DNA from: an uncultured Acidobacteriaceae bacterium
GTDB lineage: Bacteria > Acidobacteriota > Terriglobia > Terriglobales > Acidobacteriaceae
Direction: 5' to 3'
Length of the DNA: 64,000 nt
NCBI GenBank assembly: GCA_903828675.1
Contig: CAIKND010000182.1
Location: forward strand, 1 to 64,000
The position numbers and the translations under genes are program-made. The notes below the pieces were generated by a model, which had not been told where the DNA came from, ran no database searches, and saw nothing but the letters and a program-made list of their open reading frames with translations. Positions 1-64,000 of this stretch are shown piece after piece. Numbering within the stretch: position 1 is the first letter of the stretch; the number at the start of each line of letters is the position of its first letter.

Positions 1-148
1 AACACTTAGAGGTCTCGGAATGTGGCAAATATCGGAATACCAAAACCCTCACTGAGGCATTACCGATCGCTCTGCGGGCTTTGTAGGGCGATTCAGTTTT
101 TCAATCTGCGTGACGTCCGACGTTTTTCAACAAGTTCCTAAATTGCAA

Positions 149-2620
149 CTACTGCCTTAGTTCCACCAGCGTAGCCCCTTGCCCACCCTCATTCTGAGGA
201 GCCTCTTCAATCCCGGCCACGTGCGGATGCCCTTTCAAAAACTCCCTTACCCCGCGCCGCAAAATCCCCGCTCCATGCCCATGAATAATCCGCACCCGCG
301 GCAGCCCCGCCATGAAAGCGCGATCCAGATATTGCTCCAGCTCCCCTGTAGCCTCATCTACCGTGCGCCCAATGAGATTGATCTCCATGCGCATACCATC
401 GGTGTTCGCGCTCGATACAGTCACATGCACATTCTTCTGCCTGCGCGCCGCGGCCAGCGGATCGCTGCGCTCCGCACTCTGCAACTCTGCCGCACGCACC
501 ACTTCGGCAATATCGTCGCGCTTAACGCGCATCTTGATCGGCCCCAGCGCGACTTCAAACAGGTCCTTCTCCACCTCGCGCTGCACCACGGCAATCTTGC
601 CCATCGACTTCAGACGCACCTGGTCGCCCGCCGCAACGTGCTTCACCACATGCGGCTGCGCGTTCGCATCGCCTTGATCCGCGCCGCTCCGATGCGCCAC
701 CACTGTCTGATTAAAGCTCTCCTGAAACTCGCGCCGCAGGCGCAGCATACGCCTCTCTGCTTCCTTGGATAGCTTCTGCTGCGAGGCGCGATCTTCAATG
801 GCCCGCACCGTCTCCCGCATCTGAAACTCGAAATCCTTCAGAAGCGACGCCAGCTTTGTTTCCAACTCGCGCGTGCGTTTGCGCAGTTCGACATCGCCCT
901 CGCGCGCCAGTTTCGCCCGCTCCTGATTCAACGCATACTGCTGTTCGCGCGCCGCCTTGCGCTCCACTTCCAACTGCGTCAGCTCGTTGTGTAGCTTGTC
1001 TAGAAACCGCGCAATATCCACCTGCTGCGAACCCAGCCGCTGCCGCGCCGCAACAATGATCTCGTGATTCAGCCCCAGCCGCTCGGCAGTCTGTATGCCC
1101 GCCGAAGCCCCCGGCACACCCAGCCGCAGTTGATAATTCGGCGCCAGCGTCAGTTCATCCACACCCGCTGCCGCATTCAATACGCCATCCGTATTCGCAG
1201 CGTAGACCTTCAGCGAAGTGTGATGCGTCGAAATCAGCGACCACGCGCCCGCCGCAAGAAAATGGCTCGCAATGGCCACCGCCAGCGCAGATCCCTCTTC
1301 GGGATCTGTCGATGAACCAAGCTCGTCCAGCAGCACCAGTGAACGCGCCCCCGCCAGCCTCGACAGGCGGTCCAGATTCGTGATGTGCGCCGAAAATGTT
1401 GACAGCGCTGCCTCAATCGACTGCGCGTCGCCAATGTCCGCCAGGAACGCCGTGAACACCGGGAAACTCGCAGCCGTAGCGGCCACAGGCAACCCCGCCT
1501 GCGCCATCATCGCCAGCAGCGCGGTCGTCTTCAGTGTCACTGTCTTGCCGCCGGTGTTCGGTCCGCTGATAATCAGCTGCCGCTCCGCCGCCGTGAGTTC
1601 CAAAGCAAGAGGCACAATCCGCCCGCCTGTCACGCGCAGACGCTTCTCCAGCAGAGGATGCCGCGCGCCTTCCAGATGCAGCAGATCGTGCGCAATTGCC
1701 GGAGCTACGCAATCGTACTCGCGCGCAAAACGAGCCCGCGCCTGCAGGCTGTCCACCAGCGCCAGCACGCGCGCGCCCTCCACCAACCCTTGCGCATAGC
1801 CGCCCACCTGTCGCGTAAGCGCAACAAAGATGCGGTGAATCTCCGCCTGCTCTTCTTCGATCAGCCGCACCAGTTCGTTGTTCTGCTCGATGGTTTCCAG
1901 CGGCTCCACATACACCGTCTGCCCCGACGAACTCGCCCCGTGCACCACGCCGCTCACGCGCCTCTTCAGCTCCGCGCGCACCGGAATCACGAAACGCTCG
2001 CCGCGAATCGTGATCAGGTCTTCCTGCGTCGATCCATCGGCGGAAAGCTTGCGCAGGGCGGCGCGTAGGCTCTCTTCAATCAGCCGTTGTTGCCGCTCCT
2101 GCTCACGCCGTATGCGGCCCAGTTCCGGCGAAGCATTATCGGCCAGCGAGCCATCCGGCTGAATGGTCCGCTCGATGGTCTCGGCCAGCGGACGCAAGCT
2201 CGTTGTCAGTGCGGACGACAGCGCCGAGAGTCCCGGCAGCCTGCCCGCCAGCCGCGCAGGTGGCGACTGCAACAGCGCCTGCCACGAGGCCACATCGTTG
2301 GCCAGCCGCGCCACCGCCTGCAACTCCGTGGCTTCCAAAGCCGCGCCCGGAATCTGCGCCTTGGCCGCCAGTTGCGTCGGATCGAACAGCCCTCCCAGCG
2401 GAATGGAAACCTGTTCCTCCAGCGCCAGCCTTACCTCGCCGGTAAGCTGATGCTGGCGCGCAATCCACTCTTCATCGGTCGAGGGTTTGAGATCGAGAAT
2501 CGCGTGCCGCCCCACAGGCGAAGCCGCAAAGCCAGCCACCAGGGCCAGCAACGGCTCCCACTCAAGCGCAATAAAATCGGCGTTCAACACTACAGACGGA
2601 ATCGGATCAAGCAAACTCAT
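149..2620 (-). CDS. mutS2: Endonuclease MutS2 (MutS-type ATPase with C-terminal Smr domain)
   Basis: Walker A GPNTGGKTVTLKT, Walker B LVLLDELGSSTDPEEGSALA, C-terminal Smr motif VRIIHGHGAGILRRGVREFL; ORF may start at 2629. Confidence 0.95.
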   Translation of the reverse strand: MSLLDPIPSVVLNADFIALEWEPLLALVAGFAASPVGRHAILDLKPSTDEEWIARQHQLTGEVRLALEEQVSIPLGGLFDPTQLAAKAQIPGAALEATELQAVARLANDVASWQALLQSPPARLAGRLPGLSALSSALTTSLRPLAETIERTIQPDGSLADNASPELGRIRREQERQQRLIEESLRAALRKLSADGSTQEDLITIRGERFVIPVRAELKRRVSGVVHGASSSGQTVYVEPLETIEQNNELVRLIEEEQAEIHRIFVALTRQVGGYAQGLVEGARVLALVDSLQARARFAREYDCVAPAIAHDLLHLEGARHPLLEKRLRVTGGRIVPLALELTAAERQLIISGPNTGGKTVTLKTTALLAMMAQAGLPVAATAASFPVFTAFLADIGDAQSIEAALSTFSAHITNLDRLSRLAGARSLVLLDELGSSTDPEEGSALAVAIASHFLAAGAWSLISTHHTSLKVYAANTDGVLNAAAGVDELTLAPNYQLRLGVPGASAGIQTAERLGLNHEIIVAARQRLGSQQVDIARFLDKLHNELTQLEVERKAAREQQYALNQERAKLAREGDVELRKRTRELETKLASLLKDFEFQMRETVRAIEDRASQQKLSKEAERRMLRLRREFQESFNQTVVAHRSGADQGDANAQPHVVKHVAAGDQVRLKSMGKIAVVQREVEKDLFEVALGPIKMRVKRDDIAEVVRAAELQSAERSDPLAAARRQKNVHVTVSSANTDGMRMEINLIGRTVDEATGELEQYLDRAFMAGLPRVRIIHGHGAGILRRGVREFLKGHPHVAGIEEAPQNEGGQGATLVELRQ

Positions 2621-2658
2621 ATAGATCAATTATCCCAGTGTCCTGCGCCTGAAGCCCC

Positions 2659-2698
2659 GTGCCCCACCCAAACCGCGCCTTTTGCGATTTGGGTGGGA
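2659..2698. repeat. GTGCCCCA-headed hairpin repeat
   Basis: CCCACCCAAA ... TTTGGGTGGG. Confidence 0.9.
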
Positions 2699-2726
2699 TA
2701 GCAAAACACTCAACCACGCAGCTTTT

Positions 2727-2756
2727 CTATTCCCTATTCCCTATTCCCTATTCCCT
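2727..2756. repeat. Perfect heptanucleotide tandem tract CTATTCC x4
   Basis: CTATTCC CTATTCC CTATTCC CTATTCC CT; symporter stop codon at 2734-2736 lies inside. Confidence 0.95.
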
Positions 2757-4149
2757 GCACGCCTTCCCACTTCGCCACCACCGCCGCCGCCATGCAGTTC
2801 CCCACCACATTCAGCCCCGTCCGCCCCATATCCATCAGCGTGTCCACGCCAAGCAGCATCAGCACGGCAGCCGTGGGAATCTGAAACGACCCGGCCACCC
2901 CCATCAGCACCACCAGCGTTGCGCGCGGCACACCCGCAATGCCCTTGCTTGAAAGGGCAAGCGTGGCCAGCAGCACGATCTGCTGCATTACCGTCAGATG
3001 CAGCCCGCCGGCCTGCGCAGCAAACAGCGCCGCCATGGCGAGATAGAGCGTCGACCCCGTGAGATTGAAGCTATAGCCCATCGGAATCACAAACGACACA
3101 ATCCAGCGCGGCACGCCGAACTCTTCCATGCGTTCCATCGCCAGCGGTAGCGCCGCCTCCGACGAAGTAGTCGCAAACCCAATCGCCGCTGGCTCAGTCA
3201 CAGCCATGGCAAACTTCCACACCGGCACCCGCGCCACCATCAAAATCGGCACAAACACAAACACAACGAAAATCACCAGCGTCCCGTAGCAGGTAGCAGC
3301 CAGCTTCAGCAGCGGCAGCATCGTCGCCAGCCCCATGCTGCCAACGGTATAGGCCAGCGCCGCGCCCGCCGCAACCGGTGCGCAATACATGATGAAGCGC
3401 GTCAGCCGAAACATCGTCTCTGTCAGCGACTGCAGCACGCTCACCAGCGGCGCGCGCTTGGCCTCTGGCAGCGTAGCCAGCGCGGAGCCGAAGAGCAGCG
3501 CAAATACCGCCACTTGCAAAATCTGGTTCTGCGCCACCGCCTGCGCTATGTTCTCCGGGAAGATATTCAGCAGCACACCCTGCCACCCGGCCTGGTGCGC
3601 AATTGGGGCCGCAGCTTGAATCGAAGCAGGCAGCACCACGCCAACTCCAGCTTTCGTCAGATTGATGGCGACCGCGCCCAGAATCAGCCCCAGCGTCGTC
3701 ACCACTTCAAAGAACACGATCGACTTGATGGCGACCCGCCCCACGCCTTTCAATTCGCCATGTCCCGCAATCCCGGTCACGATGCCGCCAAAGATCAGCG
3801 GCGCAACGATCATGCGAATGAGACGTAGAAAGATTTCGGCAATAAAGTGGGTTTGCGTGGCCAACTGTGGCGCATCCACGCCCAGTTCCGCCCCGGCCAA
3901 CATGGCAAAGAAAGTCCACACCAGCAGCGAACGCCGCCGCCATGCAAAGGGAACAAATAGCCCAAAGCCGGTCCAGCGCAGCGCCACGCCGGCTTCCGCG
4001 CGTGTGTTCAACAGCCCGGCAAGCAGGCCGGCCGCAAACAGCAAACCCGCGGCAAATGTCAGAGCGCGCAACAACGCAGCACCGGATCGCGGATCAGGCG
4101 ACTCCGGTTTGCGCTGCAAAGATAGTTCTTGGTTGTTCAAGGCTTCCAT
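2734..4149 (-). CDS. Dicarboxylate/amino acid:cation symporter (DAACS family)
   Basis: Multi-TM protein with LIRMIVAPLIFGGIVTGIAG and TTSSEAALPLAMERMEEFGVPRWIVSFVIPMGYSFNLTGSTLY motifs. Confidence 0.93.
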   Translation of the reverse strand: MEALNNQELSLQRKPESPDPRSGAALLRALTFAAGLLFAAGLLAGLLNTRAEAGVALRWTGFGLFVPFAWRRRSLLVWTFFAMLAGAELGVDAPQLATQTHFIAEIFLRLIRMIVAPLIFGGIVTGIAGHGELKGVGRVAIKSIVFFEVVTTLGLILGAVAINLTKAGVGVVLPASIQAAAPIAHQAGWQGVLLNIFPENIAQAVAQNQILQVAVFALLFGSALATLPEAKRAPLVSVLQSLTETMFRLTRFIMYCAPVAAGAALAYTVGSMGLATMLPLLKLAATCYGTLVIFVVFVFVPILMVARVPVWKFAMAVTEPAAIGFATTSSEAALPLAMERMEEFGVPRWIVSFVIPMGYSFNLTGSTLYLAMAALFAAQAGGLHLTVMQQIVLLATLALSSKGIAGVPRATLVVLMGVAGSFQIPTAAVLMLLGVDTLMDMGRTGLNVVGNCMAAAVVAKWEGVQGIGNRE

Positions 4150-4227
4150 TATGCAAGGTCCGCGCCCAAAGCTGCATCTTGGTCGCCAGGCCGGGGAGGC
4201 CTGGATGCCATGCGGCGAATTGCAGAA

Positions 4228-4545
4228 CTAGTTCGTTGAGCCCGATGTTGCAGCAGGCGCAGACGCAGCTGCCGCGGCCGCCGGGCAAGCCGAGCAACCG
4301 CCTCCCCCGCAAGGCGCCGCCGCCGGAGCGGCTGTTGGCGCACTCTCTGAGGCAGCCACACTGCTCTTTGGTGCGTAGTCGTTCACATACCATCCGGCGC
4401 CCTTGAAGTGAAGTCCCGGCGCGGTCAAAGGCCGCTCCAGTACCCCCTGGCACATGGGACATTCGCTCTCCGGCTCGGCGCTGAAATTCTGGATCTTTTC
4501 AAATCTGTGGCCGCACTTGGTGCAGCGATACGCATACATTGGCAA
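4228..4545 (-). CDS. FmdB-family zinc-ribbon protein
   Basis: MPMYAYRCTKCGHRFEKIQNFSAEPESECPMC N-terminal CxxC...CxxC ribbon; Ala/Cys-rich tail. Confidence 0.85.
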   Translation of the reverse strand: MPMYAYRCTKCGHRFEKIQNFSAEPESECPMCQGVLERPLTAPGLHFKGAGWYVNDYAPKSSVAASESAPTAAPAAAPCGGGGCSACPAAAAAASAPAATSGSTN

Positions 4546-4633
4546 CGGATTTACCTCTTCAGCAGAAAACTACCACTATGTACATTGTACCGGGAGTTTG
4601 GCAAATATATGCAAAACCCTTTGTTCCGGCTCG

Positions 4634-7072
4634 TTACCTTTTCGCATCCGGGCGCAACACAACCTCGTATTCTGGAAGCACCTCGACTTTCGTCACCTTG
4701 GCTGTCTGCCCCGTGGCATTCATTTCGGCCCAGGCGCGCGCATCAAGATAGATAGGCGCATTGGGCGGCAGCGGCTCTACCTCCACCTCCAGCTTTTGCC
4801 CGAAGGCATCGGGCAAATACCGTTTCAGCCCGATCTCCCATAGCCGTCCGTTATAGAAGTCGTCGTCCAGCAGATGCCCGTCGCGGCTCAGCCGGGCAAT
4901 ATCGCCGGCATAGTGGATGCGCAGAAAAATGTCGCTCAGCCCAACCATCGGCTGCGGCGGAATCTTCAGCGTCCACGCCGCTGCGCCATTAAAGTCGCTG
5001 TCCTCGGGAACTTGCGGCCGTTCCTTGTTGTGCGCTGAGGTCGCGATCGGCGGCCGGGCCGCGGCTTCGCGATTTTGCGTCCACTCAAACTCAATCTTGC
5101 GCGGAGCGATCTTCCACTCCCGCTCCTTCCAAAGCTTTTGACTAGGGCCTCGGCCACTCGGCGCAAAGAGCGAGGCTTCCAGCCGTGACGGATCAACAGA
5201 GCGCAAATGTACGCCTTCGCTATCCTCAAACACATCCGCTTGCGTCAAAAGCGCCGTTTCCACACCCTGCAGCTTCACCCGCCAGAAATCCTCCGCCTGC
5301 TTCTCGGTCAGTAATACGATCCGCGCCGTGTGCCCGTTTTCGCCCTCGACTTGTAGCACTGCCTGCTCTCCTGCCACCACAGCCGTGCCGCTGCGATGGC
5401 TCCATGTGACCTTCCCGCTTACAATTCGAACGACACCAATACTGCTGTTATCAAAAGCAAACTCGGGGATAACTCCCGGAACTGCAAAGAAGAAGTAAGT
5501 CGCTTCGCCGCCAATCTCCACCCACGACAACAACTGCGCCGTGCTGTATTTCAGCGTCCCAGCGCCCAGGTCGAGATTCACAGGCCAGATGAAGTGGCTA
5601 TTCGCCGGAACGTCAATCGGCAAGTGCGGCACCATCGCCGTCCCCTTCGCCAGCTTCACTTGCACCTGAAATTCCTTGCGCTCCGCCATCTCATGCTTGC
5701 GCACATAATTGTTCACAAACAGAAATCCGCGCTCTCCATTGGACCGCAGCATCACCCGAGCCATGCTCAGATCCGTCGCGTCCTTCGGCCTTCGCGCTGG
5801 CGCATAGGGCGCCATCAACGCCAGATCCGCTCCAAAAGACTGCAGAAAAAAGTGCAGGCTCTTGGTCTTGCGAAACGACTCCCGCTCCTGTCCGTACTCG
5901 CCCAGCGGCGCCTGAAAGTCATACGACACCACAGGCAGATCGTTCGGATAGCCGGTCGCGAGAGACTCCTGAAGCGTGCTCAGCTTGCCCTCGGGGTTCG
6001 CGCCGCCATGAAACATGTAGTACCCGTAGAGATTGGCGCCCGACCCTATGCCGGTAAGCGTCACCGCGGCAATATCGTCCGCATCGATCAGCGGCCGGCG
6101 CTGATACGAGGTCTCCATGCCGCCGCCCTGTTCAGCGGTTAAATAGGGGTAGTGGCGCAGATCCACCTTGCCCTTGCGGTCGCCGGCATTCATCGCGCCC
6201 ATATCGCCCACGGTGCGATTCGTCGCAAACAAATACACCTGGTTCGGCTCATGTTCCGTAGTTACGCCGCTCCAAAAGTCGTCCGGATACCCACCGAACA
6301 CAGGAATGAATTCGTGCTCGGCAAACGTGCGCTCCGGCCAGCCGGTAATCGAGAAAAGCGGCGGATGTATGCCCGCCGCCACCGCCAGCCGTTTCAGTTC
6401 AGTCAGGTGGTCGCTGCTCGCATCGGGATTGCTCTCGCCATACTCGTTCTCAATCTGGACGCCAACAATCGGCCCGCCATCCTGCCAAAGCTGACCTTTA
6501 ATCTGCTTCCCGATCTCGCCGAAATACCGGCTCACATATTTCATGTAATCGGGATCGTTGCGACGCAACCCAATCTTTTTGTTCACCAGCCAGTCCGGAA
6601 ATCCCCCATTGCGCGCCTCGCCGTGAGCCCACGGCCCCACGCGCAAATAGACTTTTAGCCCGCTCTTTCCGCAAAGCTCCACAAAATGCCGCAGGTCCCT
6701 CTGTCCCGTCCAGTCAAACTGGCCCTCTACCTCTTCATGATGAATCCAGAAGACGTAGGTATTCACAACGTCCAGGCCGCCGGCCTTCACCTTCTCCAGT
6801 TCTTCCTGCCAATACTTCTCCGGATAACGCGAAAAGTGGAACTCCCCCGCCACTGGCAGCCATGGCTTGCCGTCGAGCGTCAGATTCCGGCTGTTCACAT
6901 CGATCCGATGCCCCGAAGGCGACACCCCGCCCATGTGCAGGAACCCCGTCTCAGCAGCAGGCGCGGGCACGCTTGCATCAATCACAATCGCGGAAGCAAG
7001 CTCCTGTGCCGGCAAGGCGGAAGCCAGGCAAGCAAGAGCGCCAAGAGTCACTGCGGCCAACGATATTTTCAT
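4634..7072 (-). CDS. Beta-galactosidase, GH35-like, secreted
   Basis: Signal peptide; GEFHFSRYPEKYWQEELEKVKAGGLDVVNTYVFWIHHE and GGPIVGVQIENEYG motifs; start chosen at MKISLAAVTL. Confidence 0.88.
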   Translation of the reverse strand: MKISLAAVTLGALACLASALPAQELASAIVIDASVPAPAAETGFLHMGGVSPSGHRIDVNSRNLTLDGKPWLPVAGEFHFSRYPEKYWQEELEKVKAGGLDVVNTYVFWIHHEEVEGQFDWTGQRDLRHFVELCGKSGLKVYLRVGPWAHGEARNGGFPDWLVNKKIGLRRNDPDYMKYVSRYFGEIGKQIKGQLWQDGGPIVGVQIENEYGESNPDASSDHLTELKRLAVAAGIHPPLFSITGWPERTFAEHEFIPVFGGYPDDFWSGVTTEHEPNQVYLFATNRTVGDMGAMNAGDRKGKVDLRHYPYLTAEQGGGMETSYQRRPLIDADDIAAVTLTGIGSGANLYGYYMFHGGANPEGKLSTLQESLATGYPNDLPVVSYDFQAPLGEYGQERESFRKTKSLHFFLQSFGADLALMAPYAPARRPKDATDLSMARVMLRSNGERGFLFVNNYVRKHEMAERKEFQVQVKLAKGTAMVPHLPIDVPANSHFIWPVNLDLGAGTLKYSTAQLLSWVEIGGEATYFFFAVPGVIPEFAFDNSSIGVVRIVSGKVTWSHRSGTAVVAGEQAVLQVEGENGHTARIVLLTEKQAEDFWRVKLQGVETALLTQADVFEDSEGVHLRSVDPSRLEASLFAPSGRGPSQKLWKEREWKIAPRKIEFEWTQNREAAARPPIATSAHNKERPQVPEDSDFNGAAAWTLKIPPQPMVGLSDIFLRIHYAGDIARLSRDGHLLDDDFYNGRLWEIGLKRYLPDAFGQKLEVEVEPLPPNAPIYLDARAWAEMNATGQTAKVTKVEVLPEYEVVLRPDAKR

Positions 7073-7141
7073 GGGGTCTTTCCGATCATCCAATCAGGCC
7101 CGTCAATCATAGAGTCTTGCGAGCGCCAAGGCCAAACACAA

Positions 7142-7187
7142 AGCCGGCAGCCCACCGTGGAGTTACCTCCACCGTATGCTGCCGGCT
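7142..7187 (-). terminator. Nested stem-loop terminator candidate after DUF2911 gene
   Basis: AGCCGGCAGC ... GCTGCCGGCT arms enclosing GTGGAG-TTAC-CTCCAC; T-rich TTTGTGTTTGG follows on minus strand. Confidence 0.6.
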
Positions 7188-7226
7188 CATTCCTTCTTTA
7201 TGCGGTCCGAAATTCCCCGCCGTAAC

Positions 7227-7778
7227 TCAATGCACGTGGAGGGGAACCGATGCGCTCATGTTCTCCCACGACAGGTTCAGCGTGCCCCTGCCATCGCCGC
7301 GATCGGTGAGCGTGAACTTCAGGTTCTCCACCAGCGCTGGCGGCTTGCTCATCATCATCTTCACTTTTCCAAGGTCCTGCGCGCTGTCGTACGCCAGGCC
7401 CCATTGACCCACCTGCTTGTTCACGATCAAGACCCAATTGTCCGGGTCGGAAATATCGACGAATAGCGTGTAGTCGCCCTTGGGAACGGCGATTCCGTCT
7501 TGCCCGCCAATACGCAGGTCAGCGTCGGTGTGCAGCGCAGTGGCGGTATTGGCGCCCGCGCGCCACACCGGGTAGTGTGGATTGTGGCTGATCAGCCCAT
7601 CTTTGGTGAAGATCTTGCCCTCACGGCCTTTTACTGCGGGCGCGTTATAGGTGATGGTGATGGCCTTTCCGCCGATGGTAGCCGATTCTTTGGCGGCCGG
7701 GCTGGCTGGCGCCTTCTGTTGGGCAAACATGGTGGTGGCGGCAAGCAAAAGACCCGTACAGATGAAAAGACGCTTCAT
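7227..7778 (-). CDS. DUF2911 domain-containing secreted protein
   Basis: Internal start MKRLFICTGLLL with GGAG ribosome-binding site and signal peptide; body resembles DUF2911 (WRAGANTATALHTDADLRIGG..VPKGDYTLFVD). Confidence 0.8.
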   Translation of the reverse strand: MKRLFICTGLLLAATTMFAQQKAPASPAAKESATIGGKAITITYNAPAVKGREGKIFTKDGLISHNPHYPVWRAGANTATALHTDADLRIGGQDGIAVPKGDYTLFVDISDPDNWVLIVNKQVGQWGLAYDSAQDLGKVKMMMSKPPALVENLKFTLTDRGDGRGTLNLSWENMSASVPLHVH

Positions 7779-7904
7779 GGTGTTATTTCTCCTCCGGGCA
7801 GAGCCATTGTTTGGACCGTGCGGCCCCGACCCGACGATTGTCGCACCATCCGCCCCCGGTCGGGAAGCTGCTTTCTTTTCAACGGCCAGCGAATGCCGCA
7901 ACCT

Positions 7905-10706
7905 TTAGGGCCGCCTCTCCGCCGGATTTGCGGCAACCACGCGATAGTTGCCCGAGCCCAGCACCAGTTCGATCCTGTTTCCGTTCACCGCCGCGGTCTG
8001 AACCCCGGGTGCCTTGGCGGCCGCCAGCCCATTCACCTTCAACGCCCCCGGCGCGGCCGTTTCAAGCACCACCGTCGCCGTCGCATTGGCGGGAACCGCA
8101 AAGCTGTAGCTGGTCTTCGCAACGCCGCGCACCCAGTCGCTTTCAACCGGTCCCAAAGAGGACGCATAGCGGCAACGGACCCAACCGAGTTTGCCCACCG
8201 GGTTCGGAGCGATCACAATCCGGCGCGGTTCCGCAGCCGACATGTCCACTTGAATCCCGCCCAGGCCGCGATAAAACCACTCCTCGGCGTGCCCCAGCAT
8301 AAAGTGATCCTGCGAGCTTTCAGGATTCGCATCCCAAGCCTCGGTCAGAGCCGTCGCGCCCTGCGCCAGTTGGTATCCGTAGCTGGGCGTATCGGTGCGC
8401 TCCAGCATGTCCAGCAGCACATCGCTGCGGCCTCCTTCCATCAGCGCATCCACCACGTAGTGGTAACCCACGTCACCCGCCGTCACGTGATTGCCGTGAG
8501 CGCGAATGTCCGCCACCAGCGCCGCCAGCACTTGTGCGCGCTCCCCTTCAGGAACCATGTCCAGCGCCAGCGGCATGGCCTGCGCAGTCTGACTTCCCTT
8601 GTCGTACATGTGCCGGTCGGCGTCGAAGAAGCGCGCATTGAAATTCGCGCGCTCCGCCTCCGCCTTTTCCTTGTAGCTTTGGCTTTCGTCCGCCATGCCC
8701 AGCAGCGCCGTCGAATGTTCCAGCACGCGCAGATCCTGGTAGTAGATCGCCGTCCCTGTCACCCCTGCGGTCGTCAGTTTTGACAAGCCCGGTTCGCCGG
8801 GGCCGATATCGTACCAGTCGCCCAGCCCATAAGCGACAATGCCCTCTTTCGCGCGCCTGCCCAGGTAGCTGGTATAGCCGCGCATCACGCCCAGGTTGGC
8901 CTCAAGAAAATGCCGGTCGCCGGTGCGCTCAAACACATACCACGGAGCCAGCACCGCCGCGCTGCCCCACTCCGGCGAGTCGTCGAAGACGCCCTCGTGC
9001 CCCGGATCGAAAACCACGTACTGCGGCGCAATCTCCGCCACCATCCCCGCCTTCGGCCCGTCCTGCCTCTGCTCGTCGGCGATGTTTCGCGCCGTGGCCG
9101 CAAACAGTCCCGCATAGTCGAAGTCATACAGAATGGACGGCGCCATCAGGTGCGTCTCTTCCAGCCACCCCAACTTTTCGCGGTGCGGGCAGTCCGTAAA
9201 CAGGCTCACCGCATTGTTCTCAACCGACCGCACAATCAGCGTATGAATGCGGTTGAGCAAATGATCCGAGGACGCGAAGCTGCCCACCACCGCCGAGGAA
9301 GTATGCACGGCCTCGCCACGCAGCGTGAGCAGTTGCGCCTTGCCTGCGGACGATGTCGTCGCCGCGCCTTCCACCTGCACATATCTGAATCCGTAGTAAC
9401 TGAACCGCGGATGCCATTCTTCTGTACCGCCGCCCTTCAGCGTATAGCTGTACCACTGCGGAGCGCCGGAACTGCGCTGCGACACACTCCCGTCCTTGTC
9501 CAGCAACTCACCGGGAATCAGCTTCACCGTTGCGCCCGCTGCGCCGCTCACCGTAATCGCCGGCCATCCCGCGAAATTCTGGCCCAGGTCATACACCAGC
9601 ACGCCCGGCTTCGGTTGCGTGGTCTTCACGGGGATATAGGTGTGCATCACGCGAATCGGCGGCGCAGCCTCGGGTCGCAGCACGCCGCCAGGGCTCGCCG
9701 TCACCAGCGCCGCGCTCCATTTTGCGTCTTCAAAGCCCCCACGATCCCAACCGGCCGGTTCGCCCCGCGCATCAAAATCTTCGCCACCATACGTCGAAGA
9801 AAACGTAATCGGCCCCGGCGCGGTCTTCCAGCTTCCGTCGCTCGCAACCTCAACACGCGAACCATCGGCCAGCTCAACTGAAAGCTGCACCATGCACTTC
9901 GGCGGTCCATAGCTGCCTTCAAATTTCGTGTACCGCCCCGGCGTCTTCAGCACGCGATACATGCCGTTGCCCAGCATCACGCCCATCGCATTCGCGCCCC
10001 CATGCAGCAGCTCTGTCACGTCATAGCTGTCGTAGTAGACGGTCTTGCGATAGTCGCTCCATCCCGGAGTCAGTTCGTCGCTGCCCACCTTGTGCCCGTT
10101 GATGCGCAGCTCATCCTGCCCCAGCCCCGAGGCATAGATCACGGCCCGCTTCACTGGGCCAGCCAGCGCAAAACCCTTGCGGAAAAGCGGCAGAGGCTTC
10201 TGCCCCGCGTCTTCATCCGTCCCATCGGCGGCAATCCACTGCGCATGAAACACCGGAGCCTGCGTCCAGTGCGCCGGCCTGCTCCATGCAGTCGGATGGC
10301 CATTTTCATCCCAAAGCTTCACCTGCCAAGAGTATGTGTGTTGCGCTTCCAGGGCCGGCCCCGCATAAACCACGCCACTCGCAGCGCCGGACTCCGCCTT
10401 CCCACTGTCCCAACGCGGCGTTTGGCCTGCTGTAATCTCAGGTCCGGCAGCAGTTACGCGCACCTCGTACGCCGTTTGCCGCACCCCATGAAGAGTCGGC
10501 GACGCGGCTGCCACACTCCACGAAAACTCCGGCCGCGCTTCCGCCACCGCCAGCGGCTCGGTCCACCCGTTACACCGCAAACCGGAGGGCGCTGCGAGAT
10601 GGCTCGCAGCCTGCGCGGCCAATGAAATGGGCATGGAACACGCCAGCAAACACACCGGCGCAAGAAGCTGTAATCGCTGAACCAGAAAACCAGAACGCAT
10701 CGTCAT
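7905..10706 (-). CDS. Alpha-L-rhamnosidase (GH78-like), secreted
   Basis: RAVIYASGLGQDELRINGHKVGSDELTPGWSDYRKTVYYDSYDVT, TDCPHREKLGWLEETHL, and C-terminal domain typical of bacterial alpha-L-rhamnosidases. Confidence 0.9.
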   Translation of the reverse strand: MTMRSGFLVQRLQLLAPVCLLACSMPISLAAQAASHLAAPSGLRCNGWTEPLAVAEARPEFSWSVAAASPTLHGVRQTAYEVRVTAAGPEITAGQTPRWDSGKAESGAASGVVYAGPALEAQHTYSWQVKLWDENGHPTAWSRPAHWTQAPVFHAQWIAADGTDEDAGQKPLPLFRKGFALAGPVKRAVIYASGLGQDELRINGHKVGSDELTPGWSDYRKTVYYDSYDVTELLHGGANAMGVMLGNGMYRVLKTPGRYTKFEGSYGPPKCMVQLSVELADGSRVEVASDGSWKTAPGPITFSSTYGGEDFDARGEPAGWDRGGFEDAKWSAALVTASPGGVLRPEAAPPIRVMHTYIPVKTTQPKPGVLVYDLGQNFAGWPAITVSGAAGATVKLIPGELLDKDGSVSQRSSGAPQWYSYTLKGGGTEEWHPRFSYYGFRYVQVEGAATTSSAGKAQLLTLRGEAVHTSSAVVGSFASSDHLLNRIHTLIVRSVENNAVSLFTDCPHREKLGWLEETHLMAPSILYDFDYAGLFAATARNIADEQRQDGPKAGMVAEIAPQYVVFDPGHEGVFDDSPEWGSAAVLAPWYVFERTGDRHFLEANLGVMRGYTSYLGRRAKEGIVAYGLGDWYDIGPGEPGLSKLTTAGVTGTAIYYQDLRVLEHSTALLGMADESQSYKEKAEAERANFNARFFDADRHMYDKGSQTAQAMPLALDMVPEGERAQVLAALVADIRAHGNHVTAGDVGYHYVVDALMEGGRSDVLLDMLERTDTPSYGYQLAQGATALTEAWDANPESSQDHFMLGHAEEWFYRGLGGIQVDMSAAEPRRIVIAPNPVGKLGWVRCRYASSLGPVESDWVRGVAKTSYSFAVPANATATVVLETAAPGALKVNGLAAAKAPGVQTAAVNGNRIELVLGSGNYRVVAANPAERRP

Positions 10707-10908
10707 AGTGGACTTATCCAGACACGTTGATATATCAAGGGGCCGGACAATGGCAATATAGATACACGTTCAAATTGCTTCATCCTGCAATAGGGTTTGG
10801 AGTAGATTCAGTTATCACGCTCAAATTGAATTCGGGATGTCACAGCAAAATTCCCGGCCATGCACTATAGTTGTGCCACAAAAAGAACATGTTCTCGGAG
10901 GCTCTCCT

Positions 10909-13359
10909 GTGCAGTTGCGAGCTCGCGTCTTTATCTTTGCAATCCTCTTTCTTTTCCTGAATTGCCCTGCAATGTCCTACGCCCAGCGTCCCGGTAACTC
11001 CAATGCTTTCTATCAGCAGTTGCGCGCCCTCGTGCCGGGTGGGGGCGTTGTAGCCGTCAATAACCTCGAACTCAAGCGCGACGCGGCGACCTTTACCTTT
11101 CGCAGCGGGAGTATTGCCTTCTATGGCGAGGTCAACGGCAAGGTAACGGGTGCTGTGTTCAAAGGAGAGGGCCACATCCACCTTGTCCCGCCCACCGCTG
11201 AGGAGCGCCACAATCTAGCCATCACCAACCACAACGAGGAGTTCGAAGATGACTTCGACCAGGTTGTGATGCGCTTTACCGACGCAACCTCAGCGGAACT
11301 TCACAAGGCGGGGGCTGTACAGGGAACGGCAGATCACGGCTTTGCCGAGGCCGCCCAGCAGTTGCACAACTTCCAGCGCAACAAGCTCCTCTACAATTTC
11401 GACCTGCGGCTGCTCGCGGACGTATTGAGTCCCGCACAGGGTGGCTACTTCATGGCCGCAATCCACGGCAAAAAATACCACAACCTGTTCTTCACCGTGG
11501 ACCCGCATGGCGCACCCGAGGTTGAGCCCGAAGAAGTTGCCCTCATGGCCTGGAACGACTGGGGTCCGGCCTATCTCGCGGCCTTTCGACTCAAATCCAT
11601 TGCCGCCCCTGGCGCAGCCGTCGCAAATAGCCAAAACGATGCCTACCGGATCGAAAATGAAGACCTGGACGTCACCATCGAAAAAAACGGCTTTCTAACC
11701 GGTCTGGCTACGGTTCACATCGTTGCCTTGCAGGATGGCCTCTCCGTCGCCCCACTCACGCTCTATTCCACGCTCAGGGTGAGCAAAGTCGAAACCGACA
11801 AGGGTGACCCGCTCGACTTCGTACAGGAGAAGAAGGAAGAAGACTCCGATTTCGGCGTGGTGCTCGCCAAGCCCCTCAACAAGGGCGAAACCGCTAGCGT
11901 TCGCATTGCCTACGGCGGCAAGGACGTTGTCCAGAACGAGGGCGGCGCAAACTACTATCCCATCGCGCGCCAAAGCTGGTATCCCAACGCGTCCTCGGGC
12001 CTCGGCAATTACGCCACCTATCACATGCTCTTTCACGTCGCCAAAGGCCTCCAGCTCATCGCCACCGGGACCAAGGTCAGCGACACCACCGACGGCAGGA
12101 TAACCACCACCGAATGGAAAACAGACGTACCCCTTGCGGTGATCGGCTTCAACCTCGGCAAATTCACCATGAAGGAAGCGACGTTCAAGATTCCGCCAGC
12201 CGATAGCCTCACCATTGACGCATACGCCAATACCGAAACCCCGGATAGTCTAGCCCAGGCCTCCGAGGCCATGAGCGCCACGCCCAACGGCCGCGATGGA
12301 ATGCGCAGCCTGGAAGGCAGCGCAACCGGCAAGATCAACACCGCATCCATGCTGCCTGCGCAACTGAGCCAGGGGCAGGTCGCCGCGCAGATCTACAACA
12401 ACTTCTTCGGCCCCGTCCCCTTCACTAAAATAGCCCTGACACAGCAGTTTGCCTGCAACTATGGCCAGAGCTGGCCCATGCTCGTCTACCTTCCAATTTG
12501 CGGTTTCCTCGACACGACCCAGCAGAATGCCTTCGGCCTCGATCCCGCGAATATGTATTGGAAGACCGTGACGGCGCACGAGGTGGCGCACCAATGGTGG
12601 GGCCAGACCGTCGGCTTCAAGAGCTATCGCGACCAGTGGATGAGCGAGGGATTCGCGCAGGAGTCGGCATCTATCTTTCTGCTCGCCACCCGGCCCAAGC
12701 CCGACGACTTCCTCCAATTCTGGAAGCAGCAGCGCAAGCTCATCACCGAGAAGAACTCCATGGGCTTCCGTCCCATCGATGTCGGGCCCGTCACCATGGG
12801 CTTCCGCCTCAGTACCGAGAAGACCGGTTGGGGCGTTTATCAGAACCTCGTCTATCCCAAGGGCGGCTATATCCTGCACATGATCCGCATGATGATGTGG
12901 ACCCAGAAGGAAGGCGACACGCGATTCATCGCCACCATGCACGACTTTGTCTCGACCTACCGCCTCAAAGCCGCAACGACCGAGGACTTCAAAGCCATTG
13001 TCGAAAAGCACATGAGCCCCGGCATGGACCTCGAAGGCAACCAGAAGATGGATTGGTTCTTCCGCGAGTATGTGTACGGAACCGACCTGCCCAGCTACCA
13101 CTTCGAGAGCCAGGCCACGCAAAATGGCGACGCCACCACGCTGCACTACAAGCTGACCCAATCCGGCGTGAGTGCCGAATTCAGAAATACCGTCCCGCTC
13201 TATCTCGAACTCACCGACGGCAAGATTTTGCGCCTCGGCGCGGTGCGCATTACCGGCGCATCTACCGTCGACCAGACAGTACAATTGCCCAAACTGCCCG
13301 CCCCCGTGAAGCGCGCCGCCATCAATTACTATTACGACTTGCTCTGCACCGATAACTAG
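10909..13359 (+). CDS. M1-family metallopeptidase, secreted
   Basis: HEVAHQWWGQTVGFKSYRDQWMSEGFAQE (HExxH..E); GTG start at 10909 preceded by CGGAGG and followed by a signal peptide is favoured over ORF start 10837. Confidence 0.9.
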   Translation: MQLRARVFIFAILFLFLNCPAMSYAQRPGNSNAFYQQLRALVPGGGVVAVNNLELKRDAATFTFRSGSIAFYGEVNGKVTGAVFKGEGHIHLVPPTAEERHNLAITNHNEEFEDDFDQVVMRFTDATSAELHKAGAVQGTADHGFAEAAQQLHNFQRNKLLYNFDLRLLADVLSPAQGGYFMAAIHGKKYHNLFFTVDPHGAPEVEPEEVALMAWNDWGPAYLAAFRLKSIAAPGAAVANSQNDAYRIENEDLDVTIEKNGFLTGLATVHIVALQDGLSVAPLTLYSTLRVSKVETDKGDPLDFVQEKKEEDSDFGVVLAKPLNKGETASVRIAYGGKDVVQNEGGANYYPIARQSWYPNASSGLGNYATYHMLFHVAKGLQLIATGTKVSDTTDGRITTTEWKTDVPLAVIGFNLGKFTMKEATFKIPPADSLTIDAYANTETPDSLAQASEAMSATPNGRDGMRSLEGSATGKINTASMLPAQLSQGQVAAQIYNNFFGPVPFTKIALTQQFACNYGQSWPMLVYLPICGFLDTTQQNAFGLDPANMYWKTVTAHEVAHQWWGQTVGFKSYRDQWMSEGFAQESASIFLLATRPKPDDFLQFWKQQRKLITEKNSMGFRPIDVGPVTMGFRLSTEKTGWGVYQNLVYPKGGYILHMIRMMMWTQKEGDTRFIATMHDFVSTYRLKAATTEDFKAIVEKHMSPGMDLEGNQKMDWFFREYVYGTDLPSYHFESQATQNGDATTLHYKLTQSGVSAEFRNTVPLYLELTDGKILRLGAVRITGASTVDQTVQLPKLPAPVKRAAINYYYDLLCTDN

Positions 13360-13380
13360 TTTGAGTGTCATCACCGCATT

Positions 13381-13425
13381 GCCCACCCACCCTTGAATCG
13401 CCGTTTGATTCAAGGGTGGGTGGGC
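13381..13425. repeat. Perfect 19-bp inverted repeat with 7-nt loop
   Basis: GCCCACCCACCCTTGAATC-gccgttt-GATTCAAGGGTGGGTGGGC. Confidence 0.95.
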
Positions 13426-13482
13426 AACAATTCCGATCTCGACTCATTGCAAAAGCGACCAAGCGGGCGGATAATTCCACTC

Positions 13483-14427
13483 ATGTTCCGAGCAATCATA
13501 ACCAAGGGCGCTCTTGCGGTTTTCTGCGTCTTCGTCCTGGCTGCCGCTCACGGTGAACCGGCGTCTACCGATGCTTCATCCTTGACTGTCGGTAGATTTG
13601 TAACGCAGGCTTACGAAGGTGGAAACAGTCCACTTCTTCCAGATTCCATCATGACCACGTCGGAGGTCTGGGATCCGTCAGGCGAGATCTTCGTCTACGA
13701 TGCCCCAAAATTTCGCCCCAGAAAAGTCGCTCAGGGGATAGACCCGGCGCTGTCTCCGGATGGCGCCACAATCGCATCTTGCGGTTTCCTGCCAGGACAG
13801 GTCCGCTCGCAACTCATGATTGTGAAATCCGATGGCACCGGCCAAAAGGTTTTGACGAACATGGAGGGCTCGCCGTGTGCTCCCGCCTGGTCCCCCGATG
13901 AAAAGAGGATCGCGTTCAGCGTCCAGAGTGGTAAGGGGCAGACTGTAATGGTGCTGGATTTTGAACACAAAACGATCACCCCGGTCGCGCTCGGCACTCT
14001 TCCCCGCTGGTCACCGGATGGAAAGAAGCTTTTGTTCCTCCGCAAGCCTGAAGTTCATGGCGCCGTGGCGTCAATCTGGGTTGCCGATGCTGACGGAAAG
14101 CATGCAAGGATGGTTCTCGATACGTCTGCGCTGATTCCCGCCGCCGCTTGGGGCAGCGACGGAAAATCGATTGTGTACACGAACGACTACCACCACCGGT
14201 CGGCGATCTTCCGCGTGAACCTGGATGGAACCAATCCCGAGAAGGTCGCGGGAGACAAGAATCTGGAAATGTACTACCCCTCGATTTCAAAGGACGGAAA
14301 GAAACTCGCCGTCGAGATTGTGGACGGAAAAATGCTGATGTTGAAGGAGATTGACATCAGTACTCAGAAGTTGCGGTGGCTTGCGAATGCCGCGCGCGGT
14401 GACGTTGTTTGGAGCAGCGTTCACTGA
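13483..14427 (+). CDS. TolB-like / PD40 beta-propeller secreted protein
   Basis: Repeated LSPDG, WSPDEKRIAFS, WSPDGKKLLFL, SKDGKKLAVE motifs; signal peptide from MFRAIITKG. Confidence 0.8.
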   Translation: MFRAIITKGALAVFCVFVLAAAHGEPASTDASSLTVGRFVTQAYEGGNSPLLPDSIMTTSEVWDPSGEIFVYDAPKFRPRKVAQGIDPALSPDGATIASCGFLPGQVRSQLMIVKSDGTGQKVLTNMEGSPCAPAWSPDEKRIAFSVQSGKGQTVMVLDFEHKTITPVALGTLPRWSPDGKKLLFLRKPEVHGAVASIWVADADGKHARMVLDTSALIPAAAWGSDGKSIVYTNDYHHRSAIFRVNLDGTNPEKVAGDKNLEMYYPSISKDGKKLAVEIVDGKMLMLKEIDISTQKLRWLANAARGDVVWSSVH

Positions 14428-14476
14428 GATAGCAGACGCTCTTCAGCAGTTGCTCATAAGCTGAACGCACACAATA

Positions 14477-14510
14477 ACAAAGACGCGGACCTTCAGGTCC
14501 ACGTCTTTGT
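14477..14510. terminator. Bidirectional hairpin terminator between convergent genes
   Basis: ACAAAGACGCGGACC-TTCA-GGTCCACGTCTTTGT, 15-bp stem with one C/A (G/U) mismatch. Confidence 0.8.
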
Positions 14511-14532
14511 GGTAAGCATTGGATGCGAAGCG

Positions 14533-15204
14533 CTACCGCTTTGCCATCGCTTCACGAACCGTAAGCGCCACTTGTACCGCCTGCAAGGCGCTGCCCTCTG
14601 CCTTGTAATGCACGTCGTCGGAGTGCAAGTCGGTGTGAGGCAGCATCAGCCCATGCTGGTCGTCCGTTGAGATCCCCTCGCTGGCCATCAGCGTGGCCGC
14701 CAACTTGTTGCGCTCGTCAATGCGGGCGTTGGTGGCTCCGCCGGTCGTCGAATCCTCGCGAACCGGCGTGGTCGCCGTCCAGATCAGCTTTGCCTGCGGA
14801 GCCCCGCCGCGCAGCGCGGCAACCATAGCCGGAAGCCCGGCGGCGTATTGCTGCTCCGTGTAGCCCCACCCGTGCATCCCGCTATTGAAGTGCACAACGG
14901 CGAACTTCAACCCCATCGTGCTGAAATAGTCGCGCAGTTGTCCCGGCAGCCGCGAGTCACCACTCGACACAGAAGTAGCAAACAGATAAACATTCGCCAC
15001 GCCCTTCAACTGCTCGGCAACGGCCGGATAATACCCGCGCGTAATCGAGTCGCCCACCAGCAGCACATTGGGCAGTTTCGCATCTGGCTTGTCCGCCCGG
15101 TCTGTCCAGGTCCACTCTATCTTTTCCGTAATTGGAAGCCCCGCCTGCGCTGCCATGCCCAGCGTACAAGCAAAGATAGTCATCAACAAAACCATTCGTC
15201 GCAT
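14533..15204 (-). CDS. SGNH/GDSL-type hydrolase, secreted
   Basis: LLVGDSITRGYY, SGMHGWGY, DLHSDDVHYKAEG blocks; signal peptide. Confidence 0.87.
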   Translation of the reverse strand: MRRMVLLMTIFACTLGMAAQAGLPITEKIEWTWTDRADKPDAKLPNVLLVGDSITRGYYPAVAEQLKGVANVYLFATSVSSGDSRLPGQLRDYFSTMGLKFAVVHFNSGMHGWGYTEQQYAAGLPAMVAALRGGAPQAKLIWTATTPVREDSTTGGATNARIDERNKLAATLMASEGISTDDQHGLMLPHTDLHSDDVHYKAEGSALQAVQVALTVREAMAKR

Positions 15205-15350
15205 ATCAATCCATCCTTTAGCCTTGCAGATTACAGATGAAACCGCGAAGCATGAACAATGTTCTTGCCGAAAGGTTACACCAGGGGCCGCATAAGCACA
15301 GAGAGCGCGAACCGAAGTCTGCGCTCGCTGTGTTTCTCACTCGAGTTGAC

Positions 15351-20051
<4,701 letters not shown>

Positions 20052-20544
20052 GAATCCCTCTCCGTGAGCCCTGGTTCGCTCTGTAACTGTCTGTTCGTGT
20101 GTCGATAAGGCCGCATGCGTCTGAAGCAATCGGCTGGGTGGGGCGCAGGCCGCAGCGCATTTGCGCAGCGACCTGCTCAAAACCGGCCAAAAGCCAACGC
20201 TCCATCTGGCCGCAATGCCAACAAAACTGATCGAATACCTCTGCCAAGTGTAAAGGCCGGAATCGAGTACAGGGAACCCAGGGGAAGATGCTCCTGCAAA
20301 ATCGGCCTATCTATCAGTATGCACCTATCCATGGGAGACAACGTCCCAAGAGGTGGGATTGGGAGCGCGCCCTGATCCCCGCACTTTACGCAATCCGCAC
20401 CCCGTCCCACCCTGAGCGAGTGCATTCCTGTGCGCTGTATAATTGCGCCGGTTCGCGAACAGGCTGGCAATGTAACCAAAGACTGATCCGCGAACTCGAC
20501 TCAAACACCATTAAACAAGCTGGCAAAGCCGGCAGGAGCAATCC

Positions 20545-22455
20545 ATGATCTCTCATTCCATTCGCCCTGAACGCCTGGGCTTTCTCGCCTTGATTCTTAT
20601 GCTTGCGGCCCCGGCCTTCACCTCCGCACAACCCGCCGCCCTCAAATACCCTGAGCTGCCTGAAGCCCGCCGCGCCGCCATCGCCCAAATGCTCCCGGCC
20701 CAACCCGCTGGGTTCGGCGTCCCCTGCTCTGACCGCGCCGTCTGGGCTTCTGCCGCCCAGTACTTCCAGAGCAGCGTCGAGCGCGCAAACACCCTCATCG
20801 CCAGCCCCTTGCCGCCTTGGGACGACCAGGCCTATCTTCGCTACTCCCGCGACGGCGACCGCAACGAGGGTCAGGCCATGCTCGGTCGCCACAACGGGCA
20901 ACTTACCCCGCTCGTCCTCGCCGAGTGCAGCCAATGGAATGGCAAATACCTGCCCCGTATCGCCGAGCAGCTCGACGCCATCTCCGCCGAAAAATCCTGG
21001 ACCCTGCCCGCCCACGATCCCAAGCTCCTTAACTTCAGCGGAACCCGTTATTACGTTGACCTCGCCGCCGCGGCCGAGGCTCATACAGTGGCTGAGGCCC
21101 TCTACCTGCTCGGCGACAAAATTCCCGCCGACACCCGCCAGCGCGCCATGGCCGCCCTTGAGCTACACGTCTTCGGCCCCATGCGCCGCGCCTATGCCGG
21201 GCAGGAAGATACCTACATCTCCTGGCTCACCGTAAAGCACAACTGGAACTCCGTCTGCCACAACGGCGTCACCGACGCGGCCCTCACCATCCTGCCCGAC
21301 CGCAACGACCGCGCCCTGTTCGCCGCCGCCGCCGAAAAGTGGGTTCCCAACTACCTCGACAGCTTCAGCGATAGCGGCTACGACAACGAAGGCATCGGCT
21401 ACTGGGTTTACGGCTTCTCCAACTACAACGAGCTTCGCGAGCACCTCTGGTACTCCACTGGCGGCAAAATCGACCTCTACAACGATCCCCATGCCCGCAA
21501 GTCCGCCCTATTCGGCTTCCAGTTCGCCATGCTGCCCGGCGTCTATGCCGACTTTGGCGACGCCCACTTCACCTACAAGCCCGACCAGACATTCCTCGCC
21601 GTCATCGACCGCACCTTTGGTCTCGGCGTCTACCCCAACGATCTCGACATCATCCGCGGCGAGCACTCCGAAGCTCTTCCCGCAGCCGTCTACGCCGCGT
21701 TCCCCAACAAGTCGCAGCGCCACGATCCCGGAGCCACCGCCGCCGATCTGCTCGGCCTGCGCGCCTGGTACCCCGAAAACGGCATCCTTGTGGACCGTCC
21801 CGCCCCCGGCGGCGATCTCGCCGTCACCATCAAGGCCGGCGGCAACGGCAACCACAGCCACAACGACGTCGGTTCCTATTCCATCGCCCTCAATTCCACC
21901 CAGATCGTCGGCGATCCCGGCGGCCCCAGCTTCTATATCGCTGACACCTTCAGCCCCAGGCGCTACACCTACCGCCTGCTCAACTCCTTCGGACACCCCG
22001 TTCCTCAGATCGACGGAAAGCTACAGCTTGAAGCCACCACCGTCCACCCCACCGTCGTCTCCACCAATTTCGCGCCGCAGGCAGACTCCATCGTTATGGA
22101 CATAACCTCCGCCTACGACGATTCCAACCTCAAGAAGGTGCTGCGCACCATGAAGTACGCTCGCGGCGTCGACTCATCCGTCGAGATCGCCGACAGCTTT
22201 AGCATTGCCGGCCCCGCCGAAATCGTCGAGTCCTTCCCAATCCACGGAACCTTGAAGCAGATCGACCCCAAAACCTTCCAGATCGACTATCAGGACGCCC
22301 ACATCCAAATCTCCATCGATGCCCCCGCCGCATTCACCCTCACCCAGGACAAGGTGGACGACATGGGCAACCCATTCACTAGAATCGGCGCCAAAATCCA
22401 CCTCGCAACCTCCGGCAAAGTAGTCATGCACTTCAAGAAAGTCGCCGCTAACTAA
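20545..22455 (+). CDS. Heparinase II/III-like secreted protein
   Basis: Signal peptide; KAGGNGNHSHNDVGSYSIALN and helical N-domain typical of heparinase II/III-like proteins. Confidence 0.82.
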   Translation: MISHSIRPERLGFLALILMLAAPAFTSAQPAALKYPELPEARRAAIAQMLPAQPAGFGVPCSDRAVWASAAQYFQSSVERANTLIASPLPPWDDQAYLRYSRDGDRNEGQAMLGRHNGQLTPLVLAECSQWNGKYLPRIAEQLDAISAEKSWTLPAHDPKLLNFSGTRYYVDLAAAAEAHTVAEALYLLGDKIPADTRQRAMAALELHVFGPMRRAYAGQEDTYISWLTVKHNWNSVCHNGVTDAALTILPDRNDRALFAAAAEKWVPNYLDSFSDSGYDNEGIGYWVYGFSNYNELREHLWYSTGGKIDLYNDPHARKSALFGFQFAMLPGVYADFGDAHFTYKPDQTFLAVIDRTFGLGVYPNDLDIIRGEHSEALPAAVYAAFPNKSQRHDPGATAADLLGLRAWYPENGILVDRPAPGGDLAVTIKAGGNGNHSHNDVGSYSIALNSTQIVGDPGGPSFYIADTFSPRRYTYRLLNSFGHPVPQIDGKLQLEATTVHPTVVSTNFAPQADSIVMDITSAYDDSNLKKVLRTMKYARGVDSSVEIADSFSIAGPAEIVESFPIHGTLKQIDPKTFQIDYQDAHIQISIDAPAAFTLTQDKVDDMGNPFTRIGAKIHLATSGKVVMHFKKVAAN

Positions 22456-22470
22456 CGAAAAACACCGGGG

Positions 22471-22511
22471 TGCCCCATCCTTCCCGCGCACTTTGCAGGA
22501 AGGGTGGGAAA
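22471..22511. repeat. GTGCCCCA-headed hairpin repeat
   Basis: TGCCCCATCCTTCC-cgcgcacttTGCA-GGAAGGGTGGGA. Confidence 0.85.
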
Positions 22512-22550
22512 AGAAGAACCCAACCTTCCACTCATCGGGAGAAGCCAGAC

Positions 22551-23330
22551 ATGCAAGACACCACCCCGCAATACGCCAGCTATCCCAGCCTCAGCAACCG
22601 CGTAGTCATCGTCACCGGCGGCGCCACCGGCATCGGCGAATCCGTCGTCACCCACTTCGCCCGTAACGGCTCCCGCGTAGCCTTCCTCGACATTCAGGAC
22701 GCCCCCGCCCAGGCCCTCTCGGCCTCGCTAGCCGCCGAAGGATGCCCCGCCCCCCTCTACATCCACTGCGACCTCACCGATCTCGACGCCCTCAAGGCCG
22801 CTGTCGAGCAGGTCGTCTCGACATACGGCACTATCGATGTCCTGGTCAACAACGCCGCCAACGATCAGCGCCACAGCATCGAAGAAGTCACGCCCGAGTT
22901 CTGGGACCGTTCCATGGCCACCAACCTGCGTCCCCAGTTCTTCATGATCCAGGCCGTCCTGCCGGCCATGCGCGTCGCCGGCCGCGGCTCCATTATCAAC
23001 ATGAGTTCCATCGCCTGGATGATTCCCAACAAGCGCCTCCCCCTCTACGTCGCCGCCAAGGCCGCCATCGTCGGCCTCACCCGCACCGTTGCCCACGACC
23101 TCGGCCCCGACAACATCCGCGTCAACGCCGTCCTTCCCGGAGCCATCGCCACTGAGCGCCAAAAGCAACTTTGGTATACCCCCGAGTACCTCGCCGAGAT
23201 CCATCTCCGCCAGGCTCTCAAAATCCAGATTGAGCCCGCCGACGTGGCCCGCCTCGTCCTCTTCCTCGCCTCCGACGACTCCGGCGCCATCACCAACCAG
23301 AGCTACATCGTCGACGGCGGCTTCGTATAG
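22551..23330 (+). CDS. SDR-family oxidoreductase
   Basis: TGGATGIGESV, NNAAND, YVAAKAAIVGLTRTVAHDLG. Confidence 0.9.
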   Translation: MQDTTPQYASYPSLSNRVVIVTGGATGIGESVVTHFARNGSRVAFLDIQDAPAQALSASLAAEGCPAPLYIHCDLTDLDALKAAVEQVVSTYGTIDVLVNNAANDQRHSIEEVTPEFWDRSMATNLRPQFFMIQAVLPAMRVAGRGSIINMSSIAWMIPNKRLPLYVAAKAAIVGLTRTVAHDLGPDNIRVNAVLPGAIATERQKQLWYTPEYLAEIHLRQALKIQIEPADVARLVLFLASDDSGAITNQSYIVDGGFV

Positions 23331-23371
23331 CCCCTGAATGCGCTACCATGAAGACAGGATTGAGGCTTCCC

Positions 23372-23668
23372 ATGTTTGTCGTGGTATGGCAATTTGAAAT
23401 CGCCGAAGAGATGATCGCCGGCTTTGAAGCCGCATACGGCCCCGAGGGCGCCTGGGCCCAGCTCTTCCGCATCTCTCCCAACTACCTCGGCACCGAGTTG
23501 CTGCGCGATGCCTACATTTCAGGCAACTACCTCACCATCGACCGCTGGACTAGCGAAGCCGACTTCCGCGCCTTCCGCAAGCAGCACGACCAGGAATACG
23601 AGGCCCTCGACCGCACCTGTGACGCCCTCACCAGCCGCGAAACCCGCATCGGTGCTTTCACCGTTTAA
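23372..23668 (+). CDS. Small antibiotic-biosynthesis-monooxygenase-like (ABM fold) protein
   Basis: MFVVVWQFEI..GTELLRDAYISGNYLTIDRWTSEADFRAFR. Confidence 0.65.
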   Translation: MFVVVWQFEIAEEMIAGFEAAYGPEGAWAQLFRISPNYLGTELLRDAYISGNYLTIDRWTSEADFRAFRKQHDQEYEALDRTCDALTSRETRIGAFTV

Positions 23669-23817
23669 GTTGTCTCGCCACGTACGCGTCGACCACCTCG
23701 GTGCGCACGTCCATAGACAACACCTCCCTTCTTCTCCATTTCTTCGCCATTATTTCCTGTCTTTGTGCTTCCAGCCCTGCTACAATCCCATCGAAAACCA
23801 ATTTAAGCCCAACGCTG

Positions 23818-23832
23818 TTTCCTGTCAGGAAA
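23818..23832. promoter_or_regulatory. Palindrome upstream of recA, candidate SOS operator
   Basis: TTTCCTG-T-CAGGAAA, 40 nt before the recA start. Confidence 0.4.
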
Positions 23833-23872
23833 GCATGAGATGAGCAGGGCGACATTCTGAGGAGCCCTCCCG

Positions 23873-24949
23873 ATGGCCATCGCCGATGACCGCACCAAAG
23901 CCGTAGAACTGGCCCTTGCACAGATCGAAAAACAGTTTGGAAAAGGGTCCATTGTGCGGCTCGGCTCCAAAGAGGCGCTGATGCCCATCGCCGTCATCTC
24001 AACCGGCTCCATCAGCTTTGATGCCGCCCTCGGCGTCGGTGGCGTACCTCGCGGCCGTGTCATTGAGGTCTTCGGCCCCGAATCTTCGGGCAAGACCACC
24101 ATCACCCTCCAGATCATCGCCGAGGCCCAAAAACTCGGCGGTCTCGCGGCGTTCGTTGATGCCGAGCACGCCCTCGACCCCGCCTACGCCCGCAAGCTCG
24201 GCGTGGACATCGACAACCTGCTCGTTTCGCAGCCCGACTCCGGCGAACAGGCCCTCGAAATTACTGAGGCCCTCGTAAAGTCCGGCGCCATTGACGTGCT
24301 GGTCGTCGATTCGGTGGCCGCTCTCGTCCCCAAGGCCGAGCTTGACGGCGAAATGGGCGATTCCCACATGGGCCTCCAGGCCCGCCTCATGTCCCAGGCT
24401 CTCCGCAAGCTCACCGGTAGCGTCTCCAAATCCCGCACCGCACTCATCTTTATCAATCAGATTCGAGAGAAAATCGGCGTCATGTTCGGCAACCCTGAGA
24501 CCACCACCGGCGGGCGCGCCCTCAAGTTCTACTCCTCGGTCCGCGTCGACATCCGCCGCATCGCCGCCATCAAGGAAGGCGACGTCGTAACCGGAAACCG
24601 CACCAAGGTCAAAATCGTCAAAAACAAGGTAGCCGCGCCCTTCCGCGAGGCCGAGTTCGACATCCTTTACGGCGAGGGAATCAGCAAGGAAGGCGACGTC
24701 CTTGACCAGGCCGTGGCCAACAACATCGTTGAGAAGTCCGGCGCCTGGTACAGCTACGCCGGCGAGCGAATCGGCCAGGGCCGCGAAAACACCCGCTCCT
24801 TCCTCAAGGAAAACCGGGACATCTTCATCAAGATGGATGCCGAGCTTCGCAAGAAGCTCAACATCGGCGCCGTCAAGGCAGACGTTCCCGAAGTCCCCGC
24901 ATCCGGCCCCGCTGAAGCCAAGGAAGTTGTCCGCGGACGCAAGGGGTAG
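23873..24949 (+). CDS. recA: Recombinase RecA
   Basis: [67 protein letters not shown]. Confidence 0.99.
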
Positions 24950-24975
24950 AGCCGGTTCCCATATCCTTCGACCCC

Positions 24976-24999
24976 AACGGCTGCCCCTGGGCAGCCGTT
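24976..24999 (+). terminator. recA terminator hairpin
   Basis: AACGGCTGCCC-CT-GGGCAGCCGTT followed by TCTGCTT. Confidence 0.75.
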
Positions 25000-25060
25000 T
25001 CTGCTTGACTTTTCATAGTAATGTATGTATGGTTATGAATGAATAACGGAGGGGCGACCA

Positions 25061-25510
25061 ATGAAACCCACTGAGCAAACAAAAGTGCATGTGATTTCTA
25101 CATACGTCAAGCCCGCACGCTTGAAAGGCGAGAAGACCATTCAAGTCAGAGTTGGAAATATCCAAAAAGAACTGGGGTGGACAAACAGGACTCCTTCAGT
25201 CTTTTCAACTTTGTTGTCAAAGGACTTTCAGCAGGAAGCCGGCGTCGAGTTGATTGAGAAGAGAGGCGGTCCACCTTCTGGCGGGCCGAGCACAACCTGG
25301 CAATTCGTGTTCCGGGTGCTGGGTGAAGACGAAAAAATTGATCCAGCAACAAAAGCGCCTGCATGTGGGGGCGGGCTATTGGCCCTTTATGGAATCTGCG
25401 CGAACATGTACCGGGAAGTTGGGGGCGCCGAAGCATTCATTCGCTCCGAGCGCGAAAACTTCGGCTCGATTGCCCCAGATCTTCCCGAGTCGATGGGGGC
25501 GCGCAGCTGA
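25061..25510 (+). CDS. Hypothetical protein, possible antitoxin or regulator of the PIN gene
   Basis: Body STYVKPARLKGEKTIQVRVGNIQKELGWTNRTPSVFSTLLSKDF; TGA overlaps the next ATG (TGATG), implying translational coupling. Confidence 0.65.
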   Translation: MKPTEQTKVHVISTYVKPARLKGEKTIQVRVGNIQKELGWTNRTPSVFSTLLSKDFQQEAGVELIEKRGGPPSGGPSTTWQFVFRVLGEDEKIDPATKAPACGGGLLALYGICANMYREVGGAEAFIRSERENFGSIAPDLPESMGARS

Positions 25511-25935
25511 TGAGCCGCATCTATTGGGACACCATGCTGTTCGCCTACATCCTTGAAGGGAACCCTGTTTTCGGCCAACCGGCGCGGGAAGCATATAAAG
25601 CATTCTCGCAGCGCGGAGACACAATCTGTACCAGTGTATTTACGCTCGGGGAAATCCTTGTAAGGCCGAGAATGGTCAAGGATAATGCCGCCTATGAGAC
25701 GATACGTAAATTTATGCTCGGCGGTGAGGTCGAACTGCTGCCGTTTACCTTCGAGACAGCTGAACAATACAGTGCCGTCCGTGCCCAGACCAGACTAAAG
25801 GCCGCCGATGCAATTCATGCAGCAACGGCCATCTTGGCTAAGGTCAACTTGTTTGTCACAAACGATTTGGACATTAGGAAGCAGAAAATTCAGGGTCTTC
25901 CTTTTATTGCGGGCTTGGATGGGAAGATATTTTAG
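25510..25935 (+). CDS. PIN-domain protein, VapC-like ribonuclease toxin candidate
   Basis: IYWDTMLFAYILEGNP, E in FTLGEILVRP, LKAADAIHAATAI, LFVTNDLDI: acidic PIN residues retained. Confidence 0.82.
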   Translation: MSRIYWDTMLFAYILEGNPVFGQPAREAYKAFSQRGDTICTSVFTLGEILVRPRMVKDNAAYETIRKFMLGGEVELLPFTFETAEQYSAVRAQTRLKAADAIHAATAILAKVNLFVTNDLDIRKQKIQGLPFIAGLDGKIF

Positions 25936-25966
25936 GCGGTGACTGAGCCTGTACAGAGGCCGCGAA

Positions 25967-26076
25967 TTCCAGGTCTCGCTCCTGAAACCTGGAATTTGCA
26001 TGCGATACGGAATTCTGCACTTTTTCCCAGTGCCCCAGGTCCCAATTTCGGAACCTGGGATTCTTCCAGCCGGCTT
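25967..26076. repeat. Two adjacent CCAGGT-type hairpins
   Basis: TCCAGGTCTCGCTCCTGAAACCTGGAAT and GTGCCCCAGGTCCCAATTTCGGAACCTGGGATT. Confidence 0.75.
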
Positions 26077-27327
26077 CTACTTCGGCATCCACCCCAAAAA
26101 CTGCATCCGCTCCAGAATTCCCCTCGGAATGGGAATGTGCGGCGCGGGCCGGTTGGGCGGCGGGCCGTGCTGGAAGCCGTGCCCCGGAGGCGGCGGAAAG
26201 ACTCCGCCCGCCATGCCAGGCAGCGGTATGCCCCCCGGACGCGGTGGAAGCCCGGGCCGCGGAGGAAGCCCCGGGCGGGCCGGCGCAACCATTGAGGCCG
26301 CATACTGCTTGTACTTGCCCTGCAGATACTTCTTCATATCCTCGGCCCCGGTCTTGATCCCCTCAGCCATATCGCCGCTGTAAGCCAGGAAGAGCCCCGG
26401 CACCTGATCGATGCTGATGGTCTTGCTCTCTTCCCTGCCCAGAAAGCCCTTCACCATCACTTGAATCTGAGTGGGCAGAGTCCTTCCCGCAGCATCTTTG
26501 TCAGTCAGGTGCTCCTGCCATTCCTGGTGTAACTTCGTGCCAACCGAAGCGGTTGCCTTCCTGCCGAAAGCACTTTGCTTATTTTTGTCGATCAGGGGCA
26601 GCAGATAACTGTATTCGAGTCCAGGGTCGACCCGGGTAAGCTGCTCGGAGATCAACGACGCGGCGTTGCTCCCTTCAAAAGTATCCAGGCCGATCACCTT
26701 GGTGTCGCCCTTGTTCAGGAAGAGGAGATTGCCCTTGTTGATCCATTTCCCCGGATTATCGCTCTGGATCTCGAAACGATCATTGTTGGCTGTAAAAATA
26801 TCGACCGCCACGATCCGGCCCAGTTCGCGCCAGGCGCTGTGATGCATCAGCCGCATTACGGCGTTCTGCATCATCGTGAGGTTCAAACGATCGCCGGAAT
26901 CAACGGCCTCCGCATCGGTCAGGCCTTCGACAAACGGGATCTTCGTCCAGACATAGGGTGCGGTCATGGCATTGTTGTACTGCGGGGTGCCGGCGGCGAA
27001 GGTGGTTTGGACCTTGGCGCGAAACACGACCACCTCGCCTGGAGTCATGATCTTGGTGTTGACCAGCTCATTGTTGACGTTCTTCATCAGCTTTGAACCC
27101 CAATGAATGGAGTTCTCCGTCTGGCGCAACCGCTGGGCGTCCTGCACGCCGCCTCCGGGAGTTGCCGTCGCGGCAGAGGCGTATTCGCCCTTGAACACAA
27201 CATCCCACCTCTTCGTAGTTCGGCCCGGGTTTCCTAGAGCCATCTTCACGAAGAACACTGGTCGCTTGGTGAGCCCTGAAATCTCAGCTATGGAATTATT
27301 CACAATGATTGGCAAGGTACCTGCCAT
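26077..27327 (-). CDS. Uncharacterised protein with atypical-kinase-like motifs and Pro/Gly-rich C-terminus
   Basis: LGRIVAVDIFTANNDRFE...NKGNLLFLN...VIGLD motif series; C-terminal PGLPPRPGLPPRPGG; start MAGTLPIIV with GAGG 8 nt upstream. Confidence 0.6.
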   Translation of the reverse strand: MAGTLPIIVNNSIAEISGLTKRPVFFVKMALGNPGRTTKRWDVVFKGEYASAATATPGGGVQDAQRLRQTENSIHWGSKLMKNVNNELVNTKIMTPGEVVVFRAKVQTTFAAGTPQYNNAMTAPYVWTKIPFVEGLTDAEAVDSGDRLNLTMMQNAVMRLMHHSAWRELGRIVAVDIFTANNDRFEIQSDNPGKWINKGNLLFLNKGDTKVIGLDTFEGSNAASLISEQLTRVDPGLEYSYLLPLIDKNKQSAFGRKATASVGTKLHQEWQEHLTDKDAAGRTLPTQIQVMVKGFLGREESKTISIDQVPGLFLAYSGDMAEGIKTGAEDMKKYLQGKYKQYAASMVAPARPGLPPRPGLPPRPGGIPLPGMAGGVFPPPPGHGFQHGPPPNRPAPHIPIPRGILERMQFLGWMPK

Positions 27328-27510
27328 GATGATTGCCTCATTTCTGAAATGAACGCGAAAAGATGCAGTTTTTTTTGTTGCGACCATACTCTCGCCGCAT
27401 TGTGCTTCTGTCAAGTAATTGAATTTACGGCAGATTCAGCGTCCGCGCTTCCATATTCGCGGCGAATTGCCTGGCCCCGTTTTATTGATCCGCCCGCAAA
27501 ACTCGAGATC

Positions 27511-27550
27511 CGTGCCCATCCATTCCGTGTTCTTTACGGAATGGGTGGGA
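27511..27550. repeat. GTGCCCA-headed hairpin repeat
   Basis: CCCATCCATTCCG-tgttcttta-CGGAATGGGTGGG. Confidence 0.9.
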
Positions 27551-27578
27551 CAGCAACCAACTAAACCCCGCGCACTTC

Positions 27579-27603
27579 TGTCCACTGTCCGCCCTCCACT
27601 GCT
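27579..27603. repeat. Degenerate heptanucleotide tract (CACTGTCC type)
   Basis: CTGTCCACTGTCCGCCCTCCACTGC. Confidence 0.7.
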
Positions 27604-27722
27604 TCCGGGCCGCCCCATCCAGAAATGAAAAAATACAACCAATTCTTATCCAACTCATTTTACACGACTTACACTCATTTCAAAATGCAGATAATTACCA
27701 CCTGAAAGCGCACAATTGAACT

Positions 27723-27860
27723 ATGAAGTCCAAATTAGCCGCTGAGGAGCAAGCCGTCATGATCAAATCCGTCCAGATCCAAATCGCCCGGCCATCCTGC
27801 GGCCTACCCCCACCCCCCTCCTACCTCCCCTCCCACCCCCCCTCCCCCTCTTTCCCGTGA
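27723..27860 (+). CDS. Possible 45-aa micro-ORF with proline-rich C-terminus
   Basis: MKSKLAAEEQAVMIKSVQIQIARPSCGLPPPPSYLPSHPPSPSFP*; no convincing Shine-Dalgarno. Confidence 0.25.
   Translation: MKSKLAAEEQAVMIKSVQIQIARPSCGLPPPPSYLPSHPPSPSFP
27803..27856 (-). other. C-rich/G-rich low-complexity tract, G-quadruplex-capable on minus strand
   Basis: CCTACCCCCACCCCCCTCCTACCTCCCCTCCCACCCCCCCTCCCCCTCTTTCCC. Confidence 0.85.
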
Positions 27861-27943
27861 AACCATCAGGCGGCTGCGCCCCGAATCCCGAGCCGTCTGG
27901 CCCGCGGCCCATTGGCTGCTAGAATCCGTGTAGAGTTCTCCCC

Positions 27944-28429
27944 ATGACCGTGAAAGCCCTCTATCCCGGCACCTTCGACCCGCCTACCAACGGCCACGTC
28001 GATCTCATCATGCGCGGAGCCCGCCTTTTCAGCCATCTCACGGTCGCCGTCCTCAACAATCCCGGCAAAAATCCGCTCTTCAATGTTGAAGAACGCGTCG
28101 AGATGCTCCGTGAGGTCACCAGTTCGCTCGATAACGTCTCCGTAGCCACCTTCAACGGCCTCATGGTCGAGTTTGCCCGCCGCGAGGGAGCCTCCGCCGT
28201 GCTGCGCGGCATCCGCGCCATCTCCGACTACGAATACGAGTTCCAGATGGCCCTGATGAATCGCCGACTGGCCCCGGAAATCGAGACCGTCTTCCTCCAG
28301 CCGGCCGGCCGCTATTCCTTCATCAGCTCGCGCATGTTGAAAGAAGTCTTCAGCTTCGGCGGCGAAGTCACCGGCCTGGTCCCGCCCAACGTCCTCAAGC
28401 GCCTCCGCGCCCGCATGAACAACGGCTGA
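27944..28429 (+). CDS. coaD: Phosphopantetheine adenylyltransferase
   Basis: ALYPGTFDPPTNGHVDLIMRGA, YEYEFQMALMNR, SSRMLKEVFSFGG. Confidence 0.97.
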   Translation: MTVKALYPGTFDPPTNGHVDLIMRGARLFSHLTVAVLNNPGKNPLFNVEERVEMLREVTSSLDNVSVATFNGLMVEFARREGASAVLRGIRAISDYEYEFQMALMNRRLAPEIETVFLQPAGRYSFISSRMLKEVFSFGGEVTGLVPPNVLKRLRARMNNG

Positions 28430-28546
28430 CGCCACCCGCGCAAAAACTCCGTGCCCCATCCATTTGTCATTCTGAGCAGCTTTGCTCGCGGCAGCGCGTT
28501 ACGTCCGGGGATGAGCGGCCGCCGTCCACCTCGCAAAAAAAGCTCC

Positions 28547-28586
28547 GTGCCCCATCCATTCCGCGCTCTTTGCGGAATGGGTGGGA
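28547..28586. repeat. GTGCCCCA-headed hairpin repeat
   Basis: CCCATCCATTCCGC-gctcttt-GCGGAATGGGTGGG. Confidence 0.92.
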
Positions 28587-28737
28587 CAGATCAACACTCA
28601 ACCGGGCCGTTCATCAGGAGCGGAGCGTAGCGGAGTCGAAGAACCTGCTTCTTGCAATTCATGGCTCAAGCGTGGGATAGCAACAATCCAACCCCGGATT
28701 TTGCGCTTCCCCCAAAATCTGTAAAGATAGAACTGCT

Positions 28738-29934
28738 ATGACAGTTTCTACTCCCGCAAAAGTATTCGCCGACCGCATTGGCCGGATCGAGGTCTCAGCA
28801 ACCATGGCCGTAGCCGCCGAGGCCGCCAAATTGCGCGCCCAGGGCGCCAACCTCGTGGATTTTGGTGCCGGAGAGCCCCATTTCCCCACGCCGCGACACA
28901 TCAAGGACGCGGCCATCGCCGCCATTGACGCCAACTTCACCCGCTATACCGTCGTTCCCGGCATTCCCGATGTGCGCAAGGCCATCGTCGAGCGCCACGC
29001 CACCGACTTCGGCTCCGACTACGACATCTCTGAAGCCATCTTCACCACCGGCGGCAAACTCGCCCTCTTCAACACCATTCAGGTGCTTATCGAGCATGGC
29101 GACGAAGTTATCCTGCCCGTGCCTTACTGGGTCAGCTTCAAAGACATCATCCAGTACGCTGGCGGCAAGGTGGTTTACCTCGAGACCAGCGAAGCCGAGA
29201 GCTTCCGCATCACGGCAGACGCCATCGAGAAGGCCATCACGCCCAAGACCAAGGCCATCATCCTCAACTCGCCGTCCAACCCCGCCGGATCGGTGGTGTC
29301 GGCTGAGGACCTCGAGCGCATCGTCCACCTGGCCCATGATCGCGGCATCTACCTGCTGCTGGACGAGTGCTACGTCTATCTCAACTACGCCGGCAAACCC
29401 GTCTCCGGCGGCTCATTCACCTGGGCCAAGGACCACATTGTGGTGCTCGGCTCGCTCTCCAAGACCTATGCCATGACCGGCTGGCGCGCTGGATTTGCCC
29501 TGGCGGCAAAGCCCATCATCGCCAACCTCAGCAAGCTCCAGTCGCAGTCCACCTCCAACGCCACCAGCTTCGTCCAGAAGGCCGCCATCGCTGCCCTGGC
29601 AGGTTCCCAGGAGTGTGTCACCGAGTTCCGCGCCGAATTCATCGACCTGCGGGACTACATGCTTGCCAGTCTGGCCCGCATTCCTGGAATCACCTGCACC
29701 AAGCCCGAAGGCGCTTTCTACGTTTACCCCAACATCTCCGCATACCTGGGCAAGGGCGGCATCAAGACCGCTACCGAGCTGGCCACACGCCTGCTCCACG
29801 AAGCTCATGTCGTCACCGTGCCCGGCGAAGCCTTCGGCACTGCCGAACACATTCGCATCTCCTACCCCGTCACAAAACAAAACATCGACGAAGGAACCCG
29901 CCGCATGGGCGAATTCCTCACACAGCTCAAGTAG
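28738..29934 (+). CDS. PLP-dependent aminotransferase (aspartate aminotransferase class I)
   Basis: DFGAGEPHFPTPRHI, NSPSNPAGSVVSAEDLERI, LGSLSKTYAMTGWRAGFA. Confidence 0.95.
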   Translation: MTVSTPAKVFADRIGRIEVSATMAVAAEAAKLRAQGANLVDFGAGEPHFPTPRHIKDAAIAAIDANFTRYTVVPGIPDVRKAIVERHATDFGSDYDISEAIFTTGGKLALFNTIQVLIEHGDEVILPVPYWVSFKDIIQYAGGKVVYLETSEAESFRITADAIEKAITPKTKAIILNSPSNPAGSVVSAEDLERIVHLAHDRGIYLLLDECYVYLNYAGKPVSGGSFTWAKDHIVVLGSLSKTYAMTGWRAGFALAAKPIIANLSKLQSQSTSNATSFVQKAAIAALAGSQECVTEFRAEFIDLRDYMLASLARIPGITCTKPEGAFYVYPNISAYLGKGGIKTATELATRLLHEAHVVTVPGEAFGTAEHIRISYPVTKQNIDEGTRRMGEFLTQLK

Positions 29935-30000
29935 AGCCGTTTCGAATCACACCGTTGCGCAGGCTGTTTTACGAAGCGGATCCGAAAATTAAACCATGTC

Positions 30001-30025
30001 GGGCCGCCCCAAGGGCGGCCCTTTT
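30001..30025 (+). terminator. Rho-independent terminator of aminotransferase gene
   Basis: GGGCCGCCC-CAA-GGGCGGCCC-TTTT. Confidence 0.88.
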
Positions 30026-30086
30026 GGCGAAAAGTATCGTTCGTCACTGTGCAAACGTAGTGTCTGTCGAGTAGGATGTCTTTTCG

Positions 30087-31205
30087 ATGTCCAACCCGAT
30101 TGATTTTCGCCCTGTGATACTTGCCGGAGGAAGCGGTACTCGCTTCTGGCCCCGTTCTCGCCGCGCCCGCGCCAAGCAGGTTCTCGCGCTTGACGGCGAA
30201 CGCTCCATGATTCAGCAGACCGTGGAGCGGCTAAAGCCCCTGGCCGGACTGGACAAGACTTGGATCATTACCAACGAGTATCTGGCTCATGAAATCGCCG
30301 ACCAGTTGCCCGGCTTGCCCGCGGCGCAAATCGTACAGGAACCGGTGGCTCGTAATACCGCCCCAGCTTGCGGACTGGCAGCCTTCATCATTGAGAGGCA
30401 AAATCCCAACGCGGTACTTGGCATCTTTCCCTCTGACCATGTGATTGCGGACGAGCCCCGCTTCCTCAAGGCACTGCAAAAGAGCATTGCACTGGCCGCC
30501 GCCGGAGACAACATCGTGGTGCTTGGCATTGAACCGGTTCGTGCCGAAACAGGTTATGGCTATATCGAGACTGGCGACCTTACCAGCGACGATGCCGCCC
30601 TCCACGTCCGCCGCTTTATCGAAAAGCCCAACCAGAACCGCGCCGAGGAGTTCGTGGCAGCCGGCAACTATTACTGGAACTCAGGCATGTTCCTCTGGTC
30701 CGCGCGCACCCTGGCCAATGCCGTCAGAGAACACCTGCCAGAGACAGCTCCTCTGCTCGAGGGCATTGCCGCCGCCTACGGCACCCCCCAATTCGAAGAA
30801 GTCTTTCATTCCGCCTACCCAAAATGTGAAAACATCTCGGTGGATTACGCGGTGCTGGAACCGCGCTCGGCCAAGGGAGAGCACCTCTCCCACCTCTATT
30901 GCCTGCCCGCCGAGTTCAGTTGGAACGACCTAGGATCGTGGGCCTCGCTCTACGAGTACCAGGTTGAAACCAAGCTCCGTGGCGATGCCGAAGGCAATGT
31001 CGCCGACACCGGTGGTCACATGGCCATCGACGCGATCGACAATTACATCTTCAGCCCCAAAAAATTTGTGGCACTCGTAGGTGTTGAGAATCTGGTCATT
31101 GTCGATACTGAAGATGCGCTGCTCATTGTCCAGCGCGATCATTCGCAGGACGTGGGCAAGATCGTAAAGGAACTGGGCCTCATCGGCCGCACTGAGCTGA
31201 TCTAG
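30087..31205 (+). CDS. Mannose-1-phosphate guanylyltransferase
   Basis: VILAGGSGTRFWPRSRRARAKQVLAL, FIEKPN, NSGMFLWSA, SVDYAVLE. Confidence 0.93.
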   Translation: MSNPIDFRPVILAGGSGTRFWPRSRRARAKQVLALDGERSMIQQTVERLKPLAGLDKTWIITNEYLAHEIADQLPGLPAAQIVQEPVARNTAPACGLAAFIIERQNPNAVLGIFPSDHVIADEPRFLKALQKSIALAAAGDNIVVLGIEPVRAETGYGYIETGDLTSDDAALHVRRFIEKPNQNRAEEFVAAGNYYWNSGMFLWSARTLANAVREHLPETAPLLEGIAAAYGTPQFEEVFHSAYPKCENISVDYAVLEPRSAKGEHLSHLYCLPAEFSWNDLGSWASLYEYQVETKLRGDAEGNVADTGGHMAIDAIDNYIFSPKKFVALVGVENLVIVDTEDALLIVQRDHSQDVGKIVKELGLIGRTELI

Positions 31206-31238
31206 GAAGATCGCTCAGTGCGCCCGGTCGGCGGGGTC

Positions 31239-34200
31239 TTATTGGTGGCTTGCTGCGCCCAGATGGCTCGCGTTCAGCTTGAGAGCCTGGTTGAATTCAC
31301 TACCTGCCTTGCCCTCGTCTCCCTTACCCAGATACGCCAGACCGATCAGATAATGCGCATCTGCATGCCGCAGATTAGTTGACCGCTCCTGACCGAACTT
31401 CGCGAAGAAGTCCGCCTCGGAAGTATTCAGAGCCTTTTTTCCCGCCGCTATCAGCCTGTCGAAAAACTCCGCTGCCTGCCCGCGTTGCCCAAGTGCGAGA
31501 GCTGCGCGGCCCTGGTAGTACAGCATTTCGGCTTGGCCGTGAGCGGTTTCTTTTTGGTCGCGGGCCTGCCGGTAGAACTCCTGCGCCTTCGCTTTATCTC
31601 CCAGGCTCGCATAAGCCTGGCCCATCAGATAGTTAATCTCTGCCAGCCTCGGTTCGCGATATGGCTGCGCCACTTCAAGATTCTCCGGATACTCCAGCGC
31701 AGCCTGGTAATCCTTGAGCCCATTCTCCGTGTGGCCTGCCTTGAACTCCTTCTGCCCCTGCAGAAGACAGGCGTCCATGTATACGTTATGGATGTCCTCC
31801 TCGCCTTCCCAGTTGTGAAAGCGATTCGTTTTGAGAACTTGAAGCGCTTGATCTGGTCGCCCCGTCAGCAGGTAGAGCCGCGCCTCCCGCGCCAGCACGT
31901 CCGACCGAAGCGCTGTAACCTCCGGATTGGCCTCAAGTGCAGCAAGCCGTTTGACGGGCGTCACGTTTCCGGCCTCGTAGAGCGTATCCAGCTCATAGAG
32001 AAAGCGCGCATCATTTTTGTCCAGAGCCACAGCCTTTTCCATTGCAACGATTGCCTTGCCGATTTCGTTTCCGGTTTGCTGGTAGCCCAGCGCCAGGTTA
32101 CGGTGCACCATGGCAAACGAGGGGTCCATCGCCGCCGACTTCTCCCACGCTCGCAGCGCCGCGGCTGGTTGCAGATCGTAAAGCAGATTCCCAAGGTAGT
32201 AAGGCGCACGCGCGTCAGCGGGATTGGCGCGCATGGCCGCCTGAAGAATCTCAATCTCCTCCAGACGGAACGGAAAAACATAGTCCGGAGGCATCTGCGC
32301 GGCCTGCTTGAAGTACTTGGCCGCTTCTTCGGGATGACTGTCTTGCGCTGCCAGGTAACCGAGGTAGTAGTCGATCAGTGGATTCACCTTGCTTGCGTCG
32401 GGAGCGGCGGCAAGCAGACTCTTCAGAATGTCCTCTGCCTCCCCGCTCATGCCGGCGTCCATGTAGTCGAGCGCCAGTTCCAGATTCGACTGCTCCGAGT
32501 TGCCCAGGTCGATTGCCGGTTGCGCGCCCGCGTTCAGCAGGCCAATTTCATGCGCGGCCCACAGGTCCAGAACATCCACCTTCTGCGCCTCGTGAGCAGC
32601 CTGCAGTGCCTCCCCCGTGTGTCCCAGTTTTCGCAGCAAGGCAGCCTTCAGGTCCAACGCTGCGGGGGCGTGCGCGGCATATGCGAGCGACTGGTCAACA
32701 TCAGCCAGCGCCTGCGCCCAGTCTCCCTTGCGGCCATCCAATTGCGATAGCTGCAGGAAACTTGCCGCTGTCCACGCCTCGCTCCATGCGGCGCGATGGA
32801 AGGCATCCTCCGCCTCCACCCTCTTGCCCTCGCCGTTCAGCGCGATGCCAAGGTAGTAATACGCCTCGCCATCTTTGGGCCGAGTGTAGCTATGGGTGGC
32901 GCGGTCCAGCGCTGCGTTCAACCGTTCCACGGCATCCTGCCAGAGTCCGCGCTCACAGTCGATGCGGCCCACCGCCGTATTTACGTCGTAGTTGCCCGGA
33001 TCTCTCCGCAGGGCCTCGTCAAAATAGGCGTCAGGTCGCAGTACGTTATGAAATTGCTCCAGCCTCAGGCCCACGCGATACAGCTCATCCACGGTCTTGA
33101 TCTCGCTGGGAGCCGCAGGCGCGATAACCACTGGAGGCATCGGCTGCGCCTCATGCTTGACTGGCTGGTAACTGACTAACTCTCTCCCCTTTGAATCCAG
33201 TACCTCAACCTTCAAATCGGTTTCCTGAACTCCCGCAGGTATCGAAATCTCCTGAACAAAAGGTGTGCCGGGAGAAAGATCAGCGGTCTGTTCGAGAACA
33301 ATCTTGCCCCGAGCGGCAAGAACCACTTTGGCCCCGGGAAACTCCTGCGTAGCCGAAAACCCGATGTGAGCCTTGCCGTGCGAATCCACTTCCAGGTTCA
33401 CCGCGCCATTCAGATTTGCGTTCTTCGCCCCGCCAATGCCGCGAATCGGAAACCAGTACTGAGTAGCGGTCTTGGTCTCCGTCGGCTCGATCCAACTGTA
33501 GTCCGGCTGGTTGTCTGAGAAGTTGCCGGCCATCAGCTCTAGATAGTCCCCCCGGCTGTCCAGAATCTTGTCCCACATCTTCCCCTGAGGACCATTGCCC
33601 CATTCGAAGAACTTCGCGCCGGGAGAAACATGATGATCCTGGATGCTGATGGTTCCAGCATCTTTCCCATGATCGTACCCGCCAAAGAAATTGCCCTTGA
33701 AGTTCCACGCAAAGAACGATACCGGAGTGGGATGGTTCTTCCACCAGCTCAGGTCCACCCCCCGCGTGTAATCCACGCCCTGGTAAACCTCACGAGACTC
33801 GGGCCAATGCGCGAACTGCACCTTCGCGTGGAATACCGCGAACTGCGTGTCCGGCGGAAAGATCACCTGGTAGTTCTCATTTGTGTGGACGCTGGTATTC
33901 GTGAAGTCCAGAAACGACTGCGCAAACGGCGTGCGATTCACCAGCGTCGTCGTAACCTTGATGTAGGATTTATCGGGATAGAGCGTAATCGCCACTGACC
34001 ACTCCATGCGATGGCGTAGTTCCAACTCTCCCACCCAGATCGTGCTGCTTCCATCGTCGTCCTTCATTAGCCGATGATCCACCGGAAGGTAACTCGTGGC
34101 TCTGTGATGATGGGGAATGTTCCACTCCATGCCCCCCGAGATCCAAGCTCCCAGCATGCCGATGAGCGCAGGCCTAATCTCGGTCTGGCGGTACACGTAG

Positions 34201-34553
34201 TCATAGCCGTCGGTCTTGTCGGTAGCCGAAAGCACGCGCCCACCTAGCTCCGGAAGCACCGCGATCTTCACGAATTTATTTTCAAGATTCACTACCTGAT
34301 AAGTCTTGTCCGTGCGCTTATCCAACAAATTGTCGTAGAGTCCGTAAGGATAGATCGCGCCCCAGGCGCCCTGATAATTCCGGCTGGGTAGAAACAGCAT
34401 CGGATCAGGATCCGGGGCGCCGATTTGGTAAGTCGGTATAGCCAGTGGCGCTTCCCAGGCATTCACCGCCGACTGAGTCCAAAGCAAAGAAGCCGATAGC
34501 GGCAATAAGCTCGCCAGCAGCATAAATCGTACAAAACTTGTGGGGCTTTTCAT
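31239..34553 (-). CDS. DUF5107-type protein with TPR repeats, secreted
   Basis: Signal peptide; N-terminal sugar-mutarotase-like region (LGGRVLSATDKTDGYDYVYRQTEIRPALIGMLGAWISGGMEWNIPHHHR) and long TPR C-terminal half. Confidence 0.82.
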   Translation of the reverse strand: MKSPTSFVRFMLLASLLPLSASLLWTQSAVNAWEAPLAIPTYQIGAPDPDPMLFLPSRNYQGAWGAIYPYGLYDNLLDKRTDKTYQVVNLENKFVKIAVLPELGGRVLSATDKTDGYDYVYRQTEIRPALIGMLGAWISGGMEWNIPHHHRATSYLPVDHRLMKDDDGSSTIWVGELELRHRMEWSVAITLYPDKSYIKVTTTLVNRTPFAQSFLDFTNTSVHTNENYQVIFPPDTQFAVFHAKVQFAHWPESREVYQGVDYTRGVDLSWWKNHPTPVSFFAWNFKGNFFGGYDHGKDAGTISIQDHHVSPGAKFFEWGNGPQGKMWDKILDSRGDYLELMAGNFSDNQPDYSWIEPTETKTATQYWFPIRGIGGAKNANLNGAVNLEVDSHGKAHIGFSATQEFPGAKVVLAARGKIVLEQTADLSPGTPFVQEISIPAGVQETDLKVEVLDSKGRELVSYQPVKHEAQPMPPVVIAPAAPSEIKTVDELYRVGLRLEQFHNVLRPDAYFDEALRRDPGNYDVNTAVGRIDCERGLWQDAVERLNAALDRATHSYTRPKDGEAYYYLGIALNGEGKRVEAEDAFHRAAWSEAWTAASFLQLSQLDGRKGDWAQALADVDQSLAYAAHAPAALDLKAALLRKLGHTGEALQAAHEAQKVDVLDLWAAHEIGLLNAGAQPAIDLGNSEQSNLELALDYMDAGMSGEAEDILKSLLAAAPDASKVNPLIDYYLGYLAAQDSHPEEAAKYFKQAAQMPPDYVFPFRLEEIEILQAAMRANPADARAPYYLGNLLYDLQPAAALRAWEKSAAMDPSFAMVHRNLALGYQQTGNEIGKAIVAMEKAVALDKNDARFLYELDTLYEAGNVTPVKRLAALEANPEVTALRSDVLAREARLYLLTGRPDQALQVLKTNRFHNWEGEEDIHNVYMDACLLQGQKEFKAGHTENGLKDYQAALEYPENLEVAQPYREPRLAEINYLMGQAYASLGDKAKAQEFYRQARDQKETAHGQAEMLYYQGRAALALGQRGQAAEFFDRLIAAGKKALNTSEADFFAKFGQERSTNLRHADAHYLIGLAYLGKGDEGKAGSEFNQALKLNASHLGAASHQ

Positions 34554-34884
34554 GTGTTGCTCCTGCCCGTCAAAGACTGGGCGAATGCGACAGAACTCAC
34601 GAGGAGACCTGCAAACCTCTGCATCAGATTAGGCTTTTTCGCTCCGCGCCATTATAGTCCTGACCACGCTTGCTCATCCCTGGCTTGGCATCTTTCCATT
34701 TGCCCTGTTCAAGCGCGCAGAAGCAAGCCATTTCCGTATGCAAAGCGGAGGTAAGAAGACTAAAGTGAATGTGGCGGCAATGCTCAACCCTGGGTCGCAG
34801 GAGCCACACGGGACCGCCCTTCCGCTATCGCCGTACAATTCCTGCATATCTCATCACGAAGCAACCCGTTAAGAGGGGTGGAAA

Positions 34885-37698
34885 ATGCCCGAAACTATCG
34901 ATTGGCCGTTGCACAAACAGCCGGCGCGGCCGCACCGCCACAAACTCATTTTCTTCGTCGCCTTCCTTGTAGTACTCGCTCTCGCAAGCCGACTTGCGCT
35001 CTCCTATTGGGTTGACATTCTATGGTTCCAATCGCTCGGCTACGGCGGTGTGTTCTGGAAGACCCGCGGCCTCGAATGGGGAATCTTCGCTGCTTTTGCG
35101 GCCATTACCTTCCTCTTTCTCTTCGGAGCGTTCTCCGCTCTCAAGCGCGCACATGCGGCTGACCTGCCCGAGAGCCATACGATCGTCTTTGCCGGCCAGT
35201 CCGTCGACCTGCCGGTCTCCACCGCTTTGCGCCTCATCGCCGGGGCCGTTTCGCTTCTCATCTCGCTTGCCACTGGCGCGGCGATGGGAGCACAATGGCC
35301 CGCGCTGGCGCTCTACTGGTATGCGCCGCAGGCGACCGGCTCCGTAGTAGATCCCATCTTCGGCAGGCCGCTCAATTTCTACTTCTTTACTTTGCCGGTC
35401 TGGCAACTTATCGTCGGCTGGCTGCTTACGCTGTCCGTGATTGCGTGCCTTCTCGCCGTCTTGTTCATTCTCGCCTCGGGCGGAGCGCGCGCACTTGGCG
35501 GTCGCCTCAGTGGCTCGGCCCCGTTGCCTTGGCGCGGACTCTCCGTTGCATTTGGATTCCTGCTGCTCGTTCTTTCGATGCGTGAATACGTTGGCCGCTT
35601 CGAGCTTCTGTTTGAACATCACACCATCTTTGACGGAGTCAGCTACACTGACGCCCACGTCACCATCACTGGTATGTTGTTCGTATGCGCAGCTCTGTTA
35701 CTCGGAGCAGTCATCGCCTTTGCCAGCGCTGTCTTCAGCCCGCGTGGGCGTTGGCTGGCCGCGTCTATCGTTCCATCGGTGGTTTGTTATGCTGCGGTCG
35801 CGGTCGCTGGGTGGTACGTCACCACCTTCCTCGTCAAGCCGAACCAGCTCGTTCGCGAACAGCCCTACATTACCAACAACATTCAGATGACCCGCCAGGC
35901 GTATGGGCTGGACCGTTTCACGCTGCGAGAATTTCCCGCCGAAACAACCGTCGGCGCAGCTGACCCAGCCAACAACCAGCCTACACTTCAAAACATCCGC
36001 CTTTGGGACGTGCAGGCGCTCAAGGATACGCTGCGGCAAGTTCAGGAGATTCGCACCTATTACGACTTCCCTGATATCGACATCGACCGCTACGAGATCG
36101 GCGGCTCCATGCGCGAGGTAATGCTGGCAGCGCGCGAACTCAATGTAGACAAACTCCCGGAGAGCAGCCGCAACTGGATCAACGACAAGCTCATTTACAC
36201 GCACGGCTACGGCATCACCATGAACCCTGTGAACGGGTTCACGCCTGAAGGCTTGCCGACGCTGCTGTTGAGCAATATGCCCGTCCAGAGCACCGTTCCC
36301 GGTCTCAGCGTGACGCGGCCTGAAATCTATTTCGGCGAGATGACCAACACAGACGTTTATGTTAAAACCCGTCAGCAGGAATTCAATTACCCTGAAGGTC
36401 AAACCAACAACCTCACTTCGTACAAAGGGAACGGCGGCATTGCCGTTGGCGGTTTTCTGCGCCGTATCCTGCTTGCTTTCGACCGCGACGACCTTGGAAA
36501 ACTTCCCTTCAGTGACGATGTGAATGCCGAGAGCCGGTTGCTTATGAGGCGCAACGTGCACGATCGGGTTTCGACGCTGGCGCCCTTTCTCACCTTTGAT
36601 AAGGACCCCTACATAGTCGTAGGAGACGATGGTCGACTCTCCTGGGTCCTCGATGCATTCACGTCATCAGACACCTACCCGTACTCCGCCCACTACAGCC
36701 TCGACAACCAAAACGTCAACTACATGCGAAACAGCGTCAAGGCGGTAGTCGATGCCTATGACGGCACCACCACGTTCTACGTGTTCGACAGCGAAGATCC
36801 CATCCTCGCCGCTTATCGCGGCATTTTTCCCAGCCTGTTCAAGGATGCGTCGGAGATGCCTGCCTGGATGCACAAGCACGTCCGCTATCCTGAGTTGCTG
36901 CTTAGCTTGCAGGCGGAAGTTTACGGTCTCTACCACATGACTAATCCCGCGGTCTTCTACAACCGCGAAGATCTGTGGACCGTCGCCACGCAAACCGGCT
37001 CGGGCGAAGCCGGAGAGCAAACGGCACAGGCCATGCAGCCGAATTTTGTGCTGATGAATTTGCCTGAAGAGACCGGCCTGGAGTTCGTCGAGATTCTCCC
37101 CTTTACGCCATCCAACCGAAACAATATGATCGGCTGGATTGCTGGACGTAGCGACGGCGCCCACTATGGCACCGCCGTTGTTTACGATTTTCCTAAAACC
37201 AGGCTCGTTGACGGCCCGCAGCAAATCGAGGCGCGCATCGATCAGAACGCGCAGCTATCAGGACAACTCACGCTGTGGAATCAGCAAGGCTCGCATGTTC
37301 GGCGCGGCAGTCTCCTCGTGATTCCGTGTGGGAAGGCTTTGCTCTATGCGGAGCCTATTTATCTGCAGGCCCAGCGCAGCCCCATGCCGGAGTTGCGCCT
37401 GGTCGTTCTCGCTCTGCAGGACCGCCTTGCCTATGCGCCGACTTTTGAAGCTGCGCTCGCTTCGCTCTTTGGCTCGCAGTCCTCATCGCTCAGTTCCGCT
37501 GAGGCTCCGCAGCAGGCCGCGGCTGAACCGGGTGCGCCAGCCCAACCGAAGGAGAGTCTCAATTCGCTGATTTCGCAGGCAGGCAAGAATTTCTCTGACT
37601 ATCAGCGCCTCACATCAGAGGGCAAGCTTGCTGAGGCTGGCCAGAAACTCGACGATCTGAAGCACGTGCTAGACAAACTGAACGCGCTTCCAAAATAG
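34885..37698 (+). CDS. UPF0182-family large membrane protein
   Basis: Multi-TM N-terminus then FLVKPNQLVREQPYITNNIQMTRQAYGLDRF and FYVFDSEDPILAAYRGIFPSLF. Confidence 0.92.
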   Translation: MPETIDWPLHKQPARPHRHKLIFFVAFLVVLALASRLALSYWVDILWFQSLGYGGVFWKTRGLEWGIFAAFAAITFLFLFGAFSALKRAHAADLPESHTIVFAGQSVDLPVSTALRLIAGAVSLLISLATGAAMGAQWPALALYWYAPQATGSVVDPIFGRPLNFYFFTLPVWQLIVGWLLTLSVIACLLAVLFILASGGARALGGRLSGSAPLPWRGLSVAFGFLLLVLSMREYVGRFELLFEHHTIFDGVSYTDAHVTITGMLFVCAALLLGAVIAFASAVFSPRGRWLAASIVPSVVCYAAVAVAGWYVTTFLVKPNQLVREQPYITNNIQMTRQAYGLDRFTLREFPAETTVGAADPANNQPTLQNIRLWDVQALKDTLRQVQEIRTYYDFPDIDIDRYEIGGSMREVMLAARELNVDKLPESSRNWINDKLIYTHGYGITMNPVNGFTPEGLPTLLLSNMPVQSTVPGLSVTRPEIYFGEMTNTDVYVKTRQQEFNYPEGQTNNLTSYKGNGGIAVGGFLRRILLAFDRDDLGKLPFSDDVNAESRLLMRRNVHDRVSTLAPFLTFDKDPYIVVGDDGRLSWVLDAFTSSDTYPYSAHYSLDNQNVNYMRNSVKAVVDAYDGTTTFYVFDSEDPILAAYRGIFPSLFKDASEMPAWMHKHVRYPELLLSLQAEVYGLYHMTNPAVFYNREDLWTVATQTGSGEAGEQTAQAMQPNFVLMNLPEETGLEFVEILPFTPSNRNNMIGWIAGRSDGAHYGTAVVYDFPKTRLVDGPQQIEARIDQNAQLSGQLTLWNQQGSHVRRGSLLVIPCGKALLYAEPIYLQAQRSPMPELRLVVLALQDRLAYAPTFEAALASLFGSQSSSLSSAEAPQQAAAEPGAPAQPKESLNSLISQAGKNFSDYQRLTSEGKLAEAGQKLDDLKHVLDKLNALPK

Positions 37699-37773
37699 CT
37701 CCGGCGTACCTGCTTGCCTTCATGCTTTTCCGCGCGCCGACCGCACTGTAGTATTTCGTCTGAGGTTACTTCC

Positions 37774-39951
37774 GTGATTGATCGGCGCGTATTCTTGAAA
37801 TCTGCCGTAGTGGCCGTGCCACTGTCCCATGTGGGGGATACGTTTGCGCTGGCACCTGCACAGAAGACGGACGCGGAGTCCGCCGCGGTGCTTCACGCTG
37901 CAACAGAGGTGCCCTGGCAAAGGAACCTTCGACGCATCGGGCAGACAAACATGACTGAACACGATCCTGCGGTCCTGGACGTTGAGGCATGGGCCGATTA
38001 CTGGGCCAGCGCGAAGGTTGGGGCCGTGTTCATCAGCGTAACTGGCATCCTGGCCTTCTATCCAAGCACGGTTCCGTTTCACAGGCATGGAAAGTTCCTT
38101 GGCGGACGCGATTTTCTTGGCGAGTTGCACGACGCAGCTCGAAAGCGTGGCTTGCGAATTGTTGCACGTTACAGTCCCGACCTCAATTGGGTCGACGCCC
38201 TTGCCGCTCATCCCGAGTGGTTCATGCGCGACGAGCAGGGCCATCCGAAATCCACTGCGGACACACCGGATCTGTTTGAGACCTGCATGTTTTCCACCTA
38301 CATGACCGACTACATTCCTGCGGTGATGCGCGAGATCAACGCTCGGTACGATGTCGACGCGCACTATACAAATGGTTGGCCATCGTTCGCTCTGCCTGTT
38401 TGCTATTGCGACCAATGCCGGAAGCTTCCCCCGCCGAAAACGCCTGCCTACTGGGACAAGTTTAACGAGAGAGTGCTCGGACTGTGCAAGCTCTACGATT
38501 CGATCGCCAAAGAGAAGAAGGCAACCAGCTTTTACTTCGCCAACATGGGTGGTGGCATTCACGCCAGCCCCAATCTGGCGAGCCTGGGCGAGGTCTGCCC
38601 CTGGTTTCAAGCAGATAATCAGGGCCGCGGCGGACAGGACGAGCCTGTTTGGGGCTGCGCACAACAGGGGCGCGTGTGCAATGCCGTGCTCGACGGCAAG
38701 ATGGCTGCCAACGTTACGGGAGCTTGGTCCACTGGCCCCATCCGCTGGCGCGAAGTCTCCAAGTCGCCGGCCGAAGCACAGATGTGGTTTGGCGAAACGT
38801 TGGCCAGCGGTATGGTTCCCTACTTCCACAACGTCGGCGGCGAGAAAGGCTTTGGCGAGGATCTTCGCTGGAAGAACACCGGCCGCGATTACTTCCAGTG
38901 GATTGCCCGGCACGATGCGCATTTTGTGAACAAGCGTACCATCGCCACCATCGGCGTGGTCATCGGGCAGCGGACCCAGCTCTTCTACAAAGCACCGCAC
39001 AATGTCTCCATGCAGCAATCCATGGACGCCATTTACTATGCGCTCATTGAAGGGCGCTTCCTGTTCGACTATGTGCATGAAGACAAGCTGCAATTGGAAC
39101 GGCTCAGCAAATACTCTGCACTCATTCTGTCCAACACAGCGCTACTGAGCGACGAGCAATGCCAGCAGTTGCGTACCTACGTAGACCACGGCGGCTCGCT
39201 GCTGGTAACTTTTGAAACCAGCATGTTCACCAACGAGAACGAGCGCCGCAAAGATTTTGGCCTAGCCGATGTCTTTGATATTCATCTTGCCGGTGAAATG
39301 ATCGGCCGCCGCGGAAATTCCAATCCATATCTTGCTCGCATCGAGCGTTCACACCCGATTCTGGACGGTTTCGCTGATACCCATTGGCTGCCCGGAGCCG
39401 AGTACCGTTTGCCACTCAAGCCAATCGACAATCCGGTGCTCACCGTGGTGCCGGGCTATGTCGCCTATCCGCCGGAGTTATCTTATCCACCGCTTTCACG
39501 TACCAATGAGCCCGCGGTAGTCCTTCGTGAGCGCGGCAAAAGCCGGCTAGCCTATTTCCCAGGAGATATCGAGCCCACCATGTGGCTCTCCGGGCACACT
39601 GATCTCACCTGCCTTTTGCAAAACACAATTCGCTGGGTTTCAGGCGAAAGCTCTCCGGTCAACCTCACGGGCAAGGGCCTGATCGAGGCCTTCGCCTGGG
39701 AAACCGAGCCCGGCTTCGCGGTGCACATTTTGAATTACACCAACCCCAACGCGCACCGAGGCTGGATGCGCGACTTCTACCCCATTGGCGCCCAACAGGT
39801 TCGCTTCACTCTCCCAGCCGGCCGCCTTGTTTCTCGTATCGAATTACTGCGCGCGGAACGGGACATCCCCTTTCATATCGTTGGTGACAGCATCGAGTTC
39901 ACTATCCCTTCTGTGACCGACTATGAAGTTGCCGCACTCTATTCCGTTTAA
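37774..39951 (+). CDS. Tat-exported glycoside-hydrolase-like protein (beta-galactosidase trimerisation-like domain)
   Basis: GTG start VIDRRVFLKSAVVAVPLSH twin-arginine signal; Hypothetical-glycosyl-hydrolase-6/GH42-like layout with DHGGSLLVTFETSMF. Confidence 0.7.
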   Translation: MIDRRVFLKSAVVAVPLSHVGDTFALAPAQKTDAESAAVLHAATEVPWQRNLRRIGQTNMTEHDPAVLDVEAWADYWASAKVGAVFISVTGILAFYPSTVPFHRHGKFLGGRDFLGELHDAARKRGLRIVARYSPDLNWVDALAAHPEWFMRDEQGHPKSTADTPDLFETCMFSTYMTDYIPAVMREINARYDVDAHYTNGWPSFALPVCYCDQCRKLPPPKTPAYWDKFNERVLGLCKLYDSIAKEKKATSFYFANMGGGIHASPNLASLGEVCPWFQADNQGRGGQDEPVWGCAQQGRVCNAVLDGKMAANVTGAWSTGPIRWREVSKSPAEAQMWFGETLASGMVPYFHNVGGEKGFGEDLRWKNTGRDYFQWIARHDAHFVNKRTIATIGVVIGQRTQLFYKAPHNVSMQQSMDAIYYALIEGRFLFDYVHEDKLQLERLSKYSALILSNTALLSDEQCQQLRTYVDHGGSLLVTFETSMFTNENERRKDFGLADVFDIHLAGEMIGRRGNSNPYLARIERSHPILDGFADTHWLPGAEYRLPLKPIDNPVLTVVPGYVAYPPELSYPPLSRTNEPAVVLRERGKSRLAYFPGDIEPTMWLSGHTDLTCLLQNTIRWVSGESSPVNLTGKGLIEAFAWETEPGFAVHILNYTNPNAHRGWMRDFYPIGAQQVRFTLPAGRLVSRIELLRAERDIPFHIVGDSIEFTIPSVTDYEVAALYSV

Positions 39952-40239
39952 GAAACTTGACCGTCTTGCAGAATTGGCAAGGCACGCGGATCGCCCTGTT
40001 CCCCAGAAGTTGTATTGCACCGGGCTGCTGCTGCCAGGGTAGAGCAAGTCGATTGAGCCGATGGCAAAGCGCCTGGCTCCAGACAACGCCCGGTGCATGC
40101 ACCAGTCGTTGCACCATTTGTTGGCAGATGCTCAATGGCGCGACGACCCGACTTCCGCAAGAAATAGCCGGACAGTAGTGCTGTGCAGATATAATTGTCG
40201 TGAACCACATGATGGGCGAATAGAAGTGGAGACATTTCG

Positions 40240-41412
40240 ATGCCGCAAGATCAGATCCTCTCTCCCGCACAGCGAGAGGCACATCATGTTATACCAATCT
40301 ATTCGCTGCACCTTGATGTTATTCGAGGTTTAGCTGCGCTCCTCGTACTTGCCGCACATTTACACCTTGTCATCACCGGCCATTCCACCGCAACCGGCGA
40401 AGGAATCATCTCTCACCCTGCCCATGCAGCATCGATGGCCCGCGCCGCGGTCTTTATTTTTTTCATCCTGAGCGGCTATTTGGTCGGCGGAAGTGTCATT
40501 CGAGAGCTCAAACGCAATACCTTCTCATGGTCAAAATATGCTTTGCGGCGCCTCACCCGCCTCTGGACAGTTCTCATTCCAACGCTCATATTGGGGAGTA
40601 TTGCCGACACTGTTACCGCACACTTCTATTCCAAAACCAGCGTCTTCACCAACTGTGAATTCACCAGCGTGCTTCGCGCCCCATCTGGGGCGTTCCACTT
40701 TCTTCCCTATCTCAGCTTCTTGCAATCCATCAACCGATTCGCGTTTCACGATTTCGGAACTAATGCAGCGCTGTGGAGTCTCTCCAACGAATTCTGGTAT
40801 TACGCTCTCTTTCCGCTCATTGCGGTCAGCCTTTTTGGCGCCGGCACTCCCAAGTTCCTTCGCGTGGCATTTGCAATACTGGCGGCTTTTCTTCTCTGGT
40901 TCCTTGGCGTTCGCATCAGTGCTGGTTTTCCGTTGTGGCTTTGCGGCGTTCTAGCCTATTTGGTTCCAGCGAAAATCCCACAAAAATTCCTGCGCCCTGT
41001 CAATATCTCACTTACATTACAGTTCCTTGCCGTTCTGTATTTCCTGCGTTCGCATGCTGTCGGCGCTGTATCTTCAGATGTGTCCCTTGCTCTTTCGTTT
41101 ACCCTATTGCTTTACGGCATTCTTCATCAAGTCGACCCGGCAAAACCCTCGCTGTACTGGCACTTGGCACACTGTCTTTCCTTCCCTTCATACTCGCTCT
41201 ATGCGTGCCATATTCCTATTTGTATTCTGCTAACTGCCGCTTTTCAGGCTTCCTTCCCCGATCTCTTTTCTCAAACTCCGCTCGCTGCCACAATCATTCT
41301 CGTGCTCGTCCTCGCCTACGCCGGCCTTTTTTATCTGGTTTTTGAGCGCAACACTGAGCATTTACGCAAGTTCGCCGAGAGGCTTCTCTTCCATCAGCAG
41401 GCAGGACATTGA
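40240..41412 (+). CDS. Acyltransferase family 3 (OafA-like) membrane protein
   Basis: YSLHLDVIRGLAALLVLAAHLHLVITGH, FFILSGYLVGGSVIRE, SLSNEFWYYALFPL. Confidence 0.92.
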   Translation: MPQDQILSPAQREAHHVIPIYSLHLDVIRGLAALLVLAAHLHLVITGHSTATGEGIISHPAHAASMARAAVFIFFILSGYLVGGSVIRELKRNTFSWSKYALRRLTRLWTVLIPTLILGSIADTVTAHFYSKTSVFTNCEFTSVLRAPSGAFHFLPYLSFLQSINRFAFHDFGTNAALWSLSNEFWYYALFPLIAVSLFGAGTPKFLRVAFAILAAFLLWFLGVRISAGFPLWLCGVLAYLVPAKIPQKFLRPVNISLTLQFLAVLYFLRSHAVGAVSSDVSLALSFTLLLYGILHQVDPAKPSLYWHLAHCLSFPSYSLYACHIPICILLTAAFQASFPDLFSQTPLAATIILVLVLAYAGLFYLVFERNTEHLRKFAERLLFHQQAGH

Positions 41413-41436
41413 GCAGGCAAACCGGCCTAGGAGCGC

Positions 41437-42837
41437 TCAGATAGCACTTTGTCCCTGCTGAGCCGCAGTCAGACGAAGATATCTTCCGTAGCGGAGAACA
41501 ACTCCAAAAAACAGGTAGTAAGGAATCGCAAGAAAAGGCTTCTCAAATCCGTCCTCGCCGATCGCATAGGCAAGTACCTGGACACTATAGATCAAAAGCA
41601 AGAGCAGATTGTCCTGATCGCGCACCCACCGCATCCGTCTGCAAAGTTGAAAGCTTCGCCACCAGGACAAATAGAGTGATGCCTGCATTGCAACCCAGAC
41701 AAGCATCCCAGAGATGCCAAGGCGCGCGAGAACGGAGATGTAGCTGTTATGCGGTTCGCGGGCTGATGCCCCAAGAGCTCCATGAAAATCAGTCAGAGAA
41801 ACTCCGTAGCCGAGCCCGAATATCATTACTCGGTGCGATCCCTGCATCTGCTGATAAATGCGTCTCCACCAGCCAAGCCGCAGCGAAACCCCCGCAGCTG
41901 ATCCCTCAACATCTCCTGATCCCGAAGATCTAGTTATGCTCTGAAAATGTTGAGAGATGAAGTCTAGAGAAATCTTATGGCCACGCCCACCCTCAACATT
42001 AATGCCTGAAACAGAAATAGCCCCAATAGCGACTACGCCAAAGAGCAATATCGTTGCCCACTTTGTCGCCAGTCTTCTCTTGGTCAGAAACAATATTGCA
42101 CCCGTCATGAGAACAGCAAGATAAATAGTCCGCTGCTGCGCAAATGCCACTGAGAATGTCACCAGGAGGCATGCAAGCAGTATCCTGCCTTTGGTCAATT
42201 TGTCCTTCTGCTTACCATCGATCAATAGCCAGCAGGCCGCCCAGATTAGGATCACCGCCGTGTTTGTGACTGAAAAAATAAGGGGGGCACCTACACCTGC
42301 GACCCCAGGCAATCTGGGAGAAAAAGATTGGAGATAATGGTTCGCTGGCAGTAGCAGCCCATAGGCAATCGCAACGAGGAGTATCTTTCTTAACCATCTG
42401 AAGAAGTAGCTCAGATTTTCGACGCTATTCGCCAGCCAGAACCCAACAATCAGATAGAGGGATTCGATTGCCTGTGAGGCATCTCGGAACGACCAGGCTC
42501 CCCCCACGGTCGTGTCAATCAGACACCGGCTCAGACTCATGCCCCACCATAAGAGAATGGGGAACAGCCACGCCTCCTTCCCCATCTTAGGCAGCAAGAC
42601 CGGGAGACTGATGACGCAGAGACAACCAATCAGAACGACTTCGCCTATTGGGATTCCGACTCCCACAGGCGGAATACGAACCATCATGAAGCCACTGTTC
42701 AAGATAATATACGCGCCAGTTGCCCATAGCACTACCTTACGTAAAAAGGTAACTCGCAACGGAATAGAGCTCGCATCGATGCCGGAGATGCCGTTTCTTT
42801 GCCATGGGCTTACATCCGCAAAAGAGGGGTTGTTCAT
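41437..42837 (-). CDS. O-antigen ligase/Wzy-like polymerase membrane protein
   Basis: Multi-TM protein with FSVAFAQQRTIYLAVL and GASAREPHNSYISVLARLGISGMLVWVAM (conserved periplasmic H-N-S/Y motif). Confidence 0.82.
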   Translation of the reverse strand: MNNPSFADVSPWQRNGISGIDASSIPLRVTFLRKVVLWATGAYIILNSGFMMVRIPPVGVGIPIGEVVLIGCLCVISLPVLLPKMGKEAWLFPILLWWGMSLSRCLIDTTVGGAWSFRDASQAIESLYLIVGFWLANSVENLSYFFRWLRKILLVAIAYGLLLPANHYLQSFSPRLPGVAGVGAPLIFSVTNTAVILIWAACWLLIDGKQKDKLTKGRILLACLLVTFSVAFAQQRTIYLAVLMTGAILFLTKRRLATKWATILLFGVVAIGAISVSGINVEGGRGHKISLDFISQHFQSITRSSGSGDVEGSAAGVSLRLGWWRRIYQQMQGSHRVMIFGLGYGVSLTDFHGALGASAREPHNSYISVLARLGISGMLVWVAMQASLYLSWWRSFQLCRRMRWVRDQDNLLLLLIYSVQVLAYAIGEDGFEKPFLAIPYYLFFGVVLRYGRYLRLTAAQQGQSAI

Positions 42838-44153
42838 TGCGAAATTCTCCAGACTGAATGGTGATACCCTGCAGATTCAAATTGGAGCAAGAAAATCCTG
42901 ACCTCTACGCATATCTTCGCAGTCTGCGCAGAAGAACTCGAAAAGCACTTTGCGAAAGAGGAACTACTCGCAGCAAAAACGCCGAAAGGGAAGCAGTGCT
43001 GGGATTTGCTGTGAAGGTCTAGATCCAATTTGCCAGTCGTCAAGAAAATCTGCACATCTGATTGGTTGCCCCACGGCTTAGAAACGTAACCATGAAAAGG
43101 CCCCACAGGTGCTTTCGGTTGAACTAATGCTTGCCAGAATGCGCGAGGATGTATCAATAGTGGCATCTTCCCGAGCAACCACAGTTGGCGTGCAAGGTAG
43201 CAGGTCGTAACCATAATGCCGAAGAGCACAAACTGAAGTGAGTCGAATACGATCAAGTCTGTCCTATATCTGTCGAGGATAGAGTTGGGGCAGCCGGCAT
43301 CAATTAAGTTGCAATTCATTGCGGTAAGGATCACGAAGCTTATGCGTCGGCGGAGTTTTTCAGATTCACCCGCGACCGAGAAAGACAGACGCAATCGCGC
43401 CGCCCTTCACAGTTTCTCCTAGTCATGGCGATTCTCCGTCGTGGTGCGACACAATCACCCGGAGAACCTTGTACCTGGTGCAAGGCGGCGAAATGGTATG
43501 GGGGAAGGCTGGCATATATCTGGATGGTCTTCCCGGTGATTAGCACCGTACGAGACTCGTAGTATAGCACGGTGGAGGATTCACCTAACTTTATAAGACC
43601 ATTGAAAATGTCCGGGCTAGGTATCGATCTGGGCGGCGTTTAGTGCATATCGAGTGCTATTGCCGGAACCCTTCGGAATCCAGTGAACTCCGGTGGGATA
43701 GTTTCAGTTCCTGAAGCTGAGCACCTTGGTTGGCTGTGGGTGACCGAGGCGCACGATGGCTAGGGACCATGCCCCGAAGTAGACCGTGGCGAAGGTGCAG
43801 CAAAGCGATAGATCACATTCTGTCCGCTAATTGAGTTGACGTGGCTTACCATCGAGCGCCAAAGTCGCGGTGCAGCGCGTAGGTCTGGTCCAGATCACTC
43901 GTACACGTTCCAATCGCTTTGGGAATAGACATCGACCGTCTTAATCGGCCCATTGAGTCTTGATCGTATCGCCTCTGCGCCCGCGAAGAACAACGACCCA
44001 AAAAAGAAGCCGGGCTTTAGCTCCTGCCACATTTCGAACCGCCTGTGGTGCCTTTTTCCACCTGTTCTGTGTCTTGCAAGCTGCTCTTCTTCCAAATCCA
44101 AACGCAAGCTCTTTCGAGTGCGATTCCCCGCCCTTGGTTCTCTATTCTCTATC

Positions 44154-45125
44154 TCAGTCCACCGCTGCCCGCATCCGCCTCGCCAATCCAATTCTGGTAA
44201 ACAGCAGCGGAGCTAGAAATATGTTCACGACTCCCGCCGCCGTGAAGCGCACGTAAAGCAACACGATTCCGAGTACCGCCGACCCACTGGAAACCCCACC
44301 GAAAGCCATGCCGAGAATCTCCACCGTGCCTATTACCAGGCCAATGGTCAAAAAACAGCGCAATCCCTTCGCGACGAAATGCGAGCTTCCGGGATCGAAG
44401 TTCAGGTTCCTCAGTTCCAACGGGCGCGCAATTACGATGCCTGTCAAAAACCCGCCGTCCGCCAAAAATCCCACCGACTCGCCGCCAACGTGACCGCCAC
44501 TCACAGCCAGAGCCAGAACCCAAAGCGCCACGCTCCCCATAACCGCGATGCCGATTTGCGCCCCATATGAAAGCTTGTTCCACAGGTCGCCGACCGCTCC
44601 GGCGTACCGGATCGAAACCAGCGCGCAACCCAGTCCAAGCACCCAGCCCAGCAGAACATCCTCGACATAATGCACACCGAGGTAGGAGCGCGATAAACCA
44701 ACAAGAACGATAGCCAACACCGCAGCAACCCTTACGTACCCGTTCTTCATCGCCGCAAAGAGATACGAATAGAAGGCGGCCGCCGACATCGCGTGCCCTG
44801 AAGGTGTTGAATACTCCGTTGCCAGTCCGCGCGCGGTCTCCGGCGAAACGGCCCATTTCTTCAGATAGGTTCCATCACTCACAAACGGACGGGGATTCCT
44901 GATCGTCAACTTCAAAAGCCCATCCAGCGATGCAGTCACCAGCAGCAATACGGAGAGCCGGATAGCCAGTTGCTTGTTCCACGCGACATAGATCAGCGTG
45001 ATGATAAGGACATAAACATTGAATGTGCCGAAAGATGTGACGCCGAGGAAGAACTTTGTAAGGAGTGCGGTTCTGTGATCTGCCAAAGACTCCATCACAG
45101 TCATATTGAACAGTAGCGGAGACAT
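44154..45125 (-). CDS. PAP2-family phosphatase, membrane
   Basis: KLTIRNPRPF, TPSGHAMSAAAFYSYLF, GLSRSYLGVHYVEDVLLGW. Confidence 0.93.
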   Translation of the reverse strand: MSPLLFNMTVMESLADHRTALLTKFFLGVTSFGTFNVYVLIITLIYVAWNKQLAIRLSVLLLVTASLDGLLKLTIRNPRPFVSDGTYLKKWAVSPETARGLATEYSTPSGHAMSAAAFYSYLFAAMKNGYVRVAAVLAIVLVGLSRSYLGVHYVEDVLLGWVLGLGCALVSIRYAGAVGDLWNKLSYGAQIGIAVMGSVALWVLALAVSGGHVGGESVGFLADGGFLTGIVIARPLELRNLNFDPGSSHFVAKGLRCFLTIGLVIGTVEILGMAFGGVSSGSAVLGIVLLYVRFTAAGVVNIFLAPLLFTRIGLARRMRAAVD

Positions 45126-45346
45126 TCTCTTACCCTCTTCTCACTACGCTTTTGCTGTAAACAAGGATCGTCACAGCCAATGAATTGGAAGACGCCGCAT
45201 CTCAAACTCCGGGCGCGGAACGTACTCGTTCCAGGACGCAAGAATCCCTTCAGGGCATCTTCGATTCAGGCGTAAACAGTATGGGAGGGCATGCAGTCCG
45301 GCAATGACTACAAACAGTAAGACTGATATTGATTTACACCCGGCCG

Positions 45347-46024
45347 CTAAAGCTCCCCAAAAATATCCCGAAATTCAAACGTCCCCGACTTCCCCGCCAG
45401 CCACTCGGCACCGCGCACCGCGCCCTGCGCAAACCCGCGCCGGCTCGACGCATCGTGCCGCAGTTCCAAGGTGTCGTATTCGCTCTTTGCCGTCACAATA
45501 TGCTCGCCCTTGGCGTCACCCAGCCGATGCGAAGTAATCGGAATCTCGATCCCCGGCCGCACTGCGAGAATAATCTCCTTCAACGTCAGCGCGGTTCCCG
45601 ACGGCGCATCCAGCTTCGACGTGTGGTGCGTCTCATCGATTGAAAAGCTGTAGCCATCCAGTCCCGCCAACTCCGCCGTCAGCCGGAAAAGCTTCTGTAC
45701 GCCGATTGAAAAATTCGTCCCGTACAGCAGCCCGCCGCCACTCCGCGCGGCCAGCGCCTTCATCTCATCCAGATGCGCATACCACCCCGTCGTGCCCACC
45801 ACGATGCGCGACCCAAGCCCCAGCACCGCGCGCATATTTTCCAGCGCCGCCGCAGGAGCGGTAAAGTCCACAACCGCGTCCACGTCCGCCAGGTTCGCCG
45901 CCGTCAGCGCCGACGCATGCTCGTTCTCGAAGATATCGAGCGTCCGCACCTCATGCCCGCGTTCCCGCGCAACATCGGCAACCAGACTCCCCGTCTTCCC
46001 CTTGCCCAGCACTAAAAACTGCAT
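45347..46024 (-). CDS. dapB: 4-hydroxy-tetrahydrodipicolinate reductase
   Basis: VLGKGKTGSLVADVARERGH, VVGTTGWY, NFSIGVQKLF, DETHHTSKLDAPSGTALTL. Confidence 0.92.
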   Translation of the reverse strand: MQFLVLGKGKTGSLVADVARERGHEVRTLDIFENEHASALTAANLADVDAVVDFTAPAAALENMRAVLGLGSRIVVGTTGWYAHLDEMKALAARSGGGLLYGTNFSIGVQKLFRLTAELAGLDGYSFSIDETHHTSKLDAPSGTALTLKEIILAVRPGIEIPITSHRLGDAKGEHIVTAKSEYDTLELRHDASSRRGFAQGAVRGAEWLAGKSGTFEFRDIFGEL

Positions 46025-46060
46025 TTCCAATGACCCTCTGTTTAAGTCGGTGCTTTGAAA

Positions 46061-46127
46061 GGGCACGACTTCAGTCGTGCCGCAAATGCTGCAAAATGAA
46101 TGAGGGCTTCAGCCCCTGAGGGAATGC
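46061..46127. repeat. REP-like doublet hairpin (ACGACTTCAGTCGT + GGGCTTCAGCCC)
   Basis: GGCACGACTTCAGTCGTGCC (46062-46081) and GGGCTTCAGCCC (46104-46115) with AAAATGAATGAG spacer. Confidence 0.92.
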
Positions 46128-46257
46128 TCGGCGTGGAATAAGACCAAATCAGATGTTTCCTAAAGCTCCAAGCTTCTAGCTTCAAGCAAAAATCCTAGAT
46201 CAAGACGCATGTCAATTTCTGGCCAGAAACCTGGAACTACGCCACCGCACACCACAA

Positions 46258-46290
46258 ACTGTTCACTGTGCACTGTCCACTGCCAACTGC
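46258..46290. repeat. Heptanucleotide tract overlapping lysC 3' end
   Basis: ACTGTTCACTGTGCACTGTCCACTGCCAACTGC; lysC stop TGA lies inside. Confidence 0.88.
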
Positions 46291-47690
46291 TTCCTCGCTT
46301 CCACGTCGAAGATCGCCGGATCGGGCTCCTTGAAAAACGCCGCATGCAGTGACCGCACCGCCTCTTCCGCGTCGTCCTCTTCGATCATGAAGCTCATGTT
46401 GATTTCGCTCGCACCCTGCGAAATCATGCGCACATTCACGTGCCGCACGGCGTTGAACACCTGCGCGGCAATCCCGTGCTGTCCGCGGATATCTTCGCCC
46501 ACCATGCACACAAGCGCCTTCTTGCCCTCGTACTTCACGTCCGCCAGCTTGCCCAGATCCGCCGCGATGGCCGGCAGCTTGTCCGTCGAGTCCACGGTCA
46601 GGGACACGCTCACCTCTGAAGTCGAAACCATGTCCACCGGGCATTGGTGCTTGTCGAAAATCGCGAAGATTTGGCTCAGGTACCCGTGCGTCATCAGCAT
46701 GCGGCTCGCCACCACGTCGATGATGCTCAACTTCTTCTTTACTGAGATCGACTTGAACGGGCTCTTGCAGTGAGGGGCCAATGAAATGATCCGCGTCCCC
46801 TCGTTGCTCGCATTGCGGCTGTTCAGCACCAGTACCGGAATGTTCTTCTTCACGGCCGGCAAAATTGTCGCTGGGTGCAGTACCTTGGCCCCGAAGTAGG
46901 CCAATTCCGCCGCCTCTTCAAAGCTGATCACCTTCACCCGCAGCGCATCCGGACATACCCGCGGATCGGCCGTCATAATGCCGTCCACGTCCGTCCAGAT
47001 CTCGATCGCTTCGGCCGTCAGCGCCCCACCGATCAGTGCCCCCGTAAAGTCCGACCCCCCGCGCCCTAGCGTGGTCGTGATTCCGGCCTCGTTCGACGCG
47101 ATAAACCCGCCCATCACCGGCACCTTGCCCTGCGCCGCCAGAGGAAGCAGCTTCTCCTGGGCGCGCTTTTCGATCAGGTCGTCCTGCGGAATCGCCTTCT
47201 GGAACTGCGAGTCGGTAATGATAATGTCGCGCGCGTCCACGTGGACGCCCTCCATGCCTAACTCGCGAAACGCCTGGGCGACGATGCGGCTCGATACCCG
47301 CTCGCCATAACTCACAATCAGGTCGGAGATGCGCGGAGTCAGCTCCAGAATCGCCGCCAGCCCGCGCAGTACCTCATCCAGAGAATCGAATTTCTGGTCG
47401 ATGAAGTCCAGCAGAGCGGCGATATCGGAGGTATTCTTCACCAGCGCAATCGCCGTGTCCCGATGCCGTGCCCGCAGCCGCGAACTAATCGCCAGCGCGC
47501 CCGTCCGGTCCCCGACTGAGGCCGCGCCCGCAGCCCGCAGCAACTGGTCGGTCACCTTGGCCATGGCGCTCACCACCACCACCGGGCTCTTGCCCTGCGC
47601 CACACGCCCGGCCACAATCGCCGCAGTACGCCCAATCGCCGCCGGATCCTCCACCGACGTCCCGCCAAACTTCATCACTACCAGGTTCAT
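46263..47690 (-). CDS. lysC: Aspartate kinase
   Basis: VMKFGGTSVEDPAAIGRTA, GRGGSDFTGALIGGAL, ACT domains SMFD-type SQGASEINMSFMIEEDD. Confidence 0.96.
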   Translation of the reverse strand: MNLVVMKFGGTSVEDPAAIGRTAAIVAGRVAQGKSPVVVVSAMAKVTDQLLRAAGAASVGDRTGALAISSRLRARHRDTAIALVKNTSDIAALLDFIDQKFDSLDEVLRGLAAILELTPRISDLIVSYGERVSSRIVAQAFRELGMEGVHVDARDIIITDSQFQKAIPQDDLIEKRAQEKLLPLAAQGKVPVMGGFIASNEAGITTTLGRGGSDFTGALIGGALTAEAIEIWTDVDGIMTADPRVCPDALRVKVISFEEAAELAYFGAKVLHPATILPAVKKNIPVLVLNSRNASNEGTRIISLAPHCKSPFKSISVKKKLSIIDVVASRMLMTHGYLSQIFAIFDKHQCPVDMVSTSEVSVSLTVDSTDKLPAIAADLGKLADVKYEGKKALVCMVGEDIRGQHGIAAQVFNAVRHVNVRMISQGASEINMSFMIEEDDAEEAVRSLHAAFFKEPDPAIFDVEARKQLAVDSAQ

Positions 47691-47810
47691 GCCGATTTTC
47701 CCATTCCTAGCGCAATGCTCAGTGCTCCATCCTTACGGCTCTTCTCTATCGCAAGCGTGGGATGGAACGAACATGAGCGCCAAAACCCGCCAACTCACCG
47801 AAATCGCCCC

Positions 47811-47851
47811 GTGCCCCATCTTTGCGATTTTTCTCTATCGCAAGGGTGGGA
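47811..47851. repeat. GTGCCCCA-headed hairpin repeat
   Basis: CCCATCTTTGCGAT-ttttctct-ATCGCAAGGGTGGG. Confidence 0.9.
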
Positions 47852-47876
47852 AAGCATAAAGGCAACCCCGCGCTTT

Positions 47877-47899
47877 TCTATTCCCTGTTCCCTGCTCTC
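47877..47899. repeat. Heptanucleotide tract abutting asd stop codon
   Basis: TCTATTCCCTGTTCCCTGCTCTC. Confidence 0.8.
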
Positions 47900-48945
47900 T
47901 AAAGCTTGTTCATGCTCGCCAGCAATTCCGCGTTCAGAATGGTAGCCCCAGCCGCTCCGCGCACCGTATTGTGCGAGAGCAGCACAAACTTCCAGTCCAG
48001 CAGGTTGCACGGCCTCAGCCTTCCAACCGTCACCGCCATGCCGTTCCCGCGATTCCGGTCCAGGCGCGGCTGCGGACGGTCAGGCAACGCTGTCCATTGC
48101 ACCGGAACAGCAGGAGCAGTGGGCAAATCCCGCCCAGCCAGCGGCTGGAACTCGGCCCACGCCGCCAGAATTTCCTCCTGCGTGGCCTTCTTCCTTAGCT
48201 TCAGCGAAACGCACTCCGTATGCCCATCCACCACCGGAACCCGGTTGCAATGGGCGGTCATGCCCGCCGCCAGAGGCGTCACCGCATCCCCAGCCAGCTT
48301 GCCCAGCAGCTTCAGCGTCTCGGCTTCCATCTTCTCTTCTTCGCCGCCGATGTAAGGAACCACGTTGTCCAGAATGTCCATCGAAGCCACGCCCGGATAA
48401 CCCGCGCCGCTCACCGCCTGCATCGTGGTCACAAAAATCTGCTCAATGCCAAAGCGTTCCTCGATCGGCTTCAGCGCCATCACCAGCCCAATCGTCGAGC
48501 AGTTCGGATTGGTCACCATGTATCCGCCACCCTGCTGGCGCGACGGCTGGGCCTCGATCAGGTGCAGATGGTCCGCGTTCACCTCCGGAATCACCAGCGG
48601 CACATTCGGCGTCATGCGGAAGGCGCTCGAGTTCGACAGCACCGCACAGCCGGCATTGGCGAACTTCGGCTCCATCTCACGCGCAATGCCCGCGTCAATC
48701 GAGGCAAAGATCACCTTCGGCGCGCCCTCGGGCTCGGCGTCGGACACCATCATCTTGGCGATCCGCTCCGGCATCGGCGTATCCAGACGCCATTTGGCCG
48801 CCTCCCCGTAAGTCTTGCCGCTGGACCGGTCACTGGCCGCAAGCCACGCGACCTCGAACCACGGGTGGTTTTCAAGCAGTTGGATGTAACGTTGGCCGAC
48901 CATGCCAGTCGCGCCCAGGATGCCAATTGGTTGTTTGTTTTTCAT
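47899..48945 (-). CDS. asd: Aspartate-semialdehyde dehydrogenase
   Basis: IGILGATGMVGQRYIQLLENHPWFE, TNPNCSTIGLVMALKPI, GYPGVASMDILDNVVPYI. Confidence 0.95.
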   Translation of the reverse strand: MKNKQPIGILGATGMVGQRYIQLLENHPWFEVAWLAASDRSSGKTYGEAAKWRLDTPMPERIAKMMVSDAEPEGAPKVIFASIDAGIAREMEPKFANAGCAVLSNSSAFRMTPNVPLVIPEVNADHLHLIEAQPSRQQGGGYMVTNPNCSTIGLVMALKPIEERFGIEQIFVTTMQAVSGAGYPGVASMDILDNVVPYIGGEEEKMEAETLKLLGKLAGDAVTPLAAGMTAHCNRVPVVDGHTECVSLKLRKKATQEEILAAWAEFQPLAGRDLPTAPAVPVQWTALPDRPQPRLDRNRGNGMAVTVGRLRPCNLLDWKFVLLSHNTVRGAAGATILNAELLASMNKL

Positions 48946-48978
48946 GGTAGTAGACACTTCAGTGTACAGGAGTGCGGC

Positions 48979-49359
48979 CTAGCGCTTCAGCCAGTACCCC
49001 AGCACCGTACCCAGGGTCGTATACCCCCAGTCCTTTTGCTGAGGTGTGAACTGGTTTGAAAAAACAATCCAGATTGCGAGCGCGGTAAGCGCGAGGCTCA
49101 GCAGCATGCGCATCATCTGGGGTGCCAGCTTCAGGAAAGCCGTCGTGAAAGATGGGTCAGGCCCCGCGCGCTTCCCGCCCTTCGTCGCGTAAAAGCTTAG
49201 GAATCCCAATCGCTCCTGAAAACCCAGCAACGCCGTTCCAAGCAGTTCCCTGACAGCCTCTTCCTCTCCCCCAAGGCTTGCCCTGATTTTTTTGCTGAAG
49301 ATGGCGCTCAGAGCCAGAACCACAGCGACGCCAAACGTGATTACGGGAATCAGGCCCAT
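48979..49359 (-). CDS. Small hypothetical membrane protein
   Basis: N-terminal TM MGLIPVITFGVAVVLALSAIF and second TM MLLSLALTALAIWIVF. Confidence 0.55.
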   Translation of the reverse strand: MGLIPVITFGVAVVLALSAIFSKKIRASLGGEEEAVRELLGTALLGFQERLGFLSFYATKGGKRAGPDPSFTTAFLKLAPQMMRMLLSLALTALAIWIVFSNQFTPQQKDWGYTTLGTVLGYWLKR

Positions 49360-49545
49360 ATTTCCCTCCGTTTGCAGAAGATCACAGAAATTGTCTCACC
49401 GAAATCGGCAACCTGGAACAGGTTTTCATCCAATCTGCACGGGCTCAGCACCTCGCCAGTCGAGACAAGGAAACAGGACACACGACCGGGGTCAGCAGCA
49501 TCCTGCGCAAACTGAAAATCGCCAGTCGATTCCTGCCCCGCGCTC

Positions 49546-49767
49546 TCAGCTTTCCTTGCGGTAAAGCAGATCGCGAATCGCCTTCCGCCTGGCCTCGTTC
49601 ACTTCCGCCTCAGCCTTGCGCTCGTCCGCGCTCAGCTCAGGCTTGGCGCAGGGTTCCATGGCCTCCGGGGCACTGCACTCCGGACAGCGATTTGCGAAAC
49701 CGGGCTTGTCCGGCTTCAGTTCGAACTCTTCTTCGCAGACCACACAAATTTTGATCGGAAACGACAT
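49546..49767 (-). CDS. Small zinc-ribbon hypothetical protein
   Basis: CVVCEEEFELKPDKPGFANRCPEC: CxxC...CxxC. Confidence 0.6.
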   Translation of the reverse strand: MSFPIKICVVCEEEFELKPDKPGFANRCPECSAPEAMEPCAKPELSADERKAEAEVNEARRKAIRDLLYRKES

Positions 49768-49802
49768 TTCTTACCATCATAACGCCGCCGATTCCCGAGC
49801 CT

Positions 49803-50816
49803 CTAGCCCATCGCCGCCAGCATTGCGTCAGAAAATTGCGAAGTCCCCGCCGTCCCGCCCACATCCCGCGTCAGCGTCTTCCGCTCCGCATACACGGCTT
49901 CCAGCGCCTTCTGCACCTTGTCGGCTGCCGCTTCTTCATCCAGATACCGAAGCATCAGAATCGACGACTGCAACAGTGCCGTTGGATTCGCCACGTCCTT
50001 GCCCGCAATGTCCGGTGCCGACCCGTGTACTGCCTCGAAGATGGCGCAGTCCACTCCCAGGTTGGCTCCCGGCGCTAGTCCCAGCCCGCCCACAAGCCCC
50101 GCGCACAGGTCGCTCACGATGTCCCCGTAAAGGTTCTCAAGCAGCAGCGTGTCGTATTGGTACGGATTCATCACCAGTTGCATGCACGTGTTGTCAATCA
50201 GGTGTTCGGCGTAAAGCACGTCCGGAAACCCCTCGGCCACCTTGCGCGCGCAGGCCAGAAAAAGTCCGTCCGACAGCTTCATGATGTTCGCCTTGTGCAC
50301 CGAGTGGATCTTTTTGCGCCCGTGCTTGCGCGCATACTCGAACGCAAATTTCGCAATCCGCGTCGAGCCCTTCTCGGTAATCACCTTGATGCTCTCCACA
50401 ACCCCCGGAACCACCTCGTGCTCCAGGCCCACGTACTCCCCCTCGGTGTTTTCGCGAACAATCACAAGGTCCACGCCAGGCCAGTGCGTCTCCAGTCCGG
50501 GCAGGTTGCGGATCGGCCTCAGGTTGGCGAACAGGTCGAACTTCTTGCGCAGCGTCACGTTGATGCTCTTGAACCCGCCGCCAATCGGCGTCGTCACCGG
50601 CCCCTTCAACGCCACGCGATTCCGCTCGATCGACGCATACAGCGCCGCGGGAATGTACTCGCCGTAGATTTCGAAAGCTTCGGCCCCGGCCGCATACCGG
50701 TCCCATTCGAACTTCACCCCGGTGGCCTCAAGAATTCGCACCACCGCCAGCGTAACCTCCGGCCCAATCCCATCTCCCGGAATCAAAGTAACCTTGTGCG
50801 TCTTCGTCTCCGCCAT
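49803..50816 (-). CDS. Isocitrate/isopropylmalate dehydrogenase-family protein (NAD-type isocitrate dehydrogenase-like)
   Basis: VTLIPGDGIGPEVTLAVVRILE, RENTEGEYVGLEHE, NLYGDIVSDLCAGLVGGLGLAPGANLG. Confidence 0.9.
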   Translation of the reverse strand: MAETKTHKVTLIPGDGIGPEVTLAVVRILEATGVKFEWDRYAAGAEAFEIYGEYIPAALYASIERNRVALKGPVTTPIGGGFKSINVTLRKKFDLFANLRPIRNLPGLETHWPGVDLVIVRENTEGEYVGLEHEVVPGVVESIKVITEKGSTRIAKFAFEYARKHGRKKIHSVHKANIMKLSDGLFLACARKVAEGFPDVLYAEHLIDNTCMQLVMNPYQYDTLLLENLYGDIVSDLCAGLVGGLGLAPGANLGVDCAIFEAVHGSAPDIAGKDVANPTALLQSSILMLRYLDEEAAADKVQKALEAVYAERKTLTRDVGGTAGTSQFSDAMLAAMG

Positions 50817-50875
50817 CGCAACTCCCTTTCTCGATCCCCTAGCTGCCAACAATCAGTCGGGTGCCCAAGCAGTCT

Positions 50876-50902
50876 TACTATTCCCTAGTCCCTATATCTC
50901 AC
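50876..50902. repeat. Degenerate heptanucleotide tract at nrdR 3' end
   Basis: TTACTATTCCCTAGTCCCTATATCTCA. Confidence 0.65.
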
Positions 50903-51372
50903 TTCTTCCCTTTACTCGCGCGACCACCCAACAACCCTTCCAGTTCTTCCTTGAACTCGCGTACGTCCTTGAAGTCCCTGTACACCGATGCAAACCGTAT
51001 ATACGCCACCGTATCAAGACCCTTCAAGTGGTTCATAATCAGTTCGCCAACCTCGCTCGTTGTCCGCTCCCGCTCCGGCGCATCCACCAGGTAACTCTCC
51101 GTGGCGTCCACTATCTTCTCCAGTTGGCTTGAAGAAACTGGCCTCTTCTCACACGCCCTCAGCAGCCCGCTCAATACCTTCTGCCGGTCAAACCGCTCCC
51201 GCCGCCCGTCTTTCTTCACCACCATGTAGGGAATCTCGTCGATGCGCTCATAGGTGGTGAACCGCCTGTTGCAGCGCTCGCACTCCCGCCGCCGCCGGAT
51301 CGAGTCGGCCTCTTTGCTCTCGCGCGAGTCCACCACGCGATCCTGCCCGAAACCACAATAGGGACACTTCAT
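50899..51372 (-). CDS. nrdR: Transcriptional repressor NrdR
   Basis: MKCPYCGFGQDRVVDSRESKEADSIRRRRECERCNRRFTTYERI. Confidence 0.97.
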   Translation of the reverse strand: MKCPYCGFGQDRVVDSRESKEADSIRRRRECERCNRRFTTYERIDEIPYMVVKKDGRRERFDRQKVLSGLLRACEKRPVSSSQLEKIVDATESYLVDAPERERTTSEVGELIMNHLKGLDTVAYIRFASVYRDFKDVREFKEELEGLLGGRASKGKK

Positions 51373-51460
51373 ATGATGTGGATTTTAGACGATGCGACTC
51401 ACGCCTGTTTCCATCCGCCGGAGAACTCAGCAGGCTGAAGGAACACTCAATCTGGAGGGA

Positions 51461-51522
51461 GGCGGGGGTTTCAACCCCCGCATAAAGCCAGCAAAATGAA
51501 CGTGGGCTTCAGCCCCGGAGGT
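51461..51522. repeat. REP-like doublet hairpin
   Basis: GCGGGGGTTTCAACCCCCGC (51462-51481), AAAATGAACGTG spacer, GGGCTTCAGCCC (51504-51515). Confidence 0.88.
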
Positions 51523-51580
51523 ATGCTTCTCAGGCTCTTCGCTCCAAACGCCTGCTTTATTCCGCTGCCGGCTCAGCCCC

Positions 51581-52303
51581 TCAAACGACCGGCACAAGCA
51601 GCGCCTTGCCTGCAACCGTGGTCAGCCCATCCAGCATGTCGATAAATGTTGCGGAAATCTCCGGCGCCGCCGCCAGATGCGCCAGCAACTCCGCATTGTT
51701 CCACGCCGATTCGCGCGCCGCACACATGCTCCACGCCGCCAGCGTATCTTCCAGCTTCGACATCGGCGGCAGCGCATCGCCCAGCAGCCTCACCTGCAAA
51801 GCCTCTTTAGCAGCATCGATCAAACTGTCCAGTGTTGTATTCAGAGCCGTGAAGTCGTCGTAATGCGTAGTGCCGTGTCGCGGCGCAATCCCCGTCGTAC
51901 CGCACACATCAAGCACTGCCAGCGCGAGGTCATGGTTGATATGCGCGTTCATCCCCGCCAGCGCAAATTGGATGCGCGCTACAGCAGCCTGGCCGCGCAC
52001 CGCAAACAGCGCCTGCCAGCAACCCGCCGTCGCGCCTCCTGTCAGCGCCGTTTTCAACGCGTCAAAGTAGTAGCGCGCAAACCGCACGTCCAGCGCCGCC
52101 ATCCACGCGGGATCGGCAAATCCTGCTCCGTCCACCCGCGCCTGTACTGCCCGAGTCACGTCAAGATAAAGTCCGTTAAACCACTTCAGGCCATCGCCAG
52201 CGGCGCAGGTAGACTCAATTTTCTCTAGCACCCGCACCACATCCGCAACGTTCTGTGGTGTGCTTTGGACAGCCGTAAATAGCATGGTGTCATAGGGGAA
52301 CAT
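51581..52303 (-). CDS. DUF5995-like hypothetical protein
   Basis: AGMNAHINHDLALAVLDVC and HYDDFTALNTTLDSLIDAAKE resemble the DUF5995 family. Confidence 0.65.
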   Translation of the reverse strand: MFPYDTMLFTAVQSTPQNVADVVRVLEKIESTCAAGDGLKWFNGLYLDVTRAVQARVDGAGFADPAWMAALDVRFARYYFDALKTALTGGATAGCWQALFAVRGQAAVARIQFALAGMNAHINHDLALAVLDVCGTTGIAPRHGTTHYDDFTALNTTLDSLIDAAKEALQVRLLGDALPPMSKLEDTLAAWSMCAARESAWNNAELLAHLAAAPEISATFIDMLDGLTTVAGKALLVPVV

Positions 52304-52371
52304 GGACGGCTATCATAACCCGTGCCGTATGCGGTTGCAAACAGCAACGATCAATTAGCCCAAACAAAACA

Positions 52372-52739
52372 ACGGCCTGGGCGCATTACCCAGGCCGCTG
52401 CCGGTGATCTGTGGGTATTGGACTAAGGCCATCGCGCTGCCGCGAGTGCCCGGGATCTTCGCTTCTGCTCTCTTCCTGCGCCGTGTCTGCTTTGTGGAGA
52501 TACCCGTTAAGCCGGGCTTTCCGGCGACGGCTTGCGTCGCACATGTGGAAATATCGCCATCCTGCTCAACACTGCCGGAAATGGATCTGAAGTGAAGGTG
52601 CCGTGGTGCCCCTGCAAAAACCTCTTCGCCGAAGCTAACCTCTGGTCTGGGGCGCGATGCCCTAGGCCTCAGTCACCTCACGTACCAAACATCTCGAACA
52701 GTCATTTTGCATTAGCTGGACCTACCTCCTTTCCCGTGT
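52372..52739 (-). ncRNA. Candidate independent small RNA/leader transcript
   Basis: Minus-strand promoter-like TTGACT-N18-TAGCTT (52746-52775) and terminator at 52373-52397, with no long minus-strand ORF between. Confidence 0.45.
52373..52397 (-). terminator. Hairpin terminator with T-rich trailer on minus strand
   Basis: CGGCCTGGG-TAATGCG-CCCAGGCCG-TTGTTTTGTTT. Confidence 0.75.
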
Positions 52740-52943
52740 ATGCACAAGCTACCCCCAACCTCACCGCCAAGTCAAGGGCTGTTTTGCTCCTTGCCAATTC
52801 ATTTTGTATCCCATGTCCCTTTTTTGAAATCCCGCCAGGTGAACAAACAATCGCCCATCCAAACCGTCATCCTGCGCATCGCGATTCACCGCACCGATTT
52901 ACATCCAGAAATGAGCCAACCCGAATTGCCGCATATAGGCTCC

Positions 52944-52984
52944 GTGCCCCATCCATTAGCCTTCTTCCTGGCGAATGGGTGGGA
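52944..52984. repeat. GTGCCCCA-headed hairpin repeat
   Basis: CCCATCCATTAGC-cttcttcctg-GCGAATGGGTGGG. Confidence 0.85.
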
Positions 52985-53013
52985 AGGCATGAACCGCGCC
53001 CTCGCAGCTTTTC

Positions 53014-53040
53014 CTGTTCACTGCCCACTGTCCACTGCCG
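53014..53040. repeat. Heptanucleotide tract abutting aldo/keto reductase stop
   Basis: CCTGTTCACTGCCCACTGTCCACTGCC. Confidence 0.85.
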
Positions 53041-53919
53041 TTACGCCAGCGCCAGGTTCAGATTGTCGATCGCCTCGTCAATCTCCGCCGTACTCTTGTA
53101 ACCCACCGTCACCGAATCCACGCCCGCATTCTTGAACGCGAACCGCATCGCCCTCTGCCGGTCCTCGTGATTGAATGTGCCTTCTCCAACCAGCTTCATG
53201 CTGATCACGCCCATTCCCTCTTTGCGAACCTGCTTCACATGCGCGACAACCTCATCCACATTGCCCGGATCTCTGCTGTCGTACTGTTCGGCGTCCATGA
53301 TCGTGCCTTTGTGGTTCATGCGAATCATCGCCACTTGCAGCCAGTCATTGCCCGGCATCAGGCGCAACGCCGGAAGACCATGCACGCTGGCGCCGCGACT
53401 CCTGATCGTCTTCTTCTGCTCGGCTTCCAGGATCGCGTCCTGCCACCGCGCCGTATCTTTCACCCACGTCCCCGTGTGCTGGTAGTGCAGCAGCATAATG
53501 TCGAAGTAATCCGTGTCCGAGTTCTTGTGCAACTCTGCCAGTTTCGCCGCCGGGTCAATGCCATCGGCCGTCGTCACCTTCGACATCAGCGTGTAACTCT
53601 CCCGCGGAATTCCCTTCAGCGCCACCGCCAGCATCTTCTGCGATGCGCCATACCCCTCCGCTGTCTCAAAGAAGCGGATGCCGCGGTCATAGGCATGATG
53701 CACAAGCCGCGTTAGCCCCTCCTGCCCAAGTTGCTGTTGGATTTCGCCGCTAAAGCTCCCCGTGCCCAGGGCCAGCCGCGTCACCTTGATGTTTGATCGT
53801 CCCAGCGTCACCCAATCGGTCGCCGTCGCGCGTTCCGCATGCAGCAGGTTTCCCGCGCCCGCCAGCGCGCCCGCAGCAACGCCAGCCTTCAGAAAATTTC
53901 GTCTTGAAAGATTTGACAT
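53041..53919 (-). CDS. Aldo/keto reductase with Tat signal
   Basis: MSNLSRRNFLKAGVAAGALAGAG twin-arginine signal; DRGIRFFETAEGYGASQKMLAVALKG, YFDIMLLHYQH. Confidence 0.9.
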   Translation of the reverse strand: MSNLSRRNFLKAGVAAGALAGAGNLLHAERATATDWVTLGRSNIKVTRLALGTGSFSGEIQQQLGQEGLTRLVHHAYDRGIRFFETAEGYGASQKMLAVALKGIPRESYTLMSKVTTADGIDPAAKLAELHKNSDTDYFDIMLLHYQHTGTWVKDTARWQDAILEAEQKKTIRSRGASVHGLPALRLMPGNDWLQVAMIRMNHKGTIMDAEQYDSRDPGNVDEVVAHVKQVRKEGMGVISMKLVGEGTFNHEDRQRAMRFAFKNAGVDSVTVGYKSTAEIDEAIDNLNLALA

Positions 53920-54072
53920 AGAACCTCCGTTTGGCAAGGGGATGCCAATTGCCCGAATCCTAACACAGATCATGTATCGCATTCATCGATCATTTATCGC
54001 ATTCATCCGCGCCGCCGTCAGGCGCAACCTTGCCCTTTACGCCTGGGGAACTTCTGAACAGGTCGGCGTTTT

Positions 54073-54170
54073 GAAAGGACGTGGCTTTAAAGCCTGCGCT
54101 GGGCGAGGTCGAAGTGTGCCGTGAATCCTACAAAACGAACGTGGGATTCACAGGCTGCGAAAAAACTCAT
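54073..54170. repeat. Diverged REP-like unit
   Basis: GTGAATCC..AAAACGAACGTG..GGATTCAC; same AAAA-GAACGTGGG spacer as intact copies. Confidence 0.6.
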
Positions 54171-54190
54171 ACGGAGCCGCGATAAGTGTC

Positions 54191-54255
54191 AGGGCACGAC
54201 TTCAGTCGTGCCGCAAGTGGTTGAAAATATATGAGGGCTTTAGCCCCTGAGGGAA
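54191..54255. repeat. REP-like doublet hairpin, near-identical to 46061 copy
   Basis: GGCACGACTTCAGTCGTGCC (54193-54212) and GGGCTTTAGCCC (54235-54246). Confidence 0.92.
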
Positions 54256-54290
54256 TGTTCGTTCCAAAGGAATGACCCTCCGGATGCCGT

Positions 54291-54322
54291 GTGCCCCTGG
54301 TCTCGCTATTGAGACCTGGGAA
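54291..54322. repeat. GTGCCCC-headed CCAGGT-type hairpin
   Basis: TGCCCCTGGTCTCGCTATTGAGACCTGGGAA. Confidence 0.75.
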
Positions 54323-54327
54323 ATCAA

Positions 54328-54360
54328 CAGCTGTTCACTGTCCATTGTTCACTTTTCACT
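54328..54360. repeat. Heptanucleotide tract overlapping ABC permease stop codon
   Basis: CAGCTGTTCACTGTCCATTGTTCACTTTTCACT. Confidence 0.82.
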
Positions 54361-55594
54361 CGTACCGCAGCGCCTCAATCGGGTCCAGGTTCGCCGCGCG
54401 TATCGCCGGAATCATCCCGCTCACCAGCCCGGTTATAGCGAGAATCACCGTTGCCACAATCACCGAAGTTGGCGAAATCAGCAGTTGTATATCCGCGTCC
54501 GACGCATTCTTGGCCAGCGCGCTATAAAAAGGAATGCGCCCCACCAGCGCGGAGATCACGTACGCCAACGAGATTCCGCACACCCCGCCAACCCCTGTTA
54601 TCGCCATCGCTTCGGCCAGAAACTGCAACAGGATATGGTGTCTCTGCGCGCCCAGCGCCTTCTCTATGCCGATCTCTCGCGTGCGCTGCTGCACCGCCAC
54701 CAGCATGATGTTCATCAGCCCAATGCCCGCAATCCCCAGCGTCAGCGCGCCCACCAGAGACAGCAGGACCTGGAGTGCGATGGAGACGATGCTGAATTGA
54801 TGAAGTTGGGATTGCAGGTTGGCCACAAAGATGGCGCGATGGTCGGAGGGACGGAAATGATGGGCTGCGCCGAGCGTATTTCGGAGGTCTTTCTCAATGA
54901 CTTCGTTATCGCCGCGATAGTTGAACCAGATACCGTCCAGGTACGTTGTGTCCCTGAGATCGCCCATGGTCGAGAACGGTATCCAAATCGAGGTGTTGAT
55001 GTTGTTTTCGCCTTCGACCATCTTGGGGCGCAGAACTCCTACCACGGTAAACATGATTCCGTTGATACGAATGGACTCTCCAATCGCATAGCCACCAGAG
55101 AAGAGCTTGGTTTTGGCTTCACTCCCAATGACGCAGACGTGGGCTCGCTGCCGCTCTTCCTGTCCGTTGTACAGGCGGCCTTCGACCGGGTCGAGGACGA
55201 GGATATCCAAGCCTTCAGGGCGCACACCGTTCACCGACCACGTGTAGGAGTGGAGGTCGTTCTGGATAGTTGAGTCCCGAAACATGACGGGGCTGATCGA
55301 GGAAATGCCGGGGAGCGAATTCCAGATGCGATCGACATCATCGTACGTCAGGCGCACGCGAACTCCGGCTTTGTCAGCGCCGGCCTGCTCGGAAGTGCGA
55401 CCGCCGTACACTTCCATGTGGTTGACGCCCCACTGGGCAAAGATGCTCTCGATGGCGCGCGAGAAACCCGCACCATACGCCAGCAGCAACACGACCGTGG
55501 CAATGCCCCAGGCCATGCCGATCATGGTGATGGCTGTGCGCCGGCGGTTGTATATCATCGCCTCCCAGGCCTGGCCGAGAATGTCTCTCAACAT
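54356..55594 (-). CDS. MacB-like ABC transporter permease
   Basis: MacB periplasmic core plus FtsX domain: GIGLMNIMLVAVQQRTREIGIEKALGAQRHHILLQFLAEA. Confidence 0.9.
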   Translation of the reverse strand: MLRDILGQAWEAMIYNRRRTAITMIGMAWGIATVVLLLAYGAGFSRAIESIFAQWGVNHMEVYGGRTSEQAGADKAGVRVRLTYDDVDRIWNSLPGISSISPVMFRDSTIQNDLHSYTWSVNGVRPEGLDILVLDPVEGRLYNGQEERQRAHVCVIGSEAKTKLFSGGYAIGESIRINGIMFTVVGVLRPKMVEGENNINTSIWIPFSTMGDLRDTTYLDGIWFNYRGDNEVIEKDLRNTLGAAHHFRPSDHRAIFVANLQSQLHQFSIVSIALQVLLSLVGALTLGIAGIGLMNIMLVAVQQRTREIGIEKALGAQRHHILLQFLAEAMAITGVGGVCGISLAYVISALVGRIPFYSALAKNASDADIQLLISPTSVIVATVILAITGLVSGMIPAIRAANLDPIEALRYE

Positions 55595-55677
55595 GAGTCC
55601 ACCTATGGCTTGCGGCCTGCAGCGATTGGCCGGGGGTTGAAAGTACGGACAAGACTTGTAGCTGCGAACTTCAAGGC

Positions 55678-56931
55678 CTACTCCTTCCGCAGGGCTTCAA
55701 TCGGGTCGAGTGCGGCTGCCTTGCTGGCTGGATAGAGGCCGGAGGCAATGCCGCAGAGGGTCAGCGAACCAATGGCCAGAGCGGCAGACCAGGGAACCAG
55801 TTGCGGAGGATCGAAGCCGGGAACCTTGCCGGTAAAAAAGTGGTCGAGCACCCACATGAATGCCCCGGAAAGGGCAATTCCAATCAGGCCGCTGATGCCG
55901 GTAAGAAAAAGACCCTCCCAAAAGAACTGGGCGAGGATGGCGCTCCGTGTTGCCCCGATGGCTTTCAGGATGCCGATTTCGTGGGTGCGCTCGGTAACCG
56001 ATACCAGCATGATGTTGATGATGCCAACGGCGCCCAGTCCCAGCGTAACAACACCGACGCCTCCAAGAAAGATGTCCATGGCATTGAAGATGGCGCCGAT
56101 CATGTGCTCTTCCTGAATCGTATCGAACTCCTCAAAAGCTTCCTTGTTGGATGCGTCGAAGCCGTGATTGCGGGCGATGACGTGACGGGTGGCTGGCCCG
56201 GATTCAGAGGTGTCTCCCTTGAGAGCAGGTTGGTACTGAATGGAACTGACAGCATCGCGGGCGATGTTCTGCCCCTTCATCGCAAATAGTTCCTGCATCG
56301 TGCTGAGCGGGACGTAGAACTTCTGGTTGTCTGAGTCGTTGTTGCCGCGGGAGATGGAACCGACCTTGCCAATAACGCGGAAAGAGATGTCGTTGATGGT
56401 AATGGTCTCGCCAAGAATCGGGCGGCCCGGAAAAAGCAGTTGCGCGGTTTTGAAACCAAGAACCACGACGCGGCGCTGCTCTAGAGCATCGTTGGCGTCG
56501 ATGAAGCGGCCTTCACTCATGGGAACAAAGCGAACGATGGGATAGTTCGGCTCAACGCCCATCACCTGTCCAGACGCATTGGAGAATGCGCTGACAGCGT
56601 AGAGATCCCCGCGGTTAAGCATGGCAGTGACGGTGCGGAACTGGGGGAGGGCGCGGATATCAGCCTCGTCGCGAAGGGTCAGCTGATAAGGGCGCATACC
56701 GGTGTGCTGATTCGCAACAGCCGGGATGGTGCCATTGAACATCATGACGACGTCGTTGCCGAGAGTAGAGAGGTTGCGATGCTGCCCACTGCGAAAACCC
56801 TCGCCCAGCCCTACCAGCACCAGCAGCGAACCCACCCCCCACGCAATCCCGAACATGGTCAGAAACGTGCGCAGCTTGTTCGCCATCATGGCGCGGTATA
56901 CCTGGCCGAGCGTGTCTGAAAAACTCTGCAT
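55678..56931 (-). CDS. MacB-like ABC transporter permease
   Basis: GAVGIINIMLVSVTERTHEIGILKAIGATRSAILAQFFWEGLFL; start MQSFSDTLGQVYRAMMANKLRTFLTMFGIAWG. Confidence 0.9.
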   Translation of the reverse strand: MQSFSDTLGQVYRAMMANKLRTFLTMFGIAWGVGSLLVLVGLGEGFRSGQHRNLSTLGNDVVMMFNGTIPAVANQHTGMRPYQLTLRDEADIRALPQFRTVTAMLNRGDLYAVSAFSNASGQVMGVEPNYPIVRFVPMSEGRFIDANDALEQRRVVVLGFKTAQLLFPGRPILGETITINDISFRVIGKVGSISRGNNDSDNQKFYVPLSTMQELFAMKGQNIARDAVSSIQYQPALKGDTSESGPATRHVIARNHGFDASNKEAFEEFDTIQEEHMIGAIFNAMDIFLGGVGVVTLGLGAVGIINIMLVSVTERTHEIGILKAIGATRSAILAQFFWEGLFLTGISGLIGIALSGAFMWVLDHFFTGKVPGFDPPQLVPWSAALAIGSLTLCGIASGLYPASKAAALDPIEALRKE

Positions 56932-57155
56932 GGCGATTAGACGTCCTGAAAAGGTGCTCTCGGTCAGTATTACGCGCCGGCCCGCCCCACGGTTCCCCAC
57001 TTTCAGCCCAGCATCTGGAACCATCGGCGGGCAACTTGCGTAGGATGCAATAAGTGACTGCAAGTTGCTGAAGCCGTCTCGTTTCTTATCGCCATCTCAT
57101 TCATTTAGCTGCGCCGGACAGCGCTCTGGCTCTTTTCACCACCTGGGAGGTTTCT

Positions 57156-58361
57156 GTGGCTGCATCGCGAAAGAGCAAAAAATTCTGGATCTGGCTGGGC
57201 ATCGGTGCCTTTTTCGTTGTGGTAATTGCTGGCTTTGGGCTGATGCGTCTCGCCAAGGGAACCACCATTGATCCCAACAAACTCGCCAAAGTCACCCGCG
57301 GCGACGTAGCCCAATCCGTCGTGGCCACCGGGAAAATCCATCCCATCACCCAGGTCGAGGTCAAGAGCAAGGCCTCCGGCATCGTGGAAAAGCTCTATGT
57401 CGATATCAACAACGAGGTTAAGAAGGGCCAACAGCTCGCCCAGCTCGATCAGGAGGAGATTCAGGCCCAGGTTTCCGCGCAGCGCGCTCAACTCGCCGGG
57501 GCTGAGGCCAACGTCTCCACATTGCAGGCCAATATCGATCAGGACAAGGTCAACGCCGCCGCCCCCGATCTGCCCATGTACAAGGCCACGCTCGACCGCA
57601 ACCTCGAAATGCAAAAAGAAGGCATCGTCAGCCGTCAGGCTCTCGACGACGCCAACAAGGACTACCTCGCCGCGCTCACCCGCCGCGATTCCGCCAAAGC
57701 CCAGATCGGCGTCGACTCGGCCAAGCTCAAGCAGGCTCGCGCCCAGGTCATGCAAAGCCAGGCCAGCCTCAAGCAGCTTGAGGAGCAGCTCGGCTACACT
57801 ACCATCCTTGCTCCCATGGATGGCGTCATCCTCTCCCGCGATGTCGAAATCGGTGACGCCGTCAGTTCCATCCTCATCCTCGGCTCCACCGCCACCCTCG
57901 TTATGACAGAAGGCGACACCACCGAGGTTTATGTACAAGGCAAGGTCGACGAGGCAGACATCGCCCACGTCTACATGAACCAGCCCGCGCGCATCAAGGT
58001 TGAGAGTTTCCGCGACCGCCTCTTCTACGGCAAGGTCACCAAGATCGCTCCCATGGGCGTCGAAAAGGACAACGTAACCACCTTCGAGGTCCGTGTCTCC
58101 ATCAACAACCCCGGAGGCGAGCTCAAATCCCAGATGACCGCCAACGCCGAAATTATGCTCGACGAGCACAAGGGCGTCCTCACTGTCCCTGAAAACGCCG
58201 TCATGTACGACAACAAGAAGAACGCCTCCGTTGCCGTCCCTGACAAGCACGAGAAAGACGGCACCCGCAAGGTCCCCGTCAAAGTCGGCCTCTCCAACGG
58301 CTCCGTAACCGAAATCCTCAGCGGCCTCAAAGAGGGCGATCAGGTAGTGCTGCAGCAGTAA
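57156..58361 (+). CDS. Efflux periplasmic adaptor subunit (HlyD/MacA-like)
   Basis: N-terminal TM, ITQVEVKSKASGIVEKLYVDINNEVKKGQQLAQLD lipoyl half-motif, GYTTILAPMDGVILSRDVEIGDAV; GTG start with GGAGG. Confidence 0.93.
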   Translation: MAASRKSKKFWIWLGIGAFFVVVIAGFGLMRLAKGTTIDPNKLAKVTRGDVAQSVVATGKIHPITQVEVKSKASGIVEKLYVDINNEVKKGQQLAQLDQEEIQAQVSAQRAQLAGAEANVSTLQANIDQDKVNAAAPDLPMYKATLDRNLEMQKEGIVSRQALDDANKDYLAALTRRDSAKAQIGVDSAKLKQARAQVMQSQASLKQLEEQLGYTTILAPMDGVILSRDVEIGDAVSSILILGSTATLVMTEGDTTEVYVQGKVDEADIAHVYMNQPARIKVESFRDRLFYGKVTKIAPMGVEKDNVTTFEVRVSINNPGGELKSQMTANAEIMLDEHKGVLTVPENAVMYDNKKNASVAVPDKHEKDGTRKVPVKVGLSNGSVTEILSGLKEGDQVVLQQ

Positions 58362-58363
58362 GA

Positions 58364-58391
58364 GAGCAGTTGTCAGTGGTCAGTGAACAGC
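58364..58391. repeat. Heptanucleotide tract after adaptor stop codon
   Basis: AGCAGTTGTCAGTGGTCAGTGAACAGCC. Confidence 0.85.
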
Positions 58392-58393
58392 CG

Positions 58394-58433
58394 GGTGCCC
58401 CATCCTCGCCACGCTTTTGTGGCTAGGGTGGGG
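58394..58433. repeat. GTGCCCCA-headed hairpin repeat
   Basis: CCCATCCTCGCCAC-gctttt-GTGGCTAGGGTGGG. Confidence 0.9.
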
Positions 58434-58479
58434 AAGCATGAACCCCAATCTCAAAACTGAACCTCGCGACCAAAGCCCC

Positions 58480-58519
58480 GTGCCCCATCCATTCCGCGCC
58501 TTTTGCGGAATGGGTGGGA
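58480..58519. repeat. GTGCCCCA-headed hairpin repeat
   Basis: CCCATCCATTCCGC-gcctttt-GCGGAATGGGTGGG. Confidence 0.92.
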
Positions 58520-58546
58520 CAGCAAAACACTCAACCGGGTTGGTCT

Positions 58547-58570
58547 TTCACTGTCCACTGCCCACTGTCG
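58547..58570. repeat. Heptanucleotide tract at ABC ATPase 3' end
   Basis: TTCACTGTCCACTGCCCACTGTCG. Confidence 0.85.
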
Positions 58571-59407
58571 TCACCAGCTATGCAGCCACTCCTCGTCCCT
58601 GCCAATCCTCACCGGAGCATTGAACAGCTCGCTTAGCCGCTTCTCGGTCAGCAGTTCCTCCCGCGCTCCATCCCCCACAATCCGTCCGTCCCGCATCAGA
58701 ATGATCCGCTCTATCTCGGGCAGAATATCTCCCAGGTGATGCGTCACCAGCACCAGCCCTGTTCCCTCCTGCGCCAGCCTCCTCAGCGTCTCCCGCAGTT
58801 CCCTCTGCGCCGCCAGGTCCAGCGCATTCGACGGCTCGTCCAGCAGCAGTTGCTTTGGCCTGTGCACCAGCGCCCGCGCAATCAGAATCCGCCGCCTCTC
58901 CCCCGCTGACATCGTGCCCACCATCTGTTTGCTCAGGTGCGTCGCCTCCATGCGCTCTAGCGCCTCGCGGGCCCGCGCTCGCATCTCTGCGGTCACATGC
59001 AGATTCGGCCACAGCGTCGACGCAGAAAAGAAACCCGCCGTCACCGCATCCAGCCCGGAAGTCACGGCCGTGCGCTCTCCCGGCAACTCCGCGCCCATCA
59101 GCCCGGCGCCAACCACGCCAAAGTGCTGCCTTAACTGTGTAAGGTCCCACCGCTCGCGCCCAAAAATCCGCACCTGCATCCCCGGCCGCACCACCGGATA
59201 CACCTGGCAAGTCATCGCCAGAATCAGCGTCGACTTCCCGCACCCGTTCGGCCCCAGGATCGCCACGTGCTCCCCGGCGCGAATCGTCAGGTTTACGTCG
59301 TGCAACACCACGCGGTCGCCGCGCGCTACGTTCACCACGCGCAGTTCCAAAAATTCAGCTTCTTTTTCGATTGTCTTCGCCCGGCCTTGCTGATCGCTGT
59401 CCATCAT
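58571..59407 (-). CDS. ABC transporter ATP-binding protein
   Basis: Walker A GPNGCGKST, signature-like MSAGERRR, Walker B QLLLDEPSNALD. Confidence 0.93.
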   Translation of the reverse strand: MMDSDQQGRAKTIEKEAEFLELRVVNVARGDRVVLHDVNLTIRAGEHVAILGPNGCGKSTLILAMTCQVYPVVRPGMQVRIFGRERWDLTQLRQHFGVVGAGLMGAELPGERTAVTSGLDAVTAGFFSASTLWPNLHVTAEMRARAREALERMEATHLSKQMVGTMSAGERRRILIARALVHRPKQLLLDEPSNALDLAAQRELRETLRRLAQEGTGLVLVTHHLGDILPEIERIILMRDGRIVGDGAREELLTEKRLSELFNAPVRIGRDEEWLHSW

Positions 59408-59453
59408 TGTGTCCGCAGATTCCAGCTTATCCGAATAGATTCGGTGTTTCCGC

Positions 59454-60386
59454 CTACTCCGTCGTTGACCGGTTCCGGCCTCCGGCCTTACTTTGATACA
59501 TCAGCGCATCGGCCCGCTGAATCAGATCTTCCGCCGTGTCTCCAGCGTGAACCAAGGCCGCGCCTGCGGAAATCGACGGCAAAACCGTCCGCCCGTCGTC
59601 GCTGACGATCACCGTCTGCTCCACCAGAACCACGCATCGGTGCACCAGCATATGCAGGATCTTCCGGTCTACGTTGCCTACGATTGCCACAAACTCGTCG
59701 CCACCCCAGCGCCCGACTACATCCGTGGGTCGCAGCGCTCCCAACAAGGTCTTCGACACTTCCTGCATGGCGCGATCCCCGCAGCTGTGACCGAATGTGT
59801 CGTTGATTTCCTTGAATCCATCGATATCGAACATCACTACCCCAAACGGGTCTTTGTGCTCATCGAACTCGCTCAGAGCCGTACGCAGTGACATCTCCAG
59901 AAATCGCCGGTTCGGCAACTGCGTAATATGGTCCAGAAACGCCATCCGCTTCATGGCATTGGCCTTGCGCTCCGCTTCGTAGTGCGCGGAGGCGTCGCTG
60001 AAGATCTCCACGGCGCCAATGATCGTCCCGTCCGCGCCGCGCATCGGCTGCACACGCACATCCACCGGAACCCGCCGCCCCTGCTTATGGCGCAGAAACA
60101 CATGGGCCTCATGCAGGTGGCCGTCGTCTATGCTTGCCGACAGAGGGCAAGCCTCCTGGCATAAGTGGGTACCCAGCGCATCGACGTGGCAGAGTATGTC
60201 GTCCTGGCAGTGACGACCAAGAATCTCTTCGGCCGTATAGCCGGTGAGCCGCGTCGCGCCTTCATTCCAGTAGAGGATGCGGCGCTCGCGGTCGACAAAG
60301 TACACGCCATCGCCCATGTGATCCAAAAGCTCTTTGTAGAAGGCTGGATCGGTAGGGGCGGTCGCATGCTGCTCTTCAGGTTTCAT
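59454..60386 (-). CDS. PAS-GGDEF diguanylate cyclase
   Basis: PAS region YWNEGATRLTGYTAEEILGR; intact GGDEF with upstream RPTD (RxxD) inhibitory-site spacing. Confidence 0.93.
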   Translation of the reverse strand: MKPEEQHATAPTDPAFYKELLDHMGDGVYFVDRERRILYWNEGATRLTGYTAEEILGRHCQDDILCHVDALGTHLCQEACPLSASIDDGHLHEAHVFLRHKQGRRVPVDVRVQPMRGADGTIIGAVEIFSDASAHYEAERKANAMKRMAFLDHITQLPNRRFLEMSLRTALSEFDEHKDPFGVVMFDIDGFKEINDTFGHSCGDRAMQEVSKTLLGALRPTDVVGRWGGDEFVAIVGNVDRKILHMLVHRCVVLVEQTVIVSDDGRTVLPSISAGAALVHAGDTAEDLIQRADALMYQSKAGGRNRSTTE

Positions 60387-60555
60387 CTGGGGCCTTTTCC
60401 GCTCCATTCATTATTTCATCCAGACGAATTTCCTGCACTTCATCCGCGCCTGGCAAAGAACAAGCCCGGAGCCGGCCGTGCTCACCGCTCGGCCAGAACG
60501 TCGATTATTTCCTCGTTCACCTGCTAGATTAGATGGGGTTGAGCCAAATACCAAC

Positions 60556-61782
60556 ATGAGCGACCTCTCCAGATTCATCATTCCCCGCGGATTCCGCTTC
60601 GGCGCCACCAAGGCCGGCCTCAAAGCCAGTGGCCGCCCGGACTTCGCCCTTATCGTCGCCGACGCCCCGGCCAGCGCCGCCGCCGCCTTCACTGCCAACC
60701 GTGTCACCGCCGCGCCCCTCATCGTGGACAAGCTCCACCTCAGCGCCACTGCCGGAAAGGTGCGCGTTGTCGCCATCAACGCCGGCAATGCAAACTGCGC
60801 CGCCGGGCAGCCCGGACTCGATGCCGCCTACGCCACGTGCGACGCCGCCGCCAAAATCTTCGACTGCGCTCCCCAGCAGGTTTTCCCCTCCTCTACCGGC
60901 GTCATCGGCGTCCCTCTCCCTGCCGAAAAACTCATCGACGTCATGCCCTCCCTGGCAGAAGCGCTCGGGGCCGAATCCGACCATTTCCTCGAGGTCGCCC
61001 AGGCCATCCTCACCACCGACACCCTTGAAAAAACCGCCTTCGCCCGGCTTGAAGTCGCCGGCCCCTCCGGCGAACCCCTGGAGATCCGCATCGCCGCCCT
61101 GGGCAAGGGCTCCGGCATGATTCATCCCCAACTCGTGCCTCACGCCACCATGCTCGTCTACATCCTCACTGACGCGGCCATCGAACCCGCCGTCCTGTTG
61201 AGCTATCTCACGCCCGCCGTCGAAGTCAGCTTCAACCGCATCTCCGTCGATGGAGACACCTCCACCAACGACACCGTCCTGCTGCTTGCCTCAGGAGCCA
61301 GCGGCGCCGCCATCGGCCCCGGCAATTCGGCCTTCGCCGTCGCTCTCACTCAGGTCTGCGCATCCCTCGCCCATCAGGTCGTTGCTGACGGTGAAGGCAT
61401 CACGCACGTCGTCGAACTCCGCATTGAAGGCGCAGCCTCTGACGCCGACGCCCTTCGCGTCGCCAAGGCCATCGCCCACTCGCCCCTGGTCAAAACCGCC
61501 TGGGCCGGATGCGATCCCAACTGGGGCCGCCTCGCTGCCGCCATCGGATATTCCGGCGCTCAAGTTGATCCCGACCGCATCGACATTACCTTCGGCGATC
61601 AGCCCATCTGCCGCAACGGCGGACGCGCCCCTGAATTCGACGAGGCCACGGCCCACACCTATATCGCCCAGACTGAGTTTTCCATCACCATCCAGCTCCA
61701 TCAGGGCCAGGGCACTTGCATCTTTTGGACCACCGACCTCACCACCCAATACATTCACATCAACGCCGACTACTCCACCTAG
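60556..61782 (+). CDS. argJ: Bifunctional ornithine acetyltransferase / N-acetylglutamate synthase
   Basis: FTANRVTAAPLIVDK, SSTGVIGVPLP, SFNRISVDGDTSTNDTVLLLASG. Confidence 0.95.
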   Translation: MSDLSRFIIPRGFRFGATKAGLKASGRPDFALIVADAPASAAAAFTANRVTAAPLIVDKLHLSATAGKVRVVAINAGNANCAAGQPGLDAAYATCDAAAKIFDCAPQQVFPSSTGVIGVPLPAEKLIDVMPSLAEALGAESDHFLEVAQAILTTDTLEKTAFARLEVAGPSGEPLEIRIAALGKGSGMIHPQLVPHATMLVYILTDAAIEPAVLLSYLTPAVEVSFNRISVDGDTSTNDTVLLLASGASGAAIGPGNSAFAVALTQVCASLAHQVVADGEGITHVVELRIEGAASDADALRVAKAIAHSPLVKTAWAGCDPNWGRLAAAIGYSGAQVDPDRIDITFGDQPICRNGGRAPEFDEATAHTYIAQTEFSITIQLHQGQGTCIFWTTDLTTQYIHINADYST

Positions 61783-61814
61783 CCTCCACCCCGTCCGTCA
61801 AACACAAGCACTGG

Positions 61815-61859
61815 GTGCCCCATCCTTGCCACGCTCTTGTTCTTGTGGCTAGGGTGGGA
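61815..61859. repeat. GTGCCCCA-headed hairpin repeat
   Basis: CCCATCCTTGCCAC-gctcttgttctt-GTGGCTAGGGTGGG. Confidence 0.9.
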
Positions 61860-61942
61860 TAGCACAACCTCAAGCCATCACCACCACCAGGTGCCCGCTC
61901 TCCGTTTACAATCGCAACAACCCCTTGAGGCCTCTCTACCCG

Positions 61943-62818
61943 ATGATGATCGCCAGCAGGAAAGTCGCCAGCCCCGCCGCAGTTTCACCCATTCAGAACG
62001 GATTCTCGCTCATCTCCAACGAGAAGTTGCTCCAGCTCTACGCCACCATGCTCAAGTGCCGCTTGGTCGAGCAGCGCCTGCGCGGCCTCGCTAAAAAGAA
62101 CAAATTGGAGAAGCCTGCTGACATCCCAGGCCAGGAAGCGGCCATCGTCGGCATCACCATTGATCTGCTCCCCGGCGACACCCTCGCCCCCTCCCACGGC
62201 GCCCTCGTTCCCTGCTTCGCCAAAGGCCTGCCTCTCCGTTCGGTCCTGGCCTCGCTCTTTCCCCGCCCCGCCGGTTCCAGGTCCCCCTTTGGCGTCCGCC
62301 ACCTTCTCTCTCCTGCCCTCAGCAATGCTGCCCAAATCAACAAAATCGTCAGCGTGGCCATAGCCAACAAAACCCGCAAAAACGGCAAGATCGCCGTAGC
62401 TTTTTGCGGCGATCTGTCTACTTCTCCCAGCCTCTTGCATCAGTCCATGAAGCTCGCCGCCGCGCGAAAGCTGCCCATCCTCTTTGTCGGCCATTCCGGT
62501 CATGATGCCGACGCCGCCTCGCACAACGGAATTGCCCCCAGCCTTCCCATCGCCACCGTGGACTCCAATGACGTAGTGGCCGTCTACCGCGTCGCCACCG
62601 AGGCCGTTACCCATGCCCGCCGTGGCAGCGGTCCCACCCTCATCGAGTGCAAGCCCTGGTGTCTTCCCAGCCAGCCCCTGCAGACGGAAGATCCTCTCCT
62701 CAACATGGAGAAATACCTCACCCGCAAGGGCCTCTTCACCTCAAAGCTCTATTCCGAAACCACCACGGGATTCAAGCGCGAACTGAACGCCGCCACAAAG
62801 CTCATCCCAGGCCGCTGA
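61943..62818 (+). CDS. Pyruvate dehydrogenase E1-alpha-like protein with degenerate TPP motif
   Basis: LISNEKLLQLYATMLKCRLVEQRLRGL and IPGQEAAIVGITIDLLPGDTLAPSHGALVPCFAKGLPLRSVLASLF match E1-alpha layout; GDG/NN positions read GDL and GHSG. Confidence 0.75.
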   Translation: MMIASRKVASPAAVSPIQNGFSLISNEKLLQLYATMLKCRLVEQRLRGLAKKNKLEKPADIPGQEAAIVGITIDLLPGDTLAPSHGALVPCFAKGLPLRSVLASLFPRPAGSRSPFGVRHLLSPALSNAAQINKIVSVAIANKTRKNGKIAVAFCGDLSTSPSLLHQSMKLAAARKLPILFVGHSGHDADAASHNGIAPSLPIATVDSNDVVAVYRVATEAVTHARRGSGPTLIECKPWCLPSQPLQTEDPLLNMEKYLTRKGLFTSKLYSETTTGFKRELNAATKLIPGR

Positions 62819-62998
62819 ACTCGTGCAACCCAACCCCGGCCCGTTTCTTCCCCGTTCCCAGCCGGGCAATCCCGCCGCCGGAACACCAAGTTGTTGAATC
62901 ATCAGTCCAAATCACATCGGGAAACATCCCCGGGGTTTGTTCCACTACACGCCTTTTCTGGCACCGGATGGAACCGTGCAAATGATAGAGTGAGGGGT

Positions 62999-64000
62999 AT
63001 GAACGTGAGCAGACGAGTGTCCATGACTCCTGTTTTCCAATGCGCAACCGTATTGGCGGGACTTCTCCTTGTCACTGCCTGTGCGCTAGCGGCTGAACAG
63101 CCCGCTTCGCCTGAAGCCGCGGGACAATTGGGCCGCGATCCCAGCCGCCCTGCCTCCGTCTGCGCGCCATCCACCCTGGGCTCGCCCTACATCCCCGTCG
63201 ACAGTTGGGTTTACCCCGCCGTCCTGCGCCTCTATTCTTTGGGCTTTGTCGACAATGTCTTTCTGGGAATGCGGCCCTGGACCCGCGCCAGCCTCAGCCA
63301 CATGCTTGAAGAAGTCGGCGCGCGCATCGAGGATGCGAATTCAGGACCAGCTATGGAAGAAGCGCAGGACCTCTACGAGGCGCTCAACCACGAGTTGCAC
63401 TACGACGTGCAGGGCCCCTGCCGGGCCCATGAGGGCAACACCCGCATCGAGTCGGTTTACACCATCGCGCGCGGCATCAGCGGCCCCCCTCTGCGGGACA
63501 GCTTCCACCTCGGCTCCACCGTCATCAACGACTACGGCCGCCCCTATTCCAACGGATTCAATAACTACTCCGGCTTCAGCGGCTACGCCTCCGCCGGACG
63601 GTTCCTCGTCTATGCGCGCGGCGAGTTCCATGCCGCGCCTTCGGCCACAGGCTATTCGCAATCACTGGCCCAAACCCTCTCTGCGGTCGACGCTACAACT
63701 TTCCTCAACCTCTCCACCAACACCCCGTACAACCAGGCCACCATCCCCATGGGGCCCATCGCCGCCACCACCAATTTCCGGTTCATCGAGGCTTATGCCT
63801 CCGCCCAGGTTCTCAACCACGTCATCTCCTTCGGCAAGCAGGACGACTGGCTTGGACCCGGCCTCGGTGGCGGCATGGCCTACTCCAACAACGCTGAAAA
63901 CATCTACTCGTTCCGCATCAACCGCACCGAGCCGTTGTCCATCCCCTTGCTTTCCCGCCTCACCGGCCCCTTCCGCTACGAGTTCCTCGTCGGCGCGCTC
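62999..64000 (+). CDS. Capsule assembly Wzi-family outer-membrane protein (truncated by window end)
   Basis: ORF open to window end; signal peptide then YIPVDSWVYPAVLRLYSLGFVDNVFLGMRPWTRASLSHMLEE and FGKQDDWLGPGLGGGMAYSNNAENIYSFRINRTEP. Confidence 0.82.
   Translation, partial: MNVSRRVSMTPVFQCATVLAGLLLVTACALAAEQPASPEAAGQLGRDPSRPASVCAPSTLGSPYIPVDSWVYPAVLRLYSLGFVDNVFLGMRPWTRASLSHMLEEVGARIEDANSGPAMEEAQDLYEALNHELHYDVQGPCRAHEGNTRIESVYTIARGISGPPLRDSFHLGSTVINDYGRPYSNGFNNYSGFSGYASAGRFLVYARGEFHAAPSATGYSQSLAQTLSAVDATTFLNLSTNTPYNQATIPMGPIAATTNFRFIEAYASAQVLNHVISFGKQDDWLGPGLGGGMAYSNNAENIYSFRINRTEPLSIPLLSRLTGPFRYEFLVGAL

What the first reader, a model, noticed from the sequence alone, without database searches (positions are those of the whole stretch)
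28547..28586. GTGCCCCA hairpin family with compensating arm changes
At least 8 copies share the flanks GTGCCCCATCC ... GGGTGGGA(A/C)AGC, while inner arms differ but remain complementary: ATTCCGC/GCGGAAT, TTGCCAC/GTGGCTA, TTTGCGAT/ATCGCAA, CTTCC/GGAAG, CCAAA/TTTGG. In most copies the ATCC arm pairs with GGGT through a T-G wobble, which is tolerated in RNA of one strand but gives A-C in the other, so the element has a polarity. This is direct covariation evidence that the structure matters.
Basis: partly seen in the sequence, partly recalled or inferred. Interest (0 to 1): 0.75.

Follow-up and report, generated by a model that had tools for sequence, protein, structure and literature searches.

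The report
One-way DNA hairpins of a transposase
These repeated hairpins are the footprints of a known kind of small DNA-cutting enzyme (a REP-associated transposase) in soil Acidobacteria, and they matter because nearly every copy points the same way relative to the chromosome's strand asymmetry instead of relative to the genes.

Summary
The window holds nine full copies, all on the + strand, plus truncated and degenerate ones. Its genome (GTDB genus of Terracidiphilus/Occallatibacter, Acidobacteriaceae) holds about 200 copies, with 0 for the reversed pattern. Covariation is strong: 105 cells with both sides changed against 36 in shuffles.

The hairpins are REP elements of RAYT transposases. 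In 24 of 31 RAYT-like loci of the genus, GTGCCCC-headed hairpins flank the gene on both sides, against 0 of 31 other Y1 transposase loci; in several the flank is exactly this ATCC...GGGT type. The proteins tested match NCBIfam REP-associated tyrosine transposase above cut-off, and one best matches solved TnpA-REP. The foot is GTGC, not canonical GT[AG]G.

Orientation ignores transcription but follows GC skew almost absolutely: GTGCCCCATCC lies on the C-rich strand 82:1. Among loci of many species agreement is 43/43 above |skew| 0.15 and chance-level below 0.06. This suggests insertion or survival coupled to replication through single-stranded DNA, as in IS200/IS605. That step is inferred, and which strand is leading was not resolved. 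An RNA or transcription role is not supported. Verdict: new variant of a known kind; the polarity is the interesting part.

The parts
28547..28586 (+). REP hairpin named in the finding: foot GTGC, 15-bp stem with T.G wobble at pair 5, loop CTCTT, 3' A; between a CTP_transf_like gene (27944-28429 +) and an aminotransferase gene (28738-29934 +)
28466..28640 (+). approximate extent of a longer dispersed composite repeat that contains the 28547 REP
   Evidence: close copies elsewhere in the genome share both flanks; ends estimated by eye
28451..28465 (+). truncated REP: foot and 5' arm only (GTGCCCCATCCATTT), followed directly by the composite repeat
2659..2698 (+). REP copy, CCCACCC variant (C-G instead of T.G), between two - strand genes
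22470..22509 (+). REP copy between two + strand genes
27512..27550 (+). REP copy with one C missing in the foot/stem base (GTGCCCATCC)
47722..47764 (+). degenerate REP copy (GTGCTCCATCC...GCGTGGGA); end approximate
47811..47851 (+). REP copy between two - strand genes (an AA_kinase/ACT gene and a semialdehyde dehydrogenase gene)
52944..52984 (+). REP copy between two - strand genes
58395..58433 (+). REP copy, first of a direct pair, between convergent genes
58480..58519 (+). REP copy, second of the direct pair
61815..61859 (+). REP copy, long-loop type, between + strand genes
26030..26060 (+). sister-subfamily REP, GTGCCCCAGGTC..GACCTGGGA-like type with the same foot; the same type flanks RAYT genes in other genomes (L274, L285, L287)

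Best explanation
The family is the REP element (single-stranded-DNA hairpin substrate) of REP-associated tyrosine transposases (RAYT, TnpA-REP) of Acidobacteriaceae. Each copy has a 5' foot GTGC, a stem starting CCCAT.../...GTGGG with a T.G wobble at the fifth pair, free inner arms and a pyrimidine-rich loop. Shown: repetition, covariation, polarity, flanking of RAYT genes mostly in inverted orientation, and orientation locked to GC skew and not to transcription. Inferred: RAYT recognises the hairpin on the GTGC-bearing strand and dispersed the copies as single-stranded DNA at replication forks, so copies insert (or survive) in one orientation relative to the strand asymmetry left by replication. 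In this genome no intact RAYT of the matching type was found, so the copies may be relics or be served by another RAYT.
For: RAYT-like loci carry GTGCCCC hairpins on both sides in 24 of 31 and on one side in 6; other Y1_Tnp loci 0 of 31 both, 1 one side. Exact ATCC...GGGT hairpins flank RAYTs in L273, L277 and L278 on both sides and in L275 on one. Four RAYT proteins match NF047646 REP_Tyr_transpos at 95-109 bits, cut-off 80; best solved structure for L275 is 4er8 TnpArep, E 2.6e-9; HUH and Y(I/M)HRNP motifs in the alignment. Foot G 95%, T 93%, G 94%, C 96% when copies were found by the stem alone. Orientation: 58/59, 37/37 and 26/28 copies on the C-rich strand in G000, G009 and G002; 41/43 in the single-contig chromosome G002; dose response over 108 loci of many species, 43/43 above |skew| 0.15; GTGCCCCATCC 82:1. 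Copies are mostly intergenic, with convergent sites favoured over divergent ones (52 vs 13 over four genomes).
Against: The foot is GTGC, not the GT[AG]G of canonical REPs (PMC6006769). The own genome holds about 200 copies but its best RAYT matches to the cognate type are a 55% one with a stop and a broken one of another REP type. No empty site was found to prove insertion. The skew of G002 has about 12 switches, not two, so 'replication direction' is not simply two replichores. Copies in G004, with near-zero skew, are randomly oriented (18/35). Other repeats are also skew-locked, so the lock is not specific to this hairpin.
Confidence: 0.85

Rival explanations
1. The hairpins are transcription terminators or RNA 3'-end structures of the adjacent genes, with polarity for the transcribed strand.
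For: Strong RNA fold; copies favour convergent gene ends over divergent promoters, 52 vs 13 in four genomes.
Against: Orientation is mixed relative to transcription; several window copies lie antisense between co-directional genes (2659, 47811, 52944); no T-run follows the stem, the downstream consensus being A-(C/A)-A-G-C; no Rfam match; RAYT association unexplained.
Confidence: 0.06
2. The hairpins are functional chromosome-polarity marks (such as FtsK-orienting or replication-priming sites) kept in one orientation by selection, not dispersed by transposition.
For: Near-absolute orientation relative to strand asymmetry.
Against: Copy number varies from 0 to 200 among species of one genus; arms are highly variable; elements flank transposase genes; other dispersed repeats of unrelated sequence show the same lock.
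Confidence: 0.05
3. A variant of the best explanation: REPs insert in both orientations, but copies with the hairpin in one orientation are lost (excised by RAYT or removed by hairpin nucleases on the lagging-strand template), leaving one orientation.
For: Sense and antisense hairpins differ in stability; IS200/IS605 excision depends on the lagging-strand template (PMC5371812).
Against: The few copies without the wobble follow the same rule; the energy difference is small against an 82:1 bias; the cluster of 13 similar, so presumably young, copies shows no wrong orientation (13/13).
Confidence: 0.25

Closest known systems
REP / REPtron systems with RAYT (TnpA-REP), e.g. E. coli TnpA-REP (PDB 4er8), Pseudomonas REPINs
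   Same: Short imperfect hairpins in intergenic space with a conserved 5' foot, many copies, flanking an HUH/Y1 transposase gene in inverted orientation
   Different: Foot GTGC instead of GT[AG]G; here mostly solitary or direct copies, not inverted REPIN pairs; orientation locked to GC skew
TIRYT / TIRtron elements of Acidobacteria (T. saanensis, K. versatilis, A. capsulatum, G. mallensis; PMC3733652)
   Same: Y1 transposases of the same bacterial phylum flanked by inverted repeats, some repeated in the genome
   Different: Described there as terminal inverted repeats, many with a GGGGWSAS motif, not as this GTGC-footed REP; sequences not compared directly here
IS200/IS605 single-strand transposons (IS608, ISDra2)
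   Same: Related HUH transposase; orientation of copies in genomes follows replication (PMC5371812)
   Different: Autonomous elements with subterminal hairpins; the other Y1 (IS200-like) loci of this genus carry no GTGCCCC hairpins

Membership tests
REP element of a RAYT system | short imperfect palindrome in many intergenic copies | tested here: met
   about 200 copies, mostly intergenic
REP element of a RAYT system | copies flank a tyrosine (Y1) transposase gene, usually inverted | tested here: met
   24/31 RAYT-like loci on both sides, 0/31 controls
REP element of a RAYT system | the transposase is a RAYT by curated model and motifs | tested here: met
   NF047646 above cut-off in 4 of 4 tested; 4er8 best structure
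REP element of a RAYT system | canonical 5' foot GT[AG]G at the stem | tested here: not met
   foot is GTGC at 93-96% per position; non-canonical feet are on record for some RAYT classes, so this is filed as a variant, not as a canonical REP
REP element of a RAYT system | RAYT binds and cleaves the single-stranded hairpin | not testable with these tools
   needs biochemistry
REPIN (inverted REP pair) | two REPs in inverted orientation as the mobile unit | tested here: not met
   window copies all + strand; within fetched stretches of G000 almost all copies share one orientation; inverted pairs occur in some other species (L076, L079)
Intrinsic terminator | stem followed by a T run, co-oriented with the upstream gene | tested here: not met
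Known structured RNA (Rfam) | match above gathering score | tested here: not met

The most novel reading that the evidence does not exclude
REPs in Acidobacteriaceae are inserted in a single orientation by replication-coupled single-strand transposition, so each REP is a readable arrow of fork direction. The many orientation and skew switches along single chromosomes would then report real fork-direction domains or very rapid rearrangement.
Probability: 0.35. Interest if true: 0.7.

Novelty: new variant of a known kind. Interest (0 to 1): 0.52.

Why it matters
How REPs move is still open. An orientation bias of this strength, scaling with GC skew across species and independent of transcription, is the signature expected if RAYTs act on single-stranded DNA at replication forks, and it makes that idea testable. 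No report of REP orientation tracking GC skew was found in the literature searched. The GTGC foot with its RAYT partners offers a natural variant for studying how the transposase reads its guide tetranucleotide.

Tried and rejected
Rfam search of the window: nothing. Empty-site search among fetched loci: none (the first version was swamped by gapped self-hits). A dif-like pattern to locate the terminus: no match in G002, G080, G009. Using dnaA, rRNA and ribosomal genes to decide which strand is leading: contradictory (dnaA of G002 at a plus-to-minus skew switch; the S10 operon on the REP-sense strand in G002 but opposite to nearby REPs in G080 and G005), so left open. Inheritance of skew from before inversions was considered, but orthologues that changed strand relative to the skew carry the GC3 skew of their present strand in 28/28 cases. 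Composition alone as cause: the element has 12 C and 13 G. The RAYT query was read by eye from L033 and its middle is only approximate; one search repeats the search with an exact protein.

Full report
What is there. The finding is correct in its details. The window holds nine full copies of GTGCCCCATCC-arm-loop-arm-GGGTGGGA type hairpins, all on the + strand, plus a truncated and a degenerate copy and one copy of a sister subfamily. The genome has 97 + 103 exact matches to the two-part pattern against 0 for its reversed control. Of the 35 other genomes sampled from the genus all but one (G032) carry it, and none of the 24 sampled genomes outside the family does.

Covariation. With copies selected only by their outer arms, the inner pairs 8-13 are complementary in 89% of 62 unique arm pairs, against 55% with shuffled partners. 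The pair counter gives 105 cells with both sides changed against 35.5 in shuffles, none of 500 shuffles reaching it, and sliding the register abolishes it. The foot GTGC and a 3' A are conserved at 93-96%. The sense strand folds better than its complement.

What it is. Y1 transposase genes of the genus were collected with PF01797 and with a RAYT protein. Of 31 RAYT-like loci, 24 have GTGCCCC-headed hairpins on both sides within 300 bases and 6 on one side; of 31 other Y1 loci none has both. The hairpin varies with the RAYT: GTTCATCGCG, AGGTCTC, CCGGTCCC, GTCCTAGC, and the ATCC...GGGT type of this finding. Four proteins tested match the curated REP-associated tyrosine transposase model, and L275 matches TnpA-REP 4er8 best among solved structures. 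This is the REPtron architecture described for other bacteria (PMC3733652, PMC6006769), with a non-canonical foot.

Polarity. Copies ignore gene direction but lie with the GTGC arm on the C-rich strand: 58/59 in G000, 37/37 in Occallatibacter savannae (G009), 26/28 in G002, but 18/35 in G004 whose skew is near zero. In the 5.99-Mb single-contig chromosome G002 the orientation follows the skew through about 12 switches, 41 of 43 copies agreeing. Over 108 loci from many species agreement rises from chance below |skew| 0.06 to 43/43 above 0.15. The skew is strand-specific and not transcriptional: third-position skew is positive in genes on the G-rich strand and negative in genes on the C-rich strand, and genes that changed strand between species have re-equilibrated in 28/28 cases. 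Copies that lack the wobble obey the same rule. A cluster of 13 similar extended copies is 13/13 and singletons 59/61.

Mechanism. Shown: hairpin, covariation, polarity, RAYT association, skew lock. Inferred: dispersal by RAYT through single-stranded DNA at replication forks, by analogy with IS200/IS605, whose orientation follows replication (PMC5371812). Not settled: which strand is leading, why single chromosomes have so many skew domains, whether orientation is set at insertion or by loss, and which enzyme moved the copies in this genome, where no intact cognate RAYT was found.

Limits. Gene strands come from a simple home-made gene finder, not from annotation. Only about 0.85 Mb of the own genome was read for the orientation counts, around known copies.

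Noticed in passing
G002 whole chromosome; L291-L330: GC skew switches sign about 12 times along one contig and dnaA sits at a plus-to-minus switch; not the usual two-replichore pattern.
   Followed up: partly
G000 fetched loci L036-L075: Other dispersed intergenic 10-mers with balanced G and C are also locked to the skew (GGCTTTAGCC 17:0, GGCGCACAAT 16:0, TGTCATTCTG 13:0, CAGATAATTA 10:0).
   Followed up: partly
window 28466-28640: A composite repeat of about 200 nt (GTCATTCTGAGC...GGATGAACGGCC...REP...CCGTTCAT) with many close copies in the genome; some REPs elsewhere sit inside an outer palindrome TATTGATCCGGC...GCCGGATCAATA.
   Followed up: partly
window 2730, 47870, 53010, 58550 (approximate): Short tandem heptamer-like tracts (CTATTCCC, ACTGTCC) follow several REP copies.
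   Followed up: no
L033/L266 (G000:C76) and L035 (G000:C100): The own genome's two RAYTs closest to the cognate type look broken (frameshift, in-frame stop) and carry other REP types.
   Followed up: partly
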